Part shown: one piece after another, positions 1-55,269 of the stretch
Numbering within the stretch: position 1 is the first letter of the stretch
Layout: every line of letters begins with the position of its first letter
Source of the DNA: an uncultured Bacilli bacterium
GTDB lineage: Bacteria > Bacillota_I > Bacilli_A > RF39 > UBA660
Assembly: GCA_944368815.1 (NCBI GenBank)
Contig: CALVXD010000004.1
Location: forward strand, 1-55,269
Length of the DNA stretch: 55,269 nt
Direction of reading: 5' to 3'
Position numbers and translations under genes: made by a program
The notes under the pieces: model-generated
The model's database searches: none
Told to the model about the DNA's origin: nothing
What the model saw: only the letters and a program-made list of their open reading frames with translations

Positions 1-21
1 GGGCATTATACCCTTTTTTTT
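1..21 (+). terminator. Truncated rho-independent terminator at window edge
   Basis: A GGG/CCC stem with a 7-nt loop is followed by eight T. The stem begins at base 1, so its 5' side may be cut off by the window. It would end a rightward transcript lying outside the window. Confidence 0.4.
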
Positions 22-103
22 ATATAATTATTTAAAAACTTGTTTTTTATTTATGTATTTAGAATGCAATAGCATAAGAAAAATATACTTTTTACAATTA
101 CAG

Positions 104-126
104 AAAAAAATCTAGAATTTTCTAGA
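104..126 (-). terminator. Terminator of the type III R-M operon
   Basis: On the minus strand a TCTAGA stem (111-126) with a four-base loop is followed by seven T (104-110). It begins four bases after the res stop codon and ends the leftward HTH-mod-res transcript. Confidence 0.65.
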
Positions 127-130
127 CTTT

Positions 131-2746
131 TTATAACTTTTCAAGCCATTCATTTATGGATTGTTCAAATTCTTCTTTTTTATATTCCTCATTGTAAAAT
201 GGCATACCTATTATTTTGTAATTATTTCCATAATCAAACAAAGGATTTGTAGTAGCGTCTTCAATTAATTGTTGCATAAATTCTTCTTTCCATTTATCCT
301 CATGTAACAAATTACTACCCTTAGGTTCTACATATACTTGATGAGTTGCTAAACTATCGTTATTATTTTTGCAAACAAACAATAAGAAATCAGGTTCGAA
401 TCGTTCTCCATGTTCAAAACTATATATCGCTAATTCTGGTATTCTTTCATTTCTAATTACATAATATTCAAGATTTTTTTCATCCAATTTAGGTTGAATG
501 TTTGTTTTAAAATATTTTATAAATAATTTTTCTTCACTTGTACCATAATTATCATTAAATATATACCAATCCTCTTCTGATAAATTCAATCTATACTCAG
601 GATTGATACATGAATTTTGTGAATCTCCTTTTCCACCATTTTCATCAATCTTTGTCAAATATATACTTTTATCTTTAATAACATTATTTAACATCATAGG
701 TTCAAATTGTCTTGTTCCCTCATAATCTTGTTTTAAGGTGTTAACATGTGATGCAATTGATTCAAATGCTCTGACACATGCTTTTCTAATATCATTAGAT
801 GTATAGGATTCTGAATAAGTAATTTCAATTGACGAATTTCCTAAATAATCATCTGAAGTTAGAAATTCTCTCATACTTTTAAGATTTGGATATTTTGATT
901 TAATAACATTAAATCTTAATTCATTAAATCTTTCAATTGATCCTCTTAGTATATTATAATCTATATCTTTAAATTTTAACGATTTAATATTCGTTTTAAT
1001 TTGATTGATCTCATTAGTTTGATCGCCCATCAAACTTATTACATTACCTTTATTACTTCTAACTGTATATCTGTATACTTTTGTCTTAATGCTATCTTCA
1101 ATATCAATTATATTTTTTCTATCTTTAGGAACTCTCTTATTAGAAAATACATATGCATTTTTATAAAACAAAGTATCTTTAAATTCTTCCTTAATTTTAT
1201 AATCTAATCTAATTGGCTCTTTATCTTGTAATCCAGCTTCTATTAATGCCTGTCTCAACTCAGCTATATATGACGAATCATTTCTACTATGAAAAAACAT
1301 AGTTTCTAATATTCTCAAATCATTTGTTAAATCATTATCATATTTTCTTTTATACATTTCTTGTTCATCATTTATTTTAAATGGACAATATCTGGCACCA
1401 CGTCCTATTAACTGTGCTTCTTTAATTGTATAGTTCCCTATTTTTCCAGCTTTTCCGCTTCCTTGTCTTGTATCATAAAGTCTAACAATATCATATAAAT
1501 TTAAAACGTCCCAACCTTCATTTAACATATCAACTGTAAAAATAATTCTAATTGGATTTTCTTTATCTTCTAAAGAATTTACTAACAATTGTTTTTCTCT
1601 GTTATTATCTGTTGTTTCATTCATGTATATTGCATTATCTTTTGTAAAAGAATTCTTAATACTATGCTCCAACAATTCGAATGTTGGATCTTTTTCTTTA
1701 AAATAATTTAATGCTTTGGATAAAATTTGAATATTTGTTGATTGTAATGTTTTGATTTCTTCGCTTGATAAATGCTCTATCTTATCAAAAAACAATTCAT
1801 AAAATTCCTTTGATTCTGCAACACGCTGAGATTTTAACATAACTACCGGCTTAACATTTAATTTATTATCACTAAATAAAAATCTTCTATATTCACTTAA
1901 TATCAAAGCCATTAAAGTTCTATCCCACAATTCTGATTCTGTTGCAAAATTTTGAAAATCTTTGGTATATCCACTTTCTCTAAATTTTTTTAATTGATAA
2001 TCAAAAATTATTTTATCTCTATATTTGTTTATAACATTTTTATCTTTCAAATCTGCTGTTGCTGTAAACTCTAACATAATACTATCTCTATTTTGAGATA
2101 AAGCATGTGTAACAGAGTATTCCCAACTATTATTTTCTTCAATTTCTTCTTTGGTTGCTTTCTTTGTTGATGAATTAATATGATGACTTTCATCAGATAT
2201 AAATACAATTTTGTTGTCTTCAAAATCTTTGTAAGTAATTGAATTTTCTCTTGGAAATTGTAAATCAAAATGTAATTTTTGAGTAGTAGTAAAACAAATT
2301 TGAATATCATTATTTAATGGATCAATACTAAAGTTATCTACCATTTTAATATTTATTTTATTACCTGCATAGGATAATTCTTTATTAAATAAATATTTAT
2401 TCGAAGACATGTTAGTGAAGTTATCTTTTGTTTTTTCAACTACATTTGTTTGGTTAACAAAAAACAAAAATTTATTATATCCTTTTGTATATAAATACAA
2501 TATTAATCCTGCCATTATAACTGTTTTACCACTACCAGTTGCCATATGAAACAAAGTTTGAATTTGTTTATTTTTATGTAAATTATAATTTTCAAAATAA
2601 CTTACAAAATATTTAAATGCGCGTATCTGATATTCCCTTAACTCTATCTTAGGTGATAAGCCATTTTCAATTATTTCTGGAATATCTTGAAGAAGCCCCG
2701 CTTGCTCTAAAGCTTCTAAGGTTTCATATAAATACTTATCATTCAT
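131..2746 (-). CDS. res: Type III restriction enzyme, Res subunit
   Basis: This is the ATP-dependent translocase/endonuclease subunit of a type III restriction-modification complex. It works with the Mod subunit encoded just upstream and cleaves DNA carrying unmethylated sites. The 871 residues show a superfamily 2 helicase core: Walker A ATGSGKT at 69-75, a DESHH Walker B box at 185-189, and a motif VI segment (QLIGRGAR). The C-terminus carries a PD-(D/E)xK-type nuclease, with FEPDF near 783-787 and VEPKG near 806-810. The length is normal for Res. The ATG follows the mod stop codon by four bases, so the genes are translationally coupled. All key motifs are intact, so the enzyme is probably active. 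Confidence 0.93.
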   Translation of the reverse strand: MNDKYLYETLEALEQAGLLQDIPEIIENGLSPKIELREYQIRAFKYFVSYFENYNLHKNKQIQTLFHMATGSGKTVIMAGLILYLYTKGYNKFLFFVNQTNVVEKTKDNFTNMSSNKYLFNKELSYAGNKINIKMVDNFSIDPLNNDIQICFTTTQKLHFDLQFPRENSITYKDFEDNKIVFISDESHHINSSTKKATKEEIEENNSWEYSVTHALSQNRDSIMLEFTATADLKDKNVINKYRDKIIFDYQLKKFRESGYTKDFQNFATESELWDRTLMALILSEYRRFLFSDNKLNVKPVVMLKSQRVAESKEFYELFFDKIEHLSSEEIKTLQSTNIQILSKALNYFKEKDPTFELLEHSIKNSFTKDNAIYMNETTDNNREKQLLVNSLEDKENPIRIIFTVDMLNEGWDVLNLYDIVRLYDTRQGSGKAGKIGNYTIKEAQLIGRGARYCPFKINDEQEMYKRKYDNDLTNDLRILETMFFHSRNDSSYIAELRQALIEAGLQDKEPIRLDYKIKEEFKDTLFYKNAYVFSNKRVPKDRKNIIDIEDSIKTKVYRYTVRSNKGNVISLMGDQTNEINQIKTNIKSLKFKDIDYNILRGSIERFNELRFNVIKSKYPNLKSMREFLTSDDYLGNSSIEITYSESYTSNDIRKACVRAFESIASHVNTLKQDYEGTRQFEPMMLNNVIKDKSIYLTKIDENGGKGDSQNSCINPEYRLNLSEEDWYIFNDNYGTSEEKLFIKYFKTNIQPKLDEKNLEYYVIRNERIPELAIYSFEHGERFEPDFLLFVCKNNNDSLATHQVYVEPKGSNLLHEDKWKEEFMQQLIEDATTNPLFDYGNNYKIIGMPFYNEEYKKEEFEQSINEWLEKL

Positions 2747-2750
2747 TTAA

Positions 2751-4505
2751 CTACACCTCTTTATAAAAAGATTCTGTAAATTTCTTTTCCTCTTCAGAAA
2801 CATTGTATTCTTCATCATCTATATCACTTAAATTTAAATATAATTTATTTTTGTCAACTATAGAAATTAATAAAACCTTTTTTTCGTCAAGCGAAAGATT
2901 TGCAAATTCTTCTTCTCCTATTTTTAATTCATTCTTAGAAATATAAGATACAATTCTTTCATCGCTGTAAACTTCCTCTTTAATATCATTAATTGTTTGA
3001 TCATCTGAGTTTTTTATTTTTTCAATTAATTTTTGTGCATTTTCTTTTAATTCGCAATAAACAAATGAACCGCCACCAGTCCAATTATTTCTCTTAGAAA
3101 CTCCACTTTGCTCTCCTTCGATAACTTTTTGTAATCTTCTTGTCATTATATCTATATGTTTATCTAACTGTTCAAACAAAATATATTTTCTTTTCATTTT
3201 ATGTGCAACAGCACCCGTTGTACCCGTTCCACCAAAGAAATCTAAAACTAAATCCCCCTCTTTAGTATGAGCATTAATAATTCTTTCAATTAACTTTTCT
3301 GATTTTTGTCCCTTAACTTCATCATCTGGATTCAACATTTTTGAAACAGTTTCTCCAGAAAAGGATACGATAGCAATACTATTTAAATCATCATACTCAT
3401 TTCCATTCCATACATCTTCTATTGGATACTTATCTGTTCTATTCTCATGGTTAATAAACTTAGCTATTTCTTTTGTTTCTTGTTTTGATAATCCGTATCC
3501 TTTTAATTTTGTAAATAGTGCTGATTCATCAATATATTCCTTAAACTCATCATTTTGTATATATTCTTTATTAAAACTTTTTTTCATTAAATCATTATTT
3601 TTTGAGTAAAATAAAATTGTATCATGATTTCTTATCCAATTCTTGTCTATTGTTTTATACCCAGAAAGCCATCCAATTCTCCAAATAATTTCTCTTTGAA
3701 AATTATCTTCTCCAAAAATCTCATCCATCAAAACTTTAGCATAATGTACTTGATGATAGTCAAGTTGAACATATATTGCCCCATCTGGAGTAAGAAGCCT
3801 TTTTGCTATTTCTAATCTATTTTTCATAAAAGTTAACCATGAACTTCTGTTAAATTCATCATTATAGGAAAATGAATCAGAACCTGTATTATAAGGTGGA
3901 TCAATATATATCAATTTTATTTTTCCTTCATATTTTTTTAATAATGAAGCGATTCCTATTAGATTATTCCCTTTTATAACCAAATTATCATCATCACTTA
4001 ATTCAATATTTGTTTCAATGCCTTCTTTTGTATACCTTTTAGCATTCGATAATACTTTCGGCGATAACATTGTTGAAATTTCATCACTAGCAATTGTTTC
4101 ATTATAAAAAATTTCTTTTCTTTTTTGATCTTCCTTTGTTTGCCCACCTTCTAATACACAATCTTTAAAAGGAAAACTTAATACTACATCTTTATTTTGA
4201 GATAAATACTTATTATCAACAGTTAATCCAACTTTATTTGAAAAAATTGTATAGCTATCTGGCAGAAATTCTTTTGATTCAACAAACCAAGCAAATTTTT
4301 GTTTATCAAACACATAATTACCGTTTACGTTTATAAAAAAGTGTTGCTTTATTTTTTCATCTGACATTAAACTTTCTATTAGTGTTTCATCCATTGTCAT
4401 TACATCAGAATAAATTTTTGTTTTTAAAAGTTTTCCATCTTCTGTTACATATTCTTCGTTAGACTTTAATTTATTTTCAACTATTTCAAATATATTTTCT
4501 TTCAT
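2751..4505 (-). CDS. mod: Type III R-M adenine methyltransferase, Mod subunit
   Basis: This predicted site-specific N6-adenine DNA methyltransferase also supplies sequence recognition to Res. In 584 residues the catalytic DPPYNTG (202-208) precedes the AdoMet-binding DFFGGTGTT (422-430). That is the motif order of beta-class enzymes typical of type III Mod. The region between them is the expected place of the target recognition domain. Spacing to the HTH gene upstream and to res downstream is four bases each, so the three genes form one operon. The recognition sequence cannot be read from the sequence. No repeat tract that would suggest phase variation was seen. Confidence 0.93.
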   Translation of the reverse strand: MKENIFEIVENKLKSNEEYVTEDGKLLKTKIYSDVMTMDETLIESLMSDEKIKQHFFINVNGNYVFDKQKFAWFVESKEFLPDSYTIFSNKVGLTVDNKYLSQNKDVVLSFPFKDCVLEGGQTKEDQKRKEIFYNETIASDEISTMLSPKVLSNAKRYTKEGIETNIELSDDDNLVIKGNNLIGIASLLKKYEGKIKLIYIDPPYNTGSDSFSYNDEFNRSSWLTFMKNRLEIAKRLLTPDGAIYVQLDYHQVHYAKVLMDEIFGEDNFQREIIWRIGWLSGYKTIDKNWIRNHDTILFYSKNNDLMKKSFNKEYIQNDEFKEYIDESALFTKLKGYGLSKQETKEIAKFINHENRTDKYPIEDVWNGNEYDDLNSIAIVSFSGETVSKMLNPDDEVKGQKSEKLIERIINAHTKEGDLVLDFFGGTGTTGAVAHKMKRKYILFEQLDKHIDIMTRRLQKVIEGEQSGVSKRNNWTGGGSFVYCELKENAQKLIEKIKNSDDQTINDIKEEVYSDERIVSYISKNELKIGEEEFANLSLDEKKVLLISIVDKNKLYLNLSDIDDEEYNVSEEEKKFTESFYKEV

Positions 4506-4509
4506 TTTA

Positions 4510-4722
4510 TTATCCCTGTCCTTCCAATTTTACATCCATAATATCATTAATGCTGCATTCTAAAACTTTACATATTTTAATTAATGTTTCCACTTGCACT
4601 GTTTCGTTTTTTCCAAGTTTTACCATTGCATTAGTAGTAATACCCGCCTTTTCACACAATTGTGTTTTATTGATTTTTTTATCAATCATTAATTTCCATA
4701 ATTTATCATAACTAATATTCAT
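4510..4722 (-). CDS. XRE-family HTH regulator of the R-M operon
   Basis: This is a 70-residue Cro/CI-type DNA-binding protein. The N-terminal half carries the helix-turn-helix (segments KTQLCEKAGIT and AMVKLGKNE), and the C-terminus is typical of small XRE repressors. I chose the ATG at 4722 over an in-frame TTG three bases upstream because GGGAGG lies seven bases before the ATG. As first gene of the HTH-mod-res operon it probably acts as a controller that delays or limits R-M expression. That role is inferred from position. Its own promoter is an extended -10 at 4756-4783. Confidence 0.8.
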   Translation of the reverse strand: MNISYDKLWKLMIDKKINKTQLCEKAGITTNAMVKLGKNETVQVETLIKICKVLECSINDIMDVKLEGQG

Positions 4723-4755
4723 CAAAATTCCTCCCGCTAATATAGAACCATTTTA

Positions 4756-4783
4756 ATTATAACATTTATTTTTATTTTTTCAA
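4756..4783 (-). promoter_or_regulatory. Promoter of the HTH-mod-res operon
   Basis: The minus strand reads TTGAAA, 16 bases, then TATAAT preceded by TGT, an extended -10. It lies about 35 bases upstream of the HTH start codon. Confidence 0.6.
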
Positions 4784-4810
4784 GATATTCTTGATATTTT
4801 CAATTTTTAC

Positions 4811-4816
4811 TTGACA
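4811..4816 (+). promoter_or_regulatory. Candidate -35 box for the 109-aa gene
   Basis: A perfect TTGACA sits 45 bases before the ATG at 4861. The matching -10 is weak (GATTAA or ATTAAT near 4834-4840), so the promoter is tentative. Confidence 0.35.
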
Positions 4817-4860
4817 AAATTATATCATAGAGTGATTAATACAACAAATTGGAGGTGTCT

Positions 4861-5190
4861 ATGATTAGAAAAAATACAAATGGTGATATTAGTGATGAAG
4901 AATTTAAAGCAATATTGAAACCTTTTATTGATGATTATGATGATTTTGTAATAAGTTATATTATGCCTGAAGTTATTGCATATTATATAGCCAATTCTTA
5001 TTACAGAGGTTCTATGTATGAAGGTTCTTTTCTTCAACATTATAATTCTGCTAAAGATTTAATTAACTTATTTGGTGAAGATTATGAACAAGTTAAAGCC
5101 GAAGTATATAAATTACTTAAAATAAAATATGCTTTACTTATCACTAACGAAAATCCTTTAGAAATTAAAAGAATTGAGTATGAGTATTAA
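4861..5190 (+). CDS. Hypothetical 109-aa island protein
   Basis: I do not recognise this protein. The ATG at 4861 is chosen over one at 4849 because GGAGG lies at 4851-4855, inside the longer reading. The product is mainly helical and acidic at the N-terminus, has many Tyr residues, and shows no signal peptide or membrane segment. It is divergent from the R-M operon and convergent with the replication gene. A terminator overlaps its stop codon. Its place between restriction cargo and replication module suggests island accessory DNA, for example an anti-restriction or interference factor, but nothing in the sequence shows this. Confidence 0.65.
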   Translation: MIRKNTNGDISDEEFKAILKPFIDDYDDFVISYIMPEVIAYYIANSYYRGSMYEGSFLQHYNSAKDLINLFGEDYEQVKAEVYKLLKIKYALLITNENPLEIKRIEYEY

Positions 5191-5207
5191 AACTTATGCT
5201 CTTTTTT
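5176..5207 (+). terminator. Terminator of the 109-aa gene
   Basis: A 10-bp stem with two G-U pairs (5176-5185 with 5192-5201) and a six-base loop is followed by six T. The stop codon lies within the hairpin. Confidence 0.6.
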
Positions 5208-5233
5208 GCACATACATGAAATAACAAAATGTC

Positions 5234-5278
5234 CTATACTATACTAATCTATACTATTCTTACCTAAACTAATCTATC
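5234..5278. repeat. Three 15-bp iteron-like repeats, candidate origin
   Basis: Three consecutive 15-bp units start at 5234, 5249 and 5264. All begin CTA-ACTA, and a fainter fourth unit starts at 5279. They lie in the 238-bp gap downstream of the replisome organizer gene. The same gap holds a GGTAT inverted pair (5287-5305) and a CCCC/GGGG hairpin (5392-5405). Iterons beside a replication initiator are the usual organisation of satellite and plasmid origins. Origin function is inferred. Confidence 0.45.
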
Positions 5279-5427
5279 CTTAACTGGGTATCCATTTGGT
5301 ATACCACTTTCCAAAAAACTCACGGAAAACTTATAATTGTGTGAATATAGGTGGACTGTCGGTCTAGATAGATCATTATTTTTGTATTTTTATCCCCAGG
5401 GGGATGTCTTATAAAGAATAACTATTT

Positions 5428-6162
5428 CTAACAATATAAATTTGGATTTTCACCACTTCTATTTGTAATTATTCCTTCCATATAACCAACCGATAATTTT
5501 TCTACTCTAGATGCTTCATTTAATGCATATAAAACTTCTTCTTGACCATAAATATCTATTAAATATTTTAATCTATCTGATTCATCACTACCAAGTTTTC
5601 TTCCAAATCTTTCTTCTGTTTTTTTGATAAAAGCACAATATAAATCAAAACCTGAAGTTCTATCATCTAAATCTACTTCTAAATTTCTAATATCTATATT
5701 CTTATTTCTTTCTTCTATATCTTTCTTTATTTCTGGTGGACATAAGGGTGGACAAAAAGAAAAATCATTTTCTTTAGCCTGTTGATTTGCACGTTGATCC
5801 TCTTTTCTTCTTGCACCATCACTCTTTTCTACAAGTTTTATTCCTGCCGGTATGTAATAAATACCATTCACTTCTTCAATTAATTTATATTTAATTAATG
5901 TTTTAAAGTGTTTTTCAAATTCTTTTTCTTCTTCTCCCAATTTAATAGCAAGATCTTTAATTGTATATGGTATTATTTCATCTCCTAAAGTCTTTAATAA
6001 ATAACCACTTTTATTTATTGTTCTAAAGATTAATTGTTGATAAATGATAATTGTCTTAGAACCGGTTTCAGTTCTTTTAAGATGCTCTATTACATCTATA
6101 TCAAAAAAATCATTATATAACTTATAAAAATAATATTTTGTTTTTGTATTATAATCTGCCAT
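5428..6162 (-). CDS. Phage-type replisome organizer / replication initiator
   Basis: This 244-residue protein resembles phage replisome organizer proteins. The N-terminal winged-helix region (about 1-110, with a YYFYKLYNDFF segment and a TGSKTIIIYQQL helix) is followed by a charged linker (about 115-165). A C-terminal DnaD-like domain follows (about 170-244), with YGQEEVLYALNEA and an IxNR segment near the end. Such proteins bind their own origin and recruit the host helicase. The start overlaps the upstream gene by 14 bp. No helicase or primase gene is next to it, so host replication proteins would be needed. The iteron-like repeats 150 bp downstream are the likely binding sites. Confidence 0.75.
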   Translation of the reverse strand: MADYNTKTKYYFYKLYNDFFDIDVIEHLKRTETGSKTIIIYQQLIFRTINKSGYLLKTLGDEIIPYTIKDLAIKLGEEEKEFEKHFKTLIKYKLIEEVNGIYYIPAGIKLVEKSDGARRKEDQRANQQAKENDFSFCPPLCPPEIKKDIEERNKNIDIRNLEVDLDDRTSGFDLYCAFIKKTEERFGRKLGSDESDRLKYLIDIYGQEEVLYALNEASRVEKLSVGYMEGIITNRSGENPNLYC

Positions 6163-6397
6163 ATGTATTTTCCTTAACAGAAATATTAAAATACTCTAAA
6201 ACCATATCCATAGGAACTAAGCCATTATGTACCTTATCTTTTTCTCCATAGAACTTATCACTAATTATATTAAATACATCTCTTGCTTTATTTCTACCAA
6301 TTGCCCCTATATTCATAATATCTGTAATATTAGCCCACTGATATTGCGCTATTACATCTATTGCTTCTTTTGTTAAACTTTTTCTTTTTTTACCCAT
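6149..6397 (-). CDS. Small DUF3173-like DNA-binding protein
   Basis: This is an 82-residue basic protein. A helical segment with IGRNKARDVFNII, then GLVPMDMVLEYF, resembles the layout of DUF3173 proteins found beside integrases in Gram-positive integrative elements: a helix-turn-helix, then a short strand and a helix. I judge this by pattern only. It is co-transcribed with the replication gene, which it overlaps by 14 bp. It could act as an excisionase or recombination directionality factor, or as a replication accessory factor. The 29-bp repeat copy upstream (6428-6456) suggests shared control with the integrase. Confidence 0.5.
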   Translation of the reverse strand: MGKKRKSLTKEAIDVIAQYQWANITDIMNIGAIGRNKARDVFNIISDKFYGEKDKVHNGLVPMDMVLEYFNISVKENTYGRL

Positions 6398-6427
6398 AAT
6401 AAAAAATCCTTTCTTTATATTTTCTTT

Positions 6428-6456
6428 GATATTTACTTGTTAAAGTTTGTCGACTA
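6428..6456 (-). repeat. 29-bp regulatory repeat, copy upstream of replication genes
   Basis: Read on the minus strand, this copy begins TAGTCGACAAACTTTAACAA (6456-6437) and continues nine bases further. It matches the copy at 7525-7553 at 27 of 29 positions. It includes the stop codon of the Cro-like gene and lies upstream of the 82-aa gene, in the same orientation relative to it as the other copy has relative to int. Confidence 0.75.
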
Positions 6457-6669
6457 CTTAACTATTAATTCATTTAATTCTGTTAGATCATCTATATTGC
6501 TAAATTTAGCATTATATAAACTTAACATCTTATTCATCATTTTAACTGTTGGAATAGTTTTATTTGTTTCGTAACTTCGCAGTGTTACTGTACTTATCCC
6601 AAGTTCTTTACTAGCTTTTTCTATTGTAAATCCAGCATTTACTCGCAAAGCTTTAAGTGTTAATTTCAT
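6454..6669 (-). CDS. Cro-like XRE regulator
   Basis: This 71-residue protein is almost entirely one XRE helix-turn-helix domain (TIEKASKELGISTVTLRSYE). It diverges from the S24-type repressor across a 144-bp region, as in lysogeny switches of phages and in the stl/str pair of SaPI-type islands. A strong GAGGAGGTG lies upstream of its ATG. It is probably the first gene of the leftward module leading to the 82-aa and replication genes. It likely counteracts or balances the repressor. The role is inferred from layout. Confidence 0.8.
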   Translation of the reverse strand: MKLTLKALRVNAGFTIEKASKELGISTVTLRSYETNKTIPTVKMMNKMLSLYNAKFSNIDDLTELNELIVK

Positions 6670-6696
6670 TTATTCACCTCCTCTATCTTTATCTCA

Positions 6697-6794
6697 TTAT
6701 ACTGTACTGATTTATTTTTGTAAATATCTAATTTATCATTTTTATCATTTTTCTTATCTTTCTAGTTGACAAATTTATCAAATTATTTTACTAT
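6697..6794. promoter_or_regulatory. Divergent switch promoters and TTTATCA operators
   Basis: The rightward repressor promoter is TTGACA (6766-6771), 17 bases, TACTAT (6789-6794). The leftward promoter has TATAAT on the minus strand (6697-6702) with an unclear -35. Three TTTATCA copies lie at 6732-6738, 6741-6747 and 6774-6780. One is within the rightward promoter spacer. They are candidate operators for the two divergent HTH proteins. Confidence 0.6.
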
Positions 6795-6813
6795 GGTATT
6801 GGAGGTAGATAAA

Positions 6814-7476
6814 ATGACTAAAGAAGAACAAAGAAAAATCTTAGGAAATAACTTAGTTACTCTTTTAGAATTGAAAGGAAAGTCTAGAAAAGATGTTTCA
6901 GATGCACTTAACACTTCATATACAAAAGTCTGTGATTGGACTAAAGCTAGAACATATCCTAATCAACATGATTTAGGAAGACTTGCATTTTACTTTGATA
7001 CAACTATTGAACAGTTAACTTCTGCTAATTCTGTTATTAAAGAAAATGGATTTGATCCTGAAAAATCAACAAGCAAAAAGAAAGTATCTGTAATTGATAT
7101 TGGAACTGATGAATGGGTTATATCTCCAGTTGATTATGAATGGGTTTCTATTAAGCATTTAAAGCCCAATACGGGATATTTAATGTTTGATGTTGTTGAT
7201 GATATGTTATCCCCTATTTATAATCTTGGTGATACTGTTTTAGCACAATTCTTAGATAATAAACCTATTAAAAGCGACGGAGATTATTTATTAAAATTAA
7301 AAGATTATGATTCTTGGTTATTTATTCATGTTTATGTAAAAGACAATGGATACTTAGTAGCGCCTCTTAATAACAATAATTTAAAATCTTTTTTACCTAG
7401 ATTCTATACCAAAGAGGAATTTATCAAAAATGCCTTTAATATACATAAAGCTGTAAGAGTTTCAAAAAATATATAA
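6814..7476 (+). CDS. CI/Stl-like repressor with degenerate S24 domain
   Basis: This is a 220-residue master-repressor candidate. Residues 1-70 form an XRE helix-turn-helix, and residues 95-220 resemble the LexA/CI S24 fold. The ATG at 6814 is preceded by GGAGG at 6801-6805. A TTG further upstream is really the -35 box. Where S24 peptidases have GDSM, this protein has DDML (129-132), so the nucleophilic Ser is replaced by Met131. The repressor should therefore not self-cleave after RecA activation. Induction by another route, such as a helper-phage antirepressor, is more likely. It reads in the same direction as the integrase 180 bp downstream. Confidence 0.8.
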   Translation: MTKEEQRKILGNNLVTLLELKGKSRKDVSDALNTSYTKVCDWTKARTYPNQHDLGRLAFYFDTTIEQLTSANSVIKENGFDPEKSTSKKKVSVIDIGTDEWVISPVDYEWVSIKHLKPNTGYLMFDVVDDMLSPIYNLGDTVLAQFLDNKPIKSDGDYLLKLKDYDSWLFIHVYVKDNGYLVAPLNNNNLKSFLPRFYTKEEFIKNAFNIHKAVRVSKNI

Positions 7477-7504
7477 AAAAAATCTCGTACTGCGAATACG
7501 AGAT
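7475..7504 (-). terminator. Leftward terminator between int and repressor
   Basis: A perfect 8-bp stem (ATCTCGTA with TACGAGAT) with a seven-base loop is followed on the minus strand by a run of T. On the plus strand the hairpin has no T tract. It would stop antisense transcription from the int side before it enters the repressor gene. Confidence 0.55.
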
Positions 7505-7524
7505 ATCAGAAATACCATTTTGTT

Positions 7525-7553
7525 TAGTCGACAAACTTTAACAAATAAACATC
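7525..7553 (+). repeat. 29-bp regulatory repeat, copy upstream of int
   Basis: This is the second copy of the repeat at 6428-6456. The first 20 bases are identical and two mismatches occur in the next nine. It contains the palindrome GTCGAC. It lies 103 bp upstream of the integrase start codon. Confidence 0.75.
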
Positions 7554-7572
7554 GTATAAAAATACAACGAAA

Positions 7573-7602
7573 TTGGATTTCCTATTTATATTATAGCATA
7601 AT
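7573..7602 (+). promoter_or_regulatory. Weak candidate int promoter
   Basis: TTGGAT, 18 bases, then CATAAT. It is followed by a TTTCTC/GAGAAA hairpin (7631-7646) just before the int ribosome binding site (AAGGA), which could affect translation. Confidence 0.35.
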
Positions 7603-7655
7603 CGTATTTTTTTACAAGTTTCTACTGGTATTTCTCTAATGAGAAAGGAACATTT

Positions 7656-8780
7656 ATGGCTGTATATAAAGATAATAGACCTACTAAAGATGGTAAGATA
7701 TGGTTTTTCAAAACCCAATATGAAGATTTTGATGGAACTAAGAAACCAAAGAAATCAGGAAGATTTGCTACTAAGAAAGAAGCTGAACAAGCTGAGTTAG
7801 AATTTAAAATTTCATTACATGAAAAAGTTAATCATAATGAAATAACCTTTGAAGAAATGATTAAGTTATTTCTAAATTTCAAAAAGAAAAGAGTTCGAGA
7901 AACTACTTATTATAACTATGGTAATAAAATACCTTATTTAAAACCTTTATTTAAAGTTAAGTTAAAAGACTTTAACTACTCTCATTTTAAGAGATGGCAT
8001 GATTATATGGATTATGAAACAACACTTGCTACAAGAACAAAAAATGATATTTATAAGTTTCTTAAATCTATACTTAATTATGCTACTGCATGGTATGAAT
8101 TTAGTTTTGTTAAAGTATATCCTAAAATGACTAACTTTAATAATCCAAACGAATTACCACCTGAGCAATTATGTTTTACTTATGATGAATTTAAACAATT
8201 TATAGAAGTTGAAGAAGATATTAAATGGCAAGCTACATTTAGAATACTTTATTATTGTGGTCTTAGAAAAGGAGAACTTAGAGGATTACAATGGAAAGAT
8301 ATTGATTTAGAAAGAAAAACATTAAGTGTTAGAAAGCAAATTACTGATCGTTGTGGAACGGTTAAGAAATTTAAATTTGTGGTGCCAAAAACCCAAAATA
8401 GTATAAGAACCTTAAAGATGCCTGAAATACTCGTAAATAGTCTTAAAAAGGCTAAATTAGAGGCTAAACAACTAAATGGTTTTAATGAAAATTATTTTGT
8501 AGCTGGAGATGTATTTCCAATAAGTAGTAATGCTCTTGCCGATCGTAAAAATACCAATTGCGAAAAAGCGGGTGTTAAACAAATTAGATTACATGATTTC
8601 AGACATTCCTGCGCATCACTGTTAATTAATAAAGGCGCTAATATTCAAGTGGTTGCTAAATATTTAGGACATACAAAAATAGAAGAAACATTAAAAACTT
8701 ATTCACATTTATTCATTAGCACATTAGATGAAATAATAAATGTTATAGATACTTTAGAAGATAACAAAACCGATGATTAG
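7656..8780 (+). CDS. int: Tyrosine recombinase / integrase
   Basis: This 374-residue integrase of the phage/ICE type catalyses site-specific integration and excision. Residues 1-55 form an AP2-like arm-binding region (GKIWFFKTQYED, then GRFATKKEAEQAE). Residues 60-165 form a SAM-like core-binding domain, and 170-360 the catalytic domain. The catalytic set is complete: Arg204 (GLRKGELRG), Lys245, His313-x-x-Arg316, His339 and nucleophile Tyr349 (TYSH). The stop codon overlaps that of the convergent RelA/SpoT-domain gene in a shared TTAG. It reads with the repressor, as in SaPI-type islands. The attachment site was not located. Confidence 0.93.
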   Translation: MAVYKDNRPTKDGKIWFFKTQYEDFDGTKKPKKSGRFATKKEAEQAELEFKISLHEKVNHNEITFEEMIKLFLNFKKKRVRETTYYNYGNKIPYLKPLFKVKLKDFNYSHFKRWHDYMDYETTLATRTKNDIYKFLKSILNYATAWYEFSFVKVYPKMTNFNNPNELPPEQLCFTYDEFKQFIEVEEDIKWQATFRILYYCGLRKGELRGLQWKDIDLERKTLSVRKQITDRCGTVKKFKFVVPKTQNSIRTLKMPEILVNSLKKAKLEAKQLNGFNENYFVAGDVFPISSNALADRKNTNCEKAGVKQIRLHDFRHSCASLLINKGANIQVVAKYLGHTKIEETLKTYSHLFISTLDEIINVIDTLEDNKTDD

Positions 8781-8800
8781 TTTTCATCGATATTTTTGTT
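8771..8800. terminator. Bidirectional terminator at overlapping stop codons
   Basis: CGATGA (8771-8776) pairs with TCATCG (8784-8789) around a seven-base loop that contains both stop codons. T-rich sequence follows on both strands. It serves the convergent int and RelA/SpoT-domain genes. Confidence 0.6.
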
Positions 8801-11593
8801 TTCAAGATTGTATTTAGTTTCTTTTATTATTCTATCCTTATCTCTTTTATTTTTTTCATCTTGATATAATATTTTAAATCTCACGATTTCCTTATTTACA
8901 AATTCCTTAACTTTTTTATTTTTTGATTTTAGGCCTTTAAAAAACATATATTTTTCGTTAAAAGAATTTGCAATACCATATTCTCCTGTAACAACTCCAG
9001 TATTGAATAAAAGGCAGTCAATTTCATTTAATAATTTATCATTGGAATCAATTTTTGATATTATATATTCGTATATTTTCCAGCAAGATAATGAAGCATC
9101 AAATAATCTGCATAAATCAATTACTTTTGTATAACTATCATAATCATCATTTTCTTTTAAATACTCAAGTACATCATCACCTAATTCATCATTATATTCG
9201 CCAATTAAGTAATGTATATAATTAGAAATTTTATAATAATCATTTGCTTTTAACAATTCCATACAAAGTTTTAAATTATTATATTTTTCTTCATTATAAT
9301 TAGAACTACCTGTTAGATTAATATGACTGTATGAATTGTATAAATTGCTATTTGGATTATCTTTTATTCTTTGCTTAAGTAGATTTCTTAAATCTTCGGG
9401 ATATTTTTCAAACAAGTCGTTTAAGAAGAACTCGTCTAATCTATTAAATTCACTATATCTAAAATTTTCTAACAATATACAAATTTCAGTATAGTTATAT
9501 TCTTCTATAATCTTTTTCTCAGTATGGGGGTTATATAATATTTCAGCCATGATTCCCTTAGTAATACTATTATATTTTTTTATTATATTTAGTGCATAAT
9601 CTTTATGTTCTTTATTAATTACTAAATCAATGTTATTAAATATAAGTTTTACTATCCTAATTTCCAAATTTTCGCTTTTAGTTTTTTCAGAAAATGCTAT
9701 TAATTTATTTATAATATTTAGATCTATATTTCCTGCTCGAAGCATCGCCTCAATAATTTTTTCTGCTTTACTCTCATTGTCTATTGTAAATTGGTAGTTC
9801 TTATCCTTTTTTATTATTCCGAGTAATATGAATTCATTCCACTTTATTTCAATTATTTCCTTGCCATATTTTTCTAACGATCCTATATCAATTAAAAATC
9901 TTCCAGCATTATAAACATTCAAATTATTAATATCTTCATTATCCATTGTATTTAGTATAGCTATAATTTCTTTAACATTACCGTCATTAAAGTTTTTAAT
10001 ATATTCATTTAAGTAATTAGTTCTAAATTCTTCTTTTTCAGAATACTTTGCTCCTGGTATTTCATCAATAAAAAAGTTAAATAGCATTGCATATATATTT
10101 TGAATTTTATCTTTCTTTAATTTTTTATAGAATTTGCTATTTTTTAGTTTTGTATTTTCCCAAGCACTTACAGACTTATATAATTCATTTTTGCTATATA
10201 CATCAATTTCATCATAATTATCATAAAATAACTCATATATTGGATTATAGTCAAATATATCTGTATTTCTTTCTAAATCACAATTAATATTAATTAATGC
10301 ATGCAATGCATTCTTAGAATGTCGAGTAAAGAAAATATCAAATATTACTTTTATTGCCTTATATATTTTATCTTTATAATTTTCGTTAGGGTTTACCTTA
10401 TTACTTATAAAAGATATTTTATTCATCCCTACTTCTTCGCAGTAATTGTAATTTATATTGCAAAAGTATTCAGCTAGTTTTATTCTGACATAATCATCTA
10501 AATCTTTATCAAATATAGTTGAATAAACTATCTCATGGATATTATAGTTGGCAAAACCTCTATTTGAATCAACTTTATCAGAAATCACTAAATTTTCTAT
10601 AAATTTATCAAACTTTTCTATTATATTATTATCTACTGATATCATATATAAAATGGAAATTATACTTTTAAAATCATCAATCCATAAGTATTTATAACTT
10701 TGCAAATATTCTAACAGTTTACCATATTTGTATTCATATGTATCATAATTTAATAATTTAGCAGATTCAGCAGGTAATTCACCAAACTTTTTAACTATCG
10801 AGTATATTATTCCAGAATCATATATTTTTTTGTATTTTTCCTCATATTCATTAACCAATGGAATAACCTCGATCATCTTATTGATTATTTCTTCTAACTC
10901 ATTTAAAGATTTAACCGACTTTAATCTCTCGTTAAAATCTTCACCTAATAATATTTCTATATTTTTAGCCCCAGTTTTAATGCTATATACACGCCTATTA
11001 ATAAATTCTAGACTAGCCATTATCTTCAATATATCTTTCCTAACGTTTTCAAATGTATTCTTGATTTTGTCATATTCTTTACCATCTTTTGATTGTAATT
11101 CATCTATGTCTTTATAAATTATATTATGTCCAAATTCATTCATGGCATGAGATAACAATGTCGTCAATTGTATTTCACATAATAACCCTTTAAATTTATT
11201 AAAATCCTTTTTTAATGAAACAGTTATGTTAATGCCATCATACTCCATAATGTCTTCTGATGGTCTATATGATTTAACATTAAATTCATCATAGATAATA
11301 CTATTAAATTTTTTTAATTCTTCTTCATCATAAAAAATAACTCTTACGCCACTAAGATCATTTATCTTCTTTATATCTTTACAAACGCCATTTATTATTT
11401 TTTCAGTCAACTTATTTTCCAATGAGTCATAAGATTTAACACGACTACTTAAAGACTGATATTTTATCCCGTTTTCAATAAGAATATTTTTTACTTTATT
11501 TTCAATATAAGATGTATATTCTACATATATCAGCTGAGATGATAAATACTCTTTCAACATTTGTTCTTTTGCTTTTTTAATTTTTTCAGACAT
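8777..11593 (-). CDS. Large RelA/SpoT-domain protein, candidate defence toxin
   Basis: This 938-residue protein has an N-terminal nucleotide pyrophosphokinase-like domain of the RelA/SpoT family. RVKS (51-54), DLSGVR (79-84), EIQ (140-142) and HAMNEFGHNIIYK (149-161) match conserved blocks of (p)ppGpp synthetases. There is no HD hydrolase domain and no TGS/ACT region. Two usual residues differ: QLTT replaces QxRT, and the region normally holding a conserved YxSxH has YDGINI. The remaining 750 residues are helical, rich in Ile, Lys, Asn and Glu, and unrecognised, possibly a HEAT/ARM-like scaffold. GGAGG precedes the ATG. The island location and fused sensor-like region suggest a toxSAS/CapRel-like anti-phage protein. 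This is inference. Confidence 0.75.
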   Translation of the reverse strand: MSEKIKKAKEQMLKEYLSSQLIYVEYTSYIENKVKNILIENGIKYQSLSSRVKSYDSLENKLTEKIINGVCKDIKKINDLSGVRVIFYDEEELKKFNSIIYDEFNVKSYRPSEDIMEYDGINITVSLKKDFNKFKGLLCEIQLTTLLSHAMNEFGHNIIYKDIDELQSKDGKEYDKIKNTFENVRKDILKIMASLEFINRRVYSIKTGAKNIEILLGEDFNERLKSVKSLNELEEIINKMIEVIPLVNEYEEKYKKIYDSGIIYSIVKKFGELPAESAKLLNYDTYEYKYGKLLEYLQSYKYLWIDDFKSIISILYMISVDNNIIEKFDKFIENLVISDKVDSNRGFANYNIHEIVYSTIFDKDLDDYVRIKLAEYFCNINYNYCEEVGMNKISFISNKVNPNENYKDKIYKAIKVIFDIFFTRHSKNALHALININCDLERNTDIFDYNPIYELFYDNYDEIDVYSKNELYKSVSAWENTKLKNSKFYKKLKKDKIQNIYAMLFNFFIDEIPGAKYSEKEEFRTNYLNEYIKNFNDGNVKEIIAILNTMDNEDINNLNVYNAGRFLIDIGSLEKYGKEIIEIKWNEFILLGIIKKDKNYQFTIDNESKAEKIIEAMLRAGNIDLNIINKLIAFSEKTKSENLEIRIVKLIFNNIDLVINKEHKDYALNIIKKYNSITKGIMAEILYNPHTEKKIIEEYNYTEICILLENFRYSEFNRLDEFFLNDLFEKYPEDLRNLLKQRIKDNPNSNLYNSYSHINLTGSSNYNEEKYNNLKLCMELLKANDYYKISNYIHYLIGEYNDELGDDVLEYLKENDDYDSYTKVIDLCRLFDASLSCWKIYEYIISKIDSNDKLLNEIDCLLFNTGVVTGEYGIANSFNEKYMFFKGLKSKNKKVKEFVNKEIVRFKILYQDEKNKRDKDRIIKETKYNLENKNIDEN

Positions 11594-11614
11594 ATATTAT
11601 CCTCCTTATAAAAG

Positions 11615-11639
11615 AAAAAACTACACTATAATTGTGTAG
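11615..11639 (-). promoter_or_regulatory. Terminator-like hairpin in the leader of the RelA/SpoT-domain gene
   Basis: On the minus strand CTACAC pairs with GTGTAG around a seven-base loop and is followed by six T. It lies between the promoter (11655-11683) and the GGAGG site, within the first 10-30 transcribed bases. It could attenuate, stabilise the mRNA, or be a DNA operator. Confidence 0.5.
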
Positions 11640-11654
11640 ATTTATTATGATTTT

Positions 11655-11683
11655 ATTATACTACTTTTACCTTAAAATGTCAG
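11655..11683 (-). promoter_or_regulatory. Promoter of the RelA/SpoT-domain gene
   Basis: The minus strand reads CTGACA, 17 bases, TATAAT. The predicted start near 11648 gives a leader of about 55 bases. Confidence 0.7.
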
Positions 11684-11712
11684 TAGATTCACTTCAATTT
11701 TAACAAAATTCC

Positions 11713-11730
11713 GTTCCCCATTTGTTCCCA
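11713..11730. repeat. GTTCCC repeats, possible integrase arm sites
   Basis: Two copies of GTTCCC (11713-11718 and 11724-11729) lie 11 bp apart, between the defence-like gene and the chromosomal small RNA. Short direct repeats of this kind often flank attachment sites of tyrosine integrases. No duplicate was found at the left of the window, so the boundary remains a guess. Confidence 0.25.
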
Positions 11731-11783
11731 AGAATTTTTAAGAAATCAACAAACGCCTTACAAACCCTTATAAACATTGACAT

Positions 11784-11880
11784 AAAAAAAGCGATAGGTC
11801 TTTCGACCTATCTTTCAGGGGGTTTTGGTTGAATCACTCCTACATTTTAGTTCGTAGAAAGCGGTCATATTATCTATGAC
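11784..11880 (-). ncRNA. Candidate small RNA of about 97 nt
   Basis: A promoter (TTGTAT, 17 bases, TACAAT at 11887-11915) predicts a start near 11880. The transcript would hold a GTCATA/TATGAC hairpin, a CTAC/GTAG hairpin and an unpaired C-rich stretch (ACCCCC). It would end in a strong terminator (GATAGGTC, GAAA loop, GACCTATC, then seven T after a GC pair, 11784-11812). No reading frame with a ribosome site is visible. It matches no RNA family I know. A C-rich single-stranded segment before the terminator is common in Firmicute regulatory RNAs that pair with ribosome binding sites. The 368-bp gap around it holds nothing else apart from the features listed. Confidence 0.5.
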
Positions 11881-11886
11881 ATTATC

Positions 11887-11915
11887 ATTGTAATATATTA
11901 CCAAATAAAATACAA
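11887..11915 (-). promoter_or_regulatory. Promoter of the candidate small RNA
   Basis: TTGTAT and TACAAT with exact 17-base spacing on the minus strand, about 45 bp downstream of the recG stop codon. Confidence 0.5.
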
Positions 11916-11961
11916 TACTTTTTTAAACACTTTACATTTTATTTTTTTAGAGTGTAAACCA

Positions 11962-13962
11962 TTAGTCAAGATACTCTGTTTTCATAAGTTCTTGCTTGAC
12001 ACTATCGTAGAGACCTGTTTCATCATTTAATATCTCATTAATATAATAGTCAGCATCCTCTTTTGCCTTTAACATCATCTTAAAATCTCTATTAACATTA
12101 GCAAGAACAAGTCCTGTTTCTCCACTTTGTCTTATGCCAAATAAATCTCCTTCACCCCTATTTTGGAAATCATATTCACTAATTTCAAAACCATCATTAC
12201 ATCTTTCTAACATCTTAAGTCTTTCTTGATATTCTTTAGCAATTAATACGCAATAACTTTGTATGTCTCCTCTTCCTACTCTACCTCTTAACTGATGTAA
12301 AGTGGATAGTCCAAATAAATTAGCATTAAATATAACTATCATACTAGCATTAGGTACATTGACACCGACTTCTATTACTGTTGTAGATATTAATATATCT
12401 ATTTTTTTCTTCTCAAAATCTGCCATAACATTACTCTTATCTTTTGAGTCCATCTTACCATGTATTGATCCTATCTTACATATCTTACCAAATGCTTTCT
12501 TCATCTTTTCTTCTAAGTCAGTTACACTTTCTTTTTCATCACTATCTTCATCAATTGAAGGGGCAATTACATATATTTGGTGTCCTTTATCTAATTCTTC
12601 TTTCATTAGATTTAAAACATCATATATATCTTTTTCTTTTTTAAAGTATGTTATTATTTCTTTTCTTCCTACTGGTTTAGTCTTAATACTAGATACATCC
12701 ATATCTCCATATATAGTAAGAGCATATGTTCTTGGAATTGGAGTAGCACTCATTGATAAAATATCTGGAGTCTCTCCTTTGTTTTTGAAAGTATCTCTTT
12801 GATTTACCCCAAACCTATGTTGTTCATCAGTTATAACTAATCCTAAATTCTTATATTTTATTTGTTCTTGAATAAGAGATTGTGTTCCAATTATTAAATC
12901 AATTTCTCCACTTTCTAATTTTTCATATATTTCTTCTTTTTTCTTTTTTGAAGTAGATGATGTAAGTAATTCTATATTTATTTTTTCATCTTTAAATAAT
13001 TCTTGGGCATTTAAATAATGTTGATTTGCAAGTATTTCTGTAGGTACCATCATTGCAGTTTGATAGCCCGCTAGAAAGTTTCCATAACTAGCAATAAATG
13101 CTATAACTGTTTTACCACTTCCAACGTCACCTTGTAAAAGTCTATTCATTCTTTTAGTACTATTTAAATCCTTAATAATATCTTCTTCCGCTTTTAATTG
13201 GTCAATAGTTAATTTAAATGGTAACTTACTTATAAATTCATTTATTTTATCTTGACTAATATTTCTTGATATTGCTTTCTTATCATTATTTATTTTTAAT
13301 TTCATATAATTAATTTTTAATAAATACATAAATAATTCTTCATATTTAAGTCTTTGTCTTGCTTTCTTTAAAGATAATATATCACTTGGAAAATGAACTT
13401 GATATAAAGCATCATTAATATTAAATAAATTATATTTTTCTATAATGCTAGTTGGTAATATATCATTTTCTTTCTCTTTATTAAGAAAAGCACTTGATAT
13501 AAACTTTGATATATTTTTTGAAGACAAACCACTAGTAGAATGATATACTGCTTCTATTTTTGGTTCTATAGGTAGCTTTTCAAATCTTACTTCACTAGCT
13601 ACAATTGTATTTTTAACTTTATCATATTTACCTATTATCGTTATATCTTTACCTGACTTTAATTCATCATATAAATATACTTGATTATAAATACTAATAT
13701 TTAAAATAGTCTTCTTATTACTAATTCTAAATATCATTTTTTTAAGTCCTCTATTTAAATATATAATGGTAGGACCTCCCTCCACTACTCCGTCAATTAC
13801 TACTTTTGCTCCATCCTCTAAATTAGTAATATCACTTCTTTTTAATATATCATATCTATATGGATAAAATCTTATTAAATCATTTTGATTATGAATATGA
13901 AGTTTCCCTAATAACTCTGCTGTTTTAGGGCCTATTCCTTGTATACTTTCTAAATCATTCAT
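11962..13962 (-). CDS. recG: ATP-dependent DNA helicase RecG
   Basis: This branch-migration helicase reverses stalled replication forks and processes recombination intermediates. The 666 residues match the family in length and order. An HhH-like start (SIQGIGPKTAELLG) and OB-fold wedge domain (about 50-150) precede the helicase domains, with Walker A GDVGSGKT near 280 and the RecG-type DEQHRFGVNQR box near 376. A C-terminal helicase domain ends in the LRGRVGRG motif and the TRG-like region. The ATG follows an AGGTG site, with TATAAT about 30 bp upstream. It stands alone between the small RNA and the activase gene. Confidence 0.97.
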   Translation of the reverse strand: MNDLESIQGIGPKTAELLGKLHIHNQNDLIRFYPYRYDILKRSDITNLEDGAKVVIDGVVEGGPTIIYLNRGLKKMIFRISNKKTILNISIYNQVYLYDELKSGKDITIIGKYDKVKNTIVASEVRFEKLPIEPKIEAVYHSTSGLSSKNISKFISSAFLNKEKENDILPTSIIEKYNLFNINDALYQVHFPSDILSLKKARQRLKYEELFMYLLKINYMKLKINNDKKAISRNISQDKINEFISKLPFKLTIDQLKAEEDIIKDLNSTKRMNRLLQGDVGSGKTVIAFIASYGNFLAGYQTAMMVPTEILANQHYLNAQELFKDEKINIELLTSSTSKKKKEEIYEKLESGEIDLIIGTQSLIQEQIKYKNLGLVITDEQHRFGVNQRDTFKNKGETPDILSMSATPIPRTYALTIYGDMDVSSIKTKPVGRKEIITYFKKEKDIYDVLNLMKEELDKGHQIYVIAPSIDEDSDEKESVTDLEEKMKKAFGKICKIGSIHGKMDSKDKSNVMADFEKKKIDILISTTVIEVGVNVPNASMIVIFNANLFGLSTLHQLRGRVGRGDIQSYCVLIAKEYQERLKMLERCNDGFEISEYDFQNRGEGDLFGIRQSGETGLVLANVNRDFKMMLKAKEDADYYINEILNDETGLYDSVKQELMKTEYLD

Positions 13963-14034
13963 ATTTTAACACCTACTTTATAATAAGATTATACCATATA
14001 AGTTAAAAAATTTACATAAAGTTACTTTCTAGTT

Positions 14035-14059
14035 AAAAAAAGATACCAGTTAAGGTATC
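14035..14059 (-). terminator. Terminator of the activase gene
   Basis: A GATACC/GGTATC stem with a six-base loop directly follows the stop codon and is followed by seven T on the minus strand. Confidence 0.75.
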
Positions 14060-15013
14060 CTATACTCTTTGTTTAACTTCTCCTTTTTCACATCTATTTC
14101 CCCAGGCATCGATAATTCTATTATCTCTACTTACACATATTATTTCACAGTTATTCGCACATCTATGACATTCTATTCCTCTTGTTTCAAAAGATACATC
14201 TTCTATATCAAATGAGAAATTAATTTCATCTTCTTTTTTAGATAGAATAGCGACTCCTAAAGCCCCCGTTAAATGAGAATTAGGGTCTACTATTATTTTT
14301 TCCCCGGTTACTTCTTCAAATGCTGCAATTACTCCAACATTCTTACTTACTCCACCTTGGAATACTATTGGTGTCCTAATTTTTTTCCCTTTACCAACAT
14401 TATTTAAATAGTTAGTAACTACTGCTTTGCAAAGTCCTGCAATTATATCTTCTTTTTTATGACCAATTTGGGCTTTATGAACTAAATCAGACTCAGCAAA
14501 GACTGTACATCTTGCCGCTATTCTAGTAGGATTTTTACTAGTTAATGCTATTTTACCAAAGTCTTCAACAGCTACTCCGAGTCTTCTTGCTTGGCTAGAT
14601 AAAAAAGATCCTGTTCCAGCCGCACATAAAGTATTCATTGCATAATCAGTAACTACACCATCATCTAATATAATAATTTTAGAGTCTTGACCTCCTATTT
14701 CAAATATTGTTTTAACATCAGGATACAATGATGTTGTACCTATTGCATGAGCAGTTATTTCATTTTTAATAATACTTGCTCCAAGTATAGTTCCTATTAA
14801 TTTTCTAGCACTACCAGTAGTACCTACTCCTACTACTTGGTATTCATTTATATTTAAATTATTTTTCAAACTTTTTATTAATTTTTTTACTGCCCCAATG
14901 GGGTCTCCTTCAGTTCTTAAATAATCACTTGCTAAAATATTATTATTTTCATCTATTACTACTCCTTTAGTAGAAATACTTCCAATATCGACTCCTAAAT
15001 ATGCTTTTTTCAT
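14060..15013 (-). CDS. Acyl-CoA dehydratase activase (BadF/HgdC family)
   Basis: This ASKHA-fold ATPase resembles the activator component of 2-hydroxyacyl-CoA dehydratases. It drives electrons into the dehydratase through a [4Fe-4S] cluster held at a homodimer interface. The 317 residues show the phosphate-1 loop GVDIGSISTKG at the N-terminus, FEIGGQDSK near 122, and the cluster-type cysteines in TLCAAGTGSF and ARCTVF. An added cysteine-rich tail has CHRCANNC and GNRCEKG. No dehydratase subunit is nearby, so the partner is unknown. It may instead belong to the activase-related proteins with uncharacterised substrates. It has an extended -10 (TGT-TATAAT, minus strand, 15055-15063) and its own terminator. 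Confidence 0.85.
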   Translation of the reverse strand: MKKAYLGVDIGSISTKGVVIDENNNILASDYLRTEGDPIGAVKKLIKSLKNNLNINEYQVVGVGTTGSARKLIGTILGASIIKNEITAHAIGTTSLYPDVKTIFEIGGQDSKIIILDDGVVTDYAMNTLCAAGTGSFLSSQARRLGVAVEDFGKIALTSKNPTRIAARCTVFAESDLVHKAQIGHKKEDIIAGLCKAVVTNYLNNVGKGKKIRTPIVFQGGVSKNVGVIAAFEEVTGEKIIVDPNSHLTGALGVAILSKKEDEINFSFDIEDVSFETRGIECHRCANNCEIICVSRDNRIIDAWGNRCEKGEVKQRV

Positions 15014-15086
15014 ATATTCCCTTCTTTCAACTAATTTTATGTAAATACATTCATATTATAACAACCATATTCAGAAAAATTTGTCG

Positions 15087-15258
15087 AAAAAAAAGCGACC
15101 TGCAAAGTCGCTTACCCGTAATAGGCTATTAATATTTATAAGGAGATCATAGTATTACTTTAAAATATATTATAGTTAGTTCACAGTAAAACTAGATTAA
15201 TAATATTAATAGTCTGTGAATTAGAATACACATAAGTAACACTATAAATTGTGTATTC
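15087..15258 (-). ncRNA. Structured RNA region between yihY and the activase gene
   Basis: This 263-bp gap has no gene on either strand. On the minus strand it holds a 9-bp hairpin (GAATACACA/TGTGTATTC, 15224-15258), a second stem-loop (TTCACAG/CTGTGAA, about 15180-15220) with an inner stem, and a terminator (AAGCGAC/GTCGCTT followed by eight T, 15087-15113). A TATAAT on the minus strand (15265-15270) would start transcription at the first hairpin. It may be a 3' end of the yihY operon, a small RNA, or a leader controlling the activase gene. I cannot assign it to a known riboswitch. Confidence 0.35.
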
Positions 15259-15276
15259 TTTATTATTATATCTAAT

Positions 15277-16083
15277 TTAATCAGAATTATTATATTTAGT
15301 AGCATTTATAGCCATACCTAATACAAAAACATAACACAAAACATACATCCATATCATTAACATAATAATTGTTGACAAATTTCCATATAAAACGTCATAT
15401 TTAGCAAAATAAGTTACATAATAAGAAAATACTACTGTACTAATTACCCATATTACTGTTGTAAAAAATGCTCCATATGTAGTTTCATTACTAGGTATTT
15501 GTTTACTTGGAGATATTGCATAAATTAATTTTATATTAAAGTAAATTATTAAAAATGATATTGGCCATTTTACTAAATCATAAATAAACATTAAGCTACC
15601 ATCAAATATTTCAATACTTTCTAAAAGTGATAATATTTGTCCTCCTAGTATTGGTACTAATAACAAGAAGAAAAGTAATATTACTATTATTATTAGAATT
15701 AATACTGATTTTATTCTATCTTTTAACATATCATTTTCTTCTACTTTATATAAAGTATTAGATGCTGTTATTATAGAATAAGTACCATTAGTAGCTACTG
15801 CAAACGCTACAATATTAAATATACCTATATTAGTATCAAATCCTTTACCAGAAATTAATGCTATTATTGTATCTGATACTTGATTAGGAAAGATATCTTT
15901 AACTAAATCTGCCACTAAATCTATTGAAATAGAAAAGTATGAAGCTACCAAAATTATAATCGTTAAAAGAGGTATTAAAGCAAGTACAAAATAGAAAGCC
16001 ATATTACCTGGTAATATATTCATTTCTGGTTTTCGTAAAACTTTAATTAACTTCTTTAAATAACGCTTTAACCTAGTCTTCAT
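15277..16083 (-). CDS. YihY/BrkB family inner membrane protein
   Basis: This 268-residue integral membrane protein has about six transmembrane helices. Family hallmarks include the N-terminal MAFYFVLALIPLL segment (about 29-41), the conserved mid-region KWPISFLIIYFNIKLIYAISPS, and the last helices with YGNLSTIIMLMIWMY. The family was once called ribonuclease BN. It is now regarded as a membrane protein of uncertain function, possibly in transport. It is the last gene of a three-gene leftward operon, nine bases after the GGDEF-protein gene. Confidence 0.88.
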   Translation of the reverse strand: MKTRLKRYLKKLIKVLRKPEMNILPGNMAFYFVLALIPLLTIIILVASYFSISIDLVADLVKDIFPNQVSDTIIALISGKGFDTNIGIFNIVAFAVATNGTYSIITASNTLYKVEENDMLKDRIKSVLILIIIVILLFFLLLVPILGGQILSLLESIEIFDGSLMFIYDLVKWPISFLIIYFNIKLIYAISPSKQIPSNETTYGAFFTTVIWVISTVVFSYYVTYFAKYDVLYGNLSTIIMLMIWMYVLCYVFVLGMAINATKYNNSD

Positions 16084-16092
16084 ACTTTCACC

Positions 16093-18123
16093 CTATTTCT
16101 TTTCTTTTTGTTGCCTCATTAAAATAGTTGCTTCATTAATCGCGTCTTCAATTGTTTTAATATCATCAAGAATCATACTATAACCAATTGATGCTCCATA
16201 TTGATGTGGTAATTCTTTTAATTCTTTATGTATCTTTCTTGTATATGCTATTACGGCTTTTTCTTCATAACCAACCATATATATTAAAAATTCATTACCA
16301 TCAGTTCTTATAATATCAGACTTCTCAAGTTGATTATTTATAAGAATTGAAGCTGCTTTCTTTATTTCGTTATCCCCTTCTTCAACTCCATAATTATCAT
16401 TAATATCTTTTATATTATTCAAATCTATTACAATAACTGCTTGAGGATATATAACATTTTCTTCCCATTTAGGAATATTATGATTTAAATAATTTCTATT
16501 TTTTAAGGAAGTCATAATGTCTATATATTTAAGTTTATCATCTTTTCCTAATTTTTCTTTTTTACGTTTTCTAAATGCTACCATAAGAACAATTATTCCC
16601 ATAACAAAGAATAATGCTATAATCAAGTATTTAATTAAACTCTTTAAGAAATCCATATTACCAATAGTAGCAGTCGTATTATATTTATATTTTATATCAT
16701 TATAATTAACTGTACTAATATAAGTTGTAAATAATTTAGCAAATGTTGTATTCTTATTAACATCTCTTATTACAAACTTAAAGTCTTGATCAAGAAGTCC
16801 TGTATATAATACTTTGTATCCTAGTAACTTTTGATCTTGATAATATCTATAAGTATTAATATCTAATGCTATAATACTATTATTATCAACATTTTTTAAA
16901 AGTTCATCCGTATTATTAAAACCTTTAGTTTTAACATTATTACTACCTAAATAATCATCTAAATAAGTATTACTAACTACATATACTTCTTTATTATCTA
17001 AACTTCTAATAGAATCTACTGTAAATGGTTCTTTAGCAAGTATTACGTATTCTTCTTTTAAAGGAGATATTGAATATATTTTATCAATATTAGTACCATC
17101 AACATTAAAGTTTGAAAATACTAAATCTACTTCTCCATTTGATAATGCTTGTCTAAGTTCCTTAATATTACTATATTCTACCATCTTAAAGTCTACATCA
17201 TAAGCGTCTTCAAAACCACTTAAATAATTAGATATAGTACCTACAAAATCATTACTTTCACTATTTTCATATGGCATATTTACTACATAACCATAAGTAT
17301 AGGTACTACTATTATAACTTGATTTTTCAGCATCACTTACTTCTAAATATTTAAATGTCGAAGTAAGCAAATTAGTATTATAAGATTCATCATACTCGCT
17401 TGTAAACTGTTTATTATATTTCTTCATTATATTAAGAAGTGTTTCATTATCATTAATAGTTAAAACATACTTTTTACTTAAATCACTTACGTGAAATAAT
17501 ATATTTAAATTATTTTTAATAATATCATCTAAATATAATGTTTTAGGAATTATTGCATAAGATAACTTTTCTTCTTTAATTGCATTAATTATTTCTTCTT
17601 CTGACTTATATGGTGTATACTTTACATCTTTAGCGTCCACTAAATAATAAGACATTAAAGATAAATCTTCTTCTAATACCCCTATTTCTAAATTACTTAA
17701 ATCAGATATTTTATCAATACCTGCAGTTTTAGTACTTACTACAACATAAGTATCTTCATATAATAATATATCATTATTACTAAGTTCGGAATCACTACTT
17801 AATACTTTAAATGATACATTCTTATAACTAGTATCACTATCATATAAATAAGATATTTTATTAAATTTAATATTATATTTTTCTGTAAAATCATCTAAAT
17901 AATCAAATGATACTCCACTTCCATTTTCCCCAAATACAGGAACATCATTATATATACTAACATCTATTACATTATTCTCATTATCTTTAATCCATTTTTT
18001 TTCAAGTAAAGAAAATGTTGAATCATCTTTACTATAATTTAAAATAAATATAAGTAATACTACTAAAAGAATAACTCCAATTATCGTTAGTATTAAAGTT
18101 TTATTTGCTTTATTTTTTTTCAT
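16093..18123 (-). CDS. Solute-sensing membrane protein with degenerate GGDEF domain
   Basis: About 676 residues. An N-terminal transmembrane helix (about 10-28) is followed by two tandem periplasmic-type solute-binding (SBP_bac_3-like) regions (about 45-260 and 285-490), a second membrane helix (about 505-530) and a C-terminal GGDEF-family domain. The GGDEF core keeps the MTSLKNRNYL and VIDLNNIKDIND blocks, but the signature reads R-T-D-G-N-E-F. The first Gly and the metal-binding acidic residue are changed, so diguanylate cyclase activity is doubtful. I chose the ATG at 18123, one base after the upstream stop codon, over a GTG at 18132, because GGTGA precedes the ATG. It probably senses an extracellular amino acid or sugar. 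Confidence 0.8.
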   Translation of the reverse strand: MKKNKANKTLILTIIGVILLVVLLIFILNYSKDDSTFSLLEKKWIKDNENNVIDVSIYNDVPVFGENGSGVSFDYLDDFTEKYNIKFNKISYLYDSDTSYKNVSFKVLSSDSELSNNDILLYEDTYVVVSTKTAGIDKISDLSNLEIGVLEEDLSLMSYYLVDAKDVKYTPYKSEEEIINAIKEEKLSYAIIPKTLYLDDIIKNNLNILFHVSDLSKKYVLTINDNETLLNIMKKYNKQFTSEYDESYNTNLLTSTFKYLEVSDAEKSSYNSSTYTYGYVVNMPYENSESNDFVGTISNYLSGFEDAYDVDFKMVEYSNIKELRQALSNGEVDLVFSNFNVDGTNIDKIYSISPLKEEYVILAKEPFTVDSIRSLDNKEVYVVSNTYLDDYLGSNNVKTKGFNNTDELLKNVDNNSIIALDINTYRYYQDQKLLGYKVLYTGLLDQDFKFVIRDVNKNTTFAKLFTTYISTVNYNDIKYKYNTTATIGNMDFLKSLIKYLIIALFFVMGIIVLMVAFRKRKKEKLGKDDKLKYIDIMTSLKNRNYLNHNIPKWEENVIYPQAVIVIDLNNIKDINDNYGVEEGDNEIKKAASILINNQLEKSDIIRTDGNEFLIYMVGYEEKAVIAYTRKIHKELKELPHQYGASIGYSMILDDIKTIEDAINEATILMRQQKEKK

Positions 18124-18124
18124 A

Positions 18125-18592
18125 CTATTCACCGTTATTTGTCCATCCTATTTCTTCTTTTGATGGATGTTTATTTCCTGTTACAACATAAGGAGTATCT
18201 TCTTCACCAGTAGATTCTCTAGTTAGGAAATATTGAACATTATAAAATCCTAATTGTTCTTCACTAAAACTTTCCAATGTAGATATTGCTACTTCTTTAG
18301 CTTTCTTAGAATCAATATCACTATTAAAAGTAAGAATTACATTAATAATTTTACCTTGAATTCTAACACTAGCATCTTTTACTCCTTCTTTTTCTTTCAT
18401 TTCAATTGCAATAGTATCTAATTCATCATTAGATATTTTAACTTCTTCAATTCCATCTAACCTATTTCCATATTTATTAGAAGAACCTCCAACTAATAGC
18501 ATTACAAAGAATATTAATATAATTAATAATAGAACCAAAGAAATCCCCACAGCAATCGCTAATTTCTTATGTTTTTTTATTAAATCTTTCAT
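18125..18592 (-). CDS. Hypothetical single-pass membrane protein
   Basis: 155 residues. A short basic N-terminus and a transmembrane helix (about 12-36) precede an extracytoplasmic domain with alternating helix and strand pattern (KEGVKDASVRIQGKIINVIL) and a Gly/Asn/Glu-rich tail. I do not recognise the domain. The ATG at 18592 is preceded by GGAGG, so the GTG at 18604 is not used. It is the first gene of an operon with the GGDEF protein and yihY, suggesting a shared envelope role. Confidence 0.7.
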   Translation of the reverse strand: MKDLIKKHKKLAIAVGISLVLLLIILIFFVMLLVGGSSNKYGNRLDGIEEVKISNDELDTIAIEMKEKEGVKDASVRIQGKIINVILTFNSDIDSKKAKEVAISTLESFSEEQLGFYNVQYFLTRESTGEEDTPYVVTGNKHPSKEEIGWTNNGE

Positions 18593-18725
18593 TATAACCT
18601 CCACTTTCTATACTAATATATTATACTATATTATTATTTAATAATCAATAATATTTTCTTAGTATTTCGGTTATAGTTCGACAAAATATTACATAGATTA
18701 GATATATACTAAATATGGTGATAAG

Positions 18726-19196
18726 ATGAAAGAAAAAATAATAAATCAAACAAAAAAAGTAGTAATTCCAGTATTTATATCTATATTATGTGGAGCAATA
18801 TGTGGTAAAATTGTCTATAACATATACGATGAAAATGACACTTTTTTAGCTAATAATACTATGTATTTATTACAAGCAGGGGCTTACTCTAGTTATGATA
18901 ATATGCGTGCTAATACAATGGGAAATAATTATGTATATTATGAAGATGATGGTTTGTATAAAGCTATTATTGGTATCACTTCTTCATATGATAATATTGA
19001 AAAGATTAAAAATGCTTATAATGGAGAAGTTATTGTTAATGAATACTATTTAAACGATATTGAATTATCTAATAAAATTTATGAACTTGATAAAGAATTA
19101 AGTAAAGAAGAAGACTCCAATAATATTAAAGAAATAATTAATTCTATGTTAGCATTATATAAAGAAGGAAATATAAATTTAACAAAAGTTAATTAA
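18726..19196 (+). CDS. Membrane-anchored SPOR-like domain protein
   Basis: 156 residues. An N-terminal membrane helix (about 12-32) is followed by a short extracytoplasmic domain. YLLQAGAYSSYDNMRAN and the later YKAIIGITSSYDNIEKI follow the repeated beta-alpha pattern of SPOR domains, which bind denuded septal peptidoglycan. A C-terminal helix-rich tail (about 120-156) follows. The gene diverges from the GGDEF operon. Its ribosome site is weak (GGTGATAAG before the ATG). It may act in cell division or wall remodelling. The SPOR call rests on pattern only. Confidence 0.6.
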   Translation: MKEKIINQTKKVVIPVFISILCGAICGKIVYNIYDENDTFLANNTMYLLQAGAYSSYDNMRANTMGNNYVYYEDDGLYKAIIGITSSYDNIEKIKNAYNGEVIVNEYYLNDIELSNKIYELDKELSKEEDSNNIKEIINSMLALYKEGNINLTKVN

Positions 19197-19211
19197 AAAG
19201 TTGTAAAGTGA

Positions 19212-19240
19212 TTGACTTTTTTTTTATTTTACTATAGAAT
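19212..19240 (+). promoter_or_regulatory. tRNA-Ser promoter
   Basis: TTGACT, 17 bases, TAGAAT. The -10 ends 15 bp before the mature tRNA 5' end. Confidence 0.6.
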
Positions 19241-19255
19241 TAAATATGTAGTCAC

Positions 19256-19346
19256 GGAGACGTACTCAAGAGGCTGAAGAGGCGCCCCTGCTAAGGGTGT
19301 AGACTGGGAAACTGGTGCGAGGGTTCAAATCCCTCCGTCTCCGCCA
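19256..19346 (+). tRNA. tRNA-Ser(GCU)
   Basis: This class II tRNA has a 7-bp acceptor stem (GGAGACG with CGTCTCC), a D-loop with AGAGGCTGAAGAGG and an anticodon loop CTGCTAA giving anticodon GCU. It has a long variable arm (GACTGGGAAACTGGT), a GGTTCAAATCC T-loop and an encoded CCA (19344-19346). It reads AGC/AGU serine codons. No integrated element is attached to its 3' end in this window. Confidence 0.95.
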
Positions 19347-19356
19347 TTATGTAATT

Positions 19357-19379
19357 AAGAACGTTATGTTCTTTTTTTA
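19357..19379 (+). terminator. tRNA-Ser terminator
   Basis: AAGAAC/GTTCTT stem with a five-base loop followed by seven T. Confidence 0.75.
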
Positions 19380-19448
19380 TTTATTAAATATTGATTTATA
19401 ATTTATTTTTTTGTATAATACATATAGAGAATAAGAAAAGAGGGTACT

Positions 19449-20687
19449 ATGAGGAAGACTTTTGATTTTACTAAAATGCCAGTTGTTGATGCTGTTAATG
19501 AAATTATTATATATGCTGCAGAAAAAGGTGCTTCAGACATCCATTTCGATCCAGCAGATGAATTTTTAAAAGTTAGAATTAGAGTAGATGGTGTATTAGA
19601 TACTCTTACAACTATTCCTAATAGTGTTCGTCAAAATATTATTACGAGAATAAAAATACTTGCAGGTATGAATATAACAGAAACTAGATTGCCACAAGAT
19701 GGCGCAATAAAAACAATATTAAGAGGAATAAACTTAGATATGCGTGTATCTGCTTTACCCACTAAACGTGGAGAAAAAATAGTTATTCGTATTATGGATT
19801 ATTCAATGAGTTTAAAAGGTATTGAATACTTATATTTTAGTGAAGTTAATTATAAAAAAGTATTAAAAATGATTAGTGCACCAAATGGAATTATCTTAGT
19901 AACAGGAGCTACTGGTTCTGGTAAATCTACTACTGTATATTCATTTTTACAAAGACTTAATGTTGAAGGTTCTAACTTGGTTACTGTTGAAGACCCAGTT
20001 GAAATGGATATTGAAGGAATTAATCAAGTTCAAGTTAATAGTGAAATAGGACTTGACTTTGCTACAGTACTTAGAAGTATTTTAAGACAAGACCCAAATG
20101 TTATTATGATCGGAGAAATTCGTGATAGTGAAACAGCCAGAATAGCTGTTAGAGCATCCATTACAGGTCACTTAGTATTATCAACTATTCACACCAATAA
20201 CTCATTGAATACCATAGAAAGACTCTTAGATATGGATGTTGAAAGATACTTACTTGCTAGTGCCCTTATGGGAATAATATCTCAAACATTAGCTAGAAAA
20301 TTATGTGATAAATGTAAACATTTAAGACCTACTACTCAATATGAAAAAAACTTATTTAAATTAGTATTAGGAAGAGAAGTAAATCAAATATATGAAGCAG
20401 GAGATTGTGATGAATGTAATAATGGTTATAAAGGAAGAGTTGCCCTTCATGAAGTATTACTTATAAATCAAGACATAAGAGATGCAATTAGTGATGGAAT
20501 AAGAAAAGATGAATTAAGAAAACTTGTTTATACAAAAGATGTAATTACGATGTTACAAGATGGATTATATAAAGTATTAGCAGGATTTACTACATTTGAA
20601 GAAGTACTTAGATTAGTAGATTTAGATGAAAGTATTGATTCTGATGAAATCAAAGCTAATATTGCTAATAGTTTAAATAATAAATAA
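19449..20687 (+). CDS. GspE/PilB-type secretion or pilus ATPase
   Basis: This 412-residue hexameric assembly ATPase belongs to the type II secretion/type IV pilus/competence family. It has the N2-like domain (GASDIHFDPADE near 27-37), Walker A GATGSGKST (153-161), an Asp box, a Walker B region (VIMIGEIRDSETA near 218-230), a His box (STIHTNNS) and a zinc-type CDKC...CDEC pair near 288 and 322. It is shorter than PilB because the N1 domain is missing, as in ComGA. No comG-like pilin, platform or prepilin peptidase gene is adjacent, so its partners lie elsewhere or the locus is reduced. Confidence 0.9.
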   Translation: MRKTFDFTKMPVVDAVNEIIIYAAEKGASDIHFDPADEFLKVRIRVDGVLDTLTTIPNSVRQNIITRIKILAGMNITETRLPQDGAIKTILRGINLDMRVSALPTKRGEKIVIRIMDYSMSLKGIEYLYFSEVNYKKVLKMISAPNGIILVTGATGSGKSTTVYSFLQRLNVEGSNLVTVEDPVEMDIEGINQVQVNSEIGLDFATVLRSILRQDPNVIMIGEIRDSETARIAVRASITGHLVLSTIHTNNSLNTIERLLDMDVERYLLASALMGIISQTLARKLCDKCKHLRPTTQYEKNLFKLVLGREVNQIYEAGDCDECNNGYKGRVALHEVLLINQDIRDAISDGIRKDELRKLVYTKDVITMLQDGLYKVLAGFTTFEEVLRLVDLDESIDSDEIKANIANSLNNK

Positions 20688-20715
20688 CCTAGGATTTTGT
20701 TTATCCTAGGTTTTA
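20686..20715 (+). terminator. Terminator between gspE-like gene and ymcA
   Basis: AACCTAGGAT pairs with ATCCTAGGTT around a seven-base loop, followed by TTATTT. It overlaps the end of the convergent ymcA remnant. Confidence 0.75.
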
Positions 20716-20996
20716 TTTATCATTAATTTCTTTATTAAATTTATTAATTTCTCTTAAATATTCTTGATATACTTTATTATTATTTAAAATATTTACTTTG
20801 TCTTCTATTAATTTATTTTTTTCTATATATTTAGGATCGTTATCATATTCTAAGCGCAATGCTTCACTTTGTAATTTATTTCTGTCATTAATTTACTAAT
20901 ACTAAAATCTTTTTTTAATATATCCCCTATTTTATTATATTCATCATATAATGAAGAAGATTTTATATCATTAAATAATTTATTTATATTACTCAT
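20713..20996 (-). pseudogene. ymcA: Frameshifted YmcA/YlbF-family gene
   Basis: The frame starting at the ATG at 20996 overlaps the end of miaB by eight bases and encodes about 40 residues (starting MSNINKLFND). It then hits a stop at 20850-20852. A -1 shift near 20875-20890 restores a second frame, beginning NKLQSEALRLEYDND, that runs to the stop at 20713. Together they give about 94 residues with the helical YlbF/YmcA pattern. In B. subtilis ymcA also directly follows miaB (ymcB), which supports the identity. One A added to a GAAAT run would restore the frame. This is either a real loss of the RicA protein or an assembly indel. Confidence 0.65.
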
Positions 20997-22410
20997 TATA
21001 AAGTTCTCCATCCAATGACCATGTTTTTACATCAGTAATTTTAACTTTTACTATTTTACCAAGATAAGATTCATCACATTTAACATTAACAAGTTTCATG
21101 GTATCTGTATATCCCATTAAATATCCTTCTTTATCTGATGCATCTTCAATTAAAACTTCTACTACTTTATCTTTATATTTCATATTATTAATATTAGCAT
21201 ACTTATTTACAAGTTCATTAAGTCTTGCAAGTCTCTCTTTTTTCTCTTCCATACTAACTTTATCTTCCATATTATAAGCAGGAGTTCCAATTCTTTTAGA
21301 GAATATAAAAGTATATGCTAAATCATATTTTAACTTATCTACTACGTCTATTGTTTCTTTAAAGTCTTCTTCTGTCTCTCCTGGAAAACCTACAATTATA
21401 TCAGTAGAAATTGCCACATTAGGAACTTTATTTTTTATTTTATTAAATAAGAGAATATATTCTTCTTTAGTATATCTTCTACCCATTAATTTTAAAATTC
21501 TACTACTACCTGATTGAATAGGTAAATGAATATAAGGCATAATATTATCATATTTTGCTATTACATCAATCATATCATCAGTAAAATCCCAAGGATGAGA
21601 AGTAATAAATCTTACTCTAGGGATACCTATTTTAGCAACATCTTCAAGTAAATTAGTCATAGTATAATTTATATCTAAGTCTTTACCATAAGCATTAACA
21701 TTTTGTCCAAGTAAAGTAACTTCCATATATCCTTGTTTCTTTAATTCTTCTACTTCTTTTAAAATATCTTCAGGAAGTCTACTTCTTTGTTTCCCTCTAG
21801 TATAAGGAACAATACAATATGTACAAAATTTATCACAACCATACATTATATTTACCCAAGCTTTATATTTAGAATCTCTTTTTACAGGAATTCCTTCATA
21901 TACAGATCCTTCAATACTATATACTTCTATTTCTTGTTTTCTATTCTTATATAAATCACTTAAATATATTGGTAACTTATGAATATTATGAGTACCAAAT
22001 ACTATATCTACCCATTTATATTTATCTTTTATCATATTAGCAATACTCTCTTCTTGAGCCATACAACCACAGAAAATAGTTATAATATCTTTTTTTGTCT
22101 CTCTTAAATGTTTAATTCTACCAAGCATACCCACTACTTTATTATGAGCATTTTCTCTGATTGCACAAGTATTAATTACGATGATATCAGCGTCATCCAT
22201 ATTATCAATTTTAGTATATTTCATATCTTCTAATATGGCACTGATATTTTCTGAATCATGAACATTCATTTGACAACCATAAGTAACTATATGATATTTT
22301 TTATTTATACCAATATCTTTAATATCATTTGGAATTATATAATCATCTTTTATTATCGAGATTTTATTGTTTGTTCTTTTTTTTGCATCTTTCAAATTAG
22401 GAAGCATCAT
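20989..22410 (-). CDS. miaB: tRNA-2-methylthio-N6-isopentenyladenosine synthase MiaB
   Basis: This radical SAM methylthiotransferase modifies A37 of tRNAs reading UNN codons. The 473 residues carry the N-terminal auxiliary-cluster cysteines (YGCQMN, NTCAIRENA, FCGCMAQ), the radical SAM motif GCDKFCTYC near 190-200, and a C-terminal TRAM RNA-binding domain (about 400-470). The long N-terminus before YGCQMN is typical of Bacilli. It lies between the RNase II-like gene (four-base gap) and the frameshifted ymcA (eight-base overlap). All three are probably co-transcribed from upstream of lepA. Confidence 0.96.
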   Translation of the reverse strand: MMLPNLKDAKKRTNNKISIIKDDYIIPNDIKDIGINKKYHIVTYGCQMNVHDSENISAILEDMKYTKIDNMDDADIIVINTCAIRENAHNKVVGMLGRIKHLRETKKDIITIFCGCMAQEESIANMIKDKYKWVDIVFGTHNIHKLPIYLSDLYKNRKQEIEVYSIEGSVYEGIPVKRDSKYKAWVNIMYGCDKFCTYCIVPYTRGKQRSRLPEDILKEVEELKKQGYMEVTLLGQNVNAYGKDLDINYTMTNLLEDVAKIGIPRVRFITSHPWDFTDDMIDVIAKYDNIMPYIHLPIQSGSSRILKLMGRRYTKEEYILLFNKIKNKVPNVAISTDIIVGFPGETEEDFKETIDVVDKLKYDLAYTFIFSKRIGTPAYNMEDKVSMEEKKERLARLNELVNKYANINNMKYKDKVVEVLIEDASDKEGYLMGYTDTMKLVNVKCDESYLGKIVKVKITDVKTWSLDGELYNE

Positions 22411-22414
22411 ACTA

Positions 22415-24241
22415 TCACTTCTTTCTTATCTTCTTTTTGGCTACTAAATAATTGTACTCACTAGCAAATAATGCATTATTTTTAATTCTTTCATTTAAAT
22501 ATGGACATGCTTCTTTTAATATATGTTCCCATTTATAAATAGTTTTATCATCAAAATTTTCATTAAACAATATATCATACATAACATACTGACCTAAAGC
22601 ATCAGCATATCTTCTAAGAGGACTAGTTGAATGTGAATAATAATCAAGTCCTAATCCATAATGTTTTGCACTTGTACTAGAATATTCTGCATTTAAATAC
22701 CTTTCCTTAACAGCATTTAATATTTTAACACACTTAGGGTTATTACGCAATGTATCTGAATCAATTCCTAATATAAGCATTATATTTTTATCAATATCAG
22801 AACTTGGAGCATTATGAATTCTATGTATATAAGGATAACCCCTTTGTACAAAATATTTATCAACATAACTATTAGTAAGAATCATCATTTCTTGAACAAT
22901 TTTTGCCGCATTAGATTTATTTGCTAAAGAACTATTAGTAACTTCTCCTGTCGTTTTATTTTCTGTTTTTCTATAAATATCCTTATATAAATTTCCACTT
23001 TTTAAAATTGAAGAAATGCAATTTAAAGCTACTAACATAGTATCTGTATAATTATTACCTACTTTTTTTAAACGCCTATCAACTTCATTATAACTAAGAG
23101 ATTTACCTACTTTTATTATTGACCTTTCTATTTTAAAGCAGTCTGGATCAATTTCAAAATTAGGATTAACAATAAACCTATAAGTTATTACATTTCTAAC
23201 ATTTCCCTCTAATAAAGAACCTAAATTATTAGATATATTTTCTGGATAAACGGTTATTTCATTATCACATAAATATATAGTCTCAGCACTTTTATATGCC
23301 ATTATATCTAAATAACTATCTTTCTTTATTAAAGTGGGAATATCAGAGATATGAATGTATAAAGTATACGATCCATCATTATTCTTTTCTATGAATAAAC
23401 CATCATCATTGCATTCATTACCTTCATCATCTATAGTTATAACCTTTTGATACGTATAGTCATGCCTTGCATAGTCACAAAGATTATATTCTGAATCTTT
23501 ATAACAAAGATGATTATTTGTACTTACATCATATTTTTTCTTTAAATCTTCTTGTAATATTTTCTTATTATTTAATCTATCAATAAGCAATTTTACATGT
23601 TCTCTTTTGCTACCACTGTTTAATATTTTCATATATTTTTCACTATTTTTTGATAAATCTTTGTTAAAACAACTCTTTACAAAAATTACAATAACTTTAT
23701 AAAAATAATTAATATTTTCTTCTTCTGTGGCACTTACATAATCTTCTAATACACTACTGAATATTTCATCAATTATTTTGTATTCAATATTTTTTTTACT
23801 TTTTATTAATGCTTCAATATTCTCAATACTTTTTTCTTCATATATCAATTTCATAAAAATATGCATTATATTATTATTTATTTCATCTACTTTTTTATTT
23901 TCAATTTCTCTTAATATCTTTATTAATCTATTTTTTAATCCGATTATATCATTTTTACTCTTTTTATTATAAGTTGCTTCTATTCTATTATTTAATTTTT
24001 TTATTAATTCTACTATTAGTTTTAGTTTCACTTCTTCTTTTTCTTCTGTAACAACACCTTCTATTTCTTTAAATATATCGTCAATCAATTCTCTATTTTT
24101 ATTTGCATGTTTCATTAATACGTATAATGCATCTACCATTCCAGTCATAACAGATACAAAATTTTCATCTAAATATTCTTCCAATTCATATATTTCTAAA
24201 TCATAATTTAAAATTTTTTGTTCAATCTCCCTATTACTCAT
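22415..24241 (-). CDS. RNase II/R-family protein with altered active site
   Basis: 608 residues. The C-terminal half (about 265-600) is an RNB exoribonuclease domain. A TIDDEGNECNDD block (269-280) matches the catalytic aspartate cluster, and YYSHSTSPLRRYADALG matches the second hallmark motif. By alignment with E. coli RNase II, the Asp207 equivalent is Cys277, while the other three aspartates remain. The first 250 residues are helical and coiled-coil-like. They replace the cold-shock domains of RNase R, and no S1 domain follows. It may be a slow or specialised exonuclease, or an RNA-binding paralog. It sits between lepA and miaB with short spacers, consistent with a translation-linked operon. 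Confidence 0.8.
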   Translation of the reverse strand: MSNREIEQKILNYDLEIYELEEYLDENFVSVMTGMVDALYVLMKHANKNRELIDDIFKEIEGVVTEEKEEVKLKLIVELIKKLNNRIEATYNKKSKNDIIGLKNRLIKILREIENKKVDEINNNIMHIFMKLIYEEKSIENIEALIKSKKNIEYKIIDEIFSSVLEDYVSATEEENINYFYKVIVIFVKSCFNKDLSKNSEKYMKILNSGSKREHVKLLIDRLNNKKILQEDLKKKYDVSTNNHLCYKDSEYNLCDYARHDYTYQKVITIDDEGNECNDDGLFIEKNNDGSYTLYIHISDIPTLIKKDSYLDIMAYKSAETIYLCDNEITVYPENISNNLGSLLEGNVRNVITYRFIVNPNFEIDPDCFKIERSIIKVGKSLSYNEVDRRLKKVGNNYTDTMLVALNCISSILKSGNLYKDIYRKTENKTTGEVTNSSLANKSNAAKIVQEMMILTNSYVDKYFVQRGYPYIHRIHNAPSSDIDKNIMLILGIDSDTLRNNPKCVKILNAVKERYLNAEYSSTSAKHYGLGLDYYSHSTSPLRRYADALGQYVMYDILFNENFDDKTIYKWEHILKEACPYLNERIKNNALFASEYNYLVAKKKIRKK

Positions 24242-24250
24242 TATGGTCTC

Positions 24251-26056
24251 CTATTTCTTTTCAATTTCATTTGTACTTAAAACTGATAAAAAGGCTTCAC
24301 TAGGTATTTCAACATGACCTATTTGTTTCATTTTCTTTTTACCTTCTTTTTGCTTGTCTAATAGTTTTCTTTTTCTTGTGATATCCCCTCCATAACATTT
24401 TGCTAAAACATTTTTACGCATTGCTTTTATATCACTCCGAGCAATTACTTTGCTACCAATTACTGCTTGAATTGGCACTTCAAACATTTGTCTTGGTATA
24501 ATATTTTTCAAATTATCTACAATTATTCTTCCTCGCTTATATGCAAAATCTTTATGAACAATTATGCTTAAAGCATCAACTATTTCTCCATTTAACTGAA
24601 TATCCATTTTAACTAAATCACTATCTTTATTACCTATTAAATCATAGTCAAAAGAAGCATAACCTTTAGTATATGACTTTAATTTATCAAAAAAATCATA
24701 TACTATCTCCGATAAAGGTATTTCGTAATGAATATTTACTCTTGTTTTATCTATATATTCCATACCTATATATGTTCCTCTTTTATCTTGGCATAATTCC
24801 ATAATACTACCAATATAACTACTTGGAACAAATATATTAGTTCTAATATAAGGCTCTTTTATTTTTTTTATCTTAACTCTTTCAGGAAAAGTAGAAGGAT
24901 TATCTATAAATATTATATTCCCATCTGTTAATTCTATTTCATAAATAACTGAAGGAGAAGTAGCAATAATTTCTACTCCAAATTCTCTTTCTATTCTTTC
25001 TACAATTATTTCCATATGTAATAATCCTAAAAAGCCTGTTCTAAAACCAAATCCTAAAGTAGTCGAAGTTTCTGGTTCAAATACTAGTGATGCATCATTT
25101 AATTTTAATTTTTCCAAAGCTTCTCTTAAATTAGGATATTTAGATGAATCAATTGGATATAATCCACAGAAAACCATTGGCTTCATTTGTTTGTATCCTT
25201 CAAGAGGAGTCTCTGCAGGATTATCTTTTAAAGTAACAGTGTCCCCTACTTTTACATCATCAATACTTTTAATACTAGCAGATATAAAACCTACATCTCC
25301 GGCTTCTAAAGAATTTACTTTCTTTTCCATTGGAGTATGATAACCAAGTTCTACTACATCATACGTTGCTCCTGTAGCCATCATTTTAATAGTATCCCCT
25401 ACTTTTATTTTTCCTTCCATTACTCTAACTAAAGCAATTACTCCTTTATATGAGTCAAAGTAACTATCAAATATTAAGCATTGTAATTTATTTTCGCTAT
25501 TACCTTTTGGTGAAGGAATTCTATCAATAATAGCATCAACTAATTTATCAACCCCAACTCCTGTTTTAGCAGATGTTAATATAATTTCTTCTTTTTTAAA
25601 CCCAAAAGTATCTTCTAATTCTTTAATTCTACTTTCAATATCAGCATTAGGTAAATCAATTTTATTTATTACTGGTATTATTTCTAAATTATTCTCTATT
25701 GCCAAATAAACATTTGCAAGAGTTTGTGCTTCAATCCCTTGAGCAGCATCAACAATTAATATAGCACCCTCACACGAAGCTAAACTTCTTGATACTTCAT
25801 AAGTAAAATCTACGTGTCCTGGAGTATCAATTAAATTTAATATATGACCATTATAATCTATTCTAACGGCATTTAATTTAATAGTTATACCTCTTTCCCT
25901 TTCTATATCCATATTATCTAATAACTGGTCTTTCATTTGTCTTTTATCAATAGCACCAGTATATTCTAATATTCGATCTGCAAGTGTGCTTTTACCATGA
26001 TCAATATGTGCAATGATACTAAAGTTTCTAACGTTTTTTGAATCCATATTTATCAC
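24251..26056 (-). CDS. lepA: Elongation factor 4 (LepA)
   Basis: This ribosome-associated translational GTPase, 601 residues, shows G1 AHIDHGKST near 17-25, the G2/G3 region with [12 protein letters not shown], and G4 NKID. It also has the LepA-specific C-terminal domain rich in Lys/Arg ([24 protein letters not shown] region). Two starts are possible, the GTG at 26056 and an ATG at 26047. AAGGA is five bases before the GTG and 14 before the ATG, so I kept the GTG, but the ATG is close to usual LepA N-termini. It heads the leftward lepA, RNase II-like, miaB, ymcA cluster. Confidence 0.97.
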
Positions 26057-26143
26057 AACTTTCCTTAATAATTATATCATGTAAAAATAAATATTAGCAA
26101 TATAATATTTGCTTTTCTAAGAAATATTAATAATTTTTTATAA

Positions 26144-26172
26144 TTGATTGAATTATTATATTATGATATAAT
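26144..26172 (+). promoter_or_regulatory. Promoter of the FemAB-family gene
   Basis: TTGATT, 17 bases, TATAAT preceded by TGA (extended -10). The start codon is 26 bp downstream. Confidence 0.7.
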
Positions 26173-26197
26173 ACTACTGTGCATTGGAGGAAAGAAA

Positions 26198-27412
26198 ATG
26201 AAAATAATCAGTCTTACAGAAATACAATTTAGAAATTATTCTAGAATACATAGTAAAAGAAATTATTTACAAAGTATAGAATTTGCCAACATGCAAAAAA
26301 ATAATGGATATGAAATATTATATGTAGGCATGTTAGATAATAAGAATAATTTAACTGCAGCAACTTTAATATTAAATAAGAAAATTTTTGGCAAATATAT
26401 TTTCGGATATGCACCAGGTGGATTTTTAATTGATTACACTGATTATAATCTATTTAGTACTTTTACAAAATTATTAAAAGAATACTTAGATAAATTAAAT
26501 TATGTATATATATCGTTACATCCCCTATGTCCAAGTTCTATTGCTGATAAAAACAATACATTATTATATTTTAATAATGAAATCTTTAATACATTTAATA
26601 CTCTTGGATATAAAAAAAGCAAAAGAGAAACACTAGATACATGTTTGTATTTAGAAACAGATAATAATATTAATAATACATATAATAAAATAAGTAGATT
26701 TATTAAAAGAAATATTAAAGAAAATAAAATAATGGGAATACATGTTTTTAAAGGAAATCAAAAAGATTTAGATAAATTTTATAATTTAATTAATAAAAAA
26801 ACAAATTTCAAAAAAGATTATTATGAAAATTATTTGAATTATTTTAATAATGAAAATAATAAATTTGAAATATATTTTGCTACTCTTGATGCAAATATTT
26901 ATTTAAAGAATTGTCATAATCTTCTTAACAAAGAGAAGAGAAGAAACGAAAAATTAAGTGCGAAAATATTAAACATAAATATTAAAAATAAAAGTCGTTA
27001 TATTAACAAAAAAATAAATTCTGATAAATTATTAGAAAAGTATAATAATGAAATTAAAAAAGCTATTAATCTTAATAATATATATAAAGAAAAAATTATC
27101 ATTTCAACGGTTGCAATAATAAAAACAAATAATGAAATATCATTCATTATCGATGGATATGAAGAAAAAACTAGAGAAATTAGAGCTTCTTATTCAATAA
27201 AATGGGAAATTATTAAATTATATAATAAATTAGGCTACAATAAATTTAACTTAGGATACGTCCCAAATAATTATCATAAATATAATGGTGTTTTTTTATC
27301 AAAATTAGGATTTGATGCTAAAATATATACATATCCAGGACAATATAATTTAATAATAAATAATACAATTTATACTTTTATAAATTTTGTTGATAGACAA
27401 AAATATAACTAA
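26198..27412 (+). CDS. FemAB-family peptidoglycan aminoacyltransferase
   Basis: This 404-residue protein resembles FemX/FemA/FemB enzymes, which transfer amino acids from aminoacyl-tRNA to the stem-peptide lysine of lipid II. It has two GNAT-like halves: a YAPGGFLIDYTD segment in the first and KLGYNKFNLGYVPNN in the second. They are separated by a long lysine-rich helical arm (about 250-310) that matches the tRNA-interacting coiled coil. The ATG at 26198 follows GGAGG, so the longer TTG reading is not used. Single-gene unit with its own promoter and terminator. The amino acid added cannot be predicted. Confidence 0.85.
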   Translation: MKIISLTEIQFRNYSRIHSKRNYLQSIEFANMQKNNGYEILYVGMLDNKNNLTAATLILNKKIFGKYIFGYAPGGFLIDYTDYNLFSTFTKLLKEYLDKLNYVYISLHPLCPSSIADKNNTLLYFNNEIFNTFNTLGYKKSKRETLDTCLYLETDNNINNTYNKISRFIKRNIKENKIMGIHVFKGNQKDLDKFYNLINKKTNFKKDYYENYLNYFNNENNKFEIYFATLDANIYLKNCHNLLNKEKRRNEKLSAKILNINIKNKSRYINKKINSDKLLEKYNNEIKKAINLNNIYKEKIIISTVAIIKTNNEISFIIDGYEEKTREIRASYSIKWEIIKLYNKLGYNKFNLGYVPNNYHKYNGVFLSKLGFDAKIYTYPGQYNLIINNTIYTFINFVDRQKYN

Positions 27413-27418
27413 ATATTA

Positions 27419-27449
27419 AATATTGATATATGGTTATCAATATTTTTTT
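27419..27449 (+). terminator. Terminator of the FemAB-family gene
   Basis: AATATTGATA pairs with TATCAATATT around a short loop, followed by seven T. Confidence 0.7.
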
Positions 27450-27469
27450 ATATTCAAATATACATAATA

Positions 27470-27499
27470 AAATCTCATTTCTATATAGAAATGAGATTT
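27470..27499 (-). terminator. Terminator of the str operon (after tuf)
   Basis: A perfect 12-bp stem (27470-27481 with 27488-27499) and a six-base loop. A short T run (TTTTATT) follows on the minus strand. It lies 20 bp beyond the tuf stop codon. Confidence 0.75.
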
Positions 27500-27519
27500 A
27501 TATCATTTAAATTTAATAA

Positions 27520-28704
27520 TTATTCTATAATTTCTGATACTACACCAGCACCTACTGTACGTCCACCTTCACGAATTGAGAAGTTAGTTCCGTTTTCAAC
27601 AGCGATTGGCGCGATTAATTCAACAGTCATAGTTACTTTGTCTCCTGGCATTACCATTTCTGTTCCTTCTGGTAATTCAATTACACCAGTAACATCAGTA
27701 GTTCTGAAATAGAATTGTGGTCTGTAGTTTGCAAAGAATGGAGTATGTCTTCCACCTTCTTCTTTAGTAAGTACATAAACTTCAGCTTTGAATTTTTTAT
27801 GTGGATGAACACTTCCTGGTTTAGCAAGAACTTGTCCTCTTTCAACTTCTTCACGAGAAATACCACGTAATAATACACCAGCATTATCTCCTGCTTCAGC
27901 ATAATCAAGTTGTTTTCTAAACATTTCAATTCCAGTAACAACTGTTTTCTTAGTAGGTTTTAAACCAACTATTTCAACTTCATCATTAAGCTTTAATTGT
28001 CCTCTTTCAACACGTCCTGTAACAACAGTTCCACGACCTGTGATTGTAAATACGTCTTCAATTGACATTAAGAATGGTTTATCAGTATCTCTTTCTGGAG
28101 TTGGAATCCAAGTATCAACTGCATCCATTAATTCTTCAATAGCTTTAACGTATTTTTCTTCTCCTTCAAGAGCTTTTAATGCAGATCCTCTAATTACTGG
28201 AGTATTATCTCCATCATATCCATATTCATTTAATAATTCACGAATTTCCATTTCAACAAGGTCTAATAATTCTTCATCATCAACCATGTCACATTTATTC
28301 ATGAATACAACCATTTTAGGAACTCCAACTTGTCTTGATAATAAGATGTGTTCTCTAGTTTGAGCCATTGGTCCATCAGTTGCAGCAATAACTAAGATTG
28401 CTCCATCCATTTGAGCAGCACCAGTAATCATGTTTTTTACATAGTCTGCGTGTCCTGGGCAGTCAACGTGAGCATAATGACGATTTGCAGTTTGATACTC
28501 AACGTGAGCAGTATTAATTGTAATACCTCTTTCTCTTTCTTCAGGAGCCTTATCAATGTTAGCATAATCAACGAATTCTGCTCCACCTTTTCCTGCTAAT
28601 ACTTTAGTAATAGCAGCAGTTAATGTAGTTTTACCATGGTCAACATGGCCAATTGTACCAATGTTAACATGGGGTTTGCTTCTGTCAAATTTTTCTTTTG
28701 CCAT
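27520..28704 (-). CDS. tuf: Elongation factor Tu
   Basis: EF-Tu delivers aminoacyl-tRNA to the ribosome as a GTP complex. The 394 residues are complete, with G1 GHVDHGKTT at 18-26, DCPGHADY and NKCD boxes, then two beta-barrel domains with the strongly conserved C-terminus ([15 protein letters not shown]). It is the last gene of rpsL-rpsG-fusA-tuf. Its 75-bp spacer contains TTGCAA and TAAAAT with 16-base spacing, which may add a tuf-specific promoter. Codon use is less AT-biased than in neighbouring genes, as expected for high expression. Confidence 0.99.
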
Positions 28705-28779
28705 TTTTATTTTCCTCTCTTTCTTAATTAATTACATATTCTATTTTATCAAATTTTGGAAATATTGCAATATCTTTGA

Positions 28780-30852
28780 TTAATTTCCACCATTTTTTTT
28801 GATTATGTCTTCTGCTATAGATTTTGGAACTTCTTCATAATGGTCAAGAACCATTGTAAAGTTACCTCTACCTTGTGTATTTGAACGAAGACTAGTTGCA
28901 TAACCAAACATCTCTGCAAGTGGTACCATAGCTTCAAATGCTATTGCATTACCTCTAGCTTCTTGTCCAAGTGGACGTCCACGTCTAGAAGTAATATCTC
29001 CCATTACAGAACCAGTATATTCTTCTGGAGCAACTACTACTACTTTCATAATTGGTTCTAAAAGTACTGGTTTACATTTGTTTTTTGCTTCTTTTAAAGC
29101 AAGTGATGCAGCAATTTTAAATGCCATTTCTGATGAGTCAACATCATGGTATGATCCATCAAACAATGTAGCTTTTACATCTACCATTGGATATCCTGCA
29201 AGAATACCAGTTTGCATTGCTTCTTGTAATCCTTTATCTACTACTGAGATATATTCTCTTGGTACTACACCACCAACGATATTATCAACAAATTCGTATC
29301 CTTTATCTGGATTTGGTTCAAATCTAACCCATACATGTCCATATTGTCCACGTCCACCAGATTGTTTAATATGTTTACCTTCACACTCAGCTGTTTGAGT
29401 AATTGTTTCACGATAAGCAACTTGTGGAGCACCTACTGTAGCTTCTACTCCAAATTCTCTTCTCATTCTATCAATTAATACATCCAAGTGTAATTCTCCC
29501 ATACCAGAAATAACTGTTTGCCCTGTTTCAGGATCTGTGTGCATTTTAAATGTTGGATCTTCTTCTGCTAATTTTTGAAGAGCTAATCCCATTTTGTCTT
29601 GATCAGCTTTTGATTTTGGTTCAACAGCTTGTGAAATAACTGGTTCTGGGAATTCCATACCTTTCATTATGCATGGTTTCTTTTCATCACATAAAGTATC
29701 AGCAGTTGTTGTATTTTTTAATCCTACTGCTGCAGCAATATCTCCTGCATATACTTCTGATATTTCTTCTCTGTGATTAGCATGCATTTGAAGAATTCTT
29801 CCAACTCTTTCTTTAGCATTTTTAGTTGAGTTAAGTACATAAGAACCACTACTTAATACTCCTGAATAAACTCTAAAGAATGTAAGTTTTCCAACAAATG
29901 GATCTGTCATAATTTTAAATGCTAATGCAGTAAATGGTTCTGAATCTGATGGGTGTCTTAATACTTCGTTACCATTCATATCAGTACATTCAATAGCTTC
30001 TACATCAGTCGGAGCAGGTAAATAATCAATTACAGCATCAAGTAATAACTTAATACCCATGTTTCCTAAAGCAGTTCCACACATAACTGGGAAGAATTCT
30101 GCTTTTAAAACACCTGTTCTAATAGCTTTCTTAAGAGCTTCTACTGTAATTTCTCCTCCATCTAAATAAGTCATCATTAATTCTTCATCAAAATCTGCTG
30201 CTTTTTCAATTAAGATATTACGATATTCAAGAGCTTTATCTTTCATATCAGCAGGTATTTCAATTTCAGTATAATTTTCATCTTGCCCACCATCAAAATG
30301 ATATGCTTTCATTGTTACTAAGTCTATAACGCCATTAAAGTCAGCTTCAGCACCAATTGGAAGTTCTATTGCTGCACAATTAGCACCCAATCTGTCTCCA
30401 ATAGTTTTTAAACTAAAGTAAAAATCTGCACCCATCTTGTCCATTTTATTTGAGAAAATTATTCTTGGTACTTTATATTCATTAGCTTGTCTCCATACAG
30501 TTTCACTTTGTGGTTCTACTCCTGCTTGTGAGTCAATTAATAATACAGCACCATCAAGTACTCTAAGACTTCTTTGAACTTCAATAGTAAAGTCAACGTG
30601 TCCTGGAGTATCTATAATATTAAATCTATAACCTTTCCAAAATGCTGTAGTAGCAGCAGAAGTAATAGTTATACCACGTTCTTGTTCTTGTTCCATCCAG
30701 TCCATTTGACTTTCACCATCATGAGTTTCACCAATTTTATGGATTTTACCAGTATGGTATAAAACACGTTCTGTTGTTGTTGTTTTACCAGCATCGATAT
30801 GGGCCATAATTCCAATATTACGTGTATGTTCTAACGATATTTTACGAGCCAT
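28780..30852 (-). CDS. fusA: Elongation factor G
   Basis: This ribosomal translocase GTPase is complete at 690 residues. It has G1 [13 protein letters not shown] near 17-29, [12 protein letters not shown] near 82, NKMDK near 136, and the domain IV-V region with [21 protein letters not shown] and [11 protein letters not shown]. Domain organisation and length match fusA rather than tetM-like paralogs. It starts 20 bp after rpsG within the str operon, with a GAAAGGAAAT ribosome site. Confidence 0.99.
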
Positions 30853-30872
30853 ATTTTATTTCCTTTCTTTAA

Positions 30873-31340
30873 TTACCATCTATAATGTGCAAATGCTTTA
30901 TTAGCTTCAGCCATCTTATGAGTATCTTCTCTTTTCTTAACAGAAGCTCCTATTCCATTAGATGCATCAATTATTTCATTTGCTAAATTTTCAGACATTG
31001 AATGTCCATTTCTAAGTCTTGCATATTGTACTAACCAACGAAAAGCAAGTGTTTGAGCACGTTCTGCTTTAACTTCAATTGGAACTTGATAGTTAGCGCC
31101 TCCAACTCTTCTTGATTTAACTTCTAAAGCTGGTTTAATGTTTTCCATTGCAGCATTAAATACTTCCATGGCTTCTTTACCAGTTTTTTCTTTAATCATT
31201 TCAAATGCATCATAAACGATTCTTTGAGCTGTTCCTTTTTTACCATCATTCATTATTTGATTAATTAATTTAGTAACAACTTTAGAATTGTATATTGCAT
31301 CAGGTAATACGTCTCTTTTTACTGCACGTCTTTTACGCAT
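30873..31340 (-). CDS. rpsG: 30S ribosomal protein S7
   Basis: This 155-residue primary 16S-binding protein of the small-subunit head has the family start MRKRRAVKR and the conserved VGGANYQVP and RWLVQYAR segments, and ends AHYRW. It is the second gene of the str operon, 39 bp after rpsL. It shows normal length and no anomaly. Confidence 0.99.
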
Positions 31341-31379
31341 GTTCTTCCTCCTTCCCTATTTATATTAATTTAAAAGTTT

Positions 31380-31793
31380 TTATTTTTTAGGTCTTTTTGC
31401 ACCATATTTAGAACGACCTTGCATACGGTTTTGAACTCCAGCAGTGTCTAGTGTACCACGAATAATATGATATCTAACACCGATTAAGTCTTTAACACGT
31501 CCTCCTCTAATTAATACAACACTGTGTTCTTGTAAGTTATGTCCAATTCCTGGAATATAGCAAGTAACTTCCATTCCATTAGATAAACGAACACGCGCAT
31601 ATTTACGAAGCGCAGAGTTAGGTTTTTTTGGAGTCATTGTTCCAACACGAGTACATACTCCTCTTTTTTGAGGTGAATCTAATTTAGTAGTTTTCTTTTG
31701 AATACTATTAACTCCTACTAATAAAGCAGGTGATTTACTTTTTCTATTTTTTCTACCTCTACCTTTTCTAATAATTTGATTAATTGTAGGCAT
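31380..31793 (-). CDS. rpsL: 30S ribosomal protein S12
   Basis: This 137-residue decoding-centre protein has the canonical [12 protein letters not shown] start and the [13 protein letters not shown] and [22 protein letters not shown] segments, where streptomycin-resistance changes arise in other species. The residues in TPKKPNSA are wild type, predicting the sensitive form at this site. It is the first gene of the str operon, with a strong AAGGAGGG site and a promoter 97-125 bp upstream. Confidence 0.99.
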
Positions 31794-31889
31794 TTTAACC
31801 CTCCTTTCTTACACATACCCTGGTGTTTCATTTATTACTCAAAAGATAAGTTCTATGATAACACAAAACTTAAATTTCTGAACATTATT

Positions 31890-31918
31890 AATATAACACA
31901 CTATAATGTTGATGTCAA
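31890..31918 (-). promoter_or_regulatory. str operon promoter
   Basis: The minus strand reads TTGACA, 17 bases, TATATT, the best promoter match in the region. The leader is about 90 bases and could hold an S7-type translational control site. I cannot define one. Confidence 0.75.
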
Positions 31919-31995
31919 TATATTTTTATTATAAAAATATTGAACTCTTCGTTTAAATATATTCCATCATTCTTTATTTATTACAATTAAAATAT

Positions 31996-32730
31996 TTATA
32001 AACTACTTCTAAAAGATTTTAATTCTTTAATAAAATCTACTGTTTCTTCTTCATCAGTTATGTTATATAATCTATCTTTATTAGTTTGTAATAATTCTTG
32101 ATAACTTATTATAGCTTCTTCTTCTTGTTGTTTCTCATAATCAGTAAGTTCAATTGTTTGAGGTTTTAATTCTTCTTCCATTTTTTTAGATATTTCTTCT
32201 GCAAAAGATAACTTTTTTTGATTTGTTTTTTCTTTTTGCTCTATAACTTCTTCTTTAACTTTTGGTTCTTCATCTTTACTAATACTTGCTATATTTACCT
32301 TATCGTTATTTTCTTCTTTTTTTATACTAATTGGAGAAGTTTGATACCTAGTTGATATTTCTCTTAATACATTTTTAGAATATGGTCCTTCCTCTTTTTT
32401 AGAAATATTATCTTTTTTATCTACATCTACTTTTTCAAGAATTTTTTCTTGTTTTACTTTATTTGTACTTTCTACTGTTTTTTCTTCTTTTACTGGTTCT
32501 ACTACTTCTTTTTTTACTTCTAATTTAGAATTATTAAGTTCACTTTTAACTGCATCACGTAAATTCTTTTTTAGTTCATCAATAATAAACACTAATTGTT
32601 TATTTTTATTATATAAATTAACAGATAATACCAATAGAAATAAAAAAGCAAAAATTGCTGACCAAAACATAACTAAACTTACTGTATCTAAACTATTATA
32701 AAATTGTCCAAAAGTATCTAATACACCCAT
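31996..32730 (-). CDS. Hypothetical membrane-anchored Lys/Glu-rich protein
   Basis: 244 residues. An N-terminal transmembrane helix (about 18-42, SLVMFWSAIFAFLFLLVL) is followed by a long charged region (about 60-190, many KEE/EVKEE runs) predicted to be coiled coil or disordered. A short conserved-looking C-terminus is rich in Glu. The ATG at 32730 is used because GGAGTG precedes it. The longer frame overlaps rsmE. It follows rsmE by five bases. I do not recognise it. It looks like a scaffold attached to the cytoplasmic face. Confidence 0.7.
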   Translation of the reverse strand: MGVLDTFGQFYNSLDTVSLVMFWSAIFAFLFLLVLSVNLYNKNKQLVFIIDELKKNLRDAVKSELNNSKLEVKKEVVEPVKEEKTVESTNKVKQEKILEKVDVDKKDNISKKEEGPYSKNVLREISTRYQTSPISIKKEENNDKVNIASISKDEEPKVKEEVIEQKEKTNQKKLSFAEEISKKMEEELKPQTIELTDYEKQQEEEAIISYQELLQTNKDRLYNITDEEETVDFIKELKSFRSSL

Positions 32731-32735
32731 TATAA

Positions 32736-33443
32736 TCACTCCATACAACTGTAATTTATAACGCTTGCAACATATATTGCTGCTGTTTCTACTCGAAGAA
32801 CTCTCCTACCTAATGAAACACTAATAAAATCATTATCATTTAAGAATTGTTCTTCACTTTCTGATACTCCACCTTCAGGTCCTATCACTATTAACATTTT
32901 AACACAATTTTCTTTAAAATGTAAATAGGAATTAATAAAGTTATCTTGTTGTTTGACACTACAAATTAATTTTTTATCATAATCTAATTTTACTAATTCT
33001 TTTATTGTCATTGGAGCCATCACTTTAGGAACAATATTTCTTTTTGATTGTTCACTTGCTTCTTTACAAATAAGATTCCATCTTTCTAATTTTTTATTAA
33101 TTTTAGAATTATCTAACTTTACTATACTTCTTTCCATTATAAGTGGAATTATCTCTTTTACTCCTAATTCTGTTAATTTTTGAAGAATTAAATCAAATTT
33201 TTGTTCCTTTACCATACCTATTGCAATAGTAACATCTATATCTAATTCATTATTTTCTTCTATTTCATTAATAATTTCTATCTCATAATTATCAGTAATT
33301 TTACATAAATATAATTTTTTATCATAAATAACTTCCACATTATCATTAACATTCATGCGCATTACTTTTTTTATGTGATACATATCACTATCTAAAAGTT
33401 CTATTTTATTATCAACTTTATCTTTAGCAAAATATCTTTGCAT
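32736..33443 (-). CDS. rsmE: 16S rRNA (uracil1498-N3)-methyltransferase
   Basis: This SPOUT-class methyltransferase acts on U1498 of 16S rRNA. The 235 residues have an N-terminal PUA-like domain (MQRYFAKDK start, HIKKVMRM) and a C-terminal trefoil-knot domain with LIVIGPEGGVSESE and the SLGRRVLRVETA motif. The ATG at 33443 follows GAGGAG. A TTG further upstream has no ribosome site. It ends with TGA, evidence that UGA is a stop here. In B. subtilis rsmE lies downstream of dnaJ and prmA, and here prmA is absent. Confidence 0.96.
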   Translation of the reverse strand: MQRYFAKDKVDNKIELLDSDMYHIKKVMRMNVNDNVEVIYDKKLYLCKITDNYEIEIINEIEENNELDIDVTIAIGMVKEQKFDLILQKLTELGVKEIIPLIMERSIVKLDNSKINKKLERWNLICKEASEQSKRNIVPKVMAPMTIKELVKLDYDKKLICSVKQQDNFINSYLHFKENCVKMLIVIGPEGGVSESEEQFLNDNDFISVSLGRRVLRVETAAIYVASVINYSCME

Positions 33444-33546
33444 GTTATCTACTCCTCGTATAATAGTTTTTGTAAGTGAAAAACTCACTTATATTAACTA
33501 TTTTTTATTTATTCTATTTTATAAGTAAAATAGTTAAAACTTTGGA

Positions 33547-33655
33547 TTATTTATACCCTTGTGTTATTATATCTTTCGAGATGTAATAACTAGGATCTAT
33601 TCTATTTACTCCTGTAACCCTTAATGGTGTTTACTATGAAAGAACGTTTCCCTAC
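33547..33655 (-). pseudogene. Decayed coding remnant downstream of dnaJ
   Basis: The 260-bp gap between rsmE and the broken acetyltransferase has no intact gene. On the minus strand two short frames join through one frameshift near 33628. VGKRSFIVNT continues as PLRVTGVNRIDPSYYISKD and ends at a TAA at 33547. The composition is protein-like, but I cannot assign the family. It lies where prmA would be expected from B. subtilis order but does not resemble the PrmA C-terminus. Confidence 0.35.
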
Positions 33656-33702
33656 TTATTAGTCATTATCCTTCTAACTCAGATGATGTTTTTCTTTTAA
33701 GT

Positions 33703-34250
33703 TTAATCGCAGCAAATTATCCTTAAACAAAGATGTATTCTTTTATTATATAATGGATTTTTACTTGTTATTTTATAATATGTTTTATTTTCACTAGGGT
33801 CATATATTTTTTCTATACCATCAATATTTGTTTTAGAAACACTTTTTAAACTATTTACATTACTACTTTCTATATAACCAATAATATATTTTATATCAGT
33901 ACTGTTTTTATAAACATAATCAAATAGTTCATCTTTAATTCTATTACTGTAATTTTTTCCTCTCATTATTGGTCTTACAATTACGGAATATATTAAAGTG
34001 TCTCCTACCTCAAAAAAATTAACAATTGCAATTGGATTACTTTTTTCATATACAATTAGAGTATATCTATCAATATGTTTATGTTTTCAATACTTTCTTT
34101 GGTATCTTTTATATATTGATAATATTCTTTAACATATTTATTAGTATTAATATCACTTTTTAATTCGTTTAAAAATTCTTGTTCTTCTATGTTAAAACTA
34201 CATAATCTATATTTAAAATTTTCCGTATCAAAGTTTAACAAATTATGCAT
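33703..34250 (-). pseudogene. Frameshifted GNAT acetyltransferase
   Basis: The first frame starts at the ATG at 34250 (after GAGGTG) and stops at 34056. A second frame, open from about 34085 down to 33703, continues it. Joined, they give about 180 residues with a GNAT-like core: DRYTLIVYEKSNPIAIVNFF, then VIVRPIMRGKNYSNRI as the acetyl-CoA motif A, then the ESSNVNSLKS helix. One A missing from a GAAAAC run near 34085 explains the break. The ending (CLRIICCD) may also be altered. The substrate is unknown. It lies just downstream of dnaJ in the heat-shock operon. Confidence 0.6.
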
Positions 34251-34304
34251 ATAACACCTCACTAAACCATTATAAACGAAAAAAAAAGAAAAGAAAAGAA
34301 TATT

Positions 34305-35423
34305 TTAATTATTTAAAAATTTTCTAATTTTTGCTAATATTCCTTTATCTTCTTTCATTGTATCTTTTAAGTTTTCAAATAGTTTTTTCTCTTCTTTTGT
34401 AAGTTTAGTAGGTATAATTACCTTAATAACTACATACATATCTCCCTTGTGATGATCTACTACATTTTCAATACCTTTTCCTTTTAATTTTAACTTACTT
34501 CCACTTTGTGTCCCAGCTGGTATTGTTAAGTCAACTTTACCATAAATTGTTGGTACTTCTTTTTTACACCCTAAAACGGCATCAGGAATATTTATAGGAA
34601 GTTCAATATATATATCATCTTCAACTCTTTGATATAATTCATGTTCTTTAACAGTAAACTCTATATATAAGTCTCCAGCAGGTCCTCCGTTAATTCCTGC
34701 TTCACCTTTTCCAGATAATCTTATTCTATTTTCATCATCTACTCCGGCAGGGACAGTTATAGTTATTGTTTTATTCTTTTTGACTTGACCTGTTCCACTA
34801 CACTTAGTACATGTTTTTTCAAATGTAGTTCCTTTACCTTTACATCTAGGACAAGTAGTTTTGGTTAAGAATGTTCCAAACATTGTTCTTTGCTCTGCTG
34901 TAATTGTTCCACTTCCATGACAATCAGGACAAGTTTTTGAATTAAAACCACCTTTACCATCACATTCAGGGCATTCATCAGTTATATCTAAATTAATATC
35001 TTTTTTACATCCATGTACCGCTTCATCAAAAGTTATTGTCATATGATATAATACATCATTACCCCTAGCCCTTCTACTTGAACTTCTTCTTGAAGTTGAT
35101 CCTCCGAAACCAAATCCCATACCTCCAAGAATATCTTCGAATATATCGGACATGCTTCCAAAATCAAATCCTTCAAATCCAGAGAAACCACCATTTGCAT
35201 TTGTGAAAGCACTATGTCCGAATTGATCATATTGTTTCCTTTTATTTTCATCAGACAATACAGCATATGCTTCTTGAGCTTCTTTAAATTTTTCAGCAGC
35301 ATCTGGTTCCTTAGATACATCCGGATGATATTTTTTAGCAAGTTTTCTAAATGCTGACTTTATTTCATCTTGACTAGCAGTTTTAGAAACACCTAAAACC
35401 TCATAATAATCTCTTTTATCCAT
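34305..35423 (-). CDS. dnaJ: Chaperone protein DnaJ
   Basis: This Hsp40 co-chaperone delivers clients to DnaK and stimulates its ATPase. The 372 residues have a J domain with HPD at 33-35, a Gly/Phe-rich linker (about 70-110), and a zinc domain with four CxxCxGxG repeats ([32 protein letters not shown]). The C-terminal client-binding domains follow. It starts three bases after tldE, so it is translationally linked to the peptidase pair rather than directly to dnaK. Confidence 0.98.
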
Positions 35424-35426
35424 AAA

Positions 35427-36698
35427 TTACTCCTTCCCAACGATTGTAACACCGTTAAATAGTATTGATGGAGATCCACCAGTTACACTAAACATTTCTA
35501 AATCATTTCCAATATCTATAACATTATTAAATAATTCTTTTAAAGTAGTTTGCATAATAATTAATTTAAGTGCTTTATTTATTTTGCCATTTGCCACTTC
35601 ATAACCTGATGCCTGTAGTGATAATTCTCCTGTTATTGCATTAGCACCAGCATGAAGTCCTTCTAACGAATCAATTATTATTCCATTATTCATTTTTTTA
35701 ATTAATTCTTCGTAACTATTACTACCAGGAATTATGTACATGTTTCTAACGCCACCACTTGTACCAGTAGATTTTTTATCTTCAATTATAGCATTTTTAT
35801 TGTCATATAATTTAGTAACAAATTTACCATCTTTAATTAGTTCTTTATAATAAGTAGCATTACCTTCCATATCAAAAATTCTTGTTCCCACTAAACTAGT
35901 ATTCAACGGATCTTCTACTATTGTTATTTTATTAGAAAACACTTGTTTATTATAATCTTTATTAAGAGGTGATAAATTATTTCTTATTTGTTCAGCATCA
36001 TACATATCTTTATATCTACTTAATATTTTAAATAATTCACTATTTTTAATAATTACATTATATTTATTAGTCTTATATGATACTGCTTTTATTTTATCTT
36101 TAACATCATTTACCATTTCAACAAATTTTTCTTCTATTTTAGAAAAATCATACTCTAAACTTATTATATTAAAACTTCCTGTTTGATTAATATTGTTTTC
36201 TTTCCAAACAATTTCACCATAGATATAATTAATATTACTAGTATCTATCAATTTTGCATCTTTGTTAATAATACTAACTTTATTATATTTATCAGTATAA
36301 TACATATTTATATTATCAATATTTGGATATTTTTCCTTATACTTATTTAAACTAATTAAGTCATTTATAATTTTTTTATAATTTTTATCTTCTTTTTCCT
36401 TTATATTATTCCTAATATCTATATCACGAGCAAAAGTTGTCTCTTCTTCTTTATCTAAAGCATTAGAAAAATCAATAATACTATTAATAATAGTTTCAGG
36501 ATTACTTATATCTTCCGTATTTATTGTCACTATTTTATTGTTATATAAAGCTTTAATCCTATATGAATCAGTAGAAGAACTTTCATATTTTTCTAATTTA
36601 TCATTCATAGTTTCGATATCAATAGTCTCATCTTCATCTATAAATACTTCTAATTTAATATTTTTACTATTTGCTAGTTTAAGTAGTTCCTCTATCAT
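35427..36698 (-). CDS. TldE/PmbA-like subunit of a TldD/TldE peptidase
   Basis: This 423-residue TldD/PmbA-family protein lacks the HExxxH zinc motif, as TldE/PmbA subunits do. The C-terminal half carries the conserved stretch from KSTGTSGGVRNMYI to SLEGLHAGANAITGELSLQASGYEV. In E. coli TldE pairs with TldD to form a protease that trims unfolded or RiPP precursor peptides and degrades CcdA. It follows tldD by one base and precedes dnaJ by three, placing the protease inside the chaperone operon. Confidence 0.92.
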   Translation of the reverse strand: MIEELLKLANSKNIKLEVFIDEDETIDIETMNDKLEKYESSSTDSYRIKALYNNKIVTINTEDISNPETIINSIIDFSNALDKEEETTFARDIDIRNNIKEKEDKNYKKIINDLISLNKYKEKYPNIDNINMYYTDKYNKVSIINKDAKLIDTSNINYIYGEIVWKENNINQTGSFNIISLEYDFSKIEEKFVEMVNDVKDKIKAVSYKTNKYNVIIKNSELFKILSRYKDMYDAEQIRNNLSPLNKDYNKQVFSNKITIVEDPLNTSLVGTRIFDMEGNATYYKELIKDGKFVTKLYDNKNAIIEDKKSTGTSGGVRNMYIIPGSNSYEELIKKMNNGIIIDSLEGLHAGANAITGELSLQASGYEVANGKINKALKLIIMQTTLKELFNNVIDIGNDLEMFSVTGGSPSILFNGVTIVGKE

Positions 36699-36699
36699 A

Positions 36700-38073
36700 T
36701 TAATTACCTCCTACTAGGATTTTTGATACTTTAATTGTAGGTTCGCCAATTGTTACAGGAACACTACCACTTTTTGAACCACAAAATCCTGTATCAAAAC
36801 TTAAGTCATCACTAACCATTTCAACATTTTTTAATATATCCAAAGTATTTCCAATAAGACTACCACCTAAAACCATGTCTGTTACTTTACCGTTCTCGAT
36901 TAAGTATGCTTCATTTACAGAAAAATTAAAGTCTCCTGTTACCGGATCAACACTTCCACCACCCATATTAGTAGCATATATTCCATAATCAATACTTTTT
37001 ATCATATCTTCTATTTTATCAGTAGAAGGTGCTAAATAAGTATTATTCATTCTCGAAGTTGGTGCATATTTATAATTTTCACGTCTTCCTGAACCCGTAA
37101 TATTCATATTCATTTTACGATTATTTAATTCATCTATTAAATATCCTTTTAATATTCCATTTTCAATTAATACATTCTTTTGGGGTTGATTTCCTTCATC
37201 GTCAACATTAGTAGTACCCCAATAATTATTAAGTGTCCCGTCATCAATAATAGTTACTTTATCACTAGCAACTTTTTCTCCAAGCTTGCCTGCTAATACT
37301 GAAGTACCTAACGCTACAGTTGTTGCTTCCATCGAGTGACCACATGCTTCATGGAATATTACCGCTCCAAAACCTGGTCCAATAATTACTGGCATCTCAC
37401 CACTAGGACAAGATTTAGCTGTTAACTTTTTAACAGCAGATTCTGCCAATGATGTTACTTCTTTTTCTATATCAATTGTATCTAATAATTCATATCCTCC
37501 ACTTAATCCAAATGTTTTCATACTATTAGTTTGTTTATCATTAGATTCTGCTACTATATTTATAATAAGTCTAGTAAGAGTTCTATTATCTTCTACATAA
37601 TTAGAACTACTATTAGCAATAATAACCTTCCCATCATATTCATAAAAGCTAGCATCTACTTGAACTATTTTATCACTATAACTTCTAGCTATTCTATCTA
37701 TGTTATATAAATATTCTTTCTTTTTATCATCTGATAATTCATTATGATTTATTTTTACATTAGTTTTATACACTTTTAAATCATTTAAGATTACATTATC
37801 TAATTTTTTATTATCACTAAAATTTTTAGTTAAATTATTTACTAAATTATTAATACTGTTATCATCAAGTTTATTAGAATATCCATAGACTATATCACTA
37901 TTATTAGCAATTCTAATTCCTATTCCTTTTAAATGATTATAATTAATTTTATCTAATTTACTGTTTAATAGTTTATATACTTTTGTAGTTGACTCTTCTT
38001 CAAACGTTTCGCAAAAATCTACTTCTTTACTAAGTATTTTATTAAATATACTTTCTAGTGTAACTTTATTCAT
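36700..38073 (-). CDS. tldD: TldD-like zinc metallopeptidase
   Basis: This 457-residue catalytic subunit of the TldD/TldE peptidase has the zinc motif HEACGH at 241-246 and downstream conserved segments [12 protein letters not shown] and [21 protein letters not shown]. The partner subunit follows immediately. The gene lies between dnaK and dnaJ, 55 bp from dnaK across a GC-rich hairpin that may reduce read-through. Control by HrcA and a role in clearing misfolded peptides would follow from this position, as an inference. No RiPP precursor or modifying enzyme gene is visible nearby. Confidence 0.94.
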
Positions 38074-38097
38074 ATATTCTCCCTTATATTAAACATG

Positions 38098-38119
38098 AGC
38101 AATGCCCTAAGGCATTGCT
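38098..38119 (-). terminator. Intra-operon hairpin after dnaK
   Basis: A perfect 9-bp stem (AGCAATGCC with GGCATTGCT) with a four-base loop but no good T run on the minus strand. It probably slows read-through or protects the dnaK mRNA 3' end rather than fully ending transcription. Confidence 0.5.
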
Positions 38120-38128
38120 TCACATTAA

Positions 38129-40209
<2,081 letters not shown>

Positions 40210-40216
40210 ATAACCT

Positions 40217-40765
40217 CTATTCATTTACCTTAACCATAGATGGTCTAATAACTCTATCTTTATACATATAACCTTTTTGGAATACTTCAAGAACTATTCC
40301 TGATTCTTTATCAGGATTGCTTTCTTTCATAACAGCTTGATGATAAGTTGGATCAAACTCTTTTCCAAAAGCTTCTATCTCTTTTACTTCAAATTTATCT
40401 AGCATATTATTAATTTGTGTATATACCATTTTAAATCCTTCTAAAAATTTAGAAACTTCATCATCTAAATTGTCATCATCCATCTTAATAGCTCTTTCAA
40501 AGTTATCTAATATTGGAAGAAACTCTCTAATAATATCTTCTTCTGAATATTTAAGCATTCTACTCACTTCTTCATCTTTTCTTCTTTTATAGTTCATAAG
40601 TTCTGCTTGATTACGAAGTAATGCTTCTTCTAATTTTTTAATTTTATCTTCTAAAACATTATTACTATTAACTTCTTCCTTTACTTCTGCTTGAACCTCT
40701 TCTTGGTTTACCCCTTTTATTTCTTCGTTGATATTTTCATGTCTATTTTCTTTATTCTTCTTCAT
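40217..40765 (-). CDS. grpE: Nucleotide exchange factor GrpE
   Basis: This DnaK nucleotide exchange factor has 182 residues. An acidic N-terminal tail is followed by a long coiled coil (about 40-100, with RNQAELMNYKRRKDEE) and the C-terminal beta domain containing EVFQKGYMYKDRVIRPSMVKV. The start overlaps hrcA by 14 bp, indicating translational coupling. Confidence 0.97.
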   Translation of the reverse strand: MKKNKENRHENINEEIKGVNQEEVQAEVKEEVNSNNVLEDKIKKLEEALLRNQAELMNYKRRKDEEVSRMLKYSEEDIIREFLPILDNFERAIKMDDDNLDDEVSKFLEGFKMVYTQINNMLDKFEVKEIEAFGKEFDPTYHQAVMKESNPDKESGIVLEVFQKGYMYKDRVIRPSMVKVNE

Positions 40766-41759
40766 GGTCGCCTCCTATATTAGACTTAATATAATCAAGA
40801 AGTGAAACAACTCTATCATATTCCATTCTCTTAGGTCCAATTATAGCTATTGTTCCTTCTTCTCCGTCAATATTATAATGAGTCTTTACTACCGATACTT
40901 CATCTGATAATTCACTATCACTACCAACATATACATTGATACCATTTTTATCTTCTGCTATTTCCCTTATACAATTTACATCTTCAAATTTACTAAATAT
41001 TTCTTTTATTTTTTCAACATCACTAAATTCTGGTTGCTTTAAGAAATTACTTCTTCCTACAAAATGAACATCATTTTCTTTATTAGTAATTTCACTAAAT
41101 GCATCATAAAAAGTATTATAAATAAGTTCATGTTGTCTTACATATTTACCTATTATTGGTTTTACTGAATACTCTAATTTTTCACTTATTTCATCAAGTG
41201 GTGTACCTACTACTAATTTATTTATTAAATCAACTGTTTTCTTAACTTCTTCTGTTGATACATTTTTTGGTAAATATAAATTCTTATGTTCCACAAATCC
41301 TTTATCAGTTATTACCATAGTTAATATTTTATTATCTTCAAGTGGAACAATTTCTACTTTCTTTAACCTATTATCTTTAGCGCCATTTCCTAATACTACA
41401 GTTGTATAATTAGTAATTTCCGAAACTAATTCAATACTTTTTTTAATGGTATCGTTTAAATCTAAGGTATTATTATGAAATATCGTTTGTAATTTAAGCA
41501 TATCTTCTCCAGTCATATGTTTAGGTTGCATTAAATTTTCTACATAATATTTATATCCTTTCTCACTAGGAATTCTTCCGGATGCAAAATGATTTTTCTC
41601 TAATAATTTTAACTCTTCTAAATATACCATTTCATTTCTTATTGTAGCACTAGAACAATCCAAACTATCACATATTTGGTGTGAACTAATTGGTTTAGCA
41701 CTTTTAATATATTCTTCAACAATAAATTTAAGTATATTTTCTTGTCTATTACTAAGCAT
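40752..41759 (-). CDS. hrcA: Heat-inducible transcription repressor HrcA
   Basis: This repressor of class I heat-shock genes has 335 residues. An N-terminal winged helix (LSNRQENILKFIVEEYIKSAKPISS, then SSATIRNEMVYLEELKLLEKNH) is followed by the HrcA GAF-like dimerisation region, ending in GPKRMEYDRVVSLLDYI. It binds the CIRCE operators found directly upstream and so controls its own operon with grpE, the small membrane protein, dnaK, tldD/tldE and dnaJ. Confidence 0.98.
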   Translation of the reverse strand: MLSNRQENILKFIVEEYIKSAKPISSHQICDSLDCSSATIRNEMVYLEELKLLEKNHFASGRIPSEKGYKYYVENLMQPKHMTGEDMLKLQTIFHNNTLDLNDTIKKSIELVSEITNYTTVVLGNGAKDNRLKKVEIVPLEDNKILTMVITDKGFVEHKNLYLPKNVSTEEVKKTVDLINKLVVGTPLDEISEKLEYSVKPIIGKYVRQHELIYNTFYDAFSEITNKENDVHFVGRSNFLKQPEFSDVEKIKEIFSKFEDVNCIREIAEDKNGINVYVGSDSELSDEVSVVKTHYNIDGEEGTIAIIGPKRMEYDRVVSLLDYIKSNIGGDHEEE

Positions 41760-41772
41760 CTTTTCACTTCCT

Positions 41773-41799
41773 TTAGCACTTCCATTATATGACTGCTAA
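41773..41799 (-). promoter_or_regulatory. CIRCE operator 1
   Basis: TTAGCACTT, nine bases, GACTGCTAA, which matches the HrcA consensus (TTAGCACTC-N9-GAGTGCTAA) at 16 of 18 positions. It covers the predicted transcription start. Confidence 0.9.
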
Positions 41800-41803
41800 A
41801 TTG

Positions 41804-41832
41804 ATTATATTACTATCAATTAGCAATGTCAA
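41804..41832 (-). promoter_or_regulatory. hrcA operon promoter
   Basis: The minus strand reads TTGACA, 17 bases, TATAAT, a perfect match. The -35 is inside CIRCE operator 2 and the start point is inside operator 1. Confidence 0.85.
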
Positions 41833-41846
41833 TACCTTTTTGCTAA
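41820..41846 (-). promoter_or_regulatory. CIRCE operator 2 (degenerate)
   Basis: TTAGCAATG, nine bases, TTTTGCTAA. The outer six bases of both arms match the consensus and the inner three do not. It spans the -35 box. Confidence 0.6.
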
Positions 41847-41878
41847 AAAAATAAAATTTTAACAATATTGTCAAAAAT

Positions 41879-42973
41879 CTATATCTTTTTTATAAATATT
41901 TTATATCTAACAAATCCACTTAGAAATATTCCAATTATACATATATATAATATTGCTTTTAAATTTATGTTAAATATATAAAATATTAAATATAAAATAC
42001 TATTAGTTATACAAAATATAAGTTCTACTACTATTAAATAACTAGAAGTATTGTCTATTTGCTTATCATATAAATTTTCCGAAGATACCACTTCATACAT
42101 TCTTGAAAGTAAACCTTCTAGAAAAGCTATTATTAAAATAAAGATACTACTAAATATATTTATCTTTAAAATAAGAACTATACAAAATATTATATTAAGT
42201 ATCCAAAAGTATTTATCTACTTTTATTTTTCTTACAAAGAAATATACAAAAATAATCGAAGATATCCCCATAACTATGTTAAATATCCCAATATATTCCA
42301 TATCTTTTTTAACATATAAAAATAAATATAATGGTTGTAACATTAAAAACATAACTTTAAATTGTTCAAATATAAAGAATAATATTTTATTTTTTTTAAT
42401 ACTTTTTAATGATATTATAATCTTTTCTTTTTTGTTTATATTTTTAATACTAATAAGAGGAATCATACTTAATACCGATAAAGCAAATATTATTATTACT
42501 ACATAAATTAATCCAAAATTATCAGTAATAAGTGCCCCAATATATGAAGATAATATATAAGCAATATAATTAAAGATTAAAATACTTCCTATATGTACTC
42601 TATTATCTTTTTCTATTACATTTAAAGCTAGATAATGTCTTATAGAATGATATGAATAACTACCTAGTCCTAATATCATACTAAATATAACTAATGATAA
42701 TATATTATTACTCATATTATTTAAATAATAGAAAGCATAACTATAAATTAAAGATGACACTATTAAAACATATTTATAATTAATTATATTAATTAAATAA
42801 ATACTAATAGTATTAGTTAAAGATGCTGTTATATACAAGATAAAATAAAAAAGCATTATATCTTTAATACTATATCCCATTTTGTATAAAAGAACACTAG
42901 AAAATATTTCTATTATATTTCTAGCAAATGTTGATATTAAAATAAATATATTATATTTTTTTATATTAGACAT
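41879..42973 (-). CDS. MFS-like multipass membrane protein
   Basis: 364 residues, almost entirely hydrophobic, with 11 or 12 predicted membrane helices and a basic central loop (INKKEKIIISLKSIKKNK near 190) dividing two halves, as in major facilitator transporters. No substrate motif is clear. The ATG at 42973 follows GGTGA, better than an ATG 12 bases upstream. It is divergent from the radical SAM gene. A drug or metabolite exporter is possible. Confidence 0.7.
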   Translation of the reverse strand: MSNIKKYNIFILISTFARNIIEIFSSVLLYKMGYSIKDIMLFYFILYITASLTNTISIYLINIINYKYVLIVSSLIYSYAFYYLNNMSNNILSLVIFSMILGLGSYSYHSIRHYLALNVIEKDNRVHIGSILIFNYIAYILSSYIGALITDNFGLIYVVIIIFALSVLSMIPLISIKNINKKEKIIISLKSIKKNKILFFIFEQFKVMFLMLQPLYLFLYVKKDMEYIGIFNIVMGISSIIFVYFFVRKIKVDKYFWILNIIFCIVLILKINIFSSIFILIIAFLEGLLSRMYEVVSSENLYDKQIDNTSSYLIVVELIFCITNSILYLIFYIFNINLKAILYICIIGIFLSGFVRYKIFIKKI

Positions 42974-43049
42974 AATATTCACCATTATTAATATGATTAT
43001 TATTTTATTTTTTATTTATCTTATGATAAAATACTTACAGGTGACTATT

Positions 43050-43976
43050 ATGTTTAAATATACATTAGATAATAAAAGATATCATACATTAAATTATTTT
43101 TATAAAACTAATTTTAATTCAAAAGTAGTAAAAATTAGTTTAAATGGTGGATTTACTTGTCCTAATATTGATGGTACAAAGGGTTATGGTGGATGCACTT
43201 ATTGTTCTAAAAGTGGAAGTGGCGAATTTGGGGGCAATGTTAACGATGATTTAGTAACACAATTTAACAAAGTAAAATCTGTTACCAACAAAAAGTGGCC
43301 TAATAGTAAATATATTCCCTACTTTCAAGCTAGAAGTAATACTTATGCACCAGTGGAAGTATTGAAAGAAAAATATGAAACTGTATTAAAATTAGATAAT
43401 GTAATAGGACTTGCAATTGCTACTAGATGTGATGCTATTAGTGATGAATGTTTAGATTATTTAGATGAACTTAATAAAAGAACTTTCTTAACCGTGGAAT
43501 TAGGTCTTCAAACTATTCATGAAAAAACTTCTAAATTAATTAACAGAGGTCATACTTTAAAAGAATTTGAAGATATGGTTTATAAGTTAAAAAAAAGAAA
43601 TATTAAAGTGGTTGTTCATATAATAAACTCTCTTCCTTATGAAACAGAAGAAATGATGCTAGATACTGTAAGATATATAAATAAATTAGGAGTATGGGGA
43701 ATAAAAATTCATATGTTAAATATTATTAAAGACACACCACTTGAAAAATTATATCAAAAAGAACACTTTCATATATTAACAAAAGAGGAATATATAGATA
43801 TTGTTATAAAACAGTTAGAATTATTAGATGAAAAAATAGTAATAAATAGAATTACTGCAGATCCGGATCCTGATACTTTGGTAGAACCTACTTGGCTAAT
43901 AAAGAAGTTTTGTGTACTTAATGATATTGATAAAGAAATGAAAAAAAGAGATACATATCAAGGAATAAAATCCTAA
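43050..43976 (+). CDS. TIGR01212-family radical SAM protein (YtqA/YhcC-like)
   Basis: 308 residues. The cluster motif is CPNIDGTKGYGGCTYC, which matches the long-spaced CxxxxxxxxxxxxCxxC of this family, followed by YFQARSNTYAP, VGL-type and NRITADPDPDTLVEP segments. The ATG at 43050 follows AGGTGA. The longer frame begins inside the divergent membrane-protein gene and is not credible. The substrate of the family is not established here; an RNA or small-molecule modification is likely. Confidence 0.88.
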   Translation: MFKYTLDNKRYHTLNYFYKTNFNSKVVKISLNGGFTCPNIDGTKGYGGCTYCSKSGSGEFGGNVNDDLVTQFNKVKSVTNKKWPNSKYIPYFQARSNTYAPVEVLKEKYETVLKLDNVIGLAIATRCDAISDECLDYLDELNKRTFLTVELGLQTIHEKTSKLINRGHTLKEFEDMVYKLKKRNIKVVVHIINSLPYETEEMMLDTVRYINKLGVWGIKIHMLNIIKDTPLEKLYQKEHFHILTKEEYIDIVIKQLELLDEKIVINRITADPDPDTLVEPTWLIKKFCVLNDIDKEMKKRDTYQGIKS

Positions 43977-43986
43977 TATGTATCTT

Positions 43987-44127
43987 CTATTTATTTATAT
44001 AAGCAAACGAGCTACTACTTCCCTCTAATCTTTCCATTTTAGCATCGTTTACTATTACTAAAGTTGCAATAGCAAGAACAATATAAAATATTATTACTCC
44101 CTTATTTTGTTTTAAAACTTCAACCAT
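43987..44127 (-). CDS. SOS-controlled 46-aa membrane peptide
   Basis: This short gene starts MVEVLKQNKGVIIFY, has one hydrophobic helix (about 11-29, VIIFYIVLAIATLVIV), and ends with a polar tail (KMERLEGSSSSFAYINK). It diverges from lexA exactly where B. subtilis has yneA, the SOS cell-division inhibitor, though it has no LysM domain. Its promoter (TTGACA-N17-TAATAT, 44156-44184) contains a full SOS box in the spacer. AGGTAGTGAG precedes the ATG. By position and control it is a candidate SOS division inhibitor. Sequence similarity to a known one is not evident. Confidence 0.7.
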   Translation of the reverse strand: MVEVLKQNKGVIIFYIVLAIATLVIVNDAKMERLEGSSSSFAYINK

Positions 44128-44155
44128 TTCTTCTCACTACCTTTCTTACAATATT

Positions 44156-44184
44156 ATATTATCACGAATAGTTGTTCGTGTCAA
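44156..44184 (-). promoter_or_regulatory. Promoter of the 46-aa gene with embedded SOS box
   Basis: TTGACA (44179-44184) and TAATAT (44156-44161) on the minus strand with 17-base spacing. The LexA site, CGAACAACTATTCG on the minus strand within the palindrome 44163-44180, overlaps the -35 edge and fills the spacer, so LexA should block RNA polymerase directly. Confidence 0.8.
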
Positions 44185-44194
44185 TAATAAATAT

Positions 44195-44229
44195 AAACAA
44201 ATGTTCTTATTTTACATAAACATTTGTTT
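44195..44229 (+). promoter_or_regulatory. Two further LexA-box-like sites at lexA
   Basis: AAACAAATGTTC (44195-44206) and AAACATTTGTTT (44218-44229) each fit the GAAC-N4-GTTC Gram-positive SOS box with one or two changes. The second overlaps the lexA -35. Confidence 0.6.
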
Positions 44230-44256
44230 GACTTTATTTTAAAAGTGTGTTATTAT
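44228..44256 (+). promoter_or_regulatory. lexA promoter
   Basis: TTGACT, 17 bases, TATTAT. The start codon is 18 bp downstream of the -10, after GGAGG. Confidence 0.75.
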
Positions 44257-44273
44257 GGATACGGAGGGATTCT

Positions 44274-44903
44274 ATGATTAAAGATAATAGAGATTTAACA
44301 AGCAAACAAAAAGAAGTATTAACTTTTATAAAAAAATTTCAAGCTGAAAATAAATATCCACCATCAGTAAGACAAATATGCAGTGCCCTAGAGTTAAGAT
44401 CGCCTGCAACAATTCATGCTCATATTCAAAATATTATTGATAAAGGATATTTAAAAAGAAGTAAACAAGGTAATCACTTAATTGAGTTATTAGTACCTAA
44501 TGAATTTGAAATGAATAACGAAGATATTGTATCAGTTCCACTTTTAGGTAAAGTAACAGCAGGAAGTCCTATTGAAGCAATTGAAATGCCTAATGAATTT
44601 TTTTCGCTTCCCACTTATCTTATACCTAAACATAAAGAAGTATTCACTCTAGAAGTATCTGGAGATAGTATGATTAATGCTGGTATATTTGATGGTGATA
44701 TTATTATTGTAGAAAGATGTAATACCGCTAAAAACGGAGAAAAAGTTGTAGCCATGAATGATGAAAATGAAGTTACTTTAAAAACTTTTTATAAAGAAAA
44801 TGGTTACTTTAGATTACAACCAGAAAATGATTTTATGAACCCAATTATTCTTAATAATGTTACTATTTTAGGAAAAGCAATTGGACTATATAGAAAATTT
44901 TAA
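44274..44903 (+). CDS. lexA: LexA repressor
   Basis: This SOS repressor has 209 residues. An N-terminal winged helix (LTSKQKEVLTFIKKF, then SVRQICSALELRSPATIHAHI) is followed by the S24 peptidase domain, with the Ala96-Gly97 cleavage site (VTAGSP), catalytic Ser132 (SGDSM) and Lys170 (VTLKTF). All are intact, so RecA-stimulated self-cleavage is expected. The ATG at 44274 follows GGAGG. It diverges from the 46-aa membrane gene and shares a LexA-site-rich control region. Confidence 0.97.
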   Translation: MIKDNRDLTSKQKEVLTFIKKFQAENKYPPSVRQICSALELRSPATIHAHIQNIIDKGYLKRSKQGNHLIELLVPNEFEMNNEDIVSVPLLGKVTAGSPIEAIEMPNEFFSLPTYLIPKHKEVFTLEVSGDSMINAGIFDGDIIIVERCNTAKNGEKVVAMNDENEVTLKTFYKENGYFRLQPENDFMNPIILNNVTILGKAIGLYRKF

Positions 44904-44934
44904 AAGGAAGAATTTTTATGTTCTTCCTTTTTTA
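44902..44934. terminator. Bidirectional terminator after lexA
   Basis: AAAAGGAAGAA pairs with TTCTTCCTTTT around an eight-base loop, with T runs on both strands. It also serves the convergent 203-aa gene. Confidence 0.75.
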
Positions 44935-45543
44935 TAAATTATCTTTTTTTATTTTATTTAAATAAAATCTACCCTTCGCTTTTCGAGTTTTAGTATAATG
45001 TAGTGTTGTAATTTTTCCAGGAACACCAATTCGCGATCTTATAATTTTAGGATCTATAATTCCTCCTCTATCACCTAATGGTATATAACCACTTTTATTT
45101 AATTCACTAACTTCTTCTAATATACGAAAAGCTATTTCACTAACAAGTATTGGAAGAATAGTTTCATAATCACAAGATGACCAAAAATTTAAAAAAATAT
45201 TTAATACAGTTACATTTATTTTAGAAAAAATTTCTTTCATACAATTATGAAATTCTTCTAAATTCATATTATTATCTTGTTTTGAGACTTTAATATATAA
45301 TTCTGAATTCATATCAGCCAATTGTTTGACTAATTTATCTTTATCTTCCCCTTCTTCCAACCTTTTTATCAAATCATAAATAACATTTGCATAAAGATAC
45401 GTTCCAAATTCTTTTAAAGGAAAGCCTAATACAAAAAGGAATATAATAGTTTGACTAATTTCTTTGGGACAAATATCCAATTCAAAATTATCATACTTTT
45501 CTTTTAAAAAATTTGCATTAACTTGTACTTGTTTGTTATCCAT
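44932..45543 (-). CDS. Hypothetical protein, possible Spo0A C-terminal-like domain
   Basis: 203 residues, soluble and helical. GFPLKEFGTYLYANVIYDLI, then LADMNSELYIKVSKQDNNMNLEEFHNCMKEIF (about 37-120) recalls the Spo0A effector-domain pattern (LGIPxxxKGYxYL..AI, LYPxIA, VERAIRxAIE). The C-terminus (GVPGKITTLHYTKTRKAKGRF) is basic and may bind nucleic acid. I cannot confirm the family. AAGGGTGAG precedes the ATG. It has a strong promoter and a palindrome just downstream of it, so it is probably a regulated single gene. Confidence 0.5.
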   Translation of the reverse strand: MDNKQVQVNANFLKEKYDNFELDICPKEISQTIIFLFVLGFPLKEFGTYLYANVIYDLIKRLEEGEDKDKLVKQLADMNSELYIKVSKQDNNMNLEEFHNCMKEIFSKINVTVLNIFLNFWSSCDYETILPILVSEIAFRILEEVSELNKSGYIPLGDRGGIIDPKIIRSRIGVPGKITTLHYTKTRKAKGRFYLNKIKKDNL

Positions 45544-45608
45544 TTTCTCACCCTTTCTATAAATTGATAATTAACAAATCAATATATACACTTTTGTTAT
45601 CCCCTTCT

Positions 45609-45618
45609 CGTAATTACG
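45609..45618. promoter_or_regulatory. Palindrome in the leader of the 203-aa gene
   Basis: CGTAATTACG is a perfect 10-bp palindrome just downstream of the -10. It is a possible operator. Confidence 0.3.
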
Positions 45619-45625
45619 GCTTTAT

Positions 45626-45654
45626 ATTATAATATTTTTTTGTATTTATGTCAA
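45626..45654 (-). promoter_or_regulatory. Promoter of the 203-aa gene
   Basis: The minus strand reads TTGACA, 17 bases, TATAAT, a perfect consensus promoter. The -35 box lies immediately downstream of the ABC transporter stop codon. The leader is about 75 bases. Confidence 0.8.
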
Positions 45655-45655
45655 A

Positions 45656-47392
45656 TTATTCTATATAAGATGATTCTGTATTATATAAATTGCTATATAT
45701 CTTACATTCTTTTAATAGTTTTTCATGAGTATTTGATGCTATTAACTTCCCTTTATCAATTACATTTATTATATCAGCATCAATTATTGTCGATAATCTA
45801 TGAGCTACTATAACAACTGTATGATCTTTTACTAAATCATCAATTGTTTTTTTTATGTATGTTTGACTTTCATTATCAAGGGCACTAGTTGCTTCATCAA
45901 ATAATATTATTTTTGTATTTAATAAAAGTGTTCTTGCTATGGCTATTCTTTGTTTTTGACCACCAGATAAATTTACTCCACCTTCTCCTATTATTGTATT
46001 ATATTTATTAGGTAAACTCATTATATATTCATCAATATATGCTTTTTTACAAACATCTCTTACTTCTTCTTCAGTAACATCTTCTTTTACCATTTTAAAG
46101 TTATCCATAATACTTAAATTAAATAGAAATGGTGACTGTCTAATTATTGATATATTATTTCTTAAAGATTCTTCAGTTAAATCTTTTATATTAACTCCAT
46201 CAATTAATATTTCTCCCTTTGTAGCATCAAAATATCTAAGTAGTAAATTAAATATAGTTGACTTCCCATTACCACTTTTACCCACTATAGCAATCTTTTT
46301 GTTAGGAACTATCTTCATATCTAACCCTTTTAAAGTTTCTTCTTCATCATTAGCATATTTGAAACCTACATTCTTAAATTCAATTACCCCTTTAACTTTA
46401 TCTATGTTTACATTACCAAATTTTTCATCTTCATATAAAACATTTTCAAGTATTTCTCCAATTCTTTTTAAAGATACAGTAACTTTATTATAACTAACTC
46501 CAAAATCACTAATGCTTTCTACTACTTCATCAATTTTCCAAATATACATTTCTATCATTACAAAAACACTATATTCTATTTTACCCTCTATAAACAAATA
46601 TCCACATGTAAATAAAATAATAAATTGTAATATAAAATAAGCAAGATTATTTAAACAATAATATAAGTATTCACTTTTCTTTATTTTATTAGTATTATGA
46701 TACAATGAATCTATTTTCTTAAATATATCTTTTTCTATTATTTTCTTAATACCTAAAGACTTTATTTCTCTTATTCCTGTAATGTTTTCTGTTGCAGTCT
46801 TTACATAATCATCTGATTCTTTTTTTATCTCTTCTTGAACTTTTTTTATTTTAGGGAAAAACTTATATGAAATGAATTCCATGATAAATCCAAATATTAT
46901 AATCTCTATTCCTAATATAATAGATACATTAAATGATATTATTAATACAAAAACAACTACTAATGCTTTACACACTAACTTAATTAATTTAGCAAGTAAT
47001 TCCATTACTCTATCAGTATCATTATATAGTCTATTGATAAACTCTCCTACTCCTATTTTTTCAAATGCAAGCGCAGGTAAATTATCTATTTTTTTATATA
47101 AATCTTTACTAGCATTCTTTATAAATTTAATTTCAAAATAGTTATATAAATAATCTCTTGGCAACTGTAATATTGAATAAAATATTATATAAATTCCTTC
47201 CCATAATCCTAAATATATAACAAAATTATAAATATTTTTTGTAAGTAATTCTTCTAATGCTTTACCCCAAAATACTGCACTAAGTATTGTCGGAGCATAT
47301 GTAAGTATTACTAATAAAACATATATAAATAACTTAAATTTATCTTTTTTAATGTATTTCCATAAAACTTTAAAACTTTTTACCTTATTCAA
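45656..47392 (-). CDS. ABC exporter, fused membrane and ATPase domains
   Basis: 578 residues. An ABC type-1 membrane domain with about six helices (1-310) is followed by a nucleotide-binding domain with Walker A GKSGNGKST near 371, signature LSGGQKQR near 474, Walker B ILFDEATSALD near 496 and switch His (VAHRLST). It is a half-transporter that must dimerise. The start is a TTG at 47392 with GGAGG eight bases upstream; no ATG nearby has a ribosome site. The substrate is unknown; lipids, drugs or peptides are possible. It lies 38 bp downstream of hemW. Confidence 0.9.
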   Translation of the reverse strand: MNKVKSFKVLWKYIKKDKFKLFIYVLLVILTYAPTILSAVFWGKALEELLTKNIYNFVIYLGLWEGIYIIFYSILQLPRDYLYNYFEIKFIKNASKDLYKKIDNLPALAFEKIGVGEFINRLYNDTDRVMELLAKLIKLVCKALVVVFVLIISFNVSIILGIEIIIFGFIMEFISYKFFPKIKKVQEEIKKESDDYVKTATENITGIREIKSLGIKKIIEKDIFKKIDSLYHNTNKIKKSEYLYYCLNNLAYFILQFIILFTCGYLFIEGKIEYSVFVMIEMYIWKIDEVVESISDFGVSYNKVTVSLKRIGEILENVLYEDEKFGNVNIDKVKGVIEFKNVGFKYANDEEETLKGLDMKIVPNKKIAIVGKSGNGKSTIFNLLLRYFDATKGEILIDGVNIKDLTEESLRNNISIIRQSPFLFNLSIMDNFKMVKEDVTEEEVRDVCKKAYIDEYIMSLPNKYNTIIGEGGVNLSGGQKQRIAIARTLLLNTKIILFDEATSALDNESQTYIKKTIDDLVKDHTVVIVAHRLSTIIDADIINVIDKGKLIASNTHEKLLKECKIYSNLYNTESSYIE

Positions 47393-47430
47393 CCCTATTA
47401 CCTCCTATCAATCTAATGTTAAAACGATTA

Positions 47431-48513
47431 CTAGTATATCATAAATCTAATTAATATTTCATTAGATAAATACAAATATTTTTTATTTATATAAATATTA
47501 TTATTATCAATAATTAATACTTTATCTTTAATTAAATCTTCTATATCAAATACTTCTTTTATATCTTTTTTATATTTATTATAAAAATTACTAATACTTA
47601 CACCATTTAACTTTCTAAGTCCTAATATCATATCATTAGACATCCTTATATTTTCATTTTCATATTCCTTATTACTAATATAAATACCATCATTATACTT
47701 ATTTATGTTTCTTGTATTAGTAATACGATAATTATCCATATAACTTACACTTCCTAGTCCAAATCCATAATATTCCCCATTATTCCAATAATTAATATTA
47801 TGAATACTATAATATCCTTCTTTGGCATAATTACTTATTTCATAATGAACATAACTATTACTTTCTAATTTATTTTCTATATATTTATACATTTCATATT
47901 CTATATCTTCATCTATATTTTCATAATTATTAATACCAAGTACTGTATTATCTTCAATAATTAATGAATAACATGATATATGTGGTATATCTAAACTTAA
48001 GAAATAATCTATATCTTTTTTAACTATATCTATATTATTAGTAACTCCATATATTAAATCTATATTTATATTATTAATATTATTATCTTTTAAATTATTA
48101 ATAACATTACTTACTTCTTTATAAGTATGACTTCTATTTAATATACTTAAAACTTCATCATTAAAGCTTTGTACACCAAGACTTATTCTATTTACTTTAT
48201 TCCTACTAAATAATTTAATCTTATCTATATCTAAACTATCTACATTGCATTCAATAGTAAATTCATAATTCTTATCTATATTAAATATTTTAATAATATT
48301 GAATAATTGTTCCAATTCACTTAAAGATAACGATGATGGAGTTCCTCCCCCAATATAAATAGATTTAATTATTTCTCCCTTATATCTGCTTCTTATCTCT
48401 TTTTCTAAATTACTTAAATAATTATCTATATAGTTATTATTATAAAGTATCTTACAAAAATCGCAGTAAGAACATATACAATTACAAAAAGGTATATGAA
48501 TATATACATACAT
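47431..48513 (-). CDS. hemW: HemW-like radical SAM protein
   Basis: 360 residues. The N-terminal cluster motif CNCICSYCDFC (about 9-19) has the CxxxCxxC of radical SAM enzymes plus the extra Cys of HemW/HemN. It is followed by GGGTPSSL, LGVQSFND and LIYGVTN blocks and the HemN C-terminal region (YEISNYAKEGYYSIHN, then YWNNGEYYGFGLG). HemW proteins bind haem and are thought to insert it into respiratory enzymes; they do not oxidise coproporphyrinogen. No haem-pathway gene is nearby. Confidence 0.9.
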   Translation of the reverse strand: MYVYIHIPFCNCICSYCDFCKILYNNNYIDNYLSNLEKEIRSRYKGEIIKSIYIGGGTPSSLSLSELEQLFNIIKIFNIDKNYEFTIECNVDSLDIDKIKLFSRNKVNRISLGVQSFNDEVLSILNRSHTYKEVSNVINNLKDNNINNINIDLIYGVTNNIDIVKKDIDYFLSLDIPHISCYSLIIEDNTVLGINNYENIDEDIEYEMYKYIENKLESNSYVHYEISNYAKEGYYSIHNINYWNNGEYYGFGLGSVSYMDNYRITNTRNINKYNDGIYISNKEYENENIRMSNDMILGLRKLNGVSISNFYNKYKKDIKEVFDIEDLIKDKVLIIDNNNIYINKKYLYLSNEILIRFMIY

Positions 48514-48553
48514 AATATCACTTCCGTATATTCATTATAGATTAAACAAGTTT

Positions 48554-49429
48554 TTATGATACTATTTCAAAAGGAGAATCTATTGTCCCATTTCCGGTAA
48601 AATTAATATTTTCTTTAAGAGATATAACTGGTCTTACTCCATATGTATTGGTTGAAGTTCCTGCAAAGGATCCACCAAGTGCTCCGGTATGAACAACCCT
48701 CCACATCCATATTCCAGAATCATAAAAAGAGCTTGGAGACATAGTCCTATAATTACTACCTGTATATAAATAATATTTTAATCTGCTGTAATTAATACGA
48801 CTGGATAAGTTAAATCACCATTACCTAAATCATCAAATACAGTAAATTTATCATTTTTCTGATTACACACAAGTGAAGGATTTTTTTGATTATATATGAC
48901 ACATAATAAGTTGTTGATGTTCCTATTCCTGTTCCTGAATAAACGCTTCGATCATTACAATAAATTGCATCAACAACATAATTACTATATCCTTTATCAT
49001 CAATATTTATTTTATACCATTCATCATCTACTTTTTTTATGGTACTATCATTAACATTTTTATGAACTTCTTCATATGTAGTGCCATTAATGTTACCATA
49101 CATATATCCTGCATATGAATTGTTATTATATTCATCGTTAAAATTTAATGTACCAATATATTTATCAGATGTAGTTACACCATTTATATGAGCCTTGTTC
49201 CATCATATATCATTCTAATAGTACCATCTCCATTTATCCTTATTATACGCCAATAAAATCCTGCAAATTTAACATAATTATTCTGTGCTACTTCTCTAAA
49301 GTAGTGGGGCATTCCTAAATAATCTTCTGTCTCATATATTCCTTCATAAATATTAGCAACCCTTACTGAAATCTGGTGTACCAACGTTAACGGTTAAACC
49401 TAACTTATATAATGTTTCCCCGAATTAGT
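48554..49429 (-). pseudogene. Frameshifted C-terminal continuation of the surface protein
   Basis: Four open pieces in alternating frames follow the surface protein gene at 49400. The joined sequence continues its last residues: ITNSG continues as ETLYKLGLTVNVGTPDFSK, then VANIYEGIYETEDYLGMPHYFR, then FAGFYWRIIRINGDGTIRMIYDGT, then AHINGVTTSDKYIGTLNFND, then YNQKNPSLVC, then YYLYTGSNYRTMSPSS and the end GVRPVISLKENINF. Breaks lie near 49425, 49355, 49190, 48890 and 48775, the first three at G runs. The ending motif (RPVISLK, then GTIDSPFEI) resembles the intact first half (YPTLYLKSS, then GSKTNPYQL), so this is a second, related domain. Confidence 0.7.
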
Positions 49430-50893
49430 TATATCAAGTTGATATGGATTTGTTTTAGAACCATTTCCACCAGTTAATATTACAGATGATTTCAAATAAA
49501 GTGTAGGATAAATATTACGTAAATAGTGAACGCCAGTTGGAATAATATCATGATCTGAACTTACTCTAAATACCATATAATTATTTGATGAGTATGGAGT
49601 CAATGTCCATTGATATGAACGTCTATTTAAATAATTATTATTGTAACAATCACTATAATTAGAATCAGTCCAATTATATAATCCATGTTCTAAGCATTCA
49701 TTCCTACTTGTTATAATTCCGCCACTTGTAGCATATCCATAGTCTGATAGATACATTAGTCCTATTTTTCCTATCCATATTGTTGGCCTTCCGCTATATG
49801 CAGCATTTCCCCTTTCTTTTTCATAAAACATACTTGATGTCACGCCATCATAAGATGAACTTCCTCCCAAATTCCATACAGCATCTTCAATTAATTTTTT
49901 TGATTCTTCAGTTAATCCATTAGTGCTAAAATCACAACTTGTTGTCGCACCATTTTGCCCATATGGGCAAATACCAGTTGTTCTATTCCAATAGGCACCG
50001 TTGTTTAATACCTCCATTAAAGTACTATCAGCCCAATTGTTACTTCCATACAAAGAATTAGAAGAACCACTGCCCGTTGGCTTATTGTCCCATGAATAAG
50101 TACCTAAATTTTCTTTTCTTATAATTTTTAATCTTTTTTCTAATTCTCCCCCTTCAATTGATGCTACATCAAAAACGCCAATTATTCTCCATAATTCATT
50201 ATTAAATAATACATAATTATCCGGATCTGCTCCCATATATCTTACATTACCATCTGGATCATCATTGTTAACTTCATCATAATCATATTTAACTAATGAA
50301 CTAACATATTCTACAGCATTTTGAGAATATATAATTTCTGTTGCTTCCGCTCTTACTATTGTTGATATAGTTTCTCCTTCTATAGCATCATTTATTTCCA
50401 TTGATTCATCTAACCATATATATATTTTAAATAATTGTTTAGTAGTACTAAGAGGAATATTTATTTTTAATCTAATAGAATTACCTTGAGCTTTACCTAC
50501 AAAGTCACCTGTATTTAATACTTCTCCATTAGAAGTAATTGCCCATTTTAAAGCTGGTTCATTTGCCAAATTAGTACCTATCGTAGTAATATCTAAATAT
50601 ATATGTCCATATATATTTCTAGATGCTGCACTAGGATCTTTCCATAATTCTATTTCTGTAGAAATACCTCCACTATAATCTGTACTAGGAAGTAAAGTAC
50701 CAGTAAGTACATCAGTTCCCTTATTATAATGAATATAAGCATCTAATCCGCTTAAACTAAGTGATACATTAATATTATTTTCTTTATTACTATTCCATAC
50801 AAAAAATGCAAATGAAGTAGATAGTAATATTATTATGAATGTTATAACTGCTAATATAATTATTTTCTTTTTATTATCTTTCTTTTCTTTCAT
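49400..50893 (-). CDS. Large cell-surface protein (N-terminal part open)
   Basis: 497 residues in frame. A lysine-rich start and one membrane helix (about 9-31, IIILAVITFIIILLSTSFAFFVW) form a signal anchor. A beta-rich region (about 40-200) recalling camelysin/TasA-like or pilin-like extracellular domains follows. A third part (about 215-490) has VLFNNELWRIIGVF, Trp/Tyr/Asn-rich stretches, paired cysteines and an ending YPTLYLKSSVIL, then GSKTNPYQL, a pattern I associate with surface proteins of uncultured gut Bacilli. The reading frame ends soon after, but homologous coding continues in other frames, so the gene is probably truncated. An IS110 element lies about 100-300 bp upstream. Confidence 0.65.
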   Translation of the reverse strand: MKEKKDNKKKIIILAVITFIIILLSTSFAFFVWNSNKENNINVSLSLSGLDAYIHYNKGTDVLTGTLLPSTDYSGGISTEIELWKDPSAASRNIYGHIYLDITTIGTNLANEPALKWAITSNGEVLNTGDFVGKAQGNSIRLKINIPLSTTKQLFKIYIWLDESMEINDAIEGETISTIVRAEATEIIYSQNAVEYVSSLVKYDYDEVNNDDPDGNVRYMGADPDNYVLFNNELWRIIGVFDVASIEGGELEKRLKIIRKENLGTYSWDNKPTGSGSSNSLYGSNNWADSTLMEVLNNGAYWNRTTGICPYGQNGATTSCDFSTNGLTEESKKLIEDAVWNLGGSSSYDGVTSSMFYEKERGNAAYSGRPTIWIGKIGLMYLSDYGYATSGGIITSRNECLEHGLYNWTDSNYSDCYNNNYLNRRSYQWTLTPYSSNNYMVFRVSSDHDIIPTGVHYLRNIYPTLYLKSSVILTGGNGSKTNPYQLDITNSGKHYIS

Positions 50894-50964
50894 AAGTATT
50901 CTCGTATAATCAATCTTATAGAAATATTAATCTATTTGATTGATCCCTTTCTATTTATATTTTT

Positions 50965-50996
50965 GATTTATTATACAACTAGTTGTATAATAAATC
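50965..50996. repeat. Perfect 32-bp palindrome
   Basis: Bases 50965-50980 are exactly complementary to 50981-50996 with no spacer, centred on ACTAGT. It lies between the surface protein gene and the IS110 transposase. It may be part of the element's left end, the insertion target, or a hairpin structure. T runs do not follow either side, so it is not a normal terminator. Confidence 0.8.
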
Positions 50997-50999
50997 GCG

Positions 51000-51190
51000 C
51001 ACTGTGGATTTGTCCCTATAAAATTACAGCAATTTTTATTGACTGGTTTAAGAAGTCTCAAACCACAGACTTTTATTTAAATTGTTAATCAGTTAGTTAA
51101 CACTTTTGATGTTTTATTATGCTACGAGTTTACAAGATAGAAGTTCTGGTGGTCAAACAATTCAGTGCAAACAAACTAATTAGGAGGTGC
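51000..51190 (+). ncRNA. Candidate IS110 bridge RNA region
   Basis: About 190 bp upstream of the transposase contain no gene. They include stem-loops TGGTTT/AAACCA (51043-51064), GTTAA/TTAAC around 51083-51100, and a wider AGTTT/AAACT pair (about 51127-51177). Transposases of the IS110 group, as opposed to IS1111, are known to use a bridge RNA encoded in the 5' non-coding end. Guide loops were not identified. Confidence 0.4.
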
Positions 51191-51196
51191 TTATAA

Positions 51197-52360
51197 ATGA
51201 TATACTATATTGGAATAGATATATCTAAATACAAACACGATTTCTGTATTATATCAAATACAGGTGAAGTAATTGTAGAAAATTCATCTTTTGATAACAA
51301 CAAAAAAGGATTTCAAAATTTATTGGAACACTTGAAACCATATGATAAATCTCAAATCCATATTGCTTTTGAAGCAACTGGACACTATTCAATGAATTTG
51401 GAACTTTTCTTAATTAATCACGGATTTTCTTTTATGAAGATTAATCCTTTGATCATTAAACAATTTTTTAAAACTCGAAGTTTACGTAGAACTAAAACTG
51501 ATAAAGCTGATGCTTTAAACATCTGCCAATATCTCATGTCTGTTCCTTACAAACCAAATTCATCGTTATTATATCATAGTTACTCATTAAAGTCACTATG
51601 TAGAACTAGAGAACAATTAATCAAGGAAAGAAGTAAATTTGCTGTTTTATTAACCAATGAACTAGATAAATCTTTTCCTGAGATAAAGCCTTTCTTTAAC
51701 AATAAAATTTCAACTACTTTATTATTTATTTTAGATAAATATAACAATGCTTATCATATTGCCTTAATGAAAGATTATGATTCTATCAAATGCATTTCTC
51801 ATGGAAAATTTACTTATGCTAAATTCGCTCAATTAAAAGAACTTGCTAAAAATACTATAGGTTATCATGACAATAACACCGACTTACTCATTTCTACTTA
51901 TGTTTCTTTATATAATTACTTTAATGACAAAATAATTCCAATTGAAAAACAAATTTCTACAATTATCAAAGAACTTAATCCACCAATTCTTACTATTCCA
52001 GGAATTGGAGATATTACCGCAGCTTCCATCATTGCAGAATATGGAGATATTTCTTGTTTCTCCTCTCCTGCTAAAATGCTTGCTTTTGCTGGTTTAGAAC
52101 CTAGTATTATCCAATCTGGCACATTAGAATTTAATGGTAAGATGGTAAAACATGGTTCTGGTCATTTAAGATATGTATTAATGAATGCTTCATTAACCTT
52201 ACTTAAATTTAATCCTGCTTTCTATGACTTTTATCTTAAGAAAAGATCTCAAGGTAAACCTCACAGAGTAGCTTTATCACACGTTTGTAAAAAGTTTGTT
52301 AGATTAATCTTTACTCTTGAAACAAAACGTGTATATTTTGATCCGTCTTTATTGAAATAA
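51197..52360 (+). CDS. IS110-family transposase (RNA-guided DEDD recombinase)
   Basis: 387 residues. The N-terminal RuvC-like domain carries the DEDD residues: Asp in YIGIDISK near residue 7, Glu in AFEATGHY near 60, and the Asp pair in TDKADAL near 100. The C-terminal domain (about 270-387) has IPGIGDITAASIIAEYGD, FAGLEPSIIQSG and the catalytic-serine motif HGSGHLRYVL near 318. A coiled region lies between. All key residues are intact, so it is probably active. AGGAGG precedes the ATG at good spacing. Rightward, convergent with mutS. Confidence 0.95.
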   Translation: MIYYIGIDISKYKHDFCIISNTGEVIVENSSFDNNKKGFQNLLEHLKPYDKSQIHIAFEATGHYSMNLELFLINHGFSFMKINPLIIKQFFKTRSLRRTKTDKADALNICQYLMSVPYKPNSSLLYHSYSLKSLCRTREQLIKERSKFAVLLTNELDKSFPEIKPFFNNKISTTLLFILDKYNNAYHIALMKDYDSIKCISHGKFTYAKFAQLKELAKNTIGYHDNNTDLLISTYVSLYNYFNDKIIPIEKQISTIIKELNPPILTIPGIGDITAASIIAEYGDISCFSSPAKMLAFAGLEPSIIQSGTLEFNGKMVKHGSGHLRYVLMNASLTLLKFNPAFYDFYLKKRSQGKPHRVALSHVCKKFVRLIFTLETKRVYFDPSLLK

Positions 52361-52380
52361 TATATTTCAAAATTATTTTA

Positions 52381-52421
52381 ACTTCAAAAATTTTAAAAAT
52401 TATTATTTTTGAAGTCTTTTT
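52381..52421 (+). terminator. Terminator of the IS110 transposase
   Basis: ACTTCAAAAAT pairs with ATTTTTGAAGT around an AT-rich loop, followed by CTTTTT. Confidence 0.7.
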
Positions 52422-52563
52422 GGCGTGGGTTTCTTTCCATTTTATCTAAATCTATCAAAAAGTACTTGACTTTTAATAGTTAGACTCCTTATCTTATCCA
52501 TAATAATAATATCATAAATTGATTATATATTCAATAAAAAAGATAAAATAGTTACTTCAATAG

Positions 52564-55098
52564 TTACTTCCCTACTTTATCTTTTAGTTTATATAATATA
52601 TTAATAGCATCCATTGGGGTTAATTCTAATACATTAATATTTTTTAGTTCTTTTTCTACAACACTCTCTTTTGGTTCAAAATCCAAAGGAAGTGTAGTTT
52701 GTACTATTACATCTCTTTTCTTTTCTTTATTTTCATATACTTTAAGTATATCTTCTGCTCTTGTTATTACTTCTTTAGGAAGACCTGCTAATGTTGCTAC
52801 ATTAATACCATAACTTTTATCAACACTACCATCTTTTACTTTATGTAAGAAAGTAATTTTACCATCTTCTTCACTCGCTGCTACATGTTTATTTTTTAAG
52901 TGTTTTAGCGTTCTATCTAAATCAGTTAATTCGTGATAATGGGTAGAAAATAATGTTTTACATCCAATATTATTATGAATATATTCTAGTATTGCTTCTG
53001 CTAGGCTCATACCATCAAATGTAGCAGTACCTCTTCCTAATTCATCAAATAAGATTAAACTATTTTTAGAAGCATTAGCAATAGCATTAGATGCTTCTTT
53101 CATTTCTACCATAAATGTAGACTCTCCACTTACTAAGTCATCACTAGCTCCAATTCTTGTAAATATCTTATCAAATACAGGTAAATTTCCCTCTTTAGCC
53201 GGTATAAAACATCCTATTTGAGCCATTATAACAGTTATTCCAAGTTGTCTCATATAAGTAGATTTACCTGCCATATTAGGTCCTGTAATTAATAGTATAC
53301 TAGTATTTTTATCCATTATTATATCATTAGATACATATTCATCTTTAATTACTTTTTCTACTACTGGATGCCTTGAATCAATTAATCTTATTTCATCATT
53401 ATCATTAATAGTAGGCCTTACATAATTATATTTTTCTGCGACTAATGCAAAAGATTGTAAAACATCTATTTCACTAATTACTTTAGATATTTCTTGTAAT
53501 TTAGGAATATACTCTTTTACTTTATCTCTAATGCTTATAAATAAAGAATACTCTAAATTAATTATCTTTTCTTCACTAGTTAATATTAAGTCTTCTTTTT
53601 CTTTTAATAAAGGATTAATATATCTTTCACAATTAGCTAAAGTTTGTTTTCTAATATACCCCATATCTTCTGTTATTTGATTAACACTACCCTTAGATAC
53701 TTCGATATAGTACCCAAATACTTTATTAAATCCTACTTTTAAATTCTTAATTCCAGTTCTTTCTCTTTCTTCTATTTCAAAATTAGATATAAAGTTTTTA
53801 CCGCCACTTCTTAGTTCTTTTAATTCATCTAATTCTTCTGAATACCCTTCTTTTATTAAATATCCTTCTTTAAGTCCTATCGGAGGATTTTCATAAATAG
53901 AATTTTCTAATAAATTATATAAGTCTTCTAATACTTCTATATCATAATAAAAATTAATACTATTTAATATATATTTTATTTCTGGTAAATGTTTTAAAGA
54001 ATTCTTTAATTGTAATAAATCCCTAGCATTAGCATTTCCTAAAGCAACTCTACCTGATAATCTTTCTAAGTCATATACTTCATATAATGCTTTTCTCAAG
54101 TCTTCACATAATAAAAATTCTTCAAGTAATTTACTTACTATATCATATCTATTATTTATAATAGTTTTATCCACTAATGGATTTTCAATCCAAGTTTTTA
54201 ATTTCCTAGAACCCATTGCAGTTTTCGTATTATCAAGAAGCCATAATAAAGAATATGTTCGCTCTTTAAGTCTTAAACTTTCTGTTAATTCTAAATTTCT
54301 TTTAGTATGAATATCCATTTTTAAATAATCATCATTCTTAATTACTTTTAATTTTTGTAGATGAGTCATATTTCTTTTTTGATTAATAATTAAATAATAA
54401 AGTAGATGATTTACTGATATTTTATATCTTTCATCATTAATATTATCTACTACATATTCATAATCATTTTCTTCATATATATTATCTGTAATAGTAATAG
54501 GTATCTTATATTGTGTTTTAAATATATTAGTAATTGTATTATCTATTTTACTATTTATAATTAATTCTTTAATCCCTAAAGATACTACTTCACTAATTAA
54601 TTTATTATAGTCATTATCAAGTATTTTAGAATAAATTTCTCCGGTTGTTATATCGGAATAACTTAGTACATAACAATATTCAAAATTATAAATACTACCT
54701 ATATAATTATTTTCTTTTTCATTTAATGTATCACTTATAATAGTACCTGAAGATATTACTTCAGTAACACTTCTTTCTACTATCCCTTTAGCATCCTTAG
54801 GATCTTCCATTTGTTCACATATTGCTACTTTATATCCTTTTTTAATTAATTTATCTACATATATATCTACTGCTTTATGAGGAACACCACACATAGGAAC
54901 TCTTTCTTCTAGTCCTGCTTGTCTTCCTGTTAAAGTAAGTTCTAATTCATGAGACACAAGAATAGCATCATCAAAAAACATTTCATAGAAGTCACCCAAA
55001 CGATAAAATAATATTACATCTTGATATTTATCTTTTAGTTCTACATAATGTTTCATCATTGGTGCTAATTTGTTTCTATCTACTTCACTTAACTTCAT
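52564..55098 (-). CDS. mutS: DNA mismatch repair protein MutS
   Basis: This mismatch-recognition ATPase is complete at 844 residues. The mismatch-binding domain has the Phe-x-Glu motif (LGDFYEMFFDDA near 32-43), followed by connector, lever and clamp domains. The ATPase has Walker A TGPNMAGKST near 608, Walker B LILFDELGRGT and the STHYHEL switch. The ATG at 55098 is chosen because AAGGGA lies about ten bases upstream; an in-frame TTG at 55119 has no site. No mutL follows in the window. In B. subtilis mutS is near miaB/ymcA, whereas here they are 30 kb apart. Confidence 0.98.
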   Translation of the reverse strand: MKLSEVDRNKLAPMMKHYVELKDKYQDVILFYRLGDFYEMFFDDAILVSHELELTLTGRQAGLEERVPMCGVPHKAVDIYVDKLIKKGYKVAICEQMEDPKDAKGIVERSVTEVISSGTIISDTLNEKENNYIGSIYNFEYCYVLSYSDITTGEIYSKILDNDYNKLISEVVSLGIKELIINSKIDNTITNIFKTQYKIPITITDNIYEENDYEYVVDNINDERYKISVNHLLYYLIINQKRNMTHLQKLKVIKNDDYLKMDIHTKRNLELTESLRLKERTYSLLWLLDNTKTAMGSRKLKTWIENPLVDKTIINNRYDIVSKLLEEFLLCEDLRKALYEVYDLERLSGRVALGNANARDLLQLKNSLKHLPEIKYILNSINFYYDIEVLEDLYNLLENSIYENPPIGLKEGYLIKEGYSEELDELKELRSGGKNFISNFEIEERERTGIKNLKVGFNKVFGYYIEVSKGSVNQITEDMGYIRKQTLANCERYINPLLKEKEDLILTSEEKIINLEYSLFISIRDKVKEYIPKLQEISKVISEIDVLQSFALVAEKYNYVRPTINDNDEIRLIDSRHPVVEKVIKDEYVSNDIIMDKNTSILLITGPNMAGKSTYMRQLGITVIMAQIGCFIPAKEGNLPVFDKIFTRIGASDDLVSGESTFMVEMKEASNAIANASKNSLILFDELGRGTATFDGMSLAEAILEYIHNNIGCKTLFSTHYHELTDLDRTLKHLKNKHVAASEEDGKITFLHKVKDGSVDKSYGINVATLAGLPKEVITRAEDILKVYENKEKKRDVIVQTTLPLDFEPKESVVEKELKNINVLELTPMDAINILYKLKDKVGK

Positions 55099-55123
55099 TT
55101 TACCATCATCCCTTACCAAAAAA

Positions 55124-55152
55124 ATTATAACATTTATAAATCAAAAAGTAAA
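55124..55152 (-). promoter_or_regulatory. mutS promoter
   Basis: TTTACT, 17 bases, TATAAT with TGT before the -10 (extended) on the minus strand. Confidence 0.5.
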
Positions 55153-55169
55153 TTAAGAAAAAGCAATAA

Positions 55170-55269
55170 AAAAGATCTAAAATTGAAATGCACCCCTTAG
55201 GGTAGACATACAAAAAAGGTCTAATTTATGATAGAATACACCTTCGAAAGGAGGTGTATTTCTTATGGC
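55170..55269 (+). mobile_element. Probable left end of a second insertion sequence (partial)
   Basis: A short imperfect inverted repeat (ACCC/GGGT, 55193-55204), TAGACA and TATGAT boxes 18 bp apart, and a start codon at 55265 with a strong AAGGAGG suggest a promoter and first codons of a transposase-like gene running out of the window. Only ATGGC of the gene is present, so the family is unproven. Confidence 0.3.
55235..55260 (+). promoter_or_regulatory. Hairpin sequestering a ribosome binding site
   Basis: AATACACCT pairs perfectly with AGGTGTATT around an eight-base loop. The AGG of the AAGGAGG ribosome site is inside the stem, four bases before TTATG. Such hairpins limit translation of read-through transcripts in insertion sequences. 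Confidence 0.5.

Follow-up and report, generated by a model that had tools for sequence, protein, structure and literature searches.

A 46-residue membrane peptide encoded divergently from lexA in uncultured gut Bacilli, a probable SOS-induced division inhibitor

A gene for a 46-residue peptide with a single predicted transmembrane (TM) helix is divergent from lexA in an uncultured member of the Bacilli, and the peptide family to which it belongs is conserved next to lexA across dozens of genera of uncultured Bacilli from the gut. Expression of the peptide appears to be induced by DNA damage via LexA, as the position of a LexA box within its promoter suggests. It is probably a small SOS-induced membrane protein that inhibits division in the manner of the staphylococcal SosA, most likely at the septal synthase.

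A LexA box within the promoter of the peptide

The window analysed is a stretch of 55,269 nucleotides, contig 4 of a 1.27-Mb draft genome. The peptide gene (MVEVLKQNKGVIIFYIVLAIATLVIVNDAKMERLEGSSSSFAYINK) occupies positions 43987..44127 of the minus strand, with its ATG at 44127 and its stop at 43987. Upstream, on the same strand, are a Shine-Dalgarno region (AAGAAAGGTAGTG, 44135..44147) of a strength typical of the family, a -10 element, TAATAT, with TG directly before it (44156..44161), the predicted LexA box CGAACAACTATTCG (44165..44178) and a -35 element, TTGACA (44179..44184). The spacer is 17 nt long and the box, a perfect match whose position is kept in the family, fills its first 14 bases, in agreement with the first-pass annotation, which had placed a LexA box in the promoter spacer. 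As read from the sequence, the mRNA leader is about 20 nt. CGAACAACTATTCG is the sole LexA box with no mismatch both in the window and in the whole draft genome. One-mismatch boxes in this genome are unusable since they are no commoner than in the reversed control; those inspected mark no obvious SOS genes, and a looser pattern was equally uninformative there.

The divergent arrangement proposed earlier also holds. The lexA gene is on the plus strand at 44274..44903, and the identity of its product is established by the Pfam domains LexA_DNA_bind and Peptidase_S24. Its promoter (TTGACT / 17 / TATTAT, 44228..44256, plus strand) is overlapped at the -35 element by a LexA-like box at 44217..44230 (plus strand), as would serve autoregulation; loci that lack the peptide also retain this lexA-side box. 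Between the two promoters lies a second LexA-like box (AGAACATTTGTTTA, 44194..44207, minus strand), a weaker match only. It is near certain that the open reading frame (ORF), its promoter and its box are real.

A conserved and constrained protein

The lexA gene is present in 170 of the 193 genomes of the same taxonomic family, and the upstream regions were read together with loci from a named genome collection. Among named genomes, the nearest relatives are MAGs that were deposited under uncultured Bacilli, Erysipelotrichaceae and Mollicutes, several with titles pointing to animal gut. Of the 165 distinct lexA loci in the family whose upstream sequence was long enough, 127 divergently encode a single-TM peptide of about 47 aa, its ORF starting mostly 115-150 nt from the lexA start; conservation in relatives, on which the first-pass annotation had made its reading depend, is thus extensive. 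The adjacent peptide is missing at about one fifth of lexA loci. Under a strict definition (ATG, Shine-Dalgarno sequence, 38-60 aa, TM segment), such an ORF is found in 119 of 163 lexA-divergent stretches; reading the opposite strand of these stretches gives 1 of 163, and Markov simulation gives 5 of 3260 (0.15%). The promoter-plus-box arrangement appears in 3 of 825 shuffled upstream regions. Moreover, with a profile built from 64 peptides, family members are detected at E <= 1e-6 in 96 genomes, which belong to 76 genera. Only one of these 96 genomes (G144) has no full lexA hit, and its lexA, adjoining the peptide, is cut off at the end of a contig.

The peptide is under purifying selection. 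Pooled over 16 independent close pairs, synonymous differences amount to 0.38 per site and non-synonymous differences to 0.147 per site, a pN/pS of 0.39 (p = 5e-25) by Nei-Gojobori counts, which are crude on genes this short. The pattern is that of a constrained protein.

At three loci (L244, L247, L250) from a different family of the class, whose genomes are larger, lexA has a small divergent TM ORF of about 57 aa (MFNKICL.IY.YR...) that is unrelated to the peptide.

Box and peptide occur together

The LexA box is found in the promoter spacer at 114 of the 127 loci with the peptide versus 6 of the 38 that lack it (odds ratio 47, p = 8e-18). Most of the 13 remaining peptide loci share this promoter, the box in it being slightly weaker. 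The geometry is also preserved: 110 of the 120 box-bearing loci have a 17-nt spacer with the box directly after the -35 element. Loci without the peptide generally retain just the lexA-side box. Among the six box-bearing loci without an adjacent full-size peptide (L145, L159, L072, L105, L028, L148), two have it one gene further along (L072 and L105, as L301 and L300), in one it lies beyond an inserted gene at a distance of about 1.3 kb (L028, as L294), and L148 is a weak case. In L145 and L159, from two genomes, a clear LexA box precedes a 28-aa version that is essentially TM-only. Where lexA has been displaced or genes have been inserted (L187, L296, L299, L308), the peptide retains a LexA-like box of its own. 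In L300 and L301 (genomes G208 and G075), a small HTH-like ORF (MEYYTVKDLQLLTGY...) lies between the LexA box and the peptide, and a similar AlpA-like ORF precedes a likely prophage copy (L312).

A search of the 193 genomes for the promoter pattern TTGACACGAAYnnnnRTTCG, with at most one mismatch, gives about 82 sites versus 5 for the reversed control, and comparison of coordinates places about 75 of these at a lexA or peptide promoter. Other sites precede uvrB, thyX, thyA and tmk. Since uvrB is a classical SOS gene, the presence of the same box before it supports the reading of the box as LexA-controlled. The loci concerned (L304, L305, L306 and L307, in genomes G032, G173, G022 and G192) have a TTGACA-plus-LexA-box promoter before uvrB, thyX, thyA or tmk; the last three genes, found in three genomes other than that with uvrB, are each downstream of a similar ORF (...DYFFEVPASSTGKYHP...). 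These promoters raise the possibility that the supply of thymidylate is SOS-controlled in the lineage.

Comparison with known SOS membrane proteins

Members of the family have a median length of 47 aa and consist of a basic N-terminus (mean charge +1.9), one TM segment and a tail of 16-28 residues; 55 of 123 peptides have an [RK]xExLE-like motif next to the membrane. The single TM segment and an N-in/C-out topology are indicated by charge pattern and hydropathy only. The helix predicted by AlphaFold2 spans residues 9-44, with confidence at about 11-30; as a single helix it carries no fold information. The peptide has no match in Pfam or NCBIfam, and the 64 family members have no consistent match in Pfam and none to LysM. 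The earlier suggestions that a single-TM protein devoid of LysM is not YneA itself, and that it could form a new family, are therefore borne out, and the peptide would represent a family that is new and unannotated but functionally of a known kind. Matches to PHROGs are weak only; one is to a superinfection-exclusion family (E 0.001). With hhalign, comparison of the 64 peptides with the protein in the sosA position of Nosocomiicoccus gave a probability of 0.3%, the power of the comparison being weak with a single-sequence target and short proteins; under the same limits of target and length, no similarity was seen to a lexA-linked YneA-like LysM protein.

SidA of Caulobacter, which inhibits a late step of division, resembles the peptide in its very small size, its single TM segment and its SOS control, although it comes from a different phylum and is set beside the peptide by description. 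We know of no gene neighbourhood common to the two.

The closest precedent is SosA of staphylococci, which the first-pass annotation had not mentioned, rather than YneA. In Gram-positive bacteria, the known SOS inhibitors linked to lexA have a single TM segment and poorly conserved sequences, and SosA, like the peptide, is divergent from lexA, LexA-controlled and free of LysM, with one TM segment, an external C-terminus and a conserved juxtamembrane segment (PMC6851548). SosA is however longer (77 versus 46 aa), and its conserved juxtamembrane residues are absent here. YneA of Bacillus and Listeria is likewise adjacent to lexA, under a LexA box and anchored by a single TM segment, but has an essential LysM domain which the peptide lacks. 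The YneA TM segment binds TM7 of FtsW, blocking septal peptidoglycan synthesis, and models point to FtsW binding by SosA, ChiZ and SidA as well (PMC13396833). The TM segment of YneA alone localises without inhibiting, the LysM part being required (PMC13396833), so that a peptide of 46 aa must work in another way than YneA. YneA, and probably SosA too, is turned over by CtpA.

Relatives in phage contexts

Family members are also found in three genomes (G028, G189, G064) in contexts taken as likely prophages because of the neighbouring genes: a second copy lies beside DUF6291 in G028, the copy in G189 follows an AlpA-like gene, and the ORF beside the copy in G064 is presumably a phage replication protein. 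Loci L295, L297 and L312 are such relatives in likely prophages. Three IMG/VR contigs (L336, L337, L338) carry members as well, that of L338 being near a BetR-like regulator and a Rad52-like gene. Profile E-values of phage-context relatives range from 8e-12 to 1e-4, and no LexA box scoring at least 9 is present in these stretches. A further viral candidate, L339, was rejected, its match lying inside a 473-aa ORF. A scan of viral contigs for the promoter pattern returned 22 contigs with no convincing peptide in any; a tblastn search of annotated phages with a phage-type copy gave no hit, and two further viral contig scans added no contigs to those already known.

The phage-context copies may be phage division inhibitors or superinfection factors, and the helix may thus have another or wider role. 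It is conceivable, if rather doubtful, that one helix family is common to the SOS checkpoint and to phages infecting these gut Bacilli, the phage copies arresting host division without LexA control and the lexA-linked copy being either their source or a domesticated descendant.

Mode of action and alternatives

The genome encodes three FtsW/RodA-type proteins and one S41 (CtpA-type) peptidase. Together with the anatomy of known lexA-linked inhibitors and their action on FtsW, these genes are the grounds on which a SosA-like division inhibitor is proposed. LexA bound to the box in the promoter spacer would block transcription of the peptide gene; upon DNA damage, self-cleavage of LexA would allow the peptide to be made from its short-leader mRNA. 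The peptide would then insert in the membrane, with its basic N-terminus inside and its tail outside, and would halt cell division while DNA is repaired. Its target would most likely be the septal peptidoglycan synthase FtsW, contacted through the TM helix and the juxtamembrane tail, and after repair it would probably be removed by a CtpA-type protease. Against a role in division, no sequence homology to any proven inhibitor was detected in the Pfam and NCBIfam searches or in the hhalign comparisons, the TM segment of YneA does not inhibit by itself, an adjacent peptide is missing at about one fifth of lexA loci, and the phage-context relatives hint at another or wider role of the helix.

The shortness of the ORF and the location of the box in a shared intergenic region could point to a chance reading frame, the box serving just lexA autoregulation. 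We reject this reading as wholly implausible, given the recurrence of the ORF relative to simulation, its pN/pS, the co-occurrence of box and peptide (loci that lack the peptide lose the spacer box and keep the lexA-side one) and the box-peptide units apart from lexA. A LexA-controlled peptide could also depolarise the membrane and slow growth with no specific divisome target, as do DinQ and TisB of E. coli, which are LexA-controlled single-TM peptides of <50 aa (PMC3567139); the 28-aa, TM-only versions of two genomes would fit such an activity. Those systems have antisense RNA antitoxins and processed mRNA leaders, whereas here the leader is short, no Rfam match lies nearby, the polar tail is conserved, a juxtamembrane motif is present, and linkage to lexA is constant, as in known division inhibitors; although an antisense RNA of a type not yet described may exist here, an activity of this type is unlikely. 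The likely phage-borne relatives near replication or recombination genes and the superinfection-exclusion match would suit an SOS-induced membrane regulator of something else, such as a protease, a transporter or phage entry, with division unaffected. Most copies are nevertheless on the chromosome, have a LexA box and adjoin lexA, where division inhibitors classically lie, which makes such a regulator quite unlikely. A LexA-repressed inhibitor of septal peptidoglycan synthesis, acting perhaps via FtsW, is the likeliest reading.

If this reading is correct, a large lineage of uncultured gut Bacilli would have its DNA-damage checkpoint in a 46-aa protein absent from curated family libraries. The peptide would be among the simplest such inhibitors, with one helix and a short tail, and only 28 aa in two genomes, and could therefore show what a bare TM helix does to FtsW. 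Some 96 genomes, together with natural losses and possible phage versions, would provide material for structure-function analysis.
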